Source: Planctomycetia bacterium (lineage in GTDB: Bacteria; Planctomycetota; UBA8108; SXIK01). Taken from it: 42,591 bases of DNA. The position numbers were made by a program, and so were the translations under genes. The first letter of the stretch is position 1. Every line of letters begins with the position of its first letter. The notes under the pieces were generated by a model. It did no database searches and was not told the origin of the DNA. It saw only the letters and a program-made list of their open reading frames with translations. This document shows, in pieces, positions 1 through 42,591 of this stretch. Location of the stretch: the NCBI GenBank assembly GCA_005772855.1, contig SXIK01000201.1, positions 1 through 42,591 of the forward strand. Reading direction: 5' to 3'.

Positions 1-160
1 GTATGTGGCCCACTATCACGCGGAACGAAACCACCAAGGGAAGGGTAACGACATCCTCTTTCCACAGTCTACCGGCGAACAACCCCGTGACGGGCCAATA
101 CGCTGCCGGGAAAGGCTCGTCGGTGGAATGCTCAGGTTTTACCATCGAGGTGTCGCATGA
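1..160. other. Unassigned left edge, no recognisable gene
   Basis: This edge shows no gene I recognise. The minus strand stays open from an ATG at 145 to the window edge (about 48 codons), and the plus strand is open over 3-185. Neither product resembles a family I know. It lies directly beyond the stop of the HsdR fragment but does not continue the HsdR sequence. It is probably unrelated DNA joined to the fragment during decay of the element. Confidence 0.4.
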
Positions 161-463
161 TTATTTTGACCATACGACGTCGTAACCAACGTTCACCCCG
201 TCGGCAACGGCATCGTTGTGCCCGTACTCCATGACGAGATTGTTCTCGAAGAAGCCAATGGTCTGTTTGGTCGGCGTGGCCGTCAATCCGATGAGGAAAG
301 CGTCGAAGTATTCGAGCACCTGACGCCAGAGGTTATAGATGGACCGGTGACACTCGTCGGCGGCGATGAAGTCAAAGGTCTCAATGGGGATTCTGGAATT
401 GTAGGAAACGGGGATGGGCTGCTTGAAGAGCGGCGACCCTCTGTGCCTATGATCGTGAGACAT
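161..463 (-). pseudogene. hsdR: Type I restriction enzyme HsdR helicase fragment
   Basis: This open frame of 100 codons encodes only a central slice of the ATP-dependent DNA translocase of a type I restriction enzyme R subunit. Visible motifs are the DEAD-box-like motif II (AADECHRS, roughly residues 34-41) and motif III (GLTATPTKQT), followed by the family-typical stretch ending VADGVNVGYDV. Complete HsdR proteins are around 1000 residues, with an N-terminal nuclease and a long C-terminal part; here both are missing. Upstream the frame meets a stop within a few codons of the ATG. Downstream the homology ends at GYDV and a TAA follows four codons later. No hsdM or hsdS is visible. I read it as a relic of a restriction system carried by the integrated element. 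Confidence 0.8.
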
Positions 464-655
464 CCAGCCACCTTCTCTTCACTGACCAGCAACCCATCCC
501 GCCACTGGATTGCTTCTGGCGATGAAGGTACTCCAGGCTTGCCAAAGGTGAATAGGAAAAGAAGCCGGCCGAACGGTTAGGAACGACTGACCTCCAGGGC
601 AGTTCGTGGGCTCGTGTTAGCAGGAAATCAGACTACGGCTCTGGCCCACGCCGCG
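464..655. other. Spacer without recognisable gene
   Basis: About 190 bases between the HsdR relic and the stop of the nuclease-like gene. No supported coding frame, hairpin terminator or known RNA is visible. It is probably decayed element DNA. Confidence 0.4.
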
Positions 656-1138
656 TCAAGTCGTCTTTTGGAGTAGTCCATCCTGACGACAGAGCGTTCC
701 CGTGACCTTCTCCCGCCACTTATCCGGCGACATGAGGTAGGGCTGGAGCAATTTGAGGATACGCTTTCCCGGTTTAGTCGTCCCGTAGCCCCCTTTCTCC
801 TGCCACGAAGGCGTTTGATCCCACCCCATCTCCTCAACGACCGCAAGCGCTTCCACGTAAGTGAGCGCGTACGTGGCCGGAGTTTGCCCCTTCTCCAGAT
901 TCCAGATGTAGGCAAGAATCAGGTTCGGGAACTCCGCGTATTTCTTGCTCAGACTGAACGATTTCTTGCTTGCTGCCTTCATCTGAATCGGGACGGCCAC
1001 GAACTTGGGCTTCTCGGCGTAGACGATGAGGTCAATGCCGTGGTCACGCTCGGGGCGAGCAACTTCGAGCTTCGCTTCCAGGAGTTCGCTCACGAGGCGA
1101 TTGCGGCCGATGAGTTCGATTTGCTGAGAGTCCATCAT
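656..1138 (-). CDS. PD-(D/E)XK-like nuclease-fold protein
   Basis: A 160-residue soluble protein of a family I know as uncharacterised proteins found near restriction systems and integrases. The N-terminus has a helix with GRNRLVSELL, then D36 in HGIDLIVY, then a beta strand with Q52 and K54 in VPIQMK. This D-(x15)-QxK spacing matches the core of PD-(D/E)XK nuclease and Holliday-resolvase-like folds. A role in DNA cleavage is therefore plausible but inferred. The C-terminal half (YALTYVEAL..., MSPDKWREK) is family-typical and has no assigned function. A strong ribosome site (AAGGAGGAAG) stands just before the start, where two ATG codons follow each other. The gene starts 12 bases after the recombinase stop and probably shares its transcript. 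It may be cargo or an accessory of the decayed restriction island. Confidence 0.7.
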   Translation of the reverse strand: MMDSQQIELIGRNRLVSELLEAKLEVARPERDHGIDLIVYAEKPKFVAVPIQMKAASKKSFSLSKKYAEFPNLILAYIWNLEKGQTPATYALTYVEALAVVEEMGWDQTPSWQEKGGYGTTKPGKRILKLLQPYLMSPDKWREKVTGTLCRQDGLLQKTT

Positions 1139-1150
1139 CTGCTTCCTCCT

Positions 1151-2419
1151 TCACAACAACCTCGGCATCCGGTCTACAGCGGCCAGCACATCCTGCCACG
1201 TCCAGTGCGTGTACTTCGCTGCCATGTCCCCGGCCTTGTTCTCGTGAGCAAGGATTCGGTCGCGGAGGGTCCGCTCCACCCCGGCCTGCGCAAGCCACGT
1301 CTCCATGGTATGCCTCATATCGTGGATGCGTCGTCCTTCGAGTCCCACCCTCTTGCAAGCCGCGTTGAATACCGCGTTGACGGACTTGATTCCCTTGCCG
1401 ATTACGGGGTCACTGGGAGCGGGGCCCAGATTGTCCTTCCGCTCCTTGAGGAACGCGAGAAGCTCCTCGTGGATCGGCACCTCGTGCCTCCTCCGCATTT
1501 TCATCTCACCCGCGACGAACGATAGCTTCCGCTGTTCCAAGTCCACTTGCCCCCACTTGAGGGAACGGAGGTTACTCCTCCGTAGACCTGTCCTCAGTCC
1601 CAGGAAGACAAACGAGAAGAGCCACTCCGGCGGTTTCTTTGTTGTCTTTCCCTTGCCGCTTGAGTGCGGAGCCTCGTACCTGTCGCGGCAAGCGTTGAGG
1701 AGCTTGACTGTTTCCTCGTGAATGAAGAAGACACCTTCCCTTGATTCGCCCTTCGGCGGCTTGATGCCCGTCGCCGGATTCTCCTGGATGGTTTTGTGCG
1801 TCACACACCACCCGAAGAACTGACGGAGGTCCGTCTTGAGCTTCTCCACGTCAGCCGGGGTGATAGCGTCAACCGCCTTCTCCCCGAGGTACTCCCCGTA
1901 GACCTTCTCGGCGTAGCCGAGATCCTTCTTCCGCTTCTCCGAGCACGTGAGGCTCCCCCTCCACTCCTCGAAGGTCTTGTTCCACGGAGGCGGGGTCCGC
2001 TTGGGAGGGGGTGCGGGCTGGGCGGAGGATTGGGCGGCCATAGATGTCGCCGACCACCCAGCTACCCTCGGAATCCACCGGATGCTGCCGTCGGGCATCT
2101 CCTGAAGGTCGTAGAGGGGCTGGGTCAGGAGCTGGTGGAGTGCCCTCGCTGCAAGTTCCTTCTCCTTCTCCCCCGTGCTCATGCGCCACTTCCTCCTCGT
2201 GGCCAAATCCTCGATCCGGACAGACCAGTAACCCGCCTGGTTCAGGTAAGGATTCCCGACAAGGAAGTGTCCGATGAGGCTCTGCGTCGGGCGAGTTCTG
2301 CGGAGGGTGCGGCCATTACCGCCTCCAAAGCATCGTGACACATCGTGGCATTTCGAGCCACTTTTCGCCCAATCTTTGGACTGAGGAGTCCCGTTCGGAA
2401 ACTCGGGAGAGTCGGCCAT
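1151..2419 (-). CDS. Tyrosine recombinase / phage-type integrase
   Basis: A site-specific recombinase that would integrate and excise a mobile element. The catalytic set is visible: R280 in FLGLRTGLRRSN, a candidate beta-hairpin lysine near 307 (EMKMRRR), H366 and R369 in HDMRHT, H392 in LAHEN, and the nucleophile Y403 in MAAKYTHW. The SAM-like core-binding region lies around residues 147-225 (TFEEWRG to NPATGIK). Its N-terminal part (about 45-125, GYWSVRIEDL...) resembles arm-binding regions. The first 40 residues look unlike protein of this family, so the true start may be further inside. At 422 residues the length is normal. The gene sits 50 bases from a tRNA-Cys 3' half, the usual target of such enzymes. 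All active-site residues are present, so it may still be functional although the neighbouring cargo is broken. Confidence 0.92.
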   Translation of the reverse strand: MADSPEFPNGTPQSKDWAKSGSKCHDVSRCFGGGNGRTLRRTRPTQSLIGHFLVGNPYLNQAGYWSVRIEDLATRRKWRMSTGEKEKELAARALHQLLTQPLYDLQEMPDGSIRWIPRVAGWSATSMAAQSSAQPAPPPKRTPPPWNKTFEEWRGSLTCSEKRKKDLGYAEKVYGEYLGEKAVDAITPADVEKLKTDLRQFFGWCVTHKTIQENPATGIKPPKGESREGVFFIHEETVKLLNACRDRYEAPHSSGKGKTTKKPPEWLFSFVFLGLRTGLRRSNLRSLKWGQVDLEQRKLSFVAGEMKMRRRHEVPIHEELLAFLKERKDNLGPAPSDPVIGKGIKSVNAVFNAACKRVGLEGRRIHDMRHTMETWLAQAGVERTLRDRILAHENKAGDMAAKYTHWTWQDVLAAVDRMPRLL

Positions 2420-2469
2420 AACCTTCTTACTTTCGTGCGGTTATGCCGACGCAGAGGACTGAATAAAAC

Positions 2470-2517
2470 TGGAGGCGGCACCCGGATTTGAACCGGGGAT
2501 GACGGTTTTGCAAACTG
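2470..2517 (-). other. tRNA-Cys 3' half, probable att site
   Basis: Read on the minus strand this is the 3' part of a tRNA-Cys. It has an anticodon loop with GCA (TTGCAAA), the 3' anticodon arm ACCGT, a T arm CCCGG-TTCAAAT-CCGGG, the acceptor strand TGCCGCC, discriminator T, and an encoded CCA. The 5' side does not fit. The best candidate (TCCGGCA) mismatches the first two acceptor pairs, there is no D arm, and only 12 bases separate it from the anticodon stem. Homology therefore begins at the anticodon loop, a common crossover point for tyrosine recombinases. With the recombinase start 50 bases away, it is best read as an attachment-site remnant rather than a working tRNA gene. Confidence 0.75.
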
Positions 2518-2524
2518 CCCTGCG

Positions 2525-2800
2525 CGATCATGCCGGATCAGCCTTCTGCAACATTCACCGGAGCGAGTATAGCCCGCTTGATCGGCCCAGAGAGCGCCGA
2601 CCAACTCGCAATTAGTTGAGCGAGATCCTCGGGGACTGCTAGGGGCAATAGTGGGGCGGACTTTTCTCCGCCGTCTATCAGCGAGTGACCGCTATTTGGC
2701 GCGTTACAAGAGTTTGACGTAGTCGCAACCCCTGGCTGCTGTCCGCTTTCCGCCTGGCTCTGTCCTCTTAACGCGTCTGTCGGTCCTGTTCTTGTAAGTC
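2525..2800. other. Non-coding stretch between two tRNA fragments
   Basis: No gene is supported here. A short perfect hairpin GGCGGA-CTTTTC-TCCGCC occurs at 2655-2672. The leftward open frame at 2242-2604 overlaps the tRNA-Cys fragment and the recombinase and has no recognisable product. The stretch may be the remnant of a second insertion between the two attachment-like sites. Confidence 0.4.
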
Positions 2801-2804
2801 CTTC

Positions 2805-2846
2805 TGATTTTGTGCGTTGAGGGTTCGAATCCCCCCCTCTCCGCCA
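2805..2846 (+). other. tRNA 3' tail (tRNA-Ser type), probable element border
   Basis: The plus strand ends in a tRNA-like tail: T arm GAGGG-TTCGAAT-CCCCC (one A-C mismatch), acceptor strand CCTCTCC, discriminator G and CCA at 2844-2846. The acceptor end matches bacterial tRNA-Ser (5' strand expected GGAGAGG). No such 5' strand, D arm, anticodon arm or long variable arm lies upstream. It is therefore a 3' fragment, as left at the far end of an element inserted into a tRNA gene. Ordinary core genes start just to its right. Confidence 0.6.
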
Positions 2847-2889
2847 TTTTTGCTTTCAGGGAACAAAAGGCGGTCTTCGAGTGTCCTGC

Positions 2890-4176
2890 TCACATGCCCA
2901 GCGCGTCCCTTACGGCCACGAGCTCCACGCCGAGAATTTGTCTTGCGATTGTGGTTAACTTCGTGAGCTGGCCCTGAAAGTGGTAGGTGGTGTGCCAGTG
3001 GGTGATTGCTTCTCCGGGCTGGAGCGGGCGGACGGGCGAGGTGCTCGAAAGTTCGAAGAATGGAGCTTCAGCGATCGCGTTCGAGCGCGTTTCGGAAGGC
3101 CCGTGGTTGTAACTCTGAAAGGCATCCCCTCTGAAGGGCTCTGGCTGATCCTTCACCCAGGTTGAGTTGCCGTAGCGTTCCGGAACGGGCGGGACGGTGA
3201 ACTTGACGATGGTGAGCAGGCTCCTGCCAAAATCGATGGCGCCGGCGAGGCCTGTCGTGCGCTGCTGGCTGATTCCGAATTTGCTTACGTGTCGAGCATC
3301 GGCCTTCATCACGACTGCGTTCTTGACCACCTTCAGTCGCTCGGGGGCCTCCACGCTGACCTTGCCGAAGTACTCGTCGTTGAAGGCATGGCCGAGGTCC
3401 TTCTCGGTACCGGGACGGAAAGGCGCGATAATGGCCGTTGAGTCCGACGCTTTGAACGTGCCGACGATCCAGATTCCAATGAGGCCTCCGTCCAGCGTCC
3501 AGGCCCTGGATCCAACATTCAACAGCACATTTCTTGTGGCTGCGCCCGCGAAGGCCACGCCTTCCGGAAGTTTCACGCCAAGTTCGGAGGGCAAGCTCGA
3601 GGCCTGAATCACGAACACCGCTCGCTCCGCCTGTACGTTGAACTGGGTCTCCATGTAGTTCCGTACTTCCAGATCACGGGTCATGGCCAGGTGGCTTGCG
3701 TCCCCTGAAGTGGTTGTCCAGCTACCCTTGTTGAGGTTCAGGGGTACTCTCCATGCCTTGCGGTCCAGCTCGGTCCCGGGATCAAAATAAAGCCCAAACT
3801 GGCCAGCCTCGGGGTAGATCCAGAAACGATCGGCGCCACCGAAGTTATTGAACCGGGGATCGGACTCCCCCTTCACAATGGTGGCAATATCCAGGAAGCT
3901 GGTCGACTCAACGGATCCGACCTTGCAGGTCAACAGACGGCCCTGGAGCCGAGGGCTAACGAGTACCTTCGAGCCCGGGTCGCCTTCGAGGACGACCGCC
4001 CCGGCCGATTTCCCGAGAAATGCCGCCAGAACTTCAAAGTTGGCGTCCGGAGTGGGTATCTCGAGTTCGGGCCTGGAAGTCGGAGCCGCTGGCGGTCTGT
4101 TCCAGGGTAGCTTGCAACCGGCAGTACAGAGGAAACTTGTCAAACAAAGAAGCGTTCCCGGCAGAGTGTTCTGCAT
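2890..4176 (-). CDS. Predicted lipoprotein of unknown function
   Basis: I do not recognise this family. The start chosen at 4176 gives 428 residues and follows an AGGGG ribosome site. It places a classical lipoprotein signal at the N-terminus (MQNTLPGTLLCLTSFLCTAGC), with a lipobox TAGC at about residues 19-22. The frame is open further upstream to 4344, but that part has no signal-like or conserved features. After the Cys comes a Pro/Thr-rich linker and then a mostly beta-type, soluble domain rich in Gly and Val with few cysteines. The mature protein should sit on the outer or inner membrane facing the periplasm. It is the first gene right of the element border and is transcribed away from the pilT genes, so it is probably an independent unit. 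Confidence 0.75.
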   Translation of the reverse strand: MQNTLPGTLLCLTSFLCTAGCKLPWNRPPAAPTSRPELEIPTPDANFEVLAAFLGKSAGAVVLEGDPGSKVLVSPRLQGRLLTCKVGSVESTSFLDIATIVKGESDPRFNNFGGADRFWIYPEAGQFGLYFDPGTELDRKAWRVPLNLNKGSWTTTSGDASHLAMTRDLEVRNYMETQFNVQAERAVFVIQASSLPSELGVKLPEGVAFAGAATRNVLLNVGSRAWTLDGGLIGIWIVGTFKASDSTAIIAPFRPGTEKDLGHAFNDEYFGKVSVEAPERLKVVKNAVVMKADARHVSKFGISQQRTTGLAGAIDFGRSLLTIVKFTVPPVPERYGNSTWVKDQPEPFRGDAFQSYNHGPSETRSNAIAEAPFFELSSTSPVRPLQPGEAITHWHTTYHFQGQLTKLTTIARQILGVELVAVRDALGM

Positions 4177-4450
4177 TCGAATCCCCTTGTGTTGGCGTTG
4201 ACGGTTGAGGCGCGGTTCTTGAGGGGCACGATCTTGTCGAGTCGCTGCGCTAGTGTCAACCGCTGTGAATGCTCGAAGCATCCGGGCTCTGCCAATCGCC
4301 GGTTGAAAAAAGTCCACGCGGCGGGAAGGAGGCGTGGGCCCCACGTTTACAATGTCTCAAGGACCCGTATCATGGGGCTTGCTGGATCTGGCGCGCCCAC
4401 GAGAAGCCCCCCCGTCCACCCCGTAAGAAATAGAACGCAGGTGCTTTGAA
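4177..4450. other. Divergent intergenic region, lipoprotein / pilT
   Basis: This 274-base spacer must carry the start signals of both the leftward lipoprotein and the rightward pilT pair. A strong inverted repeat CGTGGGCCCCACG lies at 4333-4345, followed by a -10-like TACAAT at 4348-4353, but no matching -35 box is convincing. No small gene is supported. Confidence 0.4.
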
Positions 4451-5836
4451 ATGCCGAAACCGTCGGATGTCCTGTTTGGCAAGATAGCGATCAAAAATAG
4501 CTTTGTTGACGCGGAGAAGGTCCGCGAATGCTTGGCGACTGTCGAGAAGGCGGGCAATGGGAGCGTGACACTCGGAAAAGTCCTTCTTCAGAAAGGCTAC
4601 CTGAGCACGAACCAGTACCAGGCCATCGCGCAACACGTTCAGAAGGTCGAAAGCTCCTCGGCCTTGAATCAGGCGACGGGCGCTCCCGGGACAGCACCCC
4701 CGGGCGTTGGTCTTGCCGGGCGAAAGGCTTCAGGTGCCCCCGAGCGACCTGTCCCGGCCCGGGAGGTAGCCCAGCGGGACTTTTCCAGGATGGCGGGCGC
4801 TCCGCTCGAAGTCTACCTCGAAGAGGCCCGGCGTCTTGGCGCTTCCGACTTCCATTTTCAGGTGGATTCTCCGCCCTTCCTCAGGCTTCACGGTGAGCTC
4901 GTGTACCTGAAGCATCCAGCCTTGACGGCCGAGGTTACGGAGCCCCGAATCCTCGAGATCCTGAGCGATTACCAGCGGGAAATCTTCAAGAAACACAACG
5001 ATCTCGACTTCAGCTACGAATCCCCGCACGGCCGCTACCGGGCCGCCGTGGTGAAGCAGCGCAAGGGGGTTGATGCCGTCTTCCGCGTTATTCCAGAGAA
5101 AATCCCCACTCTGGAGAGCCTGCACCTCCCGCAGGTGCTCAAGAAATTTACGGAATATCGGCAGGGAATCGTCCTGATCACTGGGCCCGCCGGTTCCGGC
5201 AAGACCGCGACGATGGCGGCCATGCTCGATTTGATCAACGAGAAGCAGCACGATCACATCGTCACGGTGGAAGAGCCCATCGAGTATATTATCGATAGCA
5301 AGAACTGTAACGTCTCACAGCGGAACGTTCGTGTGCACACCGAGTCGTTCGCGTCAGCCCTTCGCTCGGCCATGCGGGCTGACCCCGATTACATTGCCGT
5401 GGGGGAGATGCGGGATCTCGAGACGATGTCGATGGCCATCACGGCCGCCGAGACCGGTCACCTTGTCTTCGGCACGCTCCACACGACGAATGCAGTGCGG
5501 TCCATCGACCGTTTGATCGACGTCTTCCCGCCCAAGGAACAGGACCAGATCCGGGCGATGGTCTCCGAGTCCATCCGCGGAGTCGTGTCACAGCAGCTCC
5601 TACAGCGAGCCGATGGCCTCGGCAGGGAGCCGGCCTGCGAGATCATGTTCGCGACGTCGGCTGTGGGCAACATGATCAGGGAAAAAAAGACTTTCCAGCT
5701 TCCATCGGTGCTTCAAACAGGGACGAAACTGGGCATGACCACAATGGACGATGCGATCGCCGAGCTGCTCAAGCAGCGAGTGATCACGAAAGAGGCCGCG
5801 GCCTATCACTCCGAAAGCCCCGACCGCTTCAAGTAA
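4451..5836 (+). CDS. pilT: PilT-like type IV pilus retraction ATPase with N-terminal extension
   Basis: A hexameric AAA-like ATPase of the GspE/PilT superfamily, expected to pull type IV pili back at the inner membrane. The first 60 residues (LFGKIAIKNSFVDAEKV..., LGKVLLQKGYL) are a small helical domain I recognise from N-terminal extensions of planctomycete and deltaproteobacterial regulators. A Pro/Ala/Gly linker follows to about residue 115. The PilT core starts near LEVYLEEARRLGASDFHF. The Walker A motif is GPAGSGKT (245-252) and Walker B/Asp-Glu is at about 315-322 (AVGEMRD). The His-box TLHTTNA is at about 341-347. At 461 residues it is about 100 longer than classical PilT because of the N-terminal extension. 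A second pilT starts 15 bases downstream, so the two likely form a PilT/PilU-type pair. Confidence 0.93.
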   Translation: MPKPSDVLFGKIAIKNSFVDAEKVRECLATVEKAGNGSVTLGKVLLQKGYLSTNQYQAIAQHVQKVESSSALNQATGAPGTAPPGVGLAGRKASGAPERPVPAREVAQRDFSRMAGAPLEVYLEEARRLGASDFHFQVDSPPFLRLHGELVYLKHPALTAEVTEPRILEILSDYQREIFKKHNDLDFSYESPHGRYRAAVVKQRKGVDAVFRVIPEKIPTLESLHLPQVLKKFTEYRQGIVLITGPAGSGKTATMAAMLDLINEKQHDHIVTVEEPIEYIIDSKNCNVSQRNVRVHTESFASALRSAMRADPDYIAVGEMRDLETMSMAITAAETGHLVFGTLHTTNAVRSIDRLIDVFPPKEQDQIRAMVSESIRGVVSQQLLQRADGLGREPACEIMFATSAVGNMIREKKTFQLPSVLQTGTKLGMTTMDDAIAELLKQRVITKEAAAYHSESPDRFK

Positions 5837-5851
5837 GGACTTTACCCAGCC

Positions 5852-6922
5852 ATGCCACAACTCGACGCGTATCTCAAGAAAGTCCGCGAGCTGAACGGCT
5901 CGGACCTCCACATCAGTTCTGGTGAAGTGCCCAAGATCCGAATCCACGGCAAGCTGACGCCACTCAAGGAACCGCCCGTGCCTCCGGAGCGCATGCGGGA
6001 GTTGATATTCGAGCTCTTCGACGAGCGTCGCAAGGGGATCTACACGCAGCGAAATGACCTCGACATGGCCTACGAGCTGCCGGGGACGGCCCGATTCAGG
6101 GTCAACGCATTCCGGACGCGGAAAGGACCAGCTGCCGTCTTCCGAATGATCCCGGAGGAGGTCACGCCCCTCGAGAAGTTGGGGGTGCCCATGATCGTCC
6201 TGAGGTACGCACAGTTCAAGAGCGGCCTCGTCTTGGTTACGGGGCCGACCGGCAGCGGCAAGTCGACAACGCTTGCCGCGATCCTCGATCATGTCAACAC
6301 GAACATGAAGAAGCACATCGTGACGATCGAGGAGCCGATTGAGTTCGTCCACAAGAACAAGAAGAGCTTCTTCACACAGCGCGAGGTTGGTGTCGACACA
6401 GAGACCTTCGCAAGCGCCTTGCGAGCCTGCTCACGCCTGGATCCCGACGTGATCCTCGTGGGCGAGCTGCGTGACCCGGAGACGATCGGTCTTGCCATCA
6501 CGGCGGCCGAGATGGGCTACCTCGTCTTCGCCACCCTCCATACCAACAGCGCTGCAAAGACAGTGGACCGAATCATCGACGTCTTCCCGGAGGAGCAACA
6601 GAATCAGATCCGCCTCATGCTTTCTGTGACTCTCAAGGGCGTCTGTGCTCAGCAGCTCCTTCCCAAGAAGGATGGCAAGGGCCGCGTGCCGGTCAACGAG
6701 ATTTTGATGGGATCGACCGGCCTTGGGAACAACATCCGCGAAGGCAGCATCGCGAAGATTGTGAGCTTGATCGAGACTGGACGGGGTGAGGGTATGCAGC
6801 TCATGGATGACTCCATCCTCCAGCGATACAACGAGGGCCATGTCTCTGCCGAAACCGCCTACCTCTTCGGTCACCAAAAGCAGCGGTTTCAACACCTGGC
6901 GCCAAAGAACACAACCGTGTGA
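5852..6922 (+). CDS. pilT: Type IV pilus retraction ATPase PilT
   Basis: Classical-length (356 residues) PilT motor that powers pilus retraction. It begins directly with the PilT N-terminal domain (LDAYLKKVRELNGSDLHISS). It carries Walker A GPTGSGKST (131-139), an Asp-rich segment (VTIEEPIEF), the Walker B region DPDVILVGELRD (about 195-206) and the family motif AITAAEMGYLVFATLHTNSA. The core is clearly homologous to the preceding gene. This copy lacks the N-terminal extension and is closer to standard PilT, so the pair probably arose by duplication, with different roles as in PilT and PilU. An AAGGA site lies upstream. Its TGA overlaps the GTG start of the glycosyltransferase gene, so translation is probably coupled. 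Confidence 0.95.
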   Translation: MPQLDAYLKKVRELNGSDLHISSGEVPKIRIHGKLTPLKEPPVPPERMRELIFELFDERRKGIYTQRNDLDMAYELPGTARFRVNAFRTRKGPAAVFRMIPEEVTPLEKLGVPMIVLRYAQFKSGLVLVTGPTGSGKSTTLAAILDHVNTNMKKHIVTIEEPIEFVHKNKKSFFTQREVGVDTETFASALRACSRLDPDVILVGELRDPETIGLAITAAEMGYLVFATLHTNSAAKTVDRIIDVFPEEQQNQIRLMLSVTLKGVCAQQLLPKKDGKGRVPVNEILMGSTGLGNNIREGSIAKIVSLIETGRGEGMQLMDDSILQRYNEGHVSAETAYLFGHQKQRFQHLAPKNTTV

Positions 6923-7962
6923 GCGAGCCTCGCAAGATCCTCATCCGCGCCCCCAACTGGGTCGGCGACATCGTCATGGCCACGGCGAACTTCGCCGATG
7001 CGAGGCGAGCGTTTCCCGACGCCGAAATCACCATTCTCCTGAAGCCGGGGCTGGAAAAGATTCTGGAAGGCTCGCCCGACTTTGACCGGCTTATCCGCGA
7101 TCGTGCCGGCAACTCGGTCACGGGAATCTGGGCCCTGGCCCGTGAGCTGCGGCGCGAGTGTTTCGATCTGGCGATTCTTTTTCCCAACAGCTTCCGCGCA
7201 GCCTGGGTTGCCTGGCTTGCTCGCGTACCCAGACGCGCTGGCTACAGGTGCAACCTTCGCAGTCTGCTCCTGACCGATGGCCTCGATTGTGAGATGGATG
7301 GCAAGAAACGTCGCCCCGTCCCGATGCCCATCGCCTACGCGAGAATTTTGGAGGCCGTCGGTGTACCGCGGGGAGACCTGCGTCCTCGCCTTTTCGTCAC
7401 GCCCGAGTGCGAGCAGCGGGCGTTGACTCTACGCAAAATCCTTGGCATTGCGGCAGGGGAGCGACTGATAGGGCTGAATCCTGGCGCTTCTTTCGGGGCC
7501 AGCAAACTCTGGCCGTCGGAGCACTTTGCGGCTGTGGGGGACGCCCTCGCCGAGCGTCATGGCTACCGCACAATTATTTTCGTTGGGCCAGGCGAGGAGC
7601 GCATCGCGGAGGCGATAGCAGCCCAGATGCGTCACAAGCCAATTTACGACCGCAGTAACTTCGTGCCGCTGGACCTCCTGAAGCCCTTTGTCCGTGACTT
7701 GCGACTCCTCGTCACGACGGATACGGGCCCACGCCACTACGCAGTGGCCTTCGGTGTGCCGGTGGTCGTGGTGATGGGACCGACGCACCCGGACTACACG
7801 TCGATCCACCTCGAGCGCCAGGAGGTTGTGCGACACGATGTCCCCTGTGGGCCCTGCCACCTGAAGGTCTGTCCCATCGATCACAAATGCATGGCCGGCA
7901 TTGGACCGGAAGAAGTGCTGGCGCGAATCGAACAGCTCGATCGTCGCGTCGGTTGGCGCTAA
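6919..7962 (+). CDS. waaF: Lipopolysaccharide heptosyltransferase II (GT9 family)
   Basis: A GT-B fold glycosyltransferase of family 9 that transfers ADP-heptose to the inner LPS core, or a close relative. It starts RKILIRAPNWVGDIVMA, the signature N-terminus of WaaF. It contains NPGASFGASKLWP at about 182-195 and the C-terminal nucleotide-sugar site with TTDTGPRHYAVAFGVPVV and GPTHP. Near the C-terminus is a cysteine-rich HDVPCGPCHLKVCPIDHKC segment, common in this family. The length of 347 residues is normal. The start is a GTG overlapping the pilT stop, which fits the N-terminal homology exactly. It acts on the cytoplasmic face of the inner membrane. Whether the acceptor is lipid A-Kdo or another surface glycan cannot be told. 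Repeat copy A begins 9 bases after its stop. Confidence 0.9.
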   Translation: MSEPRKILIRAPNWVGDIVMATANFADARRAFPDAEITILLKPGLEKILEGSPDFDRLIRDRAGNSVTGIWALARELRRECFDLAILFPNSFRAAWVAWLARVPRRAGYRCNLRSLLLTDGLDCEMDGKKRRPVPMPIAYARILEAVGVPRGDLRPRLFVTPECEQRALTLRKILGIAAGERLIGLNPGASFGASKLWPSEHFAAVGDALAERHGYRTIIFVGPGEERIAEAIAAQMRHKPIYDRSNFVPLDLLKPFVRDLRLLVTTDTGPRHYAVAFGVPVVVVMGPTHPDYTSIHLERQEVVRHDVPCGPCHLKVCPIDHKCMAGIGPEEVLARIEQLDRRVGWR

Positions 7963-8363
7963 AGAGTGCGCAGCCATGATGGGAACATCCTGGCCAACGC
8001 TCCGTCACCATCGGCGCTGGAGGCGCCCGGCGCTTATCGAGCGCCGAGGAGGGGGAGGGCGCCGCGAGGCGGCCGGTGCGGGGGAGGTCTTCGTCCCCCG
8101 CGAGGAGTATACAAGGTGCGCAGCTATCTCCCTTCCCTCGGCCTCTGCCGGCGGGCCCGGGCGAGGCAACAAGGACTTGTTCGAGAAACCGGTAATCTCG
8201 AGACCTTGTGAGGCCCGGTGGGGGGGAATCGGAGCTGCCATGGTTGAAGCTGTGATTTCAAACATCGTTTCCGGCCCTGTACGCTTTCCCGCGAGGGCGA
8301 TGTTACTCTGAAGTGCTGTCCGCACCGATCCCCGTGGCGAATCTCACACCGCGAACCAAAGTC
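7963..8363. other. Intergenic region waaF / fadI carrying repeat copy A
   Basis: Four hundred bases without a supported gene. The left third is a dispersed hairpin repeat (copy A, 7971-8114). The rest (8115-8363) is GC-rich. The promoter of the fad operon should lie here, but I see no convincing -35/-10 pair. The open frame 7966-8211 is produced by the repeat itself. Confidence 0.5.
7971..8114 (+). repeat. Dispersed hairpin repeat, copy A (full length)
   Basis: A 144-base GC-rich intergenic element shared with 21354-21499 (minus strand) and, in shortened forms, 29031-29110 and 34152-34260. It starts with CAGCCATGAT, has a block CATCCTGGCCAACGCTC, then a 19-nt hairpin CGGCGCT-TATCG-AGCGCCG at 8028-8046. 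A purine-rich GGAGGGGGAGGG tract follows, then a terminal hairpin GCGGGGGA-GGTCTTCG-TCCCCCGC at 8078-8101. It ends GAGTATACAA. It begins 9 bases after the waaF stop in the sense direction, so it would be transcribed as the 3' tail of that operon. Confidence 0.85.
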
Positions 8364-9680
8364 ATGTCAGTAGAAAATCACCCTGTTGCTCCTCACGGCC
8401 GGCCCGTTGTGATATTGGGCGGGCTCCGAACTCCCTGGGCAAAGTCTGGCACGGCGCTCTCCCGCGTCCATGCGGCCGAGCTTGCCCGCATCCCGGCAGA
8501 GGAGCTGATGCTCAGGCTTCAAATTCCACCTGAACAGATCGACGAGGTCATTCTCGGCAATGTCGCGCAGCCGGCCGATGCGGCGAACATCGCCCGCGTT
8601 GTCGCCCTGAGACTTGGTCTTCCGAGCGCAGTTCCTGCCTTCACCGTGCACCGCAACTGCGCCTCGGGTTTGGAGGCGATATCGCAGGCATTCGACAAGA
8701 TTCGTTTTGGTCTCGCCGACCTGGTGCTCGTGGGCGGTACAGAGTCGATGTCGCAGATCCCCGTCCTCTTTCCCGATAGCTACCAGCGCAAGCTCTTGCG
8801 CCTCGCTCGCTCGAAAAACATGCTGCAGAAGGTGGGCGCTGTCTCGGGCTTTCGCCCTGGAGACTTCAAGCCCGTCTTTGGAATTGAGGAAGGCCTCATG
8901 GACCCCGTGTGCAACCAAAGCATGGGGGATACGGCAGAGAACCTGGCGAGAGAATTCGGGATCTCAAGGGATCACCAGGACGCCTTCGCGCTCGAAAGCC
9001 ACAGGCGAACGACGAAGGCCGCCGATGAAGGCTTCTTCAAGGGCGAGATCGTACCCGTCCACGCTGCTCCCGACTACGCCGGGGTGGAGGAGGATATTGG
9101 CCCTCGCAGGAACCAGAGCCTGGAGGCTCTGGCCAGGCTTCGCCCCTTCTTCGACAAGCACCTTGGCACAGTAACCCCGGGAAATTCCTGTCCCGTGACG
9201 GACGGGGCTTGCCTGTTGATCGTTGCGAGCGAGGAGAAGGCTCGTGAGCTCAGGAAGGATCCACTGGGCTGGATACTCTCCTACTCGTACCGTGGGTGCT
9301 CGCCCGACCGCATGGGCCTGGGGCCAGCATTTGCTGCGCCGGAGGCACTTGATCACGCGGGCCTTGGGCTCGAAGAGATGGACCGTATCGAGCTCAACGA
9401 GGCTTTCGCTGTGCAGGTCATCGCGAACCAGATTGCTTTCGAGTCGGACGAGTTTGCTCGCACCGAACTGGGCCGCCCCAGGGCCACGGGCCACCTGGAT
9501 CTCAACCGTCTGAACGTGAACGGGGGCGCGATCGCCCTTGGACATCCCGTTGGTGCCACCGGCGCGAGGCTCGTTCTCACGCTGCTGCGGGAGCTTGAAA
9601 GAAGTGGCCTTCGCAGAGGCCTTGCGACCCTGTGCGTCGGCGGTGGTCAAGGCGCAGCCATGGTAGTGGAGAGACGATGA
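8364..9680 (+). CDS. fadI: Acetyl-CoA acyltransferase (3-ketoacyl-CoA thiolase, FadI type)
   Basis: Catalyses the last step of fatty-acid beta-oxidation, splitting 3-ketoacyl-CoA with CoA into acetyl-CoA and a shortened acyl-CoA. The nucleophile C99 lies in [11 protein letters not shown]. The C-terminal catalytic His is in [12 protein letters not shown] and the second Cys in LCVGGGQGA. The long loop ([19 protein letters not shown]..., [16 protein letters not shown]) is of the FadI/trifunctional type rather than PhaA. With the ATG at 8364 the protein has 438 residues. The frame is open to a GTG at 8313, but homology begins after 8364 at [18 protein letters not shown]. Neither start has a strong ribosome site. 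Its TGA overlaps the ATG of fadJ (ATGA), so the complex subunits are probably made in equal amounts. Confidence 0.93.
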
Positions 9681-11941
9681 ACCTGACCGAGCTCAACACA
9701 ATTTCGCGGACCGGGGCCTTCCGGATTGAGGATGAAGGTGACGGCATTGCACGACTTGTTTTCGACTTGCCCGAGGAGAAAGTCAACAAGCTCACGGCCG
9801 CGGTGCTCGAGGATCTCGAAAGGATCCTCGAGGCGATCGCCAGGGACTCCACGATCAAGGCGGTGATCATCTGGGGCGGCAAGGAAGCCTCGGGCACCTT
9901 CATCGCGGGGGCTGACCTGGGTGAAATCCGGTCTGTCACAAGCGCTGCGGACGGCTCGGAGAAGGCCCGACGAGGCCAGCAGATTCTGGGCAAACTCGCC
10001 GCCATGCCGCAAGTGACAATCGCCGCGATCCATGGCAACTGCCTGGGCGGCGGGACGGAGCTTGCGCTGGCGTGCGACCTGCGCGTGGCGTCGCACTCGC
10101 CGAAGACGAGGATCGGCCTGCCCGAGGTACAGCTTGGCATACTGCCTGGATTCGGCGGCACTCAAAGGCTGCCGAGACTCGTGGGTATTCAGCGGGCGCT
10201 GCCCCTGATCCTGAGCGGAAAGCCGCAGACGGTCGCCCAGGCGGCGAGGATCGGACTCGTCGACCGTGTCGTTTACCCGGATCTGCTGCGAAGAGAAGCC
10301 AGGGCGCTCGCCAATCAAGCCCTCTCCAATGGAGGGAAGAGGTACCGTCCAGCGCGAAAGAGGCTGGGCCTTCTCACGCGCCTGCTCGAGCGTTTCCAGT
10401 GGGGGCGATCGATTATCCGCAAGATCTCCCGGAGAAGTATCCGGAAGCTCACGGGCACGCACTACCCGGCTCCCTACAAGGCGCTCGATTCGGTCATTGA
10501 CGGATTTGGCATGAGCCTGGGAGATGGACTCGCCAACGAAGCTTCGCTTGTGGGCGACCTGATCGTGTCCCCGATTGCAAAGAACCTGATGGATCTCTTC
10601 CTGGCGAGCGAGGAGGCGCGGCGTGGCAGGCGGGACGAATCCCAACGGGACTCGTGCGTCATTTCCATGCAAGGTTCTGCGCCAAAGGCGCGCTCGGCCT
10701 GCGGCGGAAAGGGCCGAGTTGCTCTCCTGGGCGCCGGAGTCATGGGCGGAGGCATCGCGGCCCTCCTCGTACAGAAGGGCTATCGCGTCCGCATGAAGGA
10801 CATTACGTCAGAGGCTCTCCAGCTCGGCCTCAAGAAAATTCACGAGCTCCTCGGCGAGCTCCAGCGCAAGAAACGGATCTCGCGCCGGGAAGCCTCGAAC
10901 CACGTGGCAGCCATCTCCGTCACGACGGACACCTGCGGGCTCGAAGCCTGCGACTTCGTGATCGAGGCGGTTGTGGAGAGCATGGAGGTGAAGAAAAAAG
11001 TGCTTCGTGAGGTGGAGGAAAGGGTCTCGTCGAGCACCGTCATTGCCACCAACACCTCGGCGCTGTCGGTCACAGAGATGCAATCAGCGCTGGCGAATCC
11101 AGCACGATTGGTGGGGCTGCACTTCTTCAACCCCGTCGGCAGGATGCCCCTCGTCGAGATCGTGAGAGGCCGAATGAGCTCGGAGGGTGCGCTCCGCGCC
11201 GCCGAGGCGCTGGCCCGGGATCTTGGCAAGGTGCCCGTCCGGGTCGAAGATGGTCCCGGCTTCCTCGTAAACCGCCTCCTGGCACCCTACTTGAACGAGG
11301 CCGTGAGGCTTTTCGAGGAAAGCTATTCTCCTGTGGCCATCGACCGGGCCGCGCGATCCTTCGGAATGCCGATGGGGCCCTTCGAGCTTCTGGATGAGAT
11401 CGGACTCGACGTCGCAGCGAAGGTTGCACACACGCTCCACCAGTCGTTTGGAGTCCGGGCCAAGCCGCCAGAAAGCATGGATCGCCTTGTCGCCGCCCAG
11501 CTGCTGGGAAAGAAGAGCGGAAAGGGGTTTTACCACCACCGGCGGAGCGTGCTTGCGTGGCGCAGCAAACTCACGCTGAACCGTGAAGTCCTTGGAATTG
11601 TCGGCAATGGGGGGAAGGGGTTCCTTCCCGACGTCGAGGCGCTCTGGATGCGGCGGCTTGTTTTTCCGATCATCAACGAAGCTGCAAGGGCCCTCGACGA
11701 GAGGATTGTCGAGAAAGCGTCAAGGGTTGATCTCGCCATGGTCCTGGGGACCGGCTTTGCGCCATTTCGAGGAGGACCACTCCACCATGCTGACGCTGTC
11801 GGACTGAAAGAGGTGGTGGCCTTTCTTGAAGGCACGGGTGAGGAGCGCCACAAACCTTGTGAGCTCCTGGCACGGCTTGCACGCGAGGACGTCAGGTTCC
11901 TCAGCCCGGAGCGTGCGGCAGTGGCAGTGGCGCATGGCTGA
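9677..11941 (+). CDS. fadJ: Bifunctional enoyl-CoA hydratase / 3-hydroxyacyl-CoA dehydrogenase
   Basis: The alpha subunit of the beta-oxidation complex: it hydrates enoyl-CoA and oxidises the 3-hydroxyacyl-CoA with NAD+. Residues 1 to about 230 form a crotonase domain; the two catalytic glutamates lie in GGGTELALACD and GLPEVQLGI. A basic linker with RRSIRKLTGTHYPAPYKAL follows, as in FadB/FadJ. The NAD-binding Rossmann motif GAGVMGGGIA comes next. The dehydrogenase His is in GLHFFNPVGRMPLVE, and duplicated C-terminal domains run to the end. The 754 residues are slightly longer than usual, mainly because of a linker around 315-340. The chosen ATG at 9677 overlaps the fadI stop and fits the domain start. 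The last 8 bases overlap the start of a Ser/Thr kinase gene. Confidence 0.94.
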   Translation: MNLTELNTISRTGAFRIEDEGDGIARLVFDLPEEKVNKLTAAVLEDLERILEAIARDSTIKAVIIWGGKEASGTFIAGADLGEIRSVTSAADGSEKARRGQQILGKLAAMPQVTIAAIHGNCLGGGTELALACDLRVASHSPKTRIGLPEVQLGILPGFGGTQRLPRLVGIQRALPLILSGKPQTVAQAARIGLVDRVVYPDLLRREARALANQALSNGGKRYRPARKRLGLLTRLLERFQWGRSIIRKISRRSIRKLTGTHYPAPYKALDSVIDGFGMSLGDGLANEASLVGDLIVSPIAKNLMDLFLASEEARRGRRDESQRDSCVISMQGSAPKARSACGGKGRVALLGAGVMGGGIAALLVQKGYRVRMKDITSEALQLGLKKIHELLGELQRKKRISRREASNHVAAISVTTDTCGLEACDFVIEAVVESMEVKKKVLREVEERVSSSTVIATNTSALSVTEMQSALANPARLVGLHFFNPVGRMPLVEIVRGRMSSEGALRAAEALARDLGKVPVRVEDGPGFLVNRLLAPYLNEAVRLFEESYSPVAIDRAARSFGMPMGPFELLDEIGLDVAAKVAHTLHQSFGVRAKPPESMDRLVAAQLLGKKSGKGFYHHRRSVLAWRSKLTLNREVLGIVGNGGKGFLPDVEALWMRRLVFPIINEAARALDERIVEKASRVDLAMVLGTGFAPFRGGPLHHADAVGLKEVVAFLEGTGEERHKPCELLARLAREDVRFLSPERAAVAVAHG

Positions 11942-13184
11942 GCCAGACCCATCAGAGGCATTGCGCGCCTGCGATGCCTCTGGTCAGCTGAACAGCTCCG
12001 GGGCTGCCCTTTGCTCCGCCTGTTCGAAGGCAACAGGAGTCCCCCAGACGCCGACTCTACCCTTCGAGGATCCGAGGCAGCTTCTCGGAAGAATCGTCAA
12101 CGGGAAGTATGAGGTTCTCTCGATCCTGGGCGAAGGCGGTATGGGCGTAGTGTACAAGGTGCGCCACCTGATCCTTCAACACAAGAACACCTTTGCTCTG
12201 AAGATTCTCCATCCCCGCCTTTGTGCCCAGGTTGATTTCCAGACCCGGTTCTTGCGGGAAGTGGAAATCGCCATGGAGCTTACCCACGAGAACATCATCC
12301 AGATACGTGATTTCGGGCTCACGGAGCAAAACCTGCTCTTCTACACCATGGATTTTTTCTCGGGGGAGAGCCTCAAGAGCTTGCTCGAACGCGAGAGGGT
12401 GATCGCACCGACTCGGGTCATCCGTATAGCGAAGCAAATCCTCCTCGCTCTCTCGGAGGCGCACAAGTCCGGGATTATCCACCGGGACTTGAAACCCGAC
12501 AATGTGCTCATTGAGAGGATCGACGAGCAGAATGACAGTGTCCGTATCCTTGATTTTGGAATCGCCAAGGTGCTGGTGGGGGACTCGGAGATGGAGGAGA
12601 AGAGTCTGACTCAAGGCAGTGTCATCGGTACGCCCAGGTACATGTCGCCGGAGCAAGCCTCGGGCGAAAGCATCGACGCTCGCTCTGACCTCTACGCGTT
12701 CGGTTGCATGCTCTACGAGATGCTCACGGGGCACCCTCCGTTTACGGGGTTGACTTCAAGGTCCATCCTCGTGGCGCACCTGACCGTTCCGCCGCCTCCG
12801 TTCGAAAAGCTGAAAACCGGGCTCAATATCCCGCTCGCTCTAGAAAAACTGGTCTTCTTCCTGCTTTCAAAGAGCCAGGAGAATCGGCCCGATTCGGCAG
12901 AGGCGGTGATAGATCTTCTCGAAGGCAGGAAGGTCTCGACGCCCAGGGCGGTGGAGACGAAACCGACCCAGCAGAAGAAGCCCAGGTGGTTCCTGCCGGC
13001 CGGGGCCCTGGCATTCACCCTTCTTGCCTTCGGAATTTTCACCTGGCCCACCTCTCGTCGGCATGGGCAGGCGGAGGCTACCACCGAGTGCAAGTTGAGG
13101 TGCAACGTGTGTGGAGCCGTTTACTTAAAAGGGGCCAAGGTGGGTGGCATGTGCCACGGCGAGCCACTCCTGGAGCAGGAATGA
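11934..13184 (+). CDS. Membrane Ser/Thr protein kinase with terminal cysteine motifs
   Basis: A Hanks-type kinase that would phosphorylate Ser/Thr residues of cytoplasmic targets. The N-terminal 35 residues carry a degenerate zinc-ribbon-like Cys pattern (C13, then C27 and C30 in CSAC). The kinase domain (about 58-330) has the Gly loop LGEGGMGVVY (65-74), K90 in FALKIL, HRDLKPDN (183-190), DFG (207-209) and SPE (238-240); all catalytic residues are intact. One transmembrane helix spans about 352-371. The short outer tail holds four cysteines (386, 390, 393, 407) in a CxxxCxxC...C arrangement that could bind metal or sense redox. Its ATG at 11934 lies inside the last codons of fadJ, so it is translationally coupled to the beta-oxidation genes. 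Control of fatty-acid use is an inference from that context only. Confidence 0.9.
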   Translation: MAEPDPSEALRACDASGQLNSSGAALCSACSKATGVPQTPTLPFEDPRQLLGRIVNGKYEVLSILGEGGMGVVYKVRHLILQHKNTFALKILHPRLCAQVDFQTRFLREVEIAMELTHENIIQIRDFGLTEQNLLFYTMDFFSGESLKSLLERERVIAPTRVIRIAKQILLALSEAHKSGIIHRDLKPDNVLIERIDEQNDSVRILDFGIAKVLVGDSEMEEKSLTQGSVIGTPRYMSPEQASGESIDARSDLYAFGCMLYEMLTGHPPFTGLTSRSILVAHLTVPPPPFEKLKTGLNIPLALEKLVFFLLSKSQENRPDSAEAVIDLLEGRKVSTPRAVETKPTQQKKPRWFLPAGALAFTLLAFGIFTWPTSRRHGQAEATTECKLRCNVCGAVYLKGAKVGGMCHGEPLLEQE

Positions 13185-13202
13185 CAGGGCGTCGGAGCGA
13201 GG

Positions 13203-15026
13203 CTACTGTGGGGGGCTCAGGGCTTCGCGGATCACGTTTGCCGCCAGTTCGTGTCCCAGCGGCGTCCAGTGGTTGTCGAGTGCCCAGTAAAGCTGGGCAC
13301 CCTCGCTGGCGGCGATCTGGAGCGCGGGCGTGAGGTCGACGCTGGCAATCCCGCGCTTGCCAAGCGCTTCGAGAATGCTTTGTCGCTGGCAGTCGATGTT
13401 CTGGAGCAGATTCTCCGCCCGGAGCGGCCGTGTGTGGGATCGGGTCAGAAGGAACTCCCCTTGCCTGGAAAGCTCGGGCTCGAAAGCCTTGCCCAGCTTG
13501 CTTGCCACGAGCTTGGGGTCCAGGAGCGGGATGTAACAGTGTTCCTTGGTTGGGAAATAGGCGACGAGAAGTCGTATGCCGTCTTCTTGGCATGCAGCCT
13601 GAAGTCTCTCAACCGCCTTGAGGAACAACTCAAAGCCGTGCAGGCCTTCCACGCCCTCACGCGAGAGCGAAAGGAGTGAGAGGTAGGTATCCGAGAACCC
13701 GAGCTGGACCACTTGATTGGCAAGCTCGGCCGCGAATGGATAGGGAAATTCGGCTTCACCGCCGTCAGGGGCCGCTGGGTGACTGGCGTTCAAGAAGTTC
13801 GCGAGTACGTGACGCGTCAGGTGCGTTGAAACGTGCCGATCGACGATCGGAAGCTTCAACCTCGCGCCTTCCCTCCAGCCAAGTCCAATCTGTTTCCGGC
13901 GTGCGTAGCCCTCGGCATCGAGGAGGTCATTGCCCTCGTAGTAGCCCAGCACGATTTGGCGGGGACGTCTTGGCCTGCCGAAGCGAAGGATTGCCTCGAC
14001 CTCGTTCTGGGGGCCATAGCCTTGAAGGCCCAGGTTGAGCACCGGGGTGCCCAGACGCGCTGAAAGGCGCGAGGGCCATGGACTTGGCTCGACCGAGTGC
14101 GATGTGAAGGAGTCTCCGGAAACGACGATGTCGTAGTGATCGAGGAGCGGTTCGGCGTTTCGGTAGCCCAACGAGTCTGCACGAAAGCTCGCCTGGCTCA
14201 AGATCCGATGGCTCTCGGGGGGCGGGGAAGGCACAAGTCCCCTGAAGGTGTCGTACTGGTAGGTCGCCGATTCCCTGAGCACCTGCGAGAACTGCGTCCG
14301 TGGTCTGTACCGATAGCCCACCGTGATCTCGTCGTCGAACTCGAAGAAGTTAAAGAATACATCGCCCTTCTCGGGCAGGCGTTCGATCACGGCCTCCGGG
14401 AGCAGGCCTGGGTTCGCTCGAAGAGCCAGCTCGAGAGCTACAACAAGTCCACACGTTGTGACCAGGCAGAGAATGAACTTTGCAATGGCGCCAGCTCGTG
14501 GACGTGCACGGGGTCGAGCTGTGAAGAGTAGCCAAAACGACCCGCAGATAACGGCGAGCAGCCCGCCCACGTGCAAGCTCCAGGAGTGTCCGAAATATCC
14601 TTTGCTGATCATCAGAAGCGACAGCCCGAAGCTGACCCACAGGGTTGCCAGCGCCCCCACAAGCAAGGCCCGCTGGCGCAGCAATCGCCCCATGGATTTC
14701 TCGAAACGTTCGAGCCACATCCGCGGCAGGAGACGCGGGCTCATCGCGAGTGCGATCGCTGTGATGGTCAAGCCCGCATGGGCTACAAGAAAGCCTGCAT
14801 AAGAGAGGGAGTACAACCCCAGCACAACGGGAGATCTGCTCTCATAAGCCCAGAGGCAGGGAGTGAGTGCTGTGCAGATGAGTGCTGCAATGCACAAGAA
14901 AACGTGGACGCCGTCCCTCGCAAGGTCTCCGGGTGTGTCGCAGTCCCTGGAGCGAGCGTCATGCCCTGTGGTGGATTTGGGTCGTGATTGGCTTTCCAAG
15001 TGATTTGGGTCGTGGAGTCCGAGCAA
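13203..15026 (-). CDS. Membrane protein with SGNH/GDSL hydrolase domain
   Basis: A membrane-anchored SGNH hydrolase-like protein, probably acting on acyl or acetyl esters of a surface polymer; the substrate is unknown. The N-terminal third is hydrophobic, with about five predicted helices (roughly 41-60, 66-93, 120-140, 150-168, 181-200). The SGNH domain follows: nucleophile S306 in VVSGDSFTSHS, block II glycine near NLGLQGYGP, N366 in GYYEGNDLLD, and the C-terminal Asp/His pair in DNHWTPLGHE. The layout resembles O-acetyl-handling proteins of polysaccharide synthesis, but no acyltransferase domain of the MBOAT type is visible nearby. The first possible start is a TTG at 15026 without a good ribosome site, and no internal ATG precedes the first helix, so the start is uncertain. 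It ends 18 bases from the convergent kinase gene. Confidence 0.8.
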   Translation of the reverse strand: MLGLHDPNHLESQSRPKSTTGHDARSRDCDTPGDLARDGVHVFLCIAALICTALTPCLWAYESRSPVVLGLYSLSYAGFLVAHAGLTITAIALAMSPRLLPRMWLERFEKSMGRLLRQRALLVGALATLWVSFGLSLLMISKGYFGHSWSLHVGGLLAVICGSFWLLFTARPRARPRAGAIAKFILCLVTTCGLVVALELALRANPGLLPEAVIERLPEKGDVFFNFFEFDDEITVGYRYRPRTQFSQVLRESATYQYDTFRGLVPSPPPESHRILSQASFRADSLGYRNAEPLLDHYDIVVSGDSFTSHSVEPSPWPSRLSARLGTPVLNLGLQGYGPQNEVEAILRFGRPRRPRQIVLGYYEGNDLLDAEGYARRKQIGLGWREGARLKLPIVDRHVSTHLTRHVLANFLNASHPAAPDGGEAEFPYPFAAELANQVVQLGFSDTYLSLLSLSREGVEGLHGFELFLKAVERLQAACQEDGIRLLVAYFPTKEHCYIPLLDPKLVASKLGKAFEPELSRQGEFLLTRSHTRPLRAENLLQNIDCQRQSILEALGKRGIASVDLTPALQIAASEGAQLYWALDNHWTPLGHELAANVIREALSPPQ

Positions 15027-15169
15027 GGAGCGCGTAAGGTGAGAATCACAACGTGCGTCTGCCCAAGCTACGAATGGAGTCGAAGCTTACTGGCTTGACG
15101 GACCCAATTTCCACTCGAAACTTCCACGGGCCTGATAATGTTTTGGCCTTTTGTGAGGGGGCGGGCTGA

Positions 15170-16003
15170 TTAACGAATCCAGCCGATTTCCCGGGCTGTT
15201 TTTTTTCCCACAACACAATCTGTCAGAGTTTCGACATGCCTCTCGGAGGACTCGCTGAGCGGAATTGCGAGCGACATGATCTCGCAGAGGGTTTGAGGGA
15301 ATCGTGGGTTCTTCTCGGGCTCCGCGAATCCGTCAGGGAAGATGCTGCGCTCACCCTCGTACTTGTCGGTGGCGCCGAGAGTGTGGCAGAGCTCGTGCGC
15401 GACCAGGGCCGCGCACCTTCTGAAGTAGTTCGGGCCCACGGCCGAGAAGACGACACCGAGTCGGTCTCGCCGGGACGCAATCGAGTGCTGGCCCGCATAC
15501 TTACCCACGTCGTCCTCCCCGTAGAAGTAAACGAAGATGACGGCGTCATAGTTCTCGGTCACCAGGTTGGCTCGCTGGCCGAGGTCCCGGAAATAGTCCA
15601 GGAATTTTCGCGTGCCTCGCCACCGATCGAGGAAAGGCGCGTCAGCCGTGGGCGGAAGTGGCGGGGCCGCTGTAGCCTGGATGGGGCCTCGAGCGGAAAA
15701 CTGAATGGGCTGCATGGGATGGCCCCTGTGAGTCTCGAACTCCCTTGCGAACCACTTCGCAATGCCCGAGAGGTTGGATTCGAACGCCGGGCCCGTCGAG
15801 AGAAATCGGGCAAAGAATCCACGCAGCACGTCCTCGGCAGGATCAGCACTGGGATCTGAAACGCAGACAATGAGCACGCTCACGGGGCGCTCCCACGCGA
15901 AGACGTGGTTGTCGGCCTGCCACTGGAGCAGCCCCCAGAAGCCGACTCCACCGAGCAGGATCAACAGGGCTGATATGCGGATACTGCGAGCGCGCTGGAT
16001 CAT
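15170..16003 (-). CDS. Exported metallopeptidase-like protein (HExxHxxGxxD)
   Basis: A 277-residue protein with one N-terminal transmembrane or signal segment (about 10-28, ISALLILLGGVGFWGLLQW), probably anchored with its body in the periplasm. The zinc-binding signature HELCHTLGATD (203-213) has two His, the catalytic Glu and an Asp third ligand, as in snapalysin-like metzincins. A downstream CEIMSL around 240-245 would fit a Met-turn. A region YDAVIFVYFYGEDD precedes the motif. This supports a metalloprotease, though the substrate is unknown and the family is not one I can name exactly. An AAGGAG ribosome site stands 10 bases before the ATG. It diverges from aroA and lies 143 bases upstream of the SGNH gene in the same direction, so the two may be co-transcribed. 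Confidence 0.75.
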   Translation of the reverse strand: MIQRARSIRISALLILLGGVGFWGLLQWQADNHVFAWERPVSVLIVCVSDPSADPAEDVLRGFFARFLSTGPAFESNLSGIAKWFAREFETHRGHPMQPIQFSARGPIQATAAPPLPPTADAPFLDRWRGTRKFLDYFRDLGQRANLVTENYDAVIFVYFYGEDDVGKYAGQHSIASRRDRLGVVFSAVGPNYFRRCAALVAHELCHTLGATDKYEGERSIFPDGFAEPEKNPRFPQTLCEIMSLAIPLSESSERHVETLTDCVVGKKTAREIGWIR

Positions 16004-16048
16004 GTTGGTGAACTCCTTCGTCCTTTTTCGTCGTTTTGGCCTCCTTGT

Positions 16049-16076
16049 TTGACTAACTTCTCCAGGCGCCTATAAT
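16049..16076 (+). promoter_or_regulatory. Sigma-70-type promoter of the aroA operon
   Basis: TTGACT at 16049-16054 and a perfect TATAAT at 16071-16076 are separated by 16 bases. Transcription would start near 16083, about 20 bases before the aroA start codon. It is the best housekeeping-type promoter in the window and should drive aroA-mnmG-nudix-der. Confidence 0.75.
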
Positions 16077-16104
16077 CGAGGCTTTTCTCATAGCCCAGCC
16101 CTGG

Positions 16105-17493
16105 ATGGCCCTCATGCAGCTCCTACCGCCCACCTTTCCCCCACTTGCCGCGGCCGTTCGTATCCATCCGATAAGCTCGCTCGCAGGTACGGTGCGGCTT
16201 CCAGGCTCGAAGTCGATCACCAACCGGGCGCTTCTCATGGCAGCGCTCGCCGAGGGCTCGAGCACGCTCAGGAACGTACTCGACTGCGATGATTCGCGGT
16301 ACATGATGCAGGCTCTGGAAGCGCTCGGGATCACTTTGCGCCGCAGTGACGCGGACGGCTCGGTCTCCGTGGTTGGCGCCAGCGGACCTCTACCCATCAA
16401 GGAGGCGGAGCTCTTTCTCGGCAACGCAGGAACAGCGCTTCGATTCTTGACCGCAGTCCTTTCGGCATCAGCGATGGGCGGTAAGTACGTTGTCGACGGG
16501 GACAAGAGGATGCGCGAACGGCCCATTGCGCACCTTGTCAAGGCCATCAGTATGCTCGGGGGCGACGCTGTGGCTCCCACCGGGTGCCCTCCGGTCATCC
16601 TGGGTCCTCGCCCCCTCATGGGGGGCCGGGTGGACATCCCCGGTAGTGTTTCAAGCCAGTTCATCTCGGCGCTACTCATTGCCGCGCCGCTGGCTTCGCG
16701 TCGCGTGGAGGTTCGAGTGACGGGCGAGCTTGTGTCGCGGCCCTATATCGACCTCACGATCGAAGGCATGCGGGAGTTTGGTGCCAAGGCGTTTGTGGAC
16801 GACCGGCGCCATGACGGTGAGCCGGTCTTCGAGGTGCCACCTGGCCGAACCTACAAGGGTAGAGACTATTTTGTCGAGGGTGATGCCTCGGCGGCGAGCT
16901 ATTTCTACGCCGTGGCGGCGATCACGGGCGGTACGCTCAGGGTCGAGGGCGTCGGCAAGGAGTCGCACCAGGGTGATGCTCGCTGCGCCGATGTGCTGGC
17001 CGCCATGGGTTGCCGAGTCACGAAGGAGCCTGACGCGATCACCGTGACGGGGGGGCTGCTCAAGAAGGTCGACTGGAATTGCTCCGACATTCCGGATGTC
17101 GTGCCGACGCTCGCCGTCGTCGCGCTTTTCGCGCATGGGAAAACGCGCCTGCGTGGCATTGCGCACCTGCGACACAAGGAGAGCGACCGTATCGCCGCGA
17201 TCGCAACGGAGCTTCGCAAGCTTGGCGGCAATGTGAAGGAGCTTCCCGACGGGCTCGATATCGAAGGCACCCTGGGAGCCGCGCCGAGCAGCCTTCACGA
17301 GGCCGTCATCAACTCCTGGGACGACCACCGGATCGTGATGGCACTGTCCGTGGCGGCTCTCGCGGTGCCAGGAATCGTCATCGAAAAGCCACAGGTGGTG
17401 ACCAAGTCCTTCCCGACTTTTTTCGAGGTCCTGGGGTCGCTTGGGGCTCGCGTCGAGTTCATCGATCAGCAAGGCCGCGAGGTGGCATCTTGA
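16105..17493 (+). CDS. aroA: 3-phosphoshikimate 1-carboxyvinyltransferase (EPSP synthase)
   Basis: Transfers the enolpyruvyl group of PEP to shikimate 3-phosphate, the sixth step of the shikimate pathway to aromatic amino acids. Visible family motifs are LPGSKSITNRALLMAALA (about 32-49), LGNAGTALRFLTAV, the DGDKRMRERPIAHL loop, VEGDASAASYFYAVAA, HLRHKESDRI, and the C-terminal WDDHRIVMALSVAALA. At 462 residues it is a little long because of about 20 extra N-terminal residues. A second in-frame ATG lies three codons downstream. The start follows the promoter at 16049-16076 by about 30 bases. The LGNAGTA form of the PEP-binding loop is the ordinary kind. Its TGA overlaps a TTG that starts mnmG. 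Confidence 0.95.
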   Translation: MALMQLLPPTFPPLAAAVRIHPISSLAGTVRLPGSKSITNRALLMAALAEGSSTLRNVLDCDDSRYMMQALEALGITLRRSDADGSVSVVGASGPLPIKEAELFLGNAGTALRFLTAVLSASAMGGKYVVDGDKRMRERPIAHLVKAISMLGGDAVAPTGCPPVILGPRPLMGGRVDIPGSVSSQFISALLIAAPLASRRVEVRVTGELVSRPYIDLTIEGMREFGAKAFVDDRRHDGEPVFEVPPGRTYKGRDYFVEGDASAASYFYAVAAITGGTLRVEGVGKESHQGDARCADVLAAMGCRVTKEPDAITVTGGLLKKVDWNCSDIPDVVPTLAVVALFAHGKTRLRGIAHLRHKESDRIAAIATELRKLGGNVKELPDGLDIEGTLGAAPSSLHEAVINSWDDHRIVMALSVAALAVPGIVIEKPQVVTKSFPTFFEVLGSLGARVEFIDQQGREVAS

Positions 17494-19346
17494 GCGAATG
17501 CGCTTTTGACGTCCTGGTGGTTGGTGGCGGGCACGCCGGCATCGAGGCAGCGCTGGCCGCGGCCCGCATGGGCATGGCCACCGCGCTTGTGACGCTGGAC
17601 TCGCGCGCCATTGGCCGAATGTCTTGCAATCCTGCGATTGGAGGTCTCGGCAAGGGGCAAATGGTGCGGGAACTGGACGCGCTGGGGGGCGAGATGGCTC
17701 ATGCCGTTGACGATTGCGGCATCCAGTTTCACATGCTGAATACCCGCAAGGGCCCCGCCGTGAGGGCGCCAAGGGCCCAGTGTGACAAGCATCGCTATCA
17801 GGACCGGATGGCCCGAGTTTGCCTCTCCACCGAGAACCTGACGGTGCTCGAGGGCAAGGCAGAGGAGTTGATCATCGCGTCGCTGGGCTCGAGCGTTGGG
17901 GGAGCAGCCTATCGCCTGCTCGGCCTCAAGCTCGCGGACGGAAGCGAGCTTCGAGGTCGTGCCGCGGTACTGACGAACGGGACGTTTCTCCGCGGCCTCC
18001 TCCACTGCGGTTTCGAGCAGACGAAAGGCGGCCGCGTCGGCGAAGATGCAGCCTACGGCCTCTCGCCGTTCCTTGAACGACTGGGCTTTGAGCGGGGTCG
18101 ACTCAAGACGGGAACGCCGCCGCGAGTCGAGGCATCGACTGTTGACTGGTCCAGGACCACGCCACAGCCGGGCGACGACCCGCCGGTACCCTTCTCACAT
18201 TCCTCCGCAGGAGTTGTGCTCCCTCAGGTGCCCTGTCACATTGCCCACACCAACGAGGAGACTCACGCTGCGATTCGCGAGAACCTCCATCGCTCGCCCA
18301 TGTACTCGGGCGTCATCAGTGGCATCGGCCCACGCTACTGTCCCTCGATCGAGGACAAGGTTGTGCGCTTCAGCGAGAAGGAGCGGCACCAGATTTTTCT
18401 CGAGCCGGAAGGGTTGGATACCTCCTGGATCTACTTGAACGGGCTCTCGACAAGCCTCCCGAAAGATGTTCAGGATCAAGTCGTGACGTCAGTTCCCGCC
18501 CTCAAGAACGCAAGAATTCTGCAATACGGCTACGCAGTTGAGTACGATTTCTTTCCGCCGACACAGATCCGGGCGACCTTCGAGACCAAGCTCGTCGAAG
18601 GGCTCTACTTCGCAGGTCAGATTTGCGGTACGAGCGGCTACGAGGAGGCGGCCGGGCAGGGCTTCCTCGCAGGCGTCAATGCGGTCTTGAAGCTTCGCGC
18701 AAGGGATCCCCTCATCCTTGAGCGCTCGGATGCGTACCTCGGAGTCCTTGTGGATGACCTCGTGGTCGAATGTCCTCGAGAACCGTATCGTATGTTCACC
18801 TCAAGGGCCGAGTACCGTCTTCTGCTCCGAAGCGACAACGCCGATGTCCGCCTCATGGAGACTGGCCACAAGCTGGGTTTGATTCCCGCCGAGTCGATGC
18901 GCCGGCTCGAGCAGAAGAAGCGGCAGGTGGCGGCCGCGGCCCGGTACATGGAGACACACAGGCACGAGGGAAAGGATCTGCTGCGTCTCTTGAGACAGCC
19001 CGAGCACAGTTACCGCGACGTCGAGGCGCTCGACCCGGGTCTTCAGGCACTTTCGCTCTCGGACGACGAGGCCCAGGCGGTCGAGGTCGAGGCCAAGTAT
19101 GCGACCTACATTGATCGGCAAAATCAGCAGATCGAGAAGTGGAAACGAATGGAGCGGAGAGTCATTCCGGAGAACTTCGACTACGGCGCCATCAAGGGCA
19201 TTCGGGCGGAGTCGAGAGAGAAGCTCGGGAAAGTCCGTCCGCGGTCCGTGGGTCAGGCCTCGCGAATTTCCGGCGTCACGCCGGCCGATCTTGGTGTGCT
19301 CATCCTGTACCTGGACTTGCCCGAGCGGCGGAAAGGAGTCTCCTGA
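17490..19346 (+). CDS. mnmG: tRNA U34 carboxymethylaminomethyl-modifying enzyme MnmG (GidA)
   Basis: FAD-dependent half of the MnmE-MnmG complex that modifies the wobble uridine (U34) of certain tRNAs in the cytoplasm. The FAD-binding motif VVGGGHAGIEAALAAARMG lies at residues about 8-26. The family signatures SCNPAIGGLGKGQMVRELDALGG, GGRVGEDAAYGLS and a late GTSGYEEAAGQG are present, with the C-terminal helical domain (FDYGAIKGIRAESREKL) that contacts MnmE. With a TTG start overlapping the aroA stop (TTGA), the protein is 618 residues, the usual size. The open frame continues far upstream inside aroA, but that part has no homology. No mnmE partner is in the window. The stop is followed directly by the nudix gene. 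Confidence 0.94.
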   Translation: MSECAFDVLVVGGGHAGIEAALAAARMGMATALVTLDSRAIGRMSCNPAIGGLGKGQMVRELDALGGEMAHAVDDCGIQFHMLNTRKGPAVRAPRAQCDKHRYQDRMARVCLSTENLTVLEGKAEELIIASLGSSVGGAAYRLLGLKLADGSELRGRAAVLTNGTFLRGLLHCGFEQTKGGRVGEDAAYGLSPFLERLGFERGRLKTGTPPRVEASTVDWSRTTPQPGDDPPVPFSHSSAGVVLPQVPCHIAHTNEETHAAIRENLHRSPMYSGVISGIGPRYCPSIEDKVVRFSEKERHQIFLEPEGLDTSWIYLNGLSTSLPKDVQDQVVTSVPALKNARILQYGYAVEYDFFPPTQIRATFETKLVEGLYFAGQICGTSGYEEAAGQGFLAGVNAVLKLRARDPLILERSDAYLGVLVDDLVVECPREPYRMFTSRAEYRLLLRSDNADVRLMETGHKLGLIPAESMRRLEQKKRQVAAAARYMETHRHEGKDLLRLLRQPEHSYRDVEALDPGLQALSLSDDEAQAVEVEAKYATYIDRQNQQIEKWKRMERRVIPENFDYGAIKGIRAESREKLGKVRPRSVGQASRISGVTPADLGVLILYLDLPERRKGVS

Positions 19347-19384
19347 GACGCGAGGAAAGAGAAAGACCCGAGAAGCTCGCTGGA

Positions 19385-19969
19385 GTGAGGGCCGACAACA
19401 CCTTCAAGCTCCTGAGCCAGGAGGACAAGTTTCGGGGACGTTTCATCGGCGTCTCCATTGACCACATTCGGCTTCCGAACGGCCACGAGACTCGACATGA
19501 GACGCTCCACCTGCCCTCGGCGGTCTGTGTGGTACCCCTCCTCGAGGTGGACGGGGGCCGCAAGGAGGTCATTCTTGTCGAGCAGTTTCGTAACTCACTC
19601 GAGGGTTACATTCACGAGATTCCAGCGGGTGTGCTTGAGGTGGGCGAAGATCCGGCAGTGTGCGCCGGCCGAGAGCTGATGGAGGAGACTGGCTACAGAG
19701 CGGAGCGAATCTCGCACCTGACCACGCTCTACCCGATCCCGGGAACCTCCGCGCACAGGATGTACTTCTATCTCGCCGAGGGCCTCACGGCCGGGAGCCA
19801 GGCGCTGGAAGCGGGTGAATGCCTGCTGGTGAAGAGTTTTCCACTAGAAGACTTGCTCCAGGCACTCGCTGGAGGCGGATCTCCCAGTATCGTCGACGCG
19901 AAGACCCACGTTGGGCTCCTTCATGCGGCGATGCGGCTGGGCCTCACTCCGAGGCGCTCGGCCCGATGA
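19385..19969 (+). CDS. NUDIX hydrolase, ADP-ribose pyrophosphatase type
   Basis: Hydrolyses nucleoside diphosphate-linked compounds, most likely ADP-ribose to AMP and ribose 5-phosphate. The Nudix box GX5EX7REUXEEXGU is intact: GVLEVGE, then RELMEETGY. Upstream is the typical strand VEQFRNSLEGYIHEIPAG, and downstream YPIPGTSAHRMYFYLAEGL, as in NudF-like proteins. The start is unclear. A GTG at 19385 gives 194 residues and fits the domain. A CTG at 19343, overlapping the mnmG stop and placed after an AAAGGAG ribosome site, is an alternative that would add 14 residues. The TGA overlaps the ATG of der, keeping the coupled run of genes. Confidence 0.85.
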   Translation: MRADNTFKLLSQEDKFRGRFIGVSIDHIRLPNGHETRHETLHLPSAVCVVPLLEVDGGRKEVILVEQFRNSLEGYIHEIPAGVLEVGEDPAVCAGRELMEETGYRAERISHLTTLYPIPGTSAHRMYFYLAEGLTAGSQALEAGECLLVKSFPLEDLLQALAGGGSPSIVDAKTHVGLLHAAMRLGLTPRRSAR

Positions 19970-21294
19970 AAATTCCTACAGTGGCCATCATTGGCCGACC
20001 CAACGTGGGCAAGTCTTCGCTGCTCAACTGCATCGTCGGGCGAAGGGTCTCGATCGTGGATCCTACCCCGGGCGTCACGAGGGACCGTGTGGCAGCGCTC
20101 CTGACTCTCGGCGATGTCACTCTGGAGTTGGTGGACACCGGTGGCGTTGGAATCGTGGATCGCGACGACCTGAGCGAGCACGTGGAGCGTCAAATCGAGC
20201 AAGCGATGTGCGAGGCCAGTGTCATCCTGTTCGTTGTGGATGTTCACGAGGGCGTAACGGCACTCGACAAGGAAGTGGCGAGGCGTCTGCGCGACAGAGC
20301 GTTAAAAATCCCCATCTTCCTCGTTGTCAACAAGGTCGACTCTCACAAGTGGGAGAGCCAGCTGGGGGACTTCTACACGCTGGGAATGGGCGAACCGATC
20401 CCGGTGAGCGCCGAACAGATCCTGGGTACCCGCGACCTCATGGATATGGTGACGGCGAGCCTTGGGTCGAATCTGGGCGATGTGTCCGATCCAGTCCTGA
20501 AGGTTGCAGTGGTTGGACGGCAGAACGTGGGCAAGTCGACGTTTGTAAACGCCATTGCCCGGTCCGAGCGCGTGATCGTGAGTGAGGTACCGGGCACCAC
20601 TCGCGACGCAGTGGACGTCCTCTTCGAGAAGGACGGACGGCAATTCATGATTATTGATACCGCCGGTCTTCAACAGAAGACCAGGGTAAAGACCTCCGTT
20701 GAGTTCTACAGCCAGGTGCGTGCGGAGGACGCGGTCCGGCGAGCCGACGTCTCCCTCCTCCTGCTCGACGCCACCAGCGAGATCACGAGGTCGGAGAAGC
20801 GCCTCGGCGATTTCATCGCGAACGAGGGGCGCATCTGCGTGATCGTCGCCAACAAGTGGGATCTCACCGCGGGCAAGATCACCACGGAGGCTTACGCGGA
20901 CTACCTCCACGACCGGCTGCGGGGCCTTCGCTATGCCCCAATCTCGTTTGTAACAGCCAAGGATTCGCGAAACATTCAGGCAACCATTGACCTGGCGCAG
21001 AACCTTCGCAAGAAATCACTGCTCCGTGTGGGCACGGGAGAGCTCAACCGGGTGCTTCAGGCCGTGCGGGACTACCACCGGCCGCGCACCAAGGGGAGCA
21101 AGGTCCCGAAGATCTTCTACGCGACTCAGGTCGCCACGGCTCCCCCGACCTTCGTGATCTTCGTGAACAACCCCGATTACTTTCCGGCCGACTATCGACG
21201 TTACGTGGAGAATGCGTTTCGCGCGTCTCTCGGATTCGGAGAAATTCCACTTCGAGTCCACTATCGAGGACGCGCGGGGGAGAAGGATTCGTAG
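19966..21294 (+). CDS. der: Ribosome assembly GTPase Der (EngA)
   Basis: Essential double GTPase that assists assembly of the 50S ribosomal subunit. The two G domains are clear: first P loop GRPNVGKSS (about 9-17), switch II LVDTGGVG and NKVD; second P loop GRQNVGKST, DTAGLQ and NKWD. The C-terminal KH-like domain ends with FVIFVNNPDYFPADYRRYVENAFR, the Der signature. With the ATG at 19966, which overlaps the nudix stop, the length is 442 residues, normal for the family. The open frame extends upstream in the nudix gene without homology. It is the last gene of the aroA-led run. Repeat copy B follows 60 bases after its stop on the opposite strand. Confidence 0.95.
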   Translation: MKIPTVAIIGRPNVGKSSLLNCIVGRRVSIVDPTPGVTRDRVAALLTLGDVTLELVDTGGVGIVDRDDLSEHVERQIEQAMCEASVILFVVDVHEGVTALDKEVARRLRDRALKIPIFLVVNKVDSHKWESQLGDFYTLGMGEPIPVSAEQILGTRDLMDMVTASLGSNLGDVSDPVLKVAVVGRQNVGKSTFVNAIARSERVIVSEVPGTTRDAVDVLFEKDGRQFMIIDTAGLQQKTRVKTSVEFYSQVRAEDAVRRADVSLLLLDATSEITRSEKRLGDFIANEGRICVIVANKWDLTAGKITTEAYADYLHDRLRGLRYAPISFVTAKDSRNIQATIDLAQNLRKKSLLRVGTGELNRVLQAVRDYHRPRTKGSKVPKIFYATQVATAPPTFVIFVNNPDYFPADYRRYVENAFRASLGFGEIPLRVHYRGRAGEKDS

Positions 21295-21526
21295 CCAGTC
21301 TGCTTGCTTCAGTGTGTCACCCACTTCGCAAGTGCTTTACATGCACACCGGTTTTGTCTATACTCCGCGCGCGGGAGAAACACCTCCCGCGCACCGTCCG
21401 GTTGGCGGGATTCTCCCTCTCATCGGCGCTCGATATGCGCCGGGCGCATCAAACGCTGATTGTGGGTGAGCCCTGGTCAAGATGTCCGAAACATGACTGC
21501 GTGGAGAGCATATCTCCCCCTCCTGA
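21295..21526. other. Intergenic region der / ruvC with repeat copy B
   Basis: This 232-base gap is mostly occupied by the minus-strand repeat copy. The 28 bases between repeat and ruvC start contain no clear promoter. The small open frames here come from the repeat. Confidence 0.5.
21354..21499 (-). repeat. Dispersed hairpin repeat, copy B (full length)
   Basis: Same element as 7971-8114, in reverse orientation, 146 bases. Read on the minus strand it starts CAGTCATG and has CATCTTGACCAGGGCTCAC. The 19-nt hairpin CGGCGC-ATATCGA-GCGCCG is at 21424-21442, and the terminal hairpin GCGCGGGA-GGTGTTTC-TCCCGCGC at 21369-21392. It ends GGAGTATAGACAA. Compared with copy A the fourth stem pair of the terminal hairpin changes from G-C to C-G on both arms, so pairing is kept. 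It lies between two co-directional genes and points against them. Confidence 0.85.
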
Positions 21527-22228
21527 ATGACTGACAACGCGACTTTAAAGCGCAGGAAGCAGCGTATTCTGGGTGTCGACCCCGGCACCCGGATTGCTGG
21601 TTACGGTATCCTTGACCTTGAGGCCGGCAGGCGCCCAACCATGGTCACGCACGGTGCAATACGATTTCCACCGAGCCCACTTGCCGCACGGCTGGAGACT
21701 CTCTTCCGGGAGCTCCGCTCGCTCATGGCTCTGTATTCGCCGACGGTCCTGGCCATCGAGCAAGTCTTCCATGGCAAGTCCTTTCAGAGCATTCTGAAGG
21801 TTGGCGAGGCCCGAGGGGTTGCTGTTCTTGCCGCCCAGCTCGTGGGTCTTCAAATCTGCGAGTACTCGCCCGCGATGATCAAGAAGGCGGCCACTGGCAA
21901 CGGCAACGCGGCGAAGACGCAAGTGCAGAGCATGATGGGGCGGATTCTCCAGTTGGAGAAGCTTCCCGAGCCTGTCGACGCCTCGGACGCCCTGGCCGTG
22001 GCGTTTTGTCATGCGCAGAGAGCATCGAACAACGCTCACTGGCTCGTCTCGTCGTCAAGGGGGCACACGACGGCAACCCCGGTAGACCCTGTGAACGGTA
22101 GGAGACCCCCGAGGGCCACCGCGCGGTTAGAGGGTATTCATCGATCGGCTGTGAAAGGGCTCGACCTTGCCAAGCTTCTCAAGACCGGCAGGGCGCGGAT
22201 CCTTCCACGCCAGAAGCGACCCACCTGA
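21527..22228 (+). CDS. ruvC: Crossover junction endodeoxyribonuclease RuvC
   Basis: Holliday-junction resolvase of the RuvABC recombination and repair pathway. The RNase H-like fold is visible: first catalytic Asp in ILGVDPGTRIAGYG (about 14-27), Glu in VLAIEQVFHGKSFQS, the segment YSPAMIKKAATGNGNAAKTQV, and the last acidic/His site in VDASDALAVAFCHAQ. The conserved core ends near residue 165. The total of 233 residues leaves a basic tail of about 65 residues that is absent from standard RuvC and looks disordered. ruvA and ruvB are not in the window. It leads a rightward set with purC, purE and mtnA. Confidence 0.9.
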   Translation: MTDNATLKRRKQRILGVDPGTRIAGYGILDLEAGRRPTMVTHGAIRFPPSPLAARLETLFRELRSLMALYSPTVLAIEQVFHGKSFQSILKVGEARGVAVLAAQLVGLQICEYSPAMIKKAATGNGNAAKTQVQSMMGRILQLEKLPEPVDASDALAVAFCHAQRASNNAHWLVSSSRGHTTATPVDPVNGRRPPRATARLEGIHRSAVKGLDLAKLLKTGRARILPRQKRPT

Positions 22229-22246
22229 TTTTGGAGGAACTTCCCC

Positions 22247-23182
22247 ATGAACGGAGGCCATATGAACCCCGCGGATGGTGCGCCCGAAGGGCAAGACGTC
22301 ATTCTGGAAACGAACTTGCCGGGTATTCCGCTACTGAAGCGAGGAAAGGTCCGTGACGTGTATGACCTCGGGGAACATCTCCTCGTCGTTGCCACCGACC
22401 GGATCTCGGCATTTGACGTGGTGCTCCCCAGTGGAATCCCGTTCAAGGGGAAAGTCCTCTCGCAGCTCACCTCCTTCTGGTTCACGATTCTGGATGTGCC
22501 GAACCATCTGATCACGGAAGACGTGGAAAAAATGCCCCGGGCGCTCCACCCCTTCGCTGGCCAGCTTGCGGGGCGTTCGATGCTGGTCGAGAAGCTCCAG
22601 ATGTTTCCGGTCGAGTGTGTTGTGCGTGGTTACCTCTCGGGCTCCGGCTGGAACGAGTACAAGCGCTCGCAATCCGTGTGCGGAATCAAGCTTCCACCTG
22701 ATCTTCGCGAGAGCGACCGGCTCCCCGAGGCTATTTTCACGCCTTCCACCACGGCCGAGACGGGTCATGACGAGAACATCACCTTTCAGGAGGTTGTCCG
22801 CCTCGTGGGGGAGGAGCGGGCAGAGGAACTCAAGGAGAAGACTCTCGAGGTCTACCGAAAGGCTGCGGACTACGCACTGGCCCGGGGTGTCATCCTCGCG
22901 GATACAAAACTTGAGTGGGGCATTCGGCCGGAAGGCGGGCTCATTGTGCTCGCTGACGAGGTCCTGACGCCGGACTCCTCGCGATTCTGGCCCTTTGATG
23001 GTTACAGGGCGGGCCAGCCGCAGCCATCCTTCGACAAGCAGTTTGTCCGCGATTATCTGCTCACGCTCGCGTGGAACCGCACTCCACCGGGACCGCCTCT
23101 GCCTCCAGGGGTAATTGCGGAGACTTCACGAAAGTATTGCGAAATTCACGAGCGCCTGACGGGCCAGAAGTGGGCCTCCTGA
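22247..23182 (+). CDS. purC: Phosphoribosylaminoimidazole-succinocarboxamide synthase
   Basis: Joins aspartate to CAIR with ATP to make SAICAR in purine synthesis. Recognised by LLKRGKVRDVYDLGEHLLVVATDRISAFDVVLP (start of the ATP-binding region, about 27-60), VVRGYLSGSGWNEYK, FTPSTTAETGHDENI, and ADTKLEWG followed by LADEVLTPDSSRFWP. The length of 311 residues is that of the long PurC type. A GGAGG ribosome site lies 10 bases before the ATG at 22247; a second in-frame ATG at 22262 is possible. purE, which acts one step earlier, follows after 41 bases, so the two form a purine operon. Confidence 0.95.
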   Translation: MNGGHMNPADGAPEGQDVILETNLPGIPLLKRGKVRDVYDLGEHLLVVATDRISAFDVVLPSGIPFKGKVLSQLTSFWFTILDVPNHLITEDVEKMPRALHPFAGQLAGRSMLVEKLQMFPVECVVRGYLSGSGWNEYKRSQSVCGIKLPPDLRESDRLPEAIFTPSTTAETGHDENITFQEVVRLVGEERAEELKEKTLEVYRKAADYALARGVILADTKLEWGIRPEGGLIVLADEVLTPDSSRFWPFDGYRAGQPQPSFDKQFVRDYLLTLAWNRTPPGPPLPPGVIAETSRKYCEIHERLTGQKWAS

Positions 23183-23223
23183 AGGAGGTCCGAGAGTCCA
23201 GGGACAACGAAGGAGCTTGTTTC

Positions 23224-23736
23224 ATGACAATCAACGCATTGAATGCCAAAAAAGTCCTCATCCTCATGGGCAGCGACTCCGACTACCAGACCATGAAGGG
23301 CGCGGTTGATGTGCTCAAGGAGTTTCACCTGCAGTGCGAGGTGCGAATCCTTTCGGTCCACCGTGCCCCTGAAGTGGCGACGGAGACTGCCTCCGGGGCT
23401 CGCGACGCAGGTTACCGCGTGATCATTTGCGGTGCTGGAATGGCCGCGCATCTTGCTGGGGCGGTCGCGGCCAATACTATCTTGCCCGTCATTGGCGTCC
23501 CGATAAGCTCGGGAGCCCTGCACGGCATGGACGCGCTCTGCTCCACGGTCCAGATGCCTCCCGGCGTGCCCGTGGCCACGGTTGCGATTGACGGGGCCCG
23601 CAATGCAGGCGTCCTGGCTGTGCAAATTCTGGCAACTGCGGACGATCGTCTTGCGACGCAGCTTCAGAGCTTCAAACGAACGCTCACGGAGCAAGTGCTG
23701 GAGAAGGACCGCAAGCTCCAGTCGATGCTCGGATAA
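23224..23736 (+). CDS. purE: N5-carboxyaminoimidazole ribonucleotide mutase (class I PurE)
   Basis: Converts N5-CAIR to CAIR in purine synthesis, directly before PurC. Motifs of the class I octameric family are present: [15 protein letters not shown] (about 13-27), [27 protein letters not shown] and [16 protein letters not shown]. The length of 170 residues is typical. The chosen ATG follows AAGGAG by 9 bases, and upstream codons in the same frame lie in purC without homology. No purK is visible nearby. The stop is followed closely by mtnA. Confidence 0.95.
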
Positions 23737-23741
23737 AGTCC

Positions 23742-24851
23742 ATGCCACCTCGTTCATCCCCGCGGGGCGGTTGTAAGCGCCTTCCACCGACTCTATCCTG
23801 GAAGGGTGGCACCGGGGGGCACGTCGTCCTGATTGACCAGACGCTCTTGCCTGGACAACTCAAGCTCATCCGTGTCTCGACGGTCACTGCAATGTGGGAG
23901 GCGATCCGCAGCCTTCGAGTGCGCGGCGCTCCGGCCATTGGCGTGGCGGCAGCCTACGGCGTCGTGCTTGGGGCTCAGACCTCTCGCGCTCGCGGCTGGA
24001 AGGGGCTCGCGCGCGACGTGCTCGGAGCCATCGACCGGCTCGCCACGTCCCGGCCCACCGCCGTGAACCTCTTCCGGGCGCTGGATCGAATGCGGGACTG
24101 CTGGGATCGCCTCGAAGTCCTCGAGAGTGGCAAACCCCTTGATCGCCAGGAGCTGCTCTCCGTGCTTCTGGCCGAGGCAAGAGCCATTCATGAGGAGGAT
24201 GCCGCCCTTTGCGCCGCGATCGGACGGCACGGGGCCAGCCTACTTCGAGATGGCTGCCGTATCTTGACCCATTGCAACGCGGGTGCCCTCGCCACCGGCG
24301 GCTCGGGCACCGCTCTCAGTGTGATTTACGCCGCTCAGGAGCTTGGCAAGCGCATTCACGTTTACTCCGACGAGACGCGCCCGTTGCTTCAGGGAGCGCG
24401 GTTGACGTGTTGGGAGCTTCAACGCTCCGGGGTCGACGTCACGCTCATCTGCGATAACGCGGCGGCTTCCATTTTTCGCGCCGGGCTCGTTGACGCTGTG
24501 ATCGTGGGAGCTGACCGCATCGCGGCAAATGGAGATGTGGCCAACAAGATCGGCACTTACGGCGTCGCAGTCCTCGCCCGGGAACATGGCGTCCCGTTTT
24601 ACGTGGCGGCGCCCTCGACGACGTTCGACCTGAGTCTCAGAAACGGAAAAAGAATTCCCATAGAGGAGCGCTCGAGCGCCGAGGTGACTGGCTCCCCTCG
24701 ACAGCGGACAGCTCCCAGGGGGATCCGAGTCTTGAACCCGGCCTTCGACGTTACGCCCGCCCGCTACGTGACTGCGATCTTCACCGAGCAAGGCGTGCTG
24801 CGACCGCCTCTTGAATCGAGCATAAGGAGAGCCCTGCGAAATCGAGGGTGA
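23742..24851 (+). CDS. mtnA: S-methyl-5-thioribose-1-phosphate isomerase
   Basis: Isomerises 5-methylthioribose 1-phosphate to the ribulose form in methionine salvage. It belongs to the aIF-2B-like family. The catalytic Cys is in ILTHCNAGALATGG and the catalytic Asp in IVGADRIAANGDVANKIGTY. The usual N-terminal region VRGAPAIGVAAAYGV (about 60-74) and C-terminal NPAFDVTPARYVTAIFTE are also present. At 369 residues it is slightly long; the first 20 residues are basic and probably not conserved. It lies 5 bases after purE and may share the purine transcript, giving a link through adenine and methylthioadenosine recycling (inference). It converges with comEC. Confidence 0.93.
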   Translation: MPPRSSPRGGCKRLPPTLSWKGGTGGHVVLIDQTLLPGQLKLIRVSTVTAMWEAIRSLRVRGAPAIGVAAAYGVVLGAQTSRARGWKGLARDVLGAIDRLATSRPTAVNLFRALDRMRDCWDRLEVLESGKPLDRQELLSVLLAEARAIHEEDAALCAAIGRHGASLLRDGCRILTHCNAGALATGGSGTALSVIYAAQELGKRIHVYSDETRPLLQGARLTCWELQRSGVDVTLICDNAAASIFRAGLVDAVIVGADRIAANGDVANKIGTYGVAVLAREHGVPFYVAAPSTTFDLSLRNGKRIPIEERSSAEVTGSPRQRTAPRGIRVLNPAFDVTPARYVTAIFTEQGVLRPPLESSIRRALRNRG

Positions 24852-24910
24852 GGCACCCGTGCGCCCTGCGTTCGAGTCCTCGTGTGGCGGCCTGGAATCT
24901 GCGCAGGCCA

Positions 24911-27247
24911 TCATTTTCGCCAGTATTCGGGCACCCAGCCCGAACCTTCCCTCCAGGTGGTTCTCACCGCGCCTCGCCGCCACGTGGCGAAGACCCGCAC
25001 GCCAGAGCGTTCAAGCTCCTGGGCCAGTTCCTTCGCGCCGCCGTCTCCACGACCCGAGATGATCACATTTCTCGGGCGCACACGCTCGAGAAGAGCCGGC
25101 CAGAGCTTGTTTTTCCGGCCGTGGTGAGGCGCCAGTAGCGTTTGAGCTTCCAACTCGCTCTCGGCGCACAGAAGCGCTGCGATGCCGTCCTCCTCCAGAT
25201 CGCCGAGAAAGAGGAAACGATCACCCCCGTGGGTGACACTCAATGCGAGCGAAGTATCGTTGATCGCGCCGAGCGACACCTTCGCGGTCTCCCCGGGTGG
25301 GAAAAGAACCTCGATCTCGAGCCCGCGAGAGCCGGACCCGCCCTCGAAGGAGAGTTTGAGCCCACGCTTCGCCTGCTCCACCACCGGGCCGCCTCGTGCG
25401 GTAGAGCCAAGGAGTTGAGCTCTCCCATCGAGTCGGTCAGGTTCAGGCTGCGTGTACACGCGCCCCATGCGCAGACGAGATGCGACTCCCTGGAGTCCTC
25501 GCGTGTGATCTGCGTGCGCGTGCGTGAGGAAGGTCAGATCGATCGATCGGGAGCCCGCCGCAAGCACGGCCCGTGTGAGAGCCATGCCCGCTTCATCCGG
25601 GAGGCCACTCATTCCTGCATCGATCAGGATGCTGCCAGCGCCCGAGGCACGAAGAAGAGAGGCGTCTCCGGCGCCGGCGTCGAAGGTCCAGATCTCCGGC
25701 GCTCCTCCCGGGGGCACGAGTAAGAAGATGCATCCGAGCGACAAGGCGCAGAGGGTAGAAAAGACGGCCCTGGAAAGGCGAAAAACAAGCCAGAGCGTCA
25801 GCAATGCGTACGACAGCACGACGGTCCATGCAGGCGGCGGGGGCAAGAAGACGGTGCTGCCGGGCAAGAGGGCGCCGAGCTTGAGCGCGAGAAGCAGGAT
25901 TCGAGTCCCCCGATCAACTGCCCAGGCGATGGGAGCCCCCAGTGAGGGATCGGCGAGGCCCAGGAGGAGACTGAGGATGCCGCCTGCGAGCGGCACGACG
26001 GTGAGCGGAAATGCCAGGAGGTTCCAGATCGGTCCCGTCGGATGAATCCGCTGAAAGTAATGAAGCGTCAGAGGCGCCGTCCCCACCGAAGCTCCCAGGG
26101 AGACGAGAAAGGAAGCCGCCCAGGGTCGAACCGGGCCTGGCAACTGCCTTGCCATCGAGCCCATTCTCTCTCCCCACGTGAGGATCGCGGCCACGGAGAT
26201 GAAGCTGAGCTGAAATCCCACGTCACCTGTGAGCGTTGGTTGGAGACCAAGGAGCACGACGGCGCTCCAACCCAGAGTGTTGAGCGGCCGCGCTCGCCGC
26301 CGGCGCCGCTCCGCCGCCGCGTGCAGGAGGAACATCACCGCAGCGCGAAGGACCGGGGGGCTCATGCCAGTGACCAGGGTGAAAATCAACAAGATCAACA
26401 GCCGTATTGGACCCCCGACTCGTCGAGGAAGCGGCAGTCGGTACAGGGCGAACATGAGAAGCGTCACGTGCATCCCGCTGATGGCAAGGAGGTGGAAGGT
26501 CCCTGTCAGAAGCAGAGAGTCGCGAATAGGACTCGCAAGGAGCCTGCGATCTCCGAGCACCATCGCCACGATGAATCCCCTCAGGTCCTCGGCGTAGAGT
26601 GCCTCGAGAGTCCGGGTGATTTTTTCCCGCAGAGCGCCAACCAGAATCCTTGTGCCCGGCCACGTGGGTTTCGGCAAGCAGCGGATACCGCTCGCGTCCG
26701 GGACGGTGAGAGAACGGAGCTCCCGGGAGGCGATGTCGCCCGGATTTCGTGGGCCTTTTCGTATCCGGATCAAGCCAATCGCCTCGACGACGTCGCCGCC
26801 TTGAATGGATGGGCGGCCCGCGCAGTGAACCGTGATGCTCGGGGAGCCATCCTCGGGGGCGATCGAGAATATCGTCCGGGGGCTTGCTTCCTCACCCGGT
26901 ATCCCGCGAGCGGCGACAGGCGGCATATCCACGACACCCTGAACACGAACGGCGATGGCCTCGCCATCTTGCAATTCATTGCCCGTGCCACGAAGCGCCC
27001 CGTCCGGAGCTGACGCGCGCAGATATCCCAGGGCGGCCAGGGTGAGCGCATGCAGGGCTGAACGAGGGGTTGCGGGCCTTGCCTGAGGGCGCGAGCGGCA
27101 GACTCGAAAGATCACGGCTCCGAAGCAGAGCGTGACAGTGGCCACGGCGAATGCGGAGAGTCCATCGAGGCAGCCGCGGAGCCAGATGCCGAAGGCGAGG
27201 CACAGTGCAAAGAGAAGGCCAGGAAATCGAACGAGCATGAAACCCAT
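24911..27247 (-). CDS. comEC: DNA internalization competence protein ComEC/Rec2
   Basis: Inner-membrane channel for uptake of single-stranded DNA in natural transformation. The N-terminal part has hydrophobic helices and a soluble OB-fold-like region (about 80-190). The central competence domain holds LLAISGMHVTLLMFALY, followed by several helices. The C-terminal metallo-beta-lactamase domain has FLTHAHADHTRGL, the later LFLGDLEEDG and APHHGRKNK. The chosen ATG at 27247 gives 778 residues and starts just before the first membrane helix. The frame is open to 27400, but that part looks unlike a membrane protein start. With the two PilT motors, a DNA-uptake pilus is possible, although the other Com or Pil genes are not here. 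Confidence 0.92.
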   Translation of the reverse strand: MGFMLVRFPGLLFALCLAFGIWLRGCLDGLSAFAVATVTLCFGAVIFRVCRSRPQARPATPRSALHALTLAALGYLRASAPDGALRGTGNELQDGEAIAVRVQGVVDMPPVAARGIPGEEASPRTIFSIAPEDGSPSITVHCAGRPSIQGGDVVEAIGLIRIRKGPRNPGDIASRELRSLTVPDASGIRCLPKPTWPGTRILVGALREKITRTLEALYAEDLRGFIVAMVLGDRRLLASPIRDSLLLTGTFHLLAISGMHVTLLMFALYRLPLPRRVGGPIRLLILLIFTLVTGMSPPVLRAAVMFLLHAAAERRRRRARPLNTLGWSAVVLLGLQPTLTGDVGFQLSFISVAAILTWGERMGSMARQLPGPVRPWAASFLVSLGASVGTAPLTLHYFQRIHPTGPIWNLLAFPLTVVPLAGGILSLLLGLADPSLGAPIAWAVDRGTRILLLALKLGALLPGSTVFLPPPPAWTVVLSYALLTLWLVFRLSRAVFSTLCALSLGCIFLLVPPGGAPEIWTFDAGAGDASLLRASGAGSILIDAGMSGLPDEAGMALTRAVLAAGSRSIDLTFLTHAHADHTRGLQGVASRLRMGRVYTQPEPDRLDGRAQLLGSTARGGPVVEQAKRGLKLSFEGGSGSRGLEIEVLFPPGETAKVSLGAINDTSLALSVTHGGDRFLFLGDLEEDGIAALLCAESELEAQTLLAPHHGRKNKLWPALLERVRPRNVIISGRGDGGAKELAQELERSGVRVFATWRRGAVRTTWREGSGWVPEYWRK

Positions 27248-27432
27248 GGGCTCGAGGCCCGGAGCGCTCGAACGGCCGGCGAGACAGGAGATTCTGGACT
27301 TTACGGTGCGCCAAGGCAACGCGCAAGAGGTCGCCGGTCCCGTGGAATCGCTGGAGACCTCAAGGTGGTAAGCGGGGTGACGGCCGCGGGCGATTGGCAA
27401 TCAGAGCCCCCCATCGTTTATAAAGCCGCTCC

Positions 27433-28266
27433 ATGGCCAAATCGTACAGCCTCATCACGTTGGCGTTGTGCTCGTGCGCCGCGGGCTTTCCACCGGGCGA
27501 AAAAAGGGTCTTGCTCGAGGACCATGGACCTTCAAGGCCGGAGCGTACTCCTGGAGACGTCGCCGATGACCTCTTCGAGCAAGATCCCGGGGCTCTCATG
27601 GATCCCGAAGCGCTCTGGAACGCCGGCGATCAGGCGCTACGTTCCGGCAGGACGGAGGAAGCTGCGGTCTGTTTCGAGAGAGCGGCGGCTCTGGCTCCCG
27701 CCCGGGCTGCCTGGAAGGCGAAGCGGGCACATGCCGATGCGCTGGTCGCCTTGAGGCGCTTCGCGGAGGCCGAAGCGCTTTATCGGAGCCTCCTTGAAGG
27801 TGGTCAGCATCCCGTCGATTCCACCCTCGAGGGCAACCTCGCCATGGCCTGCTTCCGCCAGGGAAAGCTCAATGGGGCTCGTGAGGCCGCGCTGAGGGCG
27901 ATCGAGAGCAACCCTGGGGACGTGGAGGCTGCGAAGACCCTGGGCCTCGTGGAAGTCTCCGAGGGGAATCGGGCCCAGGGCGCGGCTCGGCTGGCAGAGG
28001 CCGTGGTCAGGAAACCGCAAATCCCGGAGGCTCAAGTCGTGCTGGCGGAAATCAGCGTCCTGGAGGGACGGCCGCGAGAGGCGATGGCTCGTTATTGGAA
28101 GCTTCTTGAATGGTTGCCGGAAGCTCTGACGCGGGATTATCACCGTCGTTGGAGCAACTTGTTCGTCCTGCGCCAGGGGACGACAGCCGATGAACTCAAG
28201 AGGCGAATCGCGAGTCTCGAAGCTGAGGAGAGCTCGTCAGATATCACAGAAAGAGAGTCACCATGA
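27433..28266 (+). CDS. TPR-repeat lipoprotein
   Basis: A 277-residue protein with a short signal sequence (MAKSYSLITLALCSCAAG); a Cys at 13 or 15 could be lipidated, though the lipobox is not ideal. After a linker, tetratricopeptide repeats run from about residue 55 to 235 (ALWNAGDQALRSGRTEEAAV, ANMACFRQGKLNGAREA-like units). They suggest a scaffold for protein contacts in the periplasm. TTGGCA at 27394-27399 and TATAAA at 27419-27424, 19 bases apart, may be its promoter; transcription would then begin almost at the ATG. Its stop overlaps the ATG of the next gene, a membrane protein, so the two likely act together. No precise function is known. Confidence 0.78.
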   Translation: MAKSYSLITLALCSCAAGFPPGEKRVLLEDHGPSRPERTPGDVADDLFEQDPGALMDPEALWNAGDQALRSGRTEEAAVCFERAAALAPARAAWKAKRAHADALVALRRFAEAEALYRSLLEGGQHPVDSTLEGNLAMACFRQGKLNGAREAALRAIESNPGDVEAAKTLGLVEVSEGNRAQGAARLAEAVVRKPQIPEAQVVLAEISVLEGRPREAMARYWKLLEWLPEALTRDYHRRWSNLFVLRQGTTADELKRRIASLEAEESSSDITERESP

Positions 28267-28991
28267 AAACGACCAAGGCTCACGAGCGCCCGGGCGATAT
28301 CGACGAAGTCGTGATTCGGTCCTGGCCCAAGGTCATCTTCCTCTACCCCACCATGTTTGCGGGCTTTTTCTGCGGGCTTGCGCAACACTTCACGCAGGGT
28401 CAGATCGAGTCCGACTTCGCCTACACGGCGGGCCTGATCTACTTCGTTGTACTGGCGCTCAACCTGCTCGTGTTGAGTTTCGAGTTTTCTCGATTCAAGA
28501 CACTCGCCCTGTTCGGCTTCTTCCTGGCGCTCATTTTTTTCCTCCTCTACCTGGGTACTCGCTGGGATGTGTTGGCGTTCTTGAAGGAGATCTTTGACCA
28601 CTTTCGGCTGCGGGCATCGACCTCGTTTTACCTTGCGGTCTCAACCTATCTCTTGATCACTCTGGGGGGTGTCTTTGTCACGACGCGCTTCAACTACTGG
28701 ATCATTCGGTCGAACGAGCTTGTTCACAAGGAGGGCTTTCTTGGGGACGTGAGACGCTTTCCCTCGCCCAATCTGAAGATGACAAAGGAGATTGTCGACG
28801 TCTTCGAGTATGCACTGCTTGGCTCGGGCAGAATCGTGCTTTACCCGGCAAGCGAGAAGCAGGCGGTCGTCCTCGATCACGTGCTACGTGTGAATGCCAG
28901 GGAAAGATCCATACAGTCACTTCTGAGCACGATTTCGGTCGAAATCGAGGATCACGGTCACGGGGAAGAGCCCGGGACACCAGCGGGATAA
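28263..28991 (+). CDS. Four-helix membrane protein with PH-like domain
   Basis: A 242-residue inner-membrane protein. Four hydrophobic segments are seen at about 22-42, 54-75, 80-97 and 118-140. A C-terminal soluble domain follows (RFNYWIIRSNELVHKEGFLG... to SVEIEDHG). Its pattern of a bacterial PH-like domain (FRVTDNRL-type start, later RIVLYPASEKQAVVLDHV) resembles uncharacterised proteins common in Planctomycetota. The exact function is unknown. It is translationally coupled to the TPR lipoprotein by an ATGA overlap. Repeat copy C lies just after its stop. Confidence 0.72.
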   Translation: MKTTKAHERPGDIDEVVIRSWPKVIFLYPTMFAGFFCGLAQHFTQGQIESDFAYTAGLIYFVVLALNLLVLSFEFSRFKTLALFGFFLALIFFLLYLGTRWDVLAFLKEIFDHFRLRASTSFYLAVSTYLLITLGGVFVTTRFNYWIIRSNELVHKEGFLGDVRRFPSPNLKMTKEIVDVFEYALLGSGRIVLYPASEKQAVVLDHVLRVNARERSIQSLLSTISVEIEDHGHGEEPGTPAG

Positions 28992-29030
28992 GCGGCTACC
29001 AAATTTGCCTGGACTCGGTGCGGCCTTGGC

Positions 29031-29110
29031 TGGGATTCCCTGGCCGATGCTCACCCAACATGGGCGCCGGAGGTTTCCGGCGTTTGTCGAGCGCCGGGGG
29101 GGAGGGGGGC
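29031..29110 (+). repeat. Dispersed hairpin repeat, copy C (5' part)
   Basis: About 80 bases matching the first half of copies A and B: CCTGGCCGATGCTCACC, GGGCGCCGGAGG, then the 19-nt hairpin CGGCGT-TTGTCGA-GCGCCG at 29078-29096 and a G-rich tract. The terminal hairpin is missing. It sits between two convergent genes, 40 bases after the PH-like gene and 30 bases from the stop of the kinase-WD40 gene. Confidence 0.7.
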
Positions 29111-29140
29111 AGGCCGATCGAGGCGGGAGCCCTTGAAGCC

Positions 29141-30514
29141 TCAGCGCCGAACTTCGCCCGGGGTCGCAGCCTGCCAGAGCTTGATCTCTCCCCTCGTTCG
29201 ATCCTCGGAGATTCCACCGCTCACGAGCGTCTGCCCGTCCGGCGAAAATCCAAGCGCCAGGACTCCGCCCTTCTGGGCACGCAGACTCAGGCACTCGAGC
29301 AGCTCGAAGGGAGCGGCGCCATCCATGAAGTCCCAGAGCTTCACCTCCCCGCCCTCGCTGCCGGAGGCAAGGCGTCGGCCGTCGGGAGTGAATGTCAGGG
29401 CCCGGATGGGACTTCCAGGGGTCCGCGGCGACTCGAGCTGCCCTGCAGTCAGGGTGGTGCCCCGGGAGGTATCGCGCAGATGCCAGATGGCCAGCTCGCC
29501 CAGCAAGGATCCCGTGACAAGCACGTTGGAGTCTGGCGAGAACGCCATGGCGGTCACCCCGTGCTCGCCGCAGTGAAGCGTTGCTCGTGGATCCCCTGTC
29601 GCAGGGTCGATCCACAGTGCCTTCCGACAATCCGTGAGCGAAGCTCCTACCGCGAGGGTCTCCCCGTCCGGAGCGAACTTGAGGAGCGTCGCTTCCATCT
29701 TGGTGTCGATCGACCGGGTCTCTTTCCACTCCTCGCTTTCGGGACGGCCGACGAGGCGCCAGATCTTCACGTTCCCCTCGGCCCCCGCAGTAGCAAGGCA
29801 TCTTGAATCGTCACTGAACGCTACCGCACTGACTTCCTGGTGATGCACCCCAATCTGTAGCCCATCGGTGGTGGATGCAGCCCTGGGGGGCAAAGCCCCG
29901 GCAAGTTTCCACACCGTCACGGTGACCCCCGAGTGTCCGCTTCGAGCTGCTGCCCAGCGAGCGTCCGGGGACAGGGAACCAACACCGTGATGTCCCCACG
30001 CCCAAGAGAGGTGATGACGTGGTGCGGCCTCGAGTCCCAGTGAGCCCGGTGCCATGGAGAAGATTCTCATGTCGAAGTCTTTCCCAACCGCAACGAGACG
30101 CTTCCCGTCCTGCGAGAATCTAACAGCGACGATGGCGCCGGTCGCGGTTCCAGGGCTCGCGGGGATATTCAAGGACTGGGGCGAGGCGAGATTCGTCGAG
30201 TTCCAGACGGATATCCCGTCCCCCGAGTCCGCCACATGGCAGAGTCGGGAGAGGAGATGCCACTCGAAGCCGCGCAAGTCGGGCTCTCCTGGTTGAGGCA
30301 TGAGGTCCTGAAGGAGCCTTCTGGCCTGCCCGACCTCCAGCTTCTCGTCGCTTGCCCGCGCCAGGCTCAGCTTCAAGCCATAGAGGAGCCGCTGATTCGA
30401 TAGCTTGTGAGCCTCCAGGTCGGAAGTCACTTTGAGCAACGCTTGGTAATGGCGAAGCGTCCCTCCGACGTGTTGGTGCCGCAAGGCCAGGCAAAGACCT
30501 ACCAGCACCAGCAC
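29141..30514 (-). CDS. WD40 propeller portion of the kinase fusion
   Basis: The 3' segment of the broken fusion gene, 457 codons. It begins inside the transmembrane helix (LVLVGLCLALRH). A helical linker (KLEVGQARRLLQDLMPQPGEPDLRGFEWHLLSR is family-typical) follows, then seven WD40 repeats ending in forms such as VKIWRL, LAIWHL, VKLWDF and IKLWQ. That is enough for a single seven-bladed propeller. As an isolated reading frame it has no own ribosome site, so separate expression is doubtful. Confidence 0.8.
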   Translation of the reverse strand: MLVLVGLCLALRHQHVGGTLRHYQALLKVTSDLEAHKLSNQRLLYGLKLSLARASDEKLEVGQARRLLQDLMPQPGEPDLRGFEWHLLSRLCHVADSGDGISVWNSTNLASPQSLNIPASPGTATGAIVAVRFSQDGKRLVAVGKDFDMRIFSMAPGSLGLEAAPRHHLSWAWGHHGVGSLSPDARWAAARSGHSGVTVTVWKLAGALPPRAASTTDGLQIGVHHQEVSAVAFSDDSRCLATAGAEGNVKIWRLVGRPESEEWKETRSIDTKMEATLLKFAPDGETLAVGASLTDCRKALWIDPATGDPRATLHCGEHGVTAMAFSPDSNVLVTGSLLGELAIWHLRDTSRGTTLTAGQLESPRTPGSPIRALTFTPDGRRLASGSEGGEVKLWDFMDGAAPFELLECLSLRAQKGGVLALGFSPDGQTLVSGGISEDRTRGEIKLWQAATPGEVRR

Positions 30515-31272
30515 TCCCCCCAGAAGCAGGGTGATCCCGGGCCGCGCTTCGCCAGCTTGGCCGCGCGCTCAAAGGCACTGGCAGGCCGTGCGCGAATTGG
30601 CTTTCCGTCGAGGTATCGGCGCAGATCCTCGGCGAGGTCCAGCGCCGACTTGTAACGCTGCCTGGGGTCCTTCGAGAGGCCCTTCAGGCAGATGGTTCGG
30701 AGGTCTGTGGCGCTGGTCAGCACGGCGGCCTGTGGGAACCTTGCCTCGTCCTCGCAAGCGCGTCGAAACTCACGCAGGGGCGTGAGGTCCTTGAATGGCG
30801 GCGAGCCGCAGAGAAGCTCGTAGAGCACGATGGACAGGCTGTAGACGTCGCATAGTACTGTCAACGCATTGGGTTTTCCGCCGAGGAGCTCCGGGGCCAC
30901 GTAGCTACTCGTGCCGAGAATGGAGCCCGTCACGGTTACGCGCTCTTGCCTTGTGAGAATTCTTGCCAGCCCAAAGTCAGTCACGTGAGGCTCGCCTGCC
31001 GAGTCGATCAAGATGTTGGCTGGCTTCAAGTCCCGGTGAAGGACGCCTCGTTCGTGCGCGTGATGGACCGCTCGCGCCAATTTCTCCATGAGGCTGGCTG
31101 CTTTTCGAGGCTTGCCCATGAAGGCTTGCACGTGATGAGCCAGAGTGGAGCCATCAATCAGTGGCATCGTGAAGAAGGGCTGGCCATCCTGCCACCCAAT
31201 CGAATAGATCGGCACAATGTTGGGATGATGCAGAAGCGCGGCGGCCTCGGCGCCAAGCTTGAACCGGGTCAC
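30499..31272 (-). CDS. Kinase catalytic portion of the fusion
   Basis: The middle segment, 257 codons, opening at a GTG. It holds the alphaC region (FKLGAEAAALLHHPNIV), HRDLKPAN, VTDFGLA, the activation segment with TSSYVAPE, and the helical C lobe to YKSALDLAEDLRRYLDG. The Gly loop and the ATP-binding lysine are in the previous frame, so this piece alone cannot be an active kinase. The frame ends in junk codons (CFWGECWCW) just after the second indel. Confidence 0.75.
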   Translation of the reverse strand: MTRFKLGAEAAALLHHPNIVPIYSIGWQDGQPFFTMPLIDGSTLAHHVQAFMGKPRKAASLMEKLARAVHHAHERGVLHRDLKPANILIDSAGEPHVTDFGLARILTRQERVTVTGSILGTSSYVAPELLGGKPNALTVLCDVYSLSIVLYELLCGSPPFKDLTPLREFRRACEDEARFPQAAVLTSATDLRTICLKGLSKDPRQRYKSALDLAEDLRRYLDGKPIRARPASAFERAAKLAKRGPGSPCFWGECWCW

Positions 31273-31673
31273 GTCGGGCGGTGAGGCCAGGTAGGGGGAG
31301 GTGAGGACCTTGTGAGGGCCACATCACGCTCGAGCTGATTCTCCCTGGCCCTGTAGACGATTCCCATGCCGCCACGGGCGATCTCCTCGACCAGCTCATA
31401 ATCCCCAAACGGCCGGGGAAAAGTCTGTGAGGTCACTTCGTCCCGATGTGCCGAAACTCCGGCTCTCTCCTCGGCCTCCTTGAGGAGCCTTTGGCCCTCA
31501 AGAAACGCAGTTATCTCGACGCTGAAATCGGCGTTCTGCTTCTTCGGCTCCTCGACGCGGTCGAACTCGGCACGCTCAAGCGACTTGAGCATCTCGACCA
31601 TCAGCGCGTCGAGCGCACGCTCCCTTTCTGCCTCCGGCGACTCGATCGGGCTCTGGCCAGACTCGTCCAACAT
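31269..31673 (-). CDS. N-terminal portion of the kinase fusion
   Basis: The 5' segment, 134 codons with an ATG at 31673. A helical N-terminus (residues 1-80, rich in Glu) precedes the kinase start FGDYELVEEIARGGMGIVYRA with the ATP-binding Gly loop. After ERDVAL the frame departs from homology (TRSSPPPTWPHRPT) and stops. It starts 9 bases after the sigma factor stop. Confidence 0.75.
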   Translation of the reverse strand: MLDESGQSPIESPEAERERALDALMVEMLKSLERAEFDRVEEPKKQNADFSVEITAFLEGQRLLKEAEERAGVSAHRDEVTSQTFPRPFGDYELVEEIARGGMGIVYRARENQLERDVALTRSSPPPTWPHRPT

Positions 31674-31682
31674 GTTGTCGGC

Positions 31683-32246
31683 TCAGGTCTCTTTCAGCTC
31701 ATTTCCCAGCCTTGCAATCCCGCGCCGGAACAATCCCGCGATGGAAGACTCTGTGCGGCTCATGTGTTTGGCAATGTCCGCAATGCTCCAGTGGTGCCAG
31801 TGTTTGAGCACGACCACCTGCCGGTACTCCGGAGATAAGTTCTCGATGGCACGGACGAGGCGAAGCATGGCTTCCTCCTTCTCGAGGATCTCTGCTGGGA
31901 GGCACGTAGTATCCGTGCGGGGTCCCTGGAGACGAGTCGAGGAGCTCTCCAGCAGCTGGTTGATTGGGACTCTGACGCCTAGCGTGCGTTGCTCCAGAAA
32001 GAACCTCGCGTGCACCGTGGTCAGCGTGTTCCTGAGAATGGCTCGCAGCCAGGCTGCGACCTGCGCCTCACTTTGAGCTCTCAGGCTACCCTGGCCCTCC
32101 ATGGCCCTGAGAAGAACCGTCTGGACAATATCCGAGGCATCCACGCTGCGACTCAAGCGTGGGTCGAGACCTCTCGCGGCAAGCAGGCGCAGAAATGCTC
32201 GAAAGCGAGTGAAGTCACCGGGGGTGTAAGGAGTCGGTTGAGTCAT
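31683..32246 (-). CDS. ECF-type RNA polymerase sigma factor
   Basis: An alternative sigma factor that would direct RNA polymerase to a special promoter set. Sigma region 2 is seen as FRAFLRLLAARGLDPRLSRS...DASDIVQTVLLRAM (about 10-50), with AAWLRAILRNTL in the region 2.3-2.4 part. Region 4 is LSPEYRQVVVLKHWHHWSIADIAKHM followed by the helix-turn-helix SRTESSIAGLFRRGIARL. With the ATG at 32246 the protein has 187 residues. The frame is open to 32330, but homology starts after MTQPTPYTPGD. It lies just upstream of the kinase-WD40 gene, the arrangement known for planctomycete ECF factors partnered with Ser/Thr kinases. That partnership is inferred. No anti-sigma factor gene is adjacent. Confidence 0.88.
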   Translation of the reverse strand: MTQPTPYTPGDFTRFRAFLRLLAARGLDPRLSRSVDASDIVQTVLLRAMEGQGSLRAQSEAQVAAWLRAILRNTLTTVHARFFLEQRTLGVRVPINQLLESSSTRLQGPRTDTTCLPAEILEKEEAMLRLVRAIENLSPEYRQVVVLKHWHHWSIADIAKHMSRTESSIAGLFRRGIARLGNELKET

Positions 32247-32388
32247 ACCGGTGCCACAGAAGCCCTGAGGGGAAAGGAAAAGGCTTGTGCGCGACGGCAT
32301 TATCTGCCCTGGTGGGGAGTTGGGCAACACGCAATACCGGGCACCGGGCGTGGATCATGGCACCCTGCCGGGGGGGAGTGGGGCTAAC

Positions 32389-33981
32389 TCATCTCTGGGC
32401 CCACTGGGCCATGACCGCTTCGGCGAACTTCACGTCGATGCCTCGAGGGTCTTGCTGAAACCAGACCAGTTCCCCCCTGCGGTTGAGGACGATGAAAGTT
32501 GCACTGCCGATGTTGGCCAGGTGCCTCCGGAAGATCGTCTTGTTTTGCTCGTCGGGGTCGAAACCGGCAGCACTCTCATACCGCACCCTGGCAAGCTCCT
32601 CCTTGAGCTCATCCTGAAGCTGGGCGATGTTCTGGCCAGGCTTTCGAAAGTGAACGGAAACGAGCTCCATGTTCTGCTGACGCGCCGTCCACTGGCTCAA
32701 GGGGCCAATGAACACCGCCGAGCGCTCGTCGCCGATTCCCCTCAAGACAAGGCCAACAACCTTGCCGCGAGCCTCCGCGAGGCGAACCGTCTTCGGGGTC
32801 ACCCACGTGTTCCCGAGATCCAGGTCAACGGGCGGGGGAAGCCCCACAAGCTCCTCAAGCACTCGGAGAATCGTCGCGGAGCGATCCTGATAGATCTTGA
32901 CCTCGGGCTTCAAGTCCTTGCCAGCTGCCTTGAGGCGCTCCGCCTTCTTGTCGATCGTCGCAATGTGCGCACGGAAAGTTGTCTTTGCGCCTTCAAAGTC
33001 TCCCAGGGCAAAGAGAGTGTAGCCGTGGCGAAAGCCATTGAAGTCGAGGAAACGCTCCAGGGTCTCGCGCAGGGAGTCCTTGATGTCCTTGGCGGCGAGT
33101 TTCTGTGGGTAGACGGTGTTCACACGTTTCACACACTCGAGCATTCCATCCAGGTCCCCCTTGGAGTGAACAAGCTTCCAGAACATCTCATTGAGGAACG
33201 GATACTGCTCGCTCTCGTGGAACTTCTCGAGGCCCTGCCTCACAACCTTGAGCCCCTCTTCGTATTCCTCCAAATCGAGGAGCGCTCTGGCGAGCGCCGT
33301 GGTGATGCTGGCGGCCTCCTTGTCCGTGGGGTAAAGCGTCAGAAATTGCCCGTAAGCCTTGCGCGCCTCCACCAGGCGCTCTGCCTCGGCCGCCGATTGC
33401 CCAAGAACCTGCAATGCCCTGGGGCGCATGGGGTGCTCTGGCGGCAGCTTGTCGAAGGCCGTGCGTGCGAGGTTGTTGATCTCGGCCATGTACTTTCCCA
33501 TTCGCTCCTTGAGGGTATCGACATAGCCTGGTTTGTCCCGAAGTTGGTGTACGTACTCATTGCGCTTTCGCGCGCTCATGAGATAGAGCAGCTTCGCAGC
33601 GATGTAGCTTACCTCTGCCGCCTTTGCGTGGTTTTCGCACTCGGCAAGGTACAGGCTACAAGCGTTGATGGTCTTTTCGGTCTCGAGAGCCAGGCTGTCT
33701 GCAGCCGCTCCTGTGAGACTACCGAGGTCTCCGGGCAAGGAGTCAAAAAACTTCCTGACACGAGCTTCGAGCTCGTCGCATTTCGGGGAGGCGGGAGCTC
33801 TTGATGATGTCTCTACCTTTTCTTGCCCCTGGGCCTCGGCCACGGAGATCTGGAGAGCCCTGTTCTGCCAGGGCAAGTTGTCCCATACGTGTGCAAGAGG
33901 GGACCAGAGCCAGACACTTGAAAGGGCGGCGGAGCCGAGCAAGGCCGCAGCCCATGCTGAAGCGCGAGGACGGAAAATCAT
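32389..33981 (-). CDS. TPR protein with thioredoxin-like C-terminal domain lacking Cys pair
   Basis: A 530-residue exported protein. The N-terminus (MIFRPRASAWAAALLGSAALSSVWLW) is a signal anchor. A helical TPR-like region follows from about 65 to 360 (RALQVLGQSAAEAERLVEARKAYGQF, LARALLDLEEYEEGLKVV). The last 140 residues have the outline of a TlpA/peroxiredoxin-like thioredoxin fold (RGKVVGLVLRG, ELVSVHF, ATFIVLNRRGELVWF). The CxxC active site is replaced by a segment without cysteine, so it cannot catalyse thiol exchange in the normal way. A start at 33981 follows an AAGGA site; the frame is open to 34059 without a signal. It is probably a periplasmic binding or scaffold protein. A tandem palindromic operator-like site lies 80-115 bases upstream. 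Confidence 0.78.
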   Translation of the reverse strand: MIFRPRASAWAAALLGSAALSSVWLWSPLAHVWDNLPWQNRALQISVAEAQGQEKVETSSRAPASPKCDELEARVRKFFDSLPGDLGSLTGAAADSLALETEKTINACSLYLAECENHAKAAEVSYIAAKLLYLMSARKRNEYVHQLRDKPGYVDTLKERMGKYMAEINNLARTAFDKLPPEHPMRPRALQVLGQSAAEAERLVEARKAYGQFLTLYPTDKEAASITTALARALLDLEEYEEGLKVVRQGLEKFHESEQYPFLNEMFWKLVHSKGDLDGMLECVKRVNTVYPQKLAAKDIKDSLRETLERFLDFNGFRHGYTLFALGDFEGAKTTFRAHIATIDKKAERLKAAGKDLKPEVKIYQDRSATILRVLEELVGLPPPVDLDLGNTWVTPKTVRLAEARGKVVGLVLRGIGDERSAVFIGPLSQWTARQQNMELVSVHFRKPGQNIAQLQDELKEELARVRYESAAGFDPDEQNKTIFRRHLANIGSATFIVLNRRGELVWFQQDPRGIDVKFAEAVMAQWAQR

Positions 33982-34058
33982 GGGAGGTTTCCTTGGACGA
34001 TCTTGGAATGGAGTTACAGACGGGGTAAAGATGACAGGGAGTGATGTACCTGCTTGCA

Positions 34059-34094
34059 ACGGTTCTCGTGAGAAATACGGTTCTCATGAAAATA
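34059..34094. promoter_or_regulatory. Tandem 18-bp palindromic operator candidate
   Basis: Two consecutive units, ACGGTTCTCGTGAGAAAT and ACGGTTCTCATGAAAATA, each contain a TTCTC-RT-GARAA palindrome. They also overlap to form TGAGAA-ATACGG-TTCTCA (34069-34086). The 18-bp step suits two repressor dimers bound side by side. The site lies upstream of the leftward TPR/thioredoxin-like gene, whose start codon is at 33981. Confidence 0.55.
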
Positions 34095-34151
34095 AGTAGG
34101 CAAGGACCATGCCACGGGGCCGTGGTGGTGGGGCGGAGCGTGGACTTCGAG

Positions 34152-34260
34152 CACCCATGATTGGCACATTCTGACCAGGGCCCACCCGCCCTCGGCGCCG
34201 GAGGCGCCCGGTAGGGGGGAGGTCCTCCTCCCTCGCGAGGAATGTGGCGGCGGGAGTATT
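34152..34260 (+). repeat. Dispersed hairpin repeat, copy D (internally deleted)
   Basis: It matches copies A and B at the 5' end (CATGATTGGCACATTCTGACC, AGGGCCCACC, TCGGCGCCGGAGGCGCCCGG). It then jumps, missing about 50 bases including the 19-nt hairpin, to the terminal hairpin AGGGGGGA-GGTCCTCC-TCCCTCGC at 34213-34236 (weaker pairing, one G-T and two mismatches). A GGGAGTATT at its end resembles the GGAGTATA of the full copies. It lies 95 bases before ybaB. Confidence 0.75.
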
Positions 34261-34354
34261 CCAGAGGCTTCGGCTTCCATTTGACTTCTCCTCGCTCCCC
34301 GTTTCTGATGGCCCTTGCGTGAGCGCTCGAAGCAATAGAAAGGACCGATGAAGC

Positions 34355-34702
34355 ATGAGTCAAGGGAATTTGGGGGACCTGCTCAAGAACGTCAGCCGGA
34401 TGCGGAAGGACCTCGACAAGGTGCAGGAAAGTCTCAAGGGACGCTATGTCGAGGCCAAGTCCGGGGGCGACTTGGTGCAGGTCACACTGAACTGGCGTCA
34501 GGATCTTGTGAAGATCTCGCTCGATCCCAAGCTCTTCAAAGCGGGTGAGGACGGCAAGCTCGATGTTGCCTTGATCGAGGACTTGATTGTGGCGGCCCTG
34601 TCCCAGGGCATGGAAAAGTCTCGCACCCTGATGCGTCAAGAAATGGAAAAAGTGACCGGCGATCTGGGAGTGGCCGGAATGCTTCCGGGCCTTCTCGGGT
34701 AG
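34355..34702 (+). CDS. ybaB: YbaB/EbfC family nucleoid-associated protein
   Basis: A small DNA-binding protein that coats the nucleoid, usually as a dimer. The 115 residues match the family: helix MSQGNLGDLLKNVSRMRKDLDKVQESL, then the central strand pair with SGGDLVQVTLNWRQDLVKISLDP, and the C-terminal helix LSQGMEKSRTLMRQEMEKVTGD. The C-terminal GVAGMLPGLLG is typical. GGA in AAAGGACC upstream is a weak ribosome site. recR follows after 46 bases, the common ybaB-recR pair. dnaX, which often precedes it, is absent here; repeat copy D and the operator-like site lie upstream instead. Confidence 0.92.
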   Translation: MSQGNLGDLLKNVSRMRKDLDKVQESLKGRYVEAKSGGDLVQVTLNWRQDLVKISLDPKLFKAGEDGKLDVALIEDLIVAALSQGMEKSRTLMRQEMEKVTGDLGVAGMLPGLLG

Positions 34703-34748
34703 CAGGGGAGAGTCTCCAAGGCGGCGCCCATTGCATGGGCCCGAGACC

Positions 34749-35435
34749 ATGACTGAACCTCATTCATCCCCCCTGAAAAAACGCTCCCTGCACTCGGTGG
34801 GTAGAGGAGGCGAGCCTCCGCAGACGCCCCCCGGCGTGTCACGGGTGTTGCAGGCGCTCGTTGAGGAGCTTGCGCGCCTGCCGGGCATTGGCAAGAAGAC
34901 AGCGGAGCGTCTCGCGTACCACTTGCTACGAGTTCCGAAGGAGGAGGCCCTCCGGCTGGCGCATGCCATCGGCGAGGTCAAGGAGAGCGTGCGCCATTGC
35001 AAGACCTGCTTCCACATCACCGAGGGCGAGGTGTGCTCGATTTGCCTTGATGCCGAGCGAGATTCGGGAGTCGTGTGCGTCGTGGAACAGTCGAAGGACG
35101 TCTACGCGATCGAGGCCACATCGTCCTACCACGGCCGCTACCACGTCCTTCTCGGGGCGCTGGCGCCGCTCGACGGAGTGGAGCCAGAGCACCTGACCAT
35201 CGAACCTCTGCTGGCCCGCATCCGCGTGGGAGGCATCCACGAGTTGATCATCGCCACCAATCCAAACTTCGAGGGCGACGGTACCGCGCTGCTCTTGCGA
35301 GAGAAGCTCAGAGGGGTTCCCGACGTGCGTGTCACCCGGATAGCGCGGGGAATTCCAAGCGGCAGCCACATCGAGCATGTTTCGCGTACGATCGTACAAG
35401 ATGCACTGGAGGGGCGCCGTGAGATGTCGGATTGA
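34749..35435 (+). CDS. recR: Recombination mediator RecR
   Basis: Works with RecF and RecO to load RecA at gaps during DNA repair. The helix-hairpin-helix LARLPGIGKKTAERLAYHLL (about 42-61), the four-Cys zinc site CKTCFHITEGEVCSIC, and a Toprim domain with VCVVEQSKDVYAIE and GDGTALLL are all present. The C-terminus with RIARGIPSGSHIEHV is diagnostic. The ATG at 34749 gives 228 residues. About 30 N-terminal residues (EPHSSPLKKRS...) go beyond standard RecR; a TTG at 34731 would add six more. The following membrane-protein frame overlaps the end of recR but its likely start is later. Confidence 0.93.
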   Translation: MTEPHSSPLKKRSLHSVGRGGEPPQTPPGVSRVLQALVEELARLPGIGKKTAERLAYHLLRVPKEEALRLAHAIGEVKESVRHCKTCFHITEGEVCSICLDAERDSGVVCVVEQSKDVYAIEATSSYHGRYHVLLGALAPLDGVEPEHLTIEPLLARIRVGGIHELIIATNPNFEGDGTALLLREKLRGVPDVRVTRIARGIPSGSHIEHVSRTIVQDALEGRREMSD

Positions 35436-35454
35436 TGGGGTTCGCCCGGGCTGG

Positions 35455-37464
35455 ATGTTCGCCCGGGCATGGCTCCTGTGGCTCGGAACTGCAGGGTCTT
35501 TTTCGATAACGACCGCGCAGGATGCGCCGGGTGATGGCTCTCCCACGGTCGAGGTGGTTGAAGTCTTCTTTGCCGAGGAAGCCGCACGGCTCCTGGGAAA
35601 ACAAGGCTCCTGGTTGCCGGTCTATGTCGAGTTGAAGGCCCGCACAAGCCAGACAGAGACGGTGGTCATCGAGGGTCTTGTGGGGTCCCGAAAGAAGGCC
35701 ACGTTCGTGACGAAGCAGCGCCTCGAGGTCTCGCCGGGAGCTGCCAAACGCTGCTGGGTGTACTTGCGCATCGGCCCCTCCGAGTTGACCCAGGAGGCGA
35801 GGGTGGAGATCCGTTCCGCCTCCGGTGGGGTGTTCCACCGCGTGGCACGGCCGGTGAGCACCGGTGGCCTCCATGGCACCCGCTTGTCGCTTCTCGTTGC
35901 CGGAGAATCGCTGGTCGATGTGATTCCATGGCCGGGTGAGCTCAAGGGATTCTCGAAGAATCTCGAGGAGCTGGAGGTACAGGCCGATGCCTGTCGCCCC
36001 TGGCAGCTTCCCGACAGTCTCCTTGGCTATCAGCTCTTCGATGTGGTCGTTCTGAGGGACCTCTCGTCGCAGGCACTGGAGGCAGCGCAAATCGAGGCCT
36101 TGCGCTCGTGGGTGTACCTGGGCGGTCAAGTGGTCTTCGCACCCAGGGGGCGTTCCGCAGCCGTTTTCAAGTCGCCGGTGGCGAGGGTGTTTCTTGGCGA
36201 TTCCCTCGTAGAGCCCGTGCCACTCCATGCCTTCGTTCCTGGCGCCCTCATCTCCACTTCAGATGACGCGAACCGCGGAAGCCACTCTGCCCGCCTTGAC
36301 GCCGGCACGGAGCTTGGGCTCTCGGAGACTCATTCGTACACGATTCTTGACCCGCTTTCAGGACGCGCACCGCGGGAGATCGCCGCGGCAAGTGCGGAGG
36401 CGGTTGCAGATGATGATTTTGGCAGCGCCCGGCGGCTTTACGCAGAGCGACCCTTCGGCCGGGGAAGAATCGGCCTCCTCACGTTCGACGATCAATCCCA
36501 TCGCGATCAGGCGTCGCAGAAGCTGCTACTGGCCCTCTGGGCGCAGATCATCACCTGGTCGCTCTCGGGCGAGAAGGCACAGTTCCTCGCACAGAGCTCG
36601 GCCGTGCAGATTCCGGCTGTCGTCAAGGCGCTCAAGGACCCGGCTCGAGAGGTCGGCGTCCGGGTGATGGTGGGGCTCCTGGGTGGCTACATCGTCCTTG
36701 CCGGGCCCGTTCTCTATCTTCTGCTCCGGCGACTCAACCGCCTTCCCGCCGTGATCTGGGCCCAGCCCATCCTCGTCCTCCTGTACGTGGGGGTCATCTT
36801 CACGACGGCTTACCTCACGAAGGGGATGCTCACGAAGACCCGGCTGGTAACCATCATTACCCAGCAGGCGGGCGACCCGATTGCGCTTCGCGAGAGCTTT
36901 CTTTCGATCTTTTCCTCCTCCGAGATGACCTACAGGATCAGTGCTCCCAGGGGGGCCGCCTACCTGCGGCCGATCTACGAGAACCTTGCCGAGGAACGGC
37001 CGACCCACATGCTTCGATCCACAGGAGGCGAGCTCACGCTGGAAGATCACGCGCTGGCCCACTGGCAGGAGGGAAGCTTCTCGAGCGCAGGAATAGTGGA
37101 GCTCGGCGGAACCGGGATCGAACTCGATCCCGTGGAAAGTGGAACGGAGGGGAAACCATGCGTGAAAGTGGTGAACCACCTCCCTTACGGGGTCCTGGAG
37201 GGCGTCTACTACCCCGGCGACAATTCGAGGAAAGGCTACGCCCTTCCGCCTGTTGCGCCGGGCGCGTCAGCCCGTCTCACCCTGGGGGATCCGCTATCCG
37301 AGAGCCCGCACGAGAAATCCATTGGGGCATTCCTTGACGCTACCACGGGACGTTCCAGCGGGATCCGCATTGTGGCACTCCTCGATCGTAGCGAGGAGGA
37401 CTTCAAGATCGACCAGCAGACGAGCGTCAAGAAGCGCCTCGACTACTACGTCCTCCTTCGCTAG
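35455..37464 (+). CDS. Exported membrane protein associated with ABC transporter
   Basis: I do not recognise a named family. The start chosen at 35455 begins with a signal peptide (MFARAWLLWLGTAGSFSITTAQ) and gives 669 residues; the frame also opens earlier inside recR. The large N-terminal half is beta-rich and would lie outside the membrane. It contains a DVVVLRDLSSQALEAAQIEALRSWVYLGGQVVF-like region typical of the class I glutamine amidotransferase-like fold of GldG-type proteins. Two close hydrophobic helices follow at about 405-425 and 433-453, then another outer domain. It ends 3 bases before an ABC ATPase gene and is probably part of the same complex, as with GldG-like proteins of gliding and secretion ABC systems. 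That role is inference. Confidence 0.75.
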   Translation: MFARAWLLWLGTAGSFSITTAQDAPGDGSPTVEVVEVFFAEEAARLLGKQGSWLPVYVELKARTSQTETVVIEGLVGSRKKATFVTKQRLEVSPGAAKRCWVYLRIGPSELTQEARVEIRSASGGVFHRVARPVSTGGLHGTRLSLLVAGESLVDVIPWPGELKGFSKNLEELEVQADACRPWQLPDSLLGYQLFDVVVLRDLSSQALEAAQIEALRSWVYLGGQVVFAPRGRSAAVFKSPVARVFLGDSLVEPVPLHAFVPGALISTSDDANRGSHSARLDAGTELGLSETHSYTILDPLSGRAPREIAAASAEAVADDDFGSARRLYAERPFGRGRIGLLTFDDQSHRDQASQKLLLALWAQIITWSLSGEKAQFLAQSSAVQIPAVVKALKDPAREVGVRVMVGLLGGYIVLAGPVLYLLLRRLNRLPAVIWAQPILVLLYVGVIFTTAYLTKGMLTKTRLVTIITQQAGDPIALRESFLSIFSSSEMTYRISAPRGAAYLRPIYENLAEERPTHMLRSTGGELTLEDHALAHWQEGSFSSAGIVELGGTGIELDPVESGTEGKPCVKVVNHLPYGVLEGVYYPGDNSRKGYALPPVAPGASARLTLGDPLSESPHEKSIGAFLDATTGRSSGIRIVALLDRSEEDFKIDQQTSVKKRLDYYVLLR

Positions 37465-37467
37465 CCC

Positions 37468-38493
37468 ATGGAAAACACCGCCAATGAGAGCGTCAGCGGG
37501 CCAGAAGCCGTGGCGACAGCTCCGGCCGTGGCAGCCGAGAAAAACTTTGCCGCCAGGCAGGACGTCATCGTCAGGGTGCAGGACCTCTCGATGCGGTATG
37601 GTAACTTCCAGGCAGTGCGTGGGCTCACTTTCGATGTTCCGCGAGGCGACATCTTTGGCTTCATTGGGCCCAACGGCGCCGGCAAGACCACGACGATCCG
37701 GATCCTGTCCACACTGCTTTCCCCGACGTCCGGCGAAGTGCACATCGACGGCCTCTGCGTCGTCAACGACACCGCAGCGGTCCGCAGAATCATCGGCTAC
37801 ATGCCCGATCGGTTTGGAGTCTACGAGGGGGTCACGGTCCTGGAGTACCTCGATTTCTTCGCCGGCGCTTACAGCCTCCCGCGCGGCCGCCGCAAGGCGA
37901 TCCTCAGGGACGTGCTCGACCTGACGGACATGGGCCACCTCGGCGAGCGCATGGTTTCTTCCCTGTCGCAGGGGATGAAACAACGGCTGTGTCTGGCGAA
38001 GACGCTTGTCCACGATCCCAGGGTGCTGATCCTCGACGAGCCTGCCTCGGCGCTGGATCCGCGAGCCCGCATCGAGTTGCGAGTTCTTCTCAAGGAGCTC
38101 AGCCGCATGGGCAAGACGATTCTGATCTCGAGCCACATCCTGACCGAGCTCTCGGACCTCTGCACGTCGGTCGCGATCATCGAGAAGGGGGAAATGGTCG
38201 AGTCCGGCAGCATGGAGCGGCTGAGGGACATGCGCCGGGAGTTTGAGCGCGTCAGGATCACGCTCCACGAGCCCCGAGAGGGTGTGGAGGCCCTCCTGGT
38301 GCAGATCCCCGAGGTCTCAGGGGTCACGGTCGAGGAAACACACGTCCACCTCGAGTACCGTGGCTCCCCGGCCGAGTTCCACAGGGTGCTGAAGGCTCTG
38401 GTCGATCACCAGGTGCCTGTCGTCGCGATCGAACGCGACTCCCGAAACCTCGAAAAACTATTTCTGAGACTGACAAGAGGCGATGTCCAGTAA
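37468..38493 (+). CDS. ABC transporter ATP-binding protein
   Basis: ATPase of an ABC-2 type exporter, cytoplasmic side. After a 35-residue N-terminal tail, the domain has Walker A GPNGAGKTT (about 67-75), the Q loop region YMPDRFGVYEG (about 111-121), signature SLSQGMKQR and Walker B VLILDEPASALD, followed by the H-loop in ISSHILTELSDLC. The C-terminal 80 residues form the extra domain seen in GldA/CcmA-like ATPases. The length of 341 residues is usual. Its last codons overlap the start of the permease (ATG at 38483), so the two are coupled. With the preceding exported protein it resembles the Gld-type cluster. Confidence 0.93.
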   Translation: MENTANESVSGPEAVATAPAVAAEKNFAARQDVIVRVQDLSMRYGNFQAVRGLTFDVPRGDIFGFIGPNGAGKTTTIRILSTLLSPTSGEVHIDGLCVVNDTAAVRRIIGYMPDRFGVYEGVTVLEYLDFFAGAYSLPRGRRKAILRDVLDLTDMGHLGERMVSSLSQGMKQRLCLAKTLVHDPRVLILDEPASALDPRARIELRVLLKELSRMGKTILISSHILTELSDLCTSVAIIEKGEMVESGSMERLRDMRREFERVRITLHEPREGVEALLVQIPEVSGVTVEETHVHLEYRGSPAEFHRVLKALVDHQVPVVAIERDSRNLEKLFLRLTRGDVQ

Positions 38494-40153
38494 CTCAAGG
38501 GCGATCGATTCCAACCGGCCCGGCTTCCTGACCCGGAGCTTCCCCACCTTCGCGCGTTGGTGTGGAAACATGGGCTGGCCCATCCTCCAGCGGCAGCTAC
38601 GGGCTGACTTCCGGAAGACTCGGTTTTTCATGAGCCAGTTTCTCTGCCTCTCCCTTCTTGGCGGCGCGCTGATCATCGTGATCACACATCAGGCGGCGGA
38701 GGAGAGCCGATCATCGACACAGATTGGGCAGGGACTCTTCGACATGTTCTTTCTCGTTGAGTACCTGATCATCCTCGTGATCTTTCCGGCTTTCAGCTCG
38801 ACGGCGTTCACCGAGGAGCGAGCAGGATTGACGATGGACTTGCTGCTGGTATCGACGCTCCGGCCGGTCGAGATCGTCTCGGGGAAGCTCCTGGCCTCGG
38901 CGGTCTACTGCCTCATCTACGTCGTGGCGACCCTGCCTCTCCTCTCGGTCTCCTTTCTCTTCGGAGGGGTGGAGCTGTCGGAGGTGCTAATGGCCTACGC
39001 CATCTTAATCGCCATGACACTCCTCGTGAGCATGCTTGGAGTCGCGGTTTCGAGCGGTTTTTCCTCGAGCGTACGGTCGACGATCGTGACCTATACCGTC
39101 GTGTTCGGCCTCCTGGCCCTCTCCGGGTACGTCTACACGCAGGTCGCTCCGGAGCAGTCAGCCGGGGCGCAACGTACTTTGATTGGGGGAATCGCGCGCT
39201 GGGAAGGGCTGGGTTACTCGCTTTCACCCGCACACCTGGGTTGGCTCCTGGTCGTCGTCTTCGTGTACCTGTTTCTCATCACCGCCAATCAGGTAAGACC
39301 TGCGTCGGACGACAGGTCGTCGCCGATGAGAGTCCTCACTTTGCTCTGCTTTTTCGGTTTCATCGGTGTCAGCCTCTGGCCTCGCCTCGGCTGGACGGGT
39401 GGCGCGATCGCGGCGATCACCACCTCCACCGAATGGTTTGACGATTTGATTCAACAGACGGCGATTTTCCTCCTCACCCTGGCGACCGTCTTCCCGACCG
39501 AGGAGGCCAACGTGTCACGGCGCAATCGAGCGCGGTTCGCACGCTGGACGGGAACGCGCTACATCCTGCGTCCCCTGGCGCCGGGCGCATTCTGGGGCGG
39601 GGTCTACACCGTGACGGTCGCGGTGACGGGATCGGCGCTTCTCCTGGCCGTCTGGCGGTCCTCTTTTGCTTCCTTCGCCGGGAGCGGACAGGACGCGCGA
39701 GTCACGCAGAGCCTGTTGAGCCTGCCTCTTTATGTCGCCGCATTCTCTGCGCTGGGCTTCTTTCTCGCAGCCTCGGACTTCACCCCCGTCTACTCCCGCC
39801 TGTCTGTGATCTTCTTGTTCGTGATCTCACTCCTGGTCCCCGTGATCCACATGCTCTCGAAGGCCCCGGAAACCGTATGGACGAACGCAAATGTCATCTG
39901 GCGCGGCTACTACCTCTCGCCGATCACTCTCTGGGCCTCGCTCGACTGGACGAACGATGACCGTTCGCAGTTCGTGCTCTTTGGCTGCGGCATCATTCAC
40001 GTGGGGCAGATCATTTTGGCAGCGATCACGCTCGTCTTCCTTGCAGGCGGCGTTTTGATGGCCACGCGGTCTGGTTATCCATTGATTCGTTTCGGACCCA
40101 TCAAGAGCTCGATCCAGCCTCTTCAATCTCGGCCAGCGCATCGCCCGAGTTGA
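38483..40153 (+). CDS. ABC-2 type transporter permease
   Basis: Membrane part of the ABC system, 556 residues. About twelve hydrophobic segments alternate with short loops. The first long soluble stretch (1-50) is followed by helices such as FLCLSLLGGALIIVI, LIILVIFPAFSSTAF, LASAVYCLIYVVATLPLLSV and LLVSMLGVAVSSGF. EERAGLTMDLLLVSTLRPVEIVSGK is the coupling-helix motif typical of ABC-2 permeases. What it exports is not visible in the sequence. Its 3' end overlaps the 3' end of the biotin carrier gene on the other strand by 53 bases. Confidence 0.88.
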   Translation: MSSNSRAIDSNRPGFLTRSFPTFARWCGNMGWPILQRQLRADFRKTRFFMSQFLCLSLLGGALIIVITHQAAEESRSSTQIGQGLFDMFFLVEYLIILVIFPAFSSTAFTEERAGLTMDLLLVSTLRPVEIVSGKLLASAVYCLIYVVATLPLLSVSFLFGGVELSEVLMAYAILIAMTLLVSMLGVAVSSGFSSSVRSTIVTYTVVFGLLALSGYVYTQVAPEQSAGAQRTLIGGIARWEGLGYSLSPAHLGWLLVVVFVYLFLITANQVRPASDDRSSPMRVLTLLCFFGFIGVSLWPRLGWTGGAIAAITTSTEWFDDLIQQTAIFLLTLATVFPTEEANVSRRNRARFARWTGTRYILRPLAPGAFWGGVYTVTVAVTGSALLLAVWRSSFASFAGSGQDARVTQSLLSLPLYVAAFSALGFFLAASDFTPVYSRLSVIFLFVISLLVPVIHMLSKAPETVWTNANVIWRGYYLSPITLWASLDWTNDDRSQFVLFGCGIIHVGQIILAAITLVFLAGGVLMATRSGYPLIRFGPIKSSIQPLQSRPAHRPS

Positions 40154-40643
40154 CGACTTGTCCTTCCTTGACGAGCAGGGCGGTTACGCGGCCCGAGATC
40201 TCCGCTCGCACCTCGTTCTCCATTTTCATGGCCTCGAGTGTGAGGATGGCCTCGCCGTCCTTCACAACATCCCCAACCTTGCACATCACCCGCCGGATGA
40301 TTCCGGGGAGTACGCTTCGCGCTGTAACTCTGTCCTTCGTCGTTTTCCCCGCACGAGAAGTGGCTCGCAAGCGGTCACGTTCCGTCTCGACTTGAACGGT
40401 GACGGGGCGTCCATTCGCAAGGAGCTTCAGCAAACCCGCTTTCGCTCCGGCTCTTGCGGGAAGCCGTTCCATCAAGGCCGAGATCGCTCCGCTCGTGGCG
40501 CGCACTTCACAGAAGAGCCCATTCAGGGGACCGGCATCGATGAGCACCTCAAGCCCGTCGACGAGAAGGACCGTCTTCCCATCTCGAAGGCCAACCGATT
40601 CAACCTCGAGGACCTTTTCCCCGATCGTCACCCGGCACTTCAT
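40101..40643 (-). CDS. Biotin carboxyl carrier protein of acyl-CoA carboxylase
   Basis: Carries the carboxylated biotin between the biotin carboxylase and the carboxyltransferase. The biotinyl domain sits at the C-terminus with the biotin lysine K140 in TLEAMKMENEV and the hinge GDALAEIEEAG. The N-terminal 100 residues (KCRVTIGEKVLEVES..., LVDGLEVLIDAG) are an extra domain seen in propionyl- or acyl-CoA carboxylase carriers. The ATG at 40643 overlaps the preceding carboxylase stop and has a strong AAGGAGG site. The protein has 180 residues. Its tail lies antisense inside the permease gene for 53 bases. Confidence 0.9.
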   Translation of the reverse strand: MKCRVTIGEKVLEVESVGLRDGKTVLLVDGLEVLIDAGPLNGLFCEVRATSGAISALMERLPARAGAKAGLLKLLANGRPVTVQVETERDRLRATSRAGKTTKDRVTARSVLPGIIRRVMCKVGDVVKDGEAILTLEAMKMENEVRAEISGRVTALLVKEGQVVNSGDALAEIEEAGSSS

Positions 40644-42271
40644 CTCCCCTCCTTCAGCGTGAACCGATCCAGTAGCACCCACGGAGACAGCGCCTGAGAC
40701 GCTGGTTGGCCAGGCCGGGAAGCCCCGGCGTTACCGCCCCGTGCCTCGGAAGCCACGGCCGACGTTGCGATCCACGCCGCTGCGGCGGCGATGAGAGGCA
40801 GCTCCTCCTTCGGGGGTGATCCCGGAAAGAACTCCCTGTCACGGAGCCGCTCGGCGAGGTACTGGCAGTGGTTGTGACCTCTCAGAAAGCCGGCGTCGGA
40901 AAGAAGAGCGAGCCCGAGGGGCACCGTGGTCAGGACTCCCGAGACCCGCATCTCGCCGAGCGCGACCTTGAGCCTCGAGAGCGCCGCGGAGCGATGGGGG
41001 CCCCACGCGACCACCTTGGCAATCAACGAGTCGTAGTAAGGGGTGACCTCGTTTCCCTGCTCAAGGCCCGTCTCGACCCGCACCCAGGGTCCCGCGGGAA
41101 GTCGAAGAGCGGTCACTCGACCTGTGGAAGGGCTGAAATCGTCGGTGGGGTCCTCGGCGTTCACTCGAAACTCAACGGCAGCGCCGTGGGGTTCGATGAC
41201 CGAGGCGGAGAGGTCCTCGGACCAGCCCGGGAGTTCGTCTCCTTGCGCGATGGCGATCTGTTCCGCCACGAGATCGACACCAGCAGTCATTTCGGTCACG
41301 GGGTGCTCGACCTGGATTCGCGTGTTCATCTCGAGAAAGAAGAGCTCCTCATCTTCCGACAGCAGGAATTCGAGTGTGCCGGCGCCGCGGTACTGTTCGC
41401 TCGATACCGCCCGTCCCGCCGTGAGGAGCAGCTTTTCACGGATTGCTGGCGTCATGCCCGGCGAAGGCGTCTCCTCGAGAAGCTTCTGCAACCTGCGCTG
41501 GGTCGAACAGTCGCGCTCGTAAAACAGGCGCACGCCCCCCATGCCATCACCCAGCACTTGCACCTCCACATGCCGTGCCCGCTCGACATACCGCTCCGCA
41601 ATTAGATCGCTCGAGCCAAAGGAGCTCCTGGCCTCGGAAGCTGCGGCATCGAATGCGGCTTCCAGCTCGTCGGCGGATCGCACAATGCGAATACCCTTGC
41701 CACCACCGCCGGCAGCCGCCTTGAGGAGGAGTGGAAAGCCGACCTGCTTCGCGAGCTTCTTGAGCTCGCCCCTCTCCACGGCGCCGTCGCTTCCGGGCAC
41801 CGGGGGGATCCCGGCTGACTTGAGCGCGGAGCGGGCGCCTAGCTTGTCACCAAGGCGTGTGATGTTCTCGGCGGTTGGGCCAATGAACACGAGACCGGCT
41901 TCCTCGACGGCCCTGGCAAAGGCGGCGTTTTCGGAGAGAAAACCGTAGCCGGGGTGGATGGCCTCGGCTCCATGGCTTCTTGCTGCATGGATCAGCCCCT
42001 CGATTTTCAAATAGCTCTCGGTGGCGGGCGCAGGCCCGATGAACGCGGCTTCGTCGGCGAGACGGACATGCAACGCGTTGCGGTCCACCTCCGAGTAGAC
42101 CGCCACGCTCCGGAGCCCCAGCGCCTTGAGCGAGCGGATGACACGCACCGCGATTTCTCCCCGATTCGCCACCAATACCTTCTTGATTCTCTTCTTTTTA
42201 CGGGAAATAGCACTGGTCCTTTCGGCCCCCGGGAGCCTCTTGGCGTTGTGAATTCCAGGGTCGCGCGTCAT
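40640..42271 (-). CDS. Biotin carboxylase subunit of acyl-CoA carboxylase
   Basis: ATP-grasp enzyme that carboxylates biotin with bicarbonate. After a 30-residue N-terminal tail, the BC domain starts KKVLVANRGEIAVRVIRSLKALG. It includes EAIHPGYGFLSENAAFA, the glycine-rich ATP loop KAAAGGGGKGIRIV, the ERDCSTQRRLQKLLEE active-site region and EMNTRIQVEHPVTEM. The C-terminal part to about 475 is normal. The last 65 residues (from FPGSPPKEELP...) are an extra tail. At 543 residues it is longer than AccC and shorter than fused PccA, so the carrier is a separate protein. Its ATG overlaps the beta-subunit stop (ATGA). Confidence 0.93.
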   Translation of the reverse strand: MTRDPGIHNAKRLPGAERTSAISRKKKRIKKVLVANRGEIAVRVIRSLKALGLRSVAVYSEVDRNALHVRLADEAAFIGPAPATESYLKIEGLIHAARSHGAEAIHPGYGFLSENAAFARAVEEAGLVFIGPTAENITRLGDKLGARSALKSAGIPPVPGSDGAVERGELKKLAKQVGFPLLLKAAAGGGGKGIRIVRSADELEAAFDAAASEARSSFGSSDLIAERYVERARHVEVQVLGDGMGGVRLFYERDCSTQRRLQKLLEETPSPGMTPAIREKLLLTAGRAVSSEQYRGAGTLEFLLSEDEELFFLEMNTRIQVEHPVTEMTAGVDLVAEQIAIAQGDELPGWSEDLSASVIEPHGAAVEFRVNAEDPTDDFSPSTGRVTALRLPAGPWVRVETGLEQGNEVTPYYDSLIAKVVAWGPHRSAALSRLKVALGEMRVSGVLTTVPLGLALLSDAGFLRGHNHCQYLAERLRDREFFPGSPPKEELPLIAAAAAWIATSAVASEARGGNAGASRPGQPASQALSPWVLLDRFTLKEGR

Positions 42272-42591
42272 AGCGGTATGTTCCCATGCTTCTTGGGAGG
42301 CAGCGTCTGCCGCTTGTTCTTGAGCAGTTCGAGGGCCGTGACAAGATGGCGACGCGTTGTGCGAGGTTCGATCACATCGTCGATGTAACCGCGCTCTGCC
42401 GCTGCCAGAGGGTTCGTGAAAGCATCACGATACTCCTCCGTGAGGCGCGCCTCGGTCTCGACCGGGTCCTTGGACCCATCAATCTCCTTCCTGAAGATGA
42501 TCTCGACTGCACCCTTCGCGCCCATCACGGCAATCTCGGCAGTCGGCCACGCGAAATTCATGTCGGCCCGAATGTGCTTCGAGCCCATGAC
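42268..42591 (-). CDS. pccB: Acyl-CoA carboxylase beta subunit, C-terminal part
   Basis: Carboxyltransferase that moves the carboxyl group from biotin to an acyl-CoA such as propionyl-CoA. Only the last 107 or so residues are in the window; the gene continues beyond the right edge. The visible end has FAWPTAEIAVMGAKGAVEII, RLTEEYRDAFTNPLAAAERGYIDDVIEP and the closing KNKRQTLPPKKHGNIPL, which are diagnostic of PccB/MmdA-type carboxyltransferases. Propionyl- rather than acetyl-CoA specificity is likely but cannot be proved from this part. The stop overlaps the carboxylase start, so the three subunit genes form one operon. Confidence 0.93.
   Translation of the reverse strand, partial: VMGSKHIRADMNFAWPTAEIAVMGAKGAVEIIFRKEIDGSKDPVETEARLTEEYRDAFTNPLAAAERGYIDDVIEPRTTRRHLVTALELLKNKRQTLPPKKHGNIPL

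Follow-up and report, generated by a model that had tools for sequence, protein, structure and literature searches.

Four intergenic places in the window, as we call the whole stretch of 42,591 nucleotides of planctomycete DNA analysed here, carry related hairpin-rich sequences, and the question that they raise is whether their fold is kept as that of a non-coding RNA or belongs to a mobile element. The original prediction, made from the window alone, allowed for both. The repeats very probably constitute a non-autonomous MITE family, here termed T1, in which a folded core is a module set between varied ends and the fold is maintained for the sake of the element. The four window repeats would then be aged, decaying members of a non-coding family of miniature transposons with many copies.

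The four window copies and their core

The edges of the four copies, A to D, were set by a profile built from the repeat family. Copy A (7968..8111, plus strand; profile positions 8-151, E 5.5e-41) and copy B (21359..21506, minus strand; profile positions 4-151, E 2.4e-34) are complete T1 elements. Copy C (29013..29108, plus strand; profile positions 3-98, E 9.4e-16) is the left half of an element and has neither the terminal hairpin nor the GGAGTATA end that closes copy A on the right; the sequence downstream of it resembles the extra module of long T1 forms. Copy D (34144..34244, plus strand; profile positions 3-149 over 101 nt, E 3.4e-14) is a short T1 form from which the second and third hairpins are deleted, and several further short forms of about 104 nt occur in the genome. 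The left terminus of copy A has decayed, and the copy possibly extends to the stop codon TAA at 7960-7962.

The family profile bears out the original prediction in that the four places are related and intergenic. It had located the repeats correctly, but with edges that the profile corrects, and the ordered set of blocks that it attributed to all four copies is complete in A and B, halved in C and internally deleted in D. The gene contexts that it described (sense after a stop codon, antisense, between convergent genes and near a promoter) agree with our gene calls, with copy B running opposite to the flanking genes engA/der and ruvC. Two features were absent from it: the 5′ end of the element is an inverted repeat of the 3′ end, and the genome holds hundreds of further copies.

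Inside copy A, a core of four hairpins (P1, P2, a purine linker, P3 and P4) occupies positions 8012..8101 of the plus strand, where a model match spans 8011-8102; this is the part common to other genomes. The core measures about 90 nt and consists of P1 (GCGCC..GGCGC), P2, which is the 19-nt hairpin of the original prediction, the linker AGGAGGGGGAGG, P3, and P4 (GCGGGGGAGG..CCTCCCCCGC). The linker GGGGGAGG is, in every family, a repeat of the P4 5′ arm, which gives CCTCCCCC two possible partners; some copies, for example L042 and L068:18942-19004, have deletions between the linker and this arm. Copies A and B fold better than shuffled sequences (z -3.4 and -3.1), and copy D folds no better than its shuffles.

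T1 is a high-copy, intergenic element with inverted ends

The full T1 element is 152 nt long (TATACTCCGCGCGG...GCGAGGAGTATA), has a G+C content of 71% and is laid out as TATACTCCGCGCGGCCATGATTGGGACATCCTGGCC... core ...GCGAGGAGTATA. Its terminal inverted repeats start TATACTCC, and the 5′ end TATACTCCGCGCGG matches the inverted 3′ end at 13 of 16 positions.

A search of the full genome for further copies, suggested in the original prediction, found many. The 400 kb of sampled contig sequence and the window, 442,591 bp together, contain 34 T1 elements, and the reversed decoy contains none. This density of about 77 per Mb, which may be somewhat high given that the sampled contigs are long ones already known to carry copies, extrapolates to about 390 elements in the 5.03-Mb Planctomycetota draft genome of which the window is one contig. 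BLAST with copy A gave at least 45 matches, from 40 scored candidates out of 343, and the left-end pattern TATACYSCRCGCGGSC, with one mismatch allowed, gave 138 matches as opposed to none for the pattern read backwards. The copies make up part of the intergenic sequence of the genome and are probably the cause of many of its assembly breaks.

Predicted genes contain only one of the 34 elements, although the coding share of the sample is 88%. When 30 full-length T1 matches, which include some copies of the sister family T2 that also fit the T1 profile, were sorted by context, 11 lay between divergent genes, 8 in tandem sense, 6 in antisense and 1 between convergent genes; genes were called with a basic dicodon-based finder made for the purpose, and the calls carry its errors. 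The orientation of T1 relative to genes shows no bias in the host genome.

Two structural variants of T1 were observed. Long forms carry an extra hairpin array between the core halves (L079:18812-19147, L074:10065-10468 and L069:9858-10149), and in L011 and L012 a second, partial terminal hairpin stands directly 5′ of the element, like a partial tandem copy.

A younger sister family and the TA target

The sister family, T2 (TATACCGCACGCGGGC...GGGCGCGCGAGGTATA), has a core as in T1 between different outer parts. The majority of exact left ends are those of T2, its right end has 81 matches (61 exact; control, 0), and its inverted ends match at 12 of 16 end positions. All 31 T2 elements whose two ends were paired measure 180-413 bp, which leaves no room for a transposase. 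As T1 copies have diverged and T2 ends are nearly identical, we regard T1 as the older wave; many T2 copies lie at contig ends, as expected for near-identical repeats.

Several T2 copies are inserted in the terminal TATA of a T1 element, with an extra TA. In L276, GAGGAGTA is followed by TATACC...GGTATA and then by tcccc, and in L264 and L279 the joint reads ...GGTATA followed by tactcc. Judged by their sequence, these joints are what insertion at TA with duplication of the TA would be predicted to leave.

The same core between other ends in other genomes

Five further genomes have the core, in tens of copies each and flanked by ends of other kinds. When a linker-P3-P4 pattern was run against a collection of 84,980 species genomes, it hit 24 contigs in six assemblies, five of them titled Planctomycetota or Phycisphaerae and one Polyangiaceae (JAFGBI01). 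On follow-up, core matches numbered at least 12 in G392, at least 40 in G393, at least 36 in G394 and at least 31 in G395 (one assembly with G146), and in these four genomes the outer parts are genome-specific. Within the class of the window, the model matched only the window's own genome (G000) and G007, and a search of 392 genomes of the phylum added just one, which makes the distribution of the core patchy. The assembly titled Phycisphaerae, one of the six, has a single core copy of the G007 type, at the very edge of a contig (L147, JAFGJQ010000428.1); it comes from the Zodletone metagenome series to which G007 belongs, and the contig may be misbinned. In L259, on the minus strand and 3178 bases from the end, a T2 left end is joined to a G392-like P4 tail (GGGTCAGCCTCCCCCACCAGCAAG), a possible chimera of element types.

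The ends differ between these genomes, as do the sites that they adjoin. G007 (JAFGKN01, Planctomycetota), which belongs to the same order as G000, carries an element termed T3 (GGCGTGGTTCA...TGAACCACGCC) with flanking 8-bp repeats that are exact in L164 (GTGATCCG) and match over 7 bp in L087; by eye, such flanks are also found in L082 (AGAAAAAC), L100 (CGAAAACG) and L106 (7/8). In the Baikal planctomycete G394, every listed copy starts TGAGCTACTAGG or nearly so, most end GCGCTGAG, and CTGAG is present on both sides. The upstream codon register fits a TGA at the element start in 14 of 16 of these copies; the register is the evidence here, given that frame scores in G394 separate sense from antisense poorly. 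Some copies in G392 likewise stand directly after stop codons. At the G394 loci L219-L236, further, different repeat modules (such as AGCGTGAGCAAGAA... and AGCGCGTCGAAAAATCCCACTGCCG...) follow from about 250 nt past each element start, with CTGAG again at the joints, an arrangement that looks like several element types stacked serially at stop codons.

Pairing is kept between lineages

The original prediction took a change from G-C to C-G in the terminal stem, seen between copies A and B, as a sign of selection on structure. The change is real at one pair and is among three two-sided pairs of the family, but that argument fails: across 19 T1 cores and 28 pairs, three two-sided changes compare with 2.2 ± 1.3 in shuffled alignments, and 195 of 500 shuffles reach three. 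As two-sided changes within the family are at chance, the exchange is not evidence of selection. In the stems of 74 T1 matches, C>T and G>A changes are equally frequent (63 each) and thus give no sign of the G-U preference expected from selection on RNA; nothing in the T1 copies indicates selection on the RNA strand after insertion. Among the 74 matches, paired double changes seem to be in excess in P2 and P4, most likely through T2 copies aligned to T1, since P2 and P4 are the hairpins in which T2 differs.

Conservation of the fold is seen at another level, between element lineages of different genomes, which lay beyond the data of the original prediction. The alignments used were T1-only, cross-lineage and single-genome ones, a mixed alignment having been dropped with its P4 loop misaligned. 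In 22 cores from T2, T3, G392, G393, G394 and G395, hand-picked with the exclusion of copies with indels, 98.1% of cells are paired. This set contains 7 two-sided pairs (shuffles, 3.6 ± 0.9) and 27 two-sided cells (shuffles, 7.9), and none of 500 shuffles reaches either value, in a test that ignores relatedness and in which cells count sequences, not events. The comparison shows that pairing in the core is kept while stem sequences differ between lineages. Loops and linker are strongly conserved between lineages. Among single genomes, the variation in G395 is confined to P3, with 3 two-sided pairs versus 1.1 in shuffles (2 of 500 reach this), and G393 alone has no two-sided pairs. A post hoc count in P2 and P3 of G393 gave C>T changes in a ratio of 13 to 2, a small number and a bias absent from other stems.

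The main rival account of the cross-lineage covariation accepts the MITE but ascribes the paired changes between lineages to template switching between hairpin arms in replication and not to selection on the fold. Template switching is a documented process that makes and keeps perfect stems (PMC8794818), and it would suit both the P3 hairpins of G395, whose whole arms vary among copies yet pair, and the finding that, in each of the four families studied, loops vary more than stems. Correction of arms alone, however, leaves the strong conservation of loops and linker unexplained, and no homogenising is seen within T1 and G393. We consider this account possible but doubtful.

Far less probable is a dispersed structured RNA, regulatory or non-coding, in which selection maintains the fold and the copies act as RNAs of the host. 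The folding of copies A and B relative to shuffles, the covariation across lineages and the start of G394 elements at in-register TGA stop codons are all compatible with such an RNA. Against it stand the chance level of covariation among host-genome copies, the lack of a G-U preference and of an orientation bias, the unremarkable folding of copy D and the absence of an Rfam family, together with the inverted-repeat ends, the target duplications and the T2 copies inside T1.

Searches for a transposase and for known relatives

In the draft assemblies, family and end-based searches found no transposase with ends matching those of T1, T2 or T3, and no autonomous copies were recovered by the T3 and T2 ends. 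In G007, nearly all T3 ends adjoin a core or a contig end, and none borders a transposase. DDE_3 occurs once in G000, with ends other than those of T1 and T2: L142 (G000:C126) is a single IS630-like insertion sequence with the unrelated ends CTTTCATAAGTTCCTGTGCA. A comparison with Rfam, also suggested in the original prediction, matched no known family at the gathering score, and phage, plasmid and viral collections gave no real match. An empty-site comparison was attempted at copy B, where the nearest relative, from the same family, has no synteny. We found no description of the T1 family in the open-access literature.

A palindrome of the REP/REPIN type, which a Y1 (RAYT) transposase would move in single-stranded form, would also be hairpin-rich and dispersed. 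REPs are known in Planctomycetes, and GTAG REP ends often supply stop codons (PMC3733652), which recalls the G394 elements that start at stop codons with CTGAG on both sides. Nevertheless, REPs span 20-40 bp, T1 is far longer, both T1 and T2 end in inverted repeats and target TA, and Y1_Tnp is absent from G000, the host genome, as well as from G007 and G392, which makes this origin highly improbable. An intrinsic transcription terminator repeat is scarcely credible in spite of the strong G+C-rich hairpins and the placement of the G394 elements, and of some in G392, right behind stop codons, as no family has a T tract after P4 and the full T1 matches lie between divergent genes 11 times as against once between convergent ones; the original prediction had likewise thought a fixed terminator role unlikely, and the varied contexts and unbiased orientation in this genome support it.

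T1 as a probable MITE and the upkeep of its core

T1 has the features by which MITEs are recognised: it is shorter than 500 bp and contains no transposase gene, it has terminal inverted repeats, and its many dispersed copies are mainly intergenic. Target duplication is of TA, as far as T2 nested in T1 ends allows one to infer, and of 8 bp in T3 of G007. MITEs are usually A+T-rich (PMC10969869), which is not required of them and does not hold for T1. The mobile palindromic element that the original prediction had offered as one reading is thus supported by the inverted repeats, the TA target and the copy number, as well as by the varied contexts and the lack of an Rfam match.

We propose that a transposase acting in trans on TATACYSCRCGCGG ends and inserting at TA spread T1 and T2, and that T1 is by now probably largely dead and decaying. 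The folded core may be kept at the level of the element, where it would either aid propagation or make insertions tolerable by folding read-through transcripts, and individual copies would not be kept for service to the host. Selection on the element is the reason for the upkeep of the core that we favour over host function. It is conceivable, if rather unlikely, that the core is itself a mobile cassette, a structured DNA or RNA module that crosses unrelated transposon ends and phyla and that in some hosts, such as G394, is delivered exactly onto a TGA, where the stop is re-created and the insertion harmless.

For the MITE that we prefer, the known repeat that comes closest to placing one internal module between varied ends is BOX of Streptococcus pneumoniae and S. 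suis, a high-copy, intergenic, modular and hairpin-forming repeat of variable length, of which S. suis has two types that differ in their end modules but share the boxB modules set between them (PMC3049150); the modular layout is compared here from the description of BOX and not from its sequence. BOX is confined to streptococci, with few copies in other species (PMC3049150), whereas the present core, which is G+C-rich, occurs in different genera and apparently in different phyla and stands between ends that show different target choices. In anatomy, T1 also resembles the TA-ended bacterial MITEs Correia/NEMIS, ERIC and RUP (PMC2229807, PMC10969869), which share its length of about 100-200 bp, terminal inverted repeats, terminal TA, target duplication, stable hairpins and lack of a transposase gene. 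Unlike these, T1 is rich in G+C, and its core is found, too, in elements whose ends have 8-bp duplications.

T1 is thus a G+C-rich variant of a MITE whose four-hairpin core is retained in different genera and apparently in different phyla, where the ends around it imply varied choices of target. MITE-like repeats are common, but they are usually lineage-specific and tied to one end type. Here, distant planctomycetes and one MAG labelled Polyangiaceae share one folded core with paired stem changes, set between ends that point to more than one transposition machinery (TA, 8-bp, and CTGAG at stop codons), and this makes it testable whether a passenger fold is selected in transposons or merely upheld by replication errors at hairpins.

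Follow-up and report, generated by a model that had tools for sequence, protein, structure and literature searches.

Ser/Thr kinases are numerous in bacteria, and substrates are known for few of them. In Myxococcus xanthus the gene pkn4 presumably adjoins pfk. The Ser/Thr kinase Pkn4 of this bacterium phosphorylates 6-phosphofructokinase, according to excerpts of two reports (PMC1262709, PMC6213207). PknG of the actinobacteria controls central metabolism and is encoded in a conserved operon; it has a rubredoxin-like metal domain, and disturbing this domain changes the activity, as described in the excerpt of its report (PMC8546545). Searches of the open-access literature gave no report of a Ser/Thr kinase acting on FadB/FadJ or on beta-oxidation enzymes.

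We analysed a stretch of 42,591 nt from a Planctomycetia bacterium (hereafter the window), in which a gene for a PknB-type Ser/Thr kinase follows fadI and fadJ (Table 1). The results support a kinase that is conserved, is probably co-translated and has a likewise conserved C-terminal tail of the metal/thiol type. As far as the excerpts on Pkn4 go, the likeness is that of a Ser/Thr kinase paired with a central metabolic enzyme; the Pkn4 substrate was proven by experiment and is a glycolytic enzyme, whereas FadI and FadJ of the window are candidate substrates only. The initial annotation had called a signalling kinase translated together with the FadI/FadJ complex unusual, too strong a word given that Pkn4, by the same excerpts, acts on a metabolic enzyme. 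In the PknG excerpt TPRs are described and the catalytic core directly adjoins the metal domain (PMC8546545), whereas the putative knuckle of the window kinase is C-terminal, beyond the membrane segment.

Table 1. Features of the fadI-fadJ-kinase locus and its downstream flank (positions in the window).
Feature	Position	Strand	Basis or remark
fadI, acyl-CoA thiolase, 455 aa from GTG 8313	8313..9680	+	Thiolase_N/C (Pfam); TIGR01930 above cut-off
fadJ, enoyl-CoA hydratase / 3-hydroxyacyl-CoA dehydrogenase, 754 aa	9677..11941	+	ECH_1, 3HCDH_N, 3HCDH (Pfam)
Transmembrane (by hydropathy) PknB-type Ser/Thr kinase, 416 aa	11934..13184	+	Pkinase; nearest solved relative PknB (sequence, fold)
N-tail Cys13/27/30	11970..12023	+	Complete ribbon in 7/14 related kinases; missing from G001
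Kinase catalytic domain, residues 59-324	12108..12905	+	Pfam Pkinase, E 7.1e-50
Activation segment T226-QGSVIG-T233, candidate autophosphorylation sites	12609..12632	+	Between DFG and SPE
Predicted membrane segment, residues 352-371	12987..13046	+	Hydropathy; G001 has one at the matching place
C-tail putative knuckle C386, C390xxC393-x13-C407H408	13089..13181	+	Conservation in G001
AlgX/SGNH-like protein gene, between kinase and aroA	13203..15026	-	PF16822
aroA, ancestral downstream neighbour of fadJ	16105..17493	+	EPSP_synthase (Pfam)

The two beta-oxidation genes form the pair of thiolase and ECH-HCDH protein expected of a FadI/FadJ complex. Among the named models those for FadJ and thiolases scored best, mostly below equivalog cut-offs, and the top NCBIfam model for fadJ was FadJ PRK11154, with a score below its cut-off. 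In a comparison with 12 other genomes, probed through named loci, the FadJ proteins nearest to that of the window came from two Acidobacteriota MAGs (44 and 42%), at most a hint of affinity. An alternative start of fadI is possible at ATG 8364. The stop of fadI and the start of fadJ overlap by 4 nt, as ATGA, at 9677-9680, and the kinase, from its ATG at 11934, shares 8 nt with fadJ, which ends with its stop at 11941; both overlaps, the second placed within the final fadJ codons, had been proposed in the initial annotation and were confirmed. Scanning for promoters and terminators gave nothing informative, with fewer terminators than expected from shuffles. The AlgX/SGNH-like gene is outside the fadI-fadJ-kinase operon and is a later insert, present in one of the ten genomes of the order that were searched. 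Judged by its position, a 277-aa ORF at 15170-16003 (-) probably also arrived later in the window's lineage; by eye it has a zinc-protease-like HELCH motif, and it gave no Pfam match at E 0.01.

Next we compared the gene order with relatives. Among 59 genomes (the window's own, G000, included) the only orthologue of the kinase was found in G001, a genome of another genus in the same family (f1), with 61% identity and directly 3' of fadI-fadJ. In G001 the last base of the fadI stop coincides with base one of fadJ, and the kinase, from its ATG, overlaps fadJ by 38 nt. The contig ends 115 nt past the kinase stop and another contig begins 188 nt before aroA; because these two contig ends share an exact 39-nt sequence, the order fadI-fadJ-kinase-aroA very probably holds in G001 as well. 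Five relatives from the order (G002, G004, G006, G007 and G008) have fadI-fadJ-aroA-mnmG without the kinase, which places the arrival of the kinase in the fadJ-aroA gap at the root of this family. In G003 and G005 fadJ and aroA are separated by about 6.5 and 13 kb, and no kinase was found in the 13-14 kb read around fadJ (in G005 about half of the gap was covered). The gap is empty in f2, holds the kinase in f1 and contains 6.5-13 kb of other genes in G003 and G005; it seems prone to collect inserts.

As order and overlap recur in an independent assembly, they are not an artefact of one assembly, and since two genomes sample the family, the conservation amounts to one event seen twice. The order fadI-fadJ-kinase, which the initial annotation had suggested comparing across relatives, is thus kept in a second genus. 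That annotation would have abandoned its reading if the order were unique to this genome and the cysteines unconserved in orthologues; the order and three of the four C-tail cysteines recur in G001, whereas the N-tail cysteines do not.

The initial annotation described all catalytic residues as intact, and the Gly loop (GEGGMG at 66), ALK with K90, HRDLKPDN at 183, DFG at 207 and SPE at 238 were all found. From these motifs (Gly loop, Lys, HRD, DFG, SPE/APE) the protein is predicted to be a Hanks-type, PknB-like kinase, and by analogy with the PknB family the segment with T226 and T233 may be phosphorylated. Among solved structures M. tuberculosis PknB came closest, by sequence (5e-50) as well as by fold. 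Like PknB and other PASTA-type Hanks kinases, the window kinase has this kinase fold and, by prediction, a single membrane segment after the kinase domain; the PASTA-type kinases carry PASTA repeats, whereas the outer part of the window kinase is a short Cys/His tail. Membership in the PASTA kinases (PknB/StkP) was rejected, as Pfam found no PASTA domain in the kinase and NCBIfam PknB_PASTA_kin scored 280.8 bits against a cut-off of 450. The transmembrane label has hydropathy as its only basis (19 residues starting at residue 352, mean 1.76); the peak is found in both orthologues, and the segment has low pLDDT in the full-length model. With the kinase domain inside, the C-tail would probably lie outside the membrane.

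Searching genome contigs with the kinase sequence gave 21 loci, the best with 40% identity, and no orthologue. When 392 genomes of the phylum were searched at E 1e-80, considering the best four candidates per genome, nothing was retrieved beyond G000, G001 and three genomes of f31; the f31 kinases are 46-47% identical to the window kinase and have long, different C-termini.

Between G000 and G001, dN is well below dS over the kinase domain, and both the kinase domain and the C-tail are under purifying selection. The C-tail is 70.0% identical (30 aa) and the kinase domain 69.9% (279 aa), as compared to 27.8% in the linker and membrane segment preceding the tail (54 aa); the difference between tail and linker gave a Fisher p of 2.4e-4 for this one sequence pair. 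C390, C393, C407 and H408 are kept in G001, and C386 is not. When 13 genomes were searched with the tail, only G000 and G001 gave convincing matches. Among 392 genomes 31 gave a match with E up to 0.05 (at most 19 candidates scored per genome), and the eight weak matches that were read included no kinases. Pfam and NCBIfam searches with the tail gave no match above cut-off. In a PDB sequence search the matches were mostly to rubredoxins, zinc fingers and ribosomal proteins, at their first knuckle; desulforedoxin was not among them.

The best explanation overall, which we hold tentatively, is an operon receptor kinase that has an outer metal/thiol knuckle as input and is made in amounts coupled to FadI/FadJ. 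The gene of this PknB-type kinase would have been inserted between fadJ and aroA in the family ancestor and have joined the fadI-fadJ operon as its third cistron, with a start that overlaps the stop of fadJ. Ribosomes terminating on fadJ may re-initiate at the kinase, and the kinase amount would then follow the beta-oxidation enzymes. The tail, with C390, C393, C407 and H408 and probably outside, could form a small metal- or thiol-binding knuckle that serves as the input; the kinase would autophosphorylate on the activation loop and then phosphorylate cytosolic targets. A kinase as last cistron of a metabolic operon together with a conserved outer tail leads to a specific substrate guess, FadI/FadJ, and the four tail residues to a specific ligand guess, a metal or a disulfide. 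FadI and FadJ are the first substrate candidates, though we regard it as somewhat unlikely that they are the substrates. Family-specific Ser/Thr sites (four in FadJ, three in FadI) were uninformative. The full circuit, in which the co-translated receptor kinase phosphorylates FadI/FadJ and an outside metal or redox signal directly sets fatty-acid breakdown, appears quite unlikely; if it is true, we know of no earlier circuit of this kind for beta-oxidation.

It is also a serious possibility that the kinase acquired the fadIJ promoter by a chance insertion and was kept for signalling of its own, with substrates unrelated to fatty acids. The genome is dense in kinases, with about 45 hits, and further kinases sit after unrelated genes. 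Ten co-directional ORFs upstream of the genome's own kinases, picked by eye from 30 kinase loci, were typed with Pfam: four were sigma factors (sigma-70 or ECF), five matched Ala_racemase_N (YggS-like), TsaE, PAD_porph, HD and a glycosyltransferase, and one had no Pfam match. fadJ occurs at 110 places in 109 of the 392 genomes; every one was read with flanks of roughly 1.5 or 3 kb, in some cases less where the contig stopped short, and in three (G000, G001 and G045) a kinase lies directly 3' of fadJ on the same strand. The kinase of G045 is non-orthologous and starts about 98 nt after fadJ, which leaves two independent events where about 0.7 would be expected; the probability of two or more is 0.16. 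This estimate is rough, as it used loose candidates and 60 kinase counts, among them a surplus entry of 13, for 59 genome sizes. Adjacency of kinase and fadJ is thus within chance across the 110 places, and position alone is no argument for a functional tie. With the insert-prone fadJ-aroA gap added, these observations agree with a chance insertion; against it speaks the tight overlap, which has survived about 39% protein divergence across two genera. Control of fatty-acid breakdown, as suggested in the initial annotation, was left unsupported, since kinases commonly adjoin unrelated genes in this genome and the adjacency to fadJ is within chance. If the link to FadI/FadJ is false, the locus is one more case of kinases settling freely in operons.

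The G045 locus (L176) has fadI-fadJ-kinase on the minus strand and belongs to a distant family, f23. Seven f23 genomes have a fadJ place, and G045 is the one in which a kinase was seen behind fadJ (the others being G140, G155, G169, G183, G196 and G208; some contigs end nearby).

For the proposed input, we read the C-tail as a zinc-ribbon-type knuckle that may have lost the third ligand and kept C, C, C and H. The two CxxC pairs of a four-Cys zinc ribbon are not both present, as Gly occupies the third position in G000 and G001 alike. If the tail is outside the membrane, as the topology implies, it could also form a disulfide. A c-type haem site was rejected by eye, as the tail has no CxxCH. 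The full-length AlphaFold model did not place the tail confidently; modelled alone, the tail formed a three-strand knuckle (pLDDT 78.6). In profile comparisons it matched the double-CxxC ribbons of two relatives without gaps at prob 91.5, a value biased upward because these ribbons had been found with the tail as query, one rubredoxin at prob 71.3 and the kinases' N-ribbons at 33.0. Shuffles with the ligands fixed reached the real zinc-ribbon score in 1/300 cases, and equally in 1/300 with Gly fixed too.

If the tail held an iron centre of the desulforedoxin type (CxxC with a neighbouring C-H) instead of a zinc ribbon, the kinase would be a periplasmic iron/superoxide sensor, which we consider very improbable. 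Foldseek placed desulforedoxin (1dxg) first and desulfoferrodoxin second for the tail model, at an E of 0.63 that is not significant. The tail profile reached prob 51.8 and E 1.5e-4 (as calculated for a single comparison) against the Desulfoferrod_N domains of relatives, whereas G000 gave no PF06397 (Desulfoferrod_N) match at E 0.01 and the double-CxxC ribbons, though picked by the tail search, fitted better. Ligand-fixed shuffles attained the real desulforedoxin score in 2/300 cases, a number that rose to 16/300 when Gly was fixed as well. Desulforedoxin ligands are CxxC and CC, and the tail has CH instead of CC.

The kinase has cysteines at positions 13, 27 and 30 of the N-tail, 386, 390, 393 and 407 of the C-tail, and 97 and 258 of the kinase domain; all seven terminal cysteines counted in the initial annotation, three and four, are present. 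The N-tail is 38.7% identical between G000 and G001, and its cysteines were not found in the G001 orthologue. Seven of 14 related kinases (an own paralogue included) carry a complete CxxC..CxxC ribbon N-terminal to the kinase domain, so the three N-tail cysteines look like a ribbon minus one ligand, possibly the remnant of a decaying zinc ribbon. That the kinase itself is a decaying gene or an assembly artefact, as the draft assembly of 244 contigs and the degenerate N-tail ribbon might suggest, is hardly credible: the motifs are intact, the kinase domain has a dN far lower than its dS, and the independent G001 assembly shows a matching arrangement.

The zinc-ribbon Ser/Thr kinases of the phylum, such as the own paralogue L104, share about 38-46% identity with the window kinase; by the pattern used they have the ribbon at the N terminus in 7/14 and at the C terminus in 0/14. 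On the stretches read around these 14 kinases fadJ was not found. The paralogue L104 (also L002; G000:C96, 9267-11198) has a full N-terminal zinc ribbon. By eye, the own kinases L002, L015, L022 and L028 lie behind genes with repeat ends of the dockerin/EF-hand type. Elsewhere in the window, at 29141-32330 (-), a sigma-factor-like gene (31683-32330) is followed by a kinase ORF (30499-31272) and a WD40-like ORF (29141-30514), with domains named by eye. The last two overlap by 16 nt in different frames and are possibly one kinase-WD40 gene split by a frameshift or a sequencing error.
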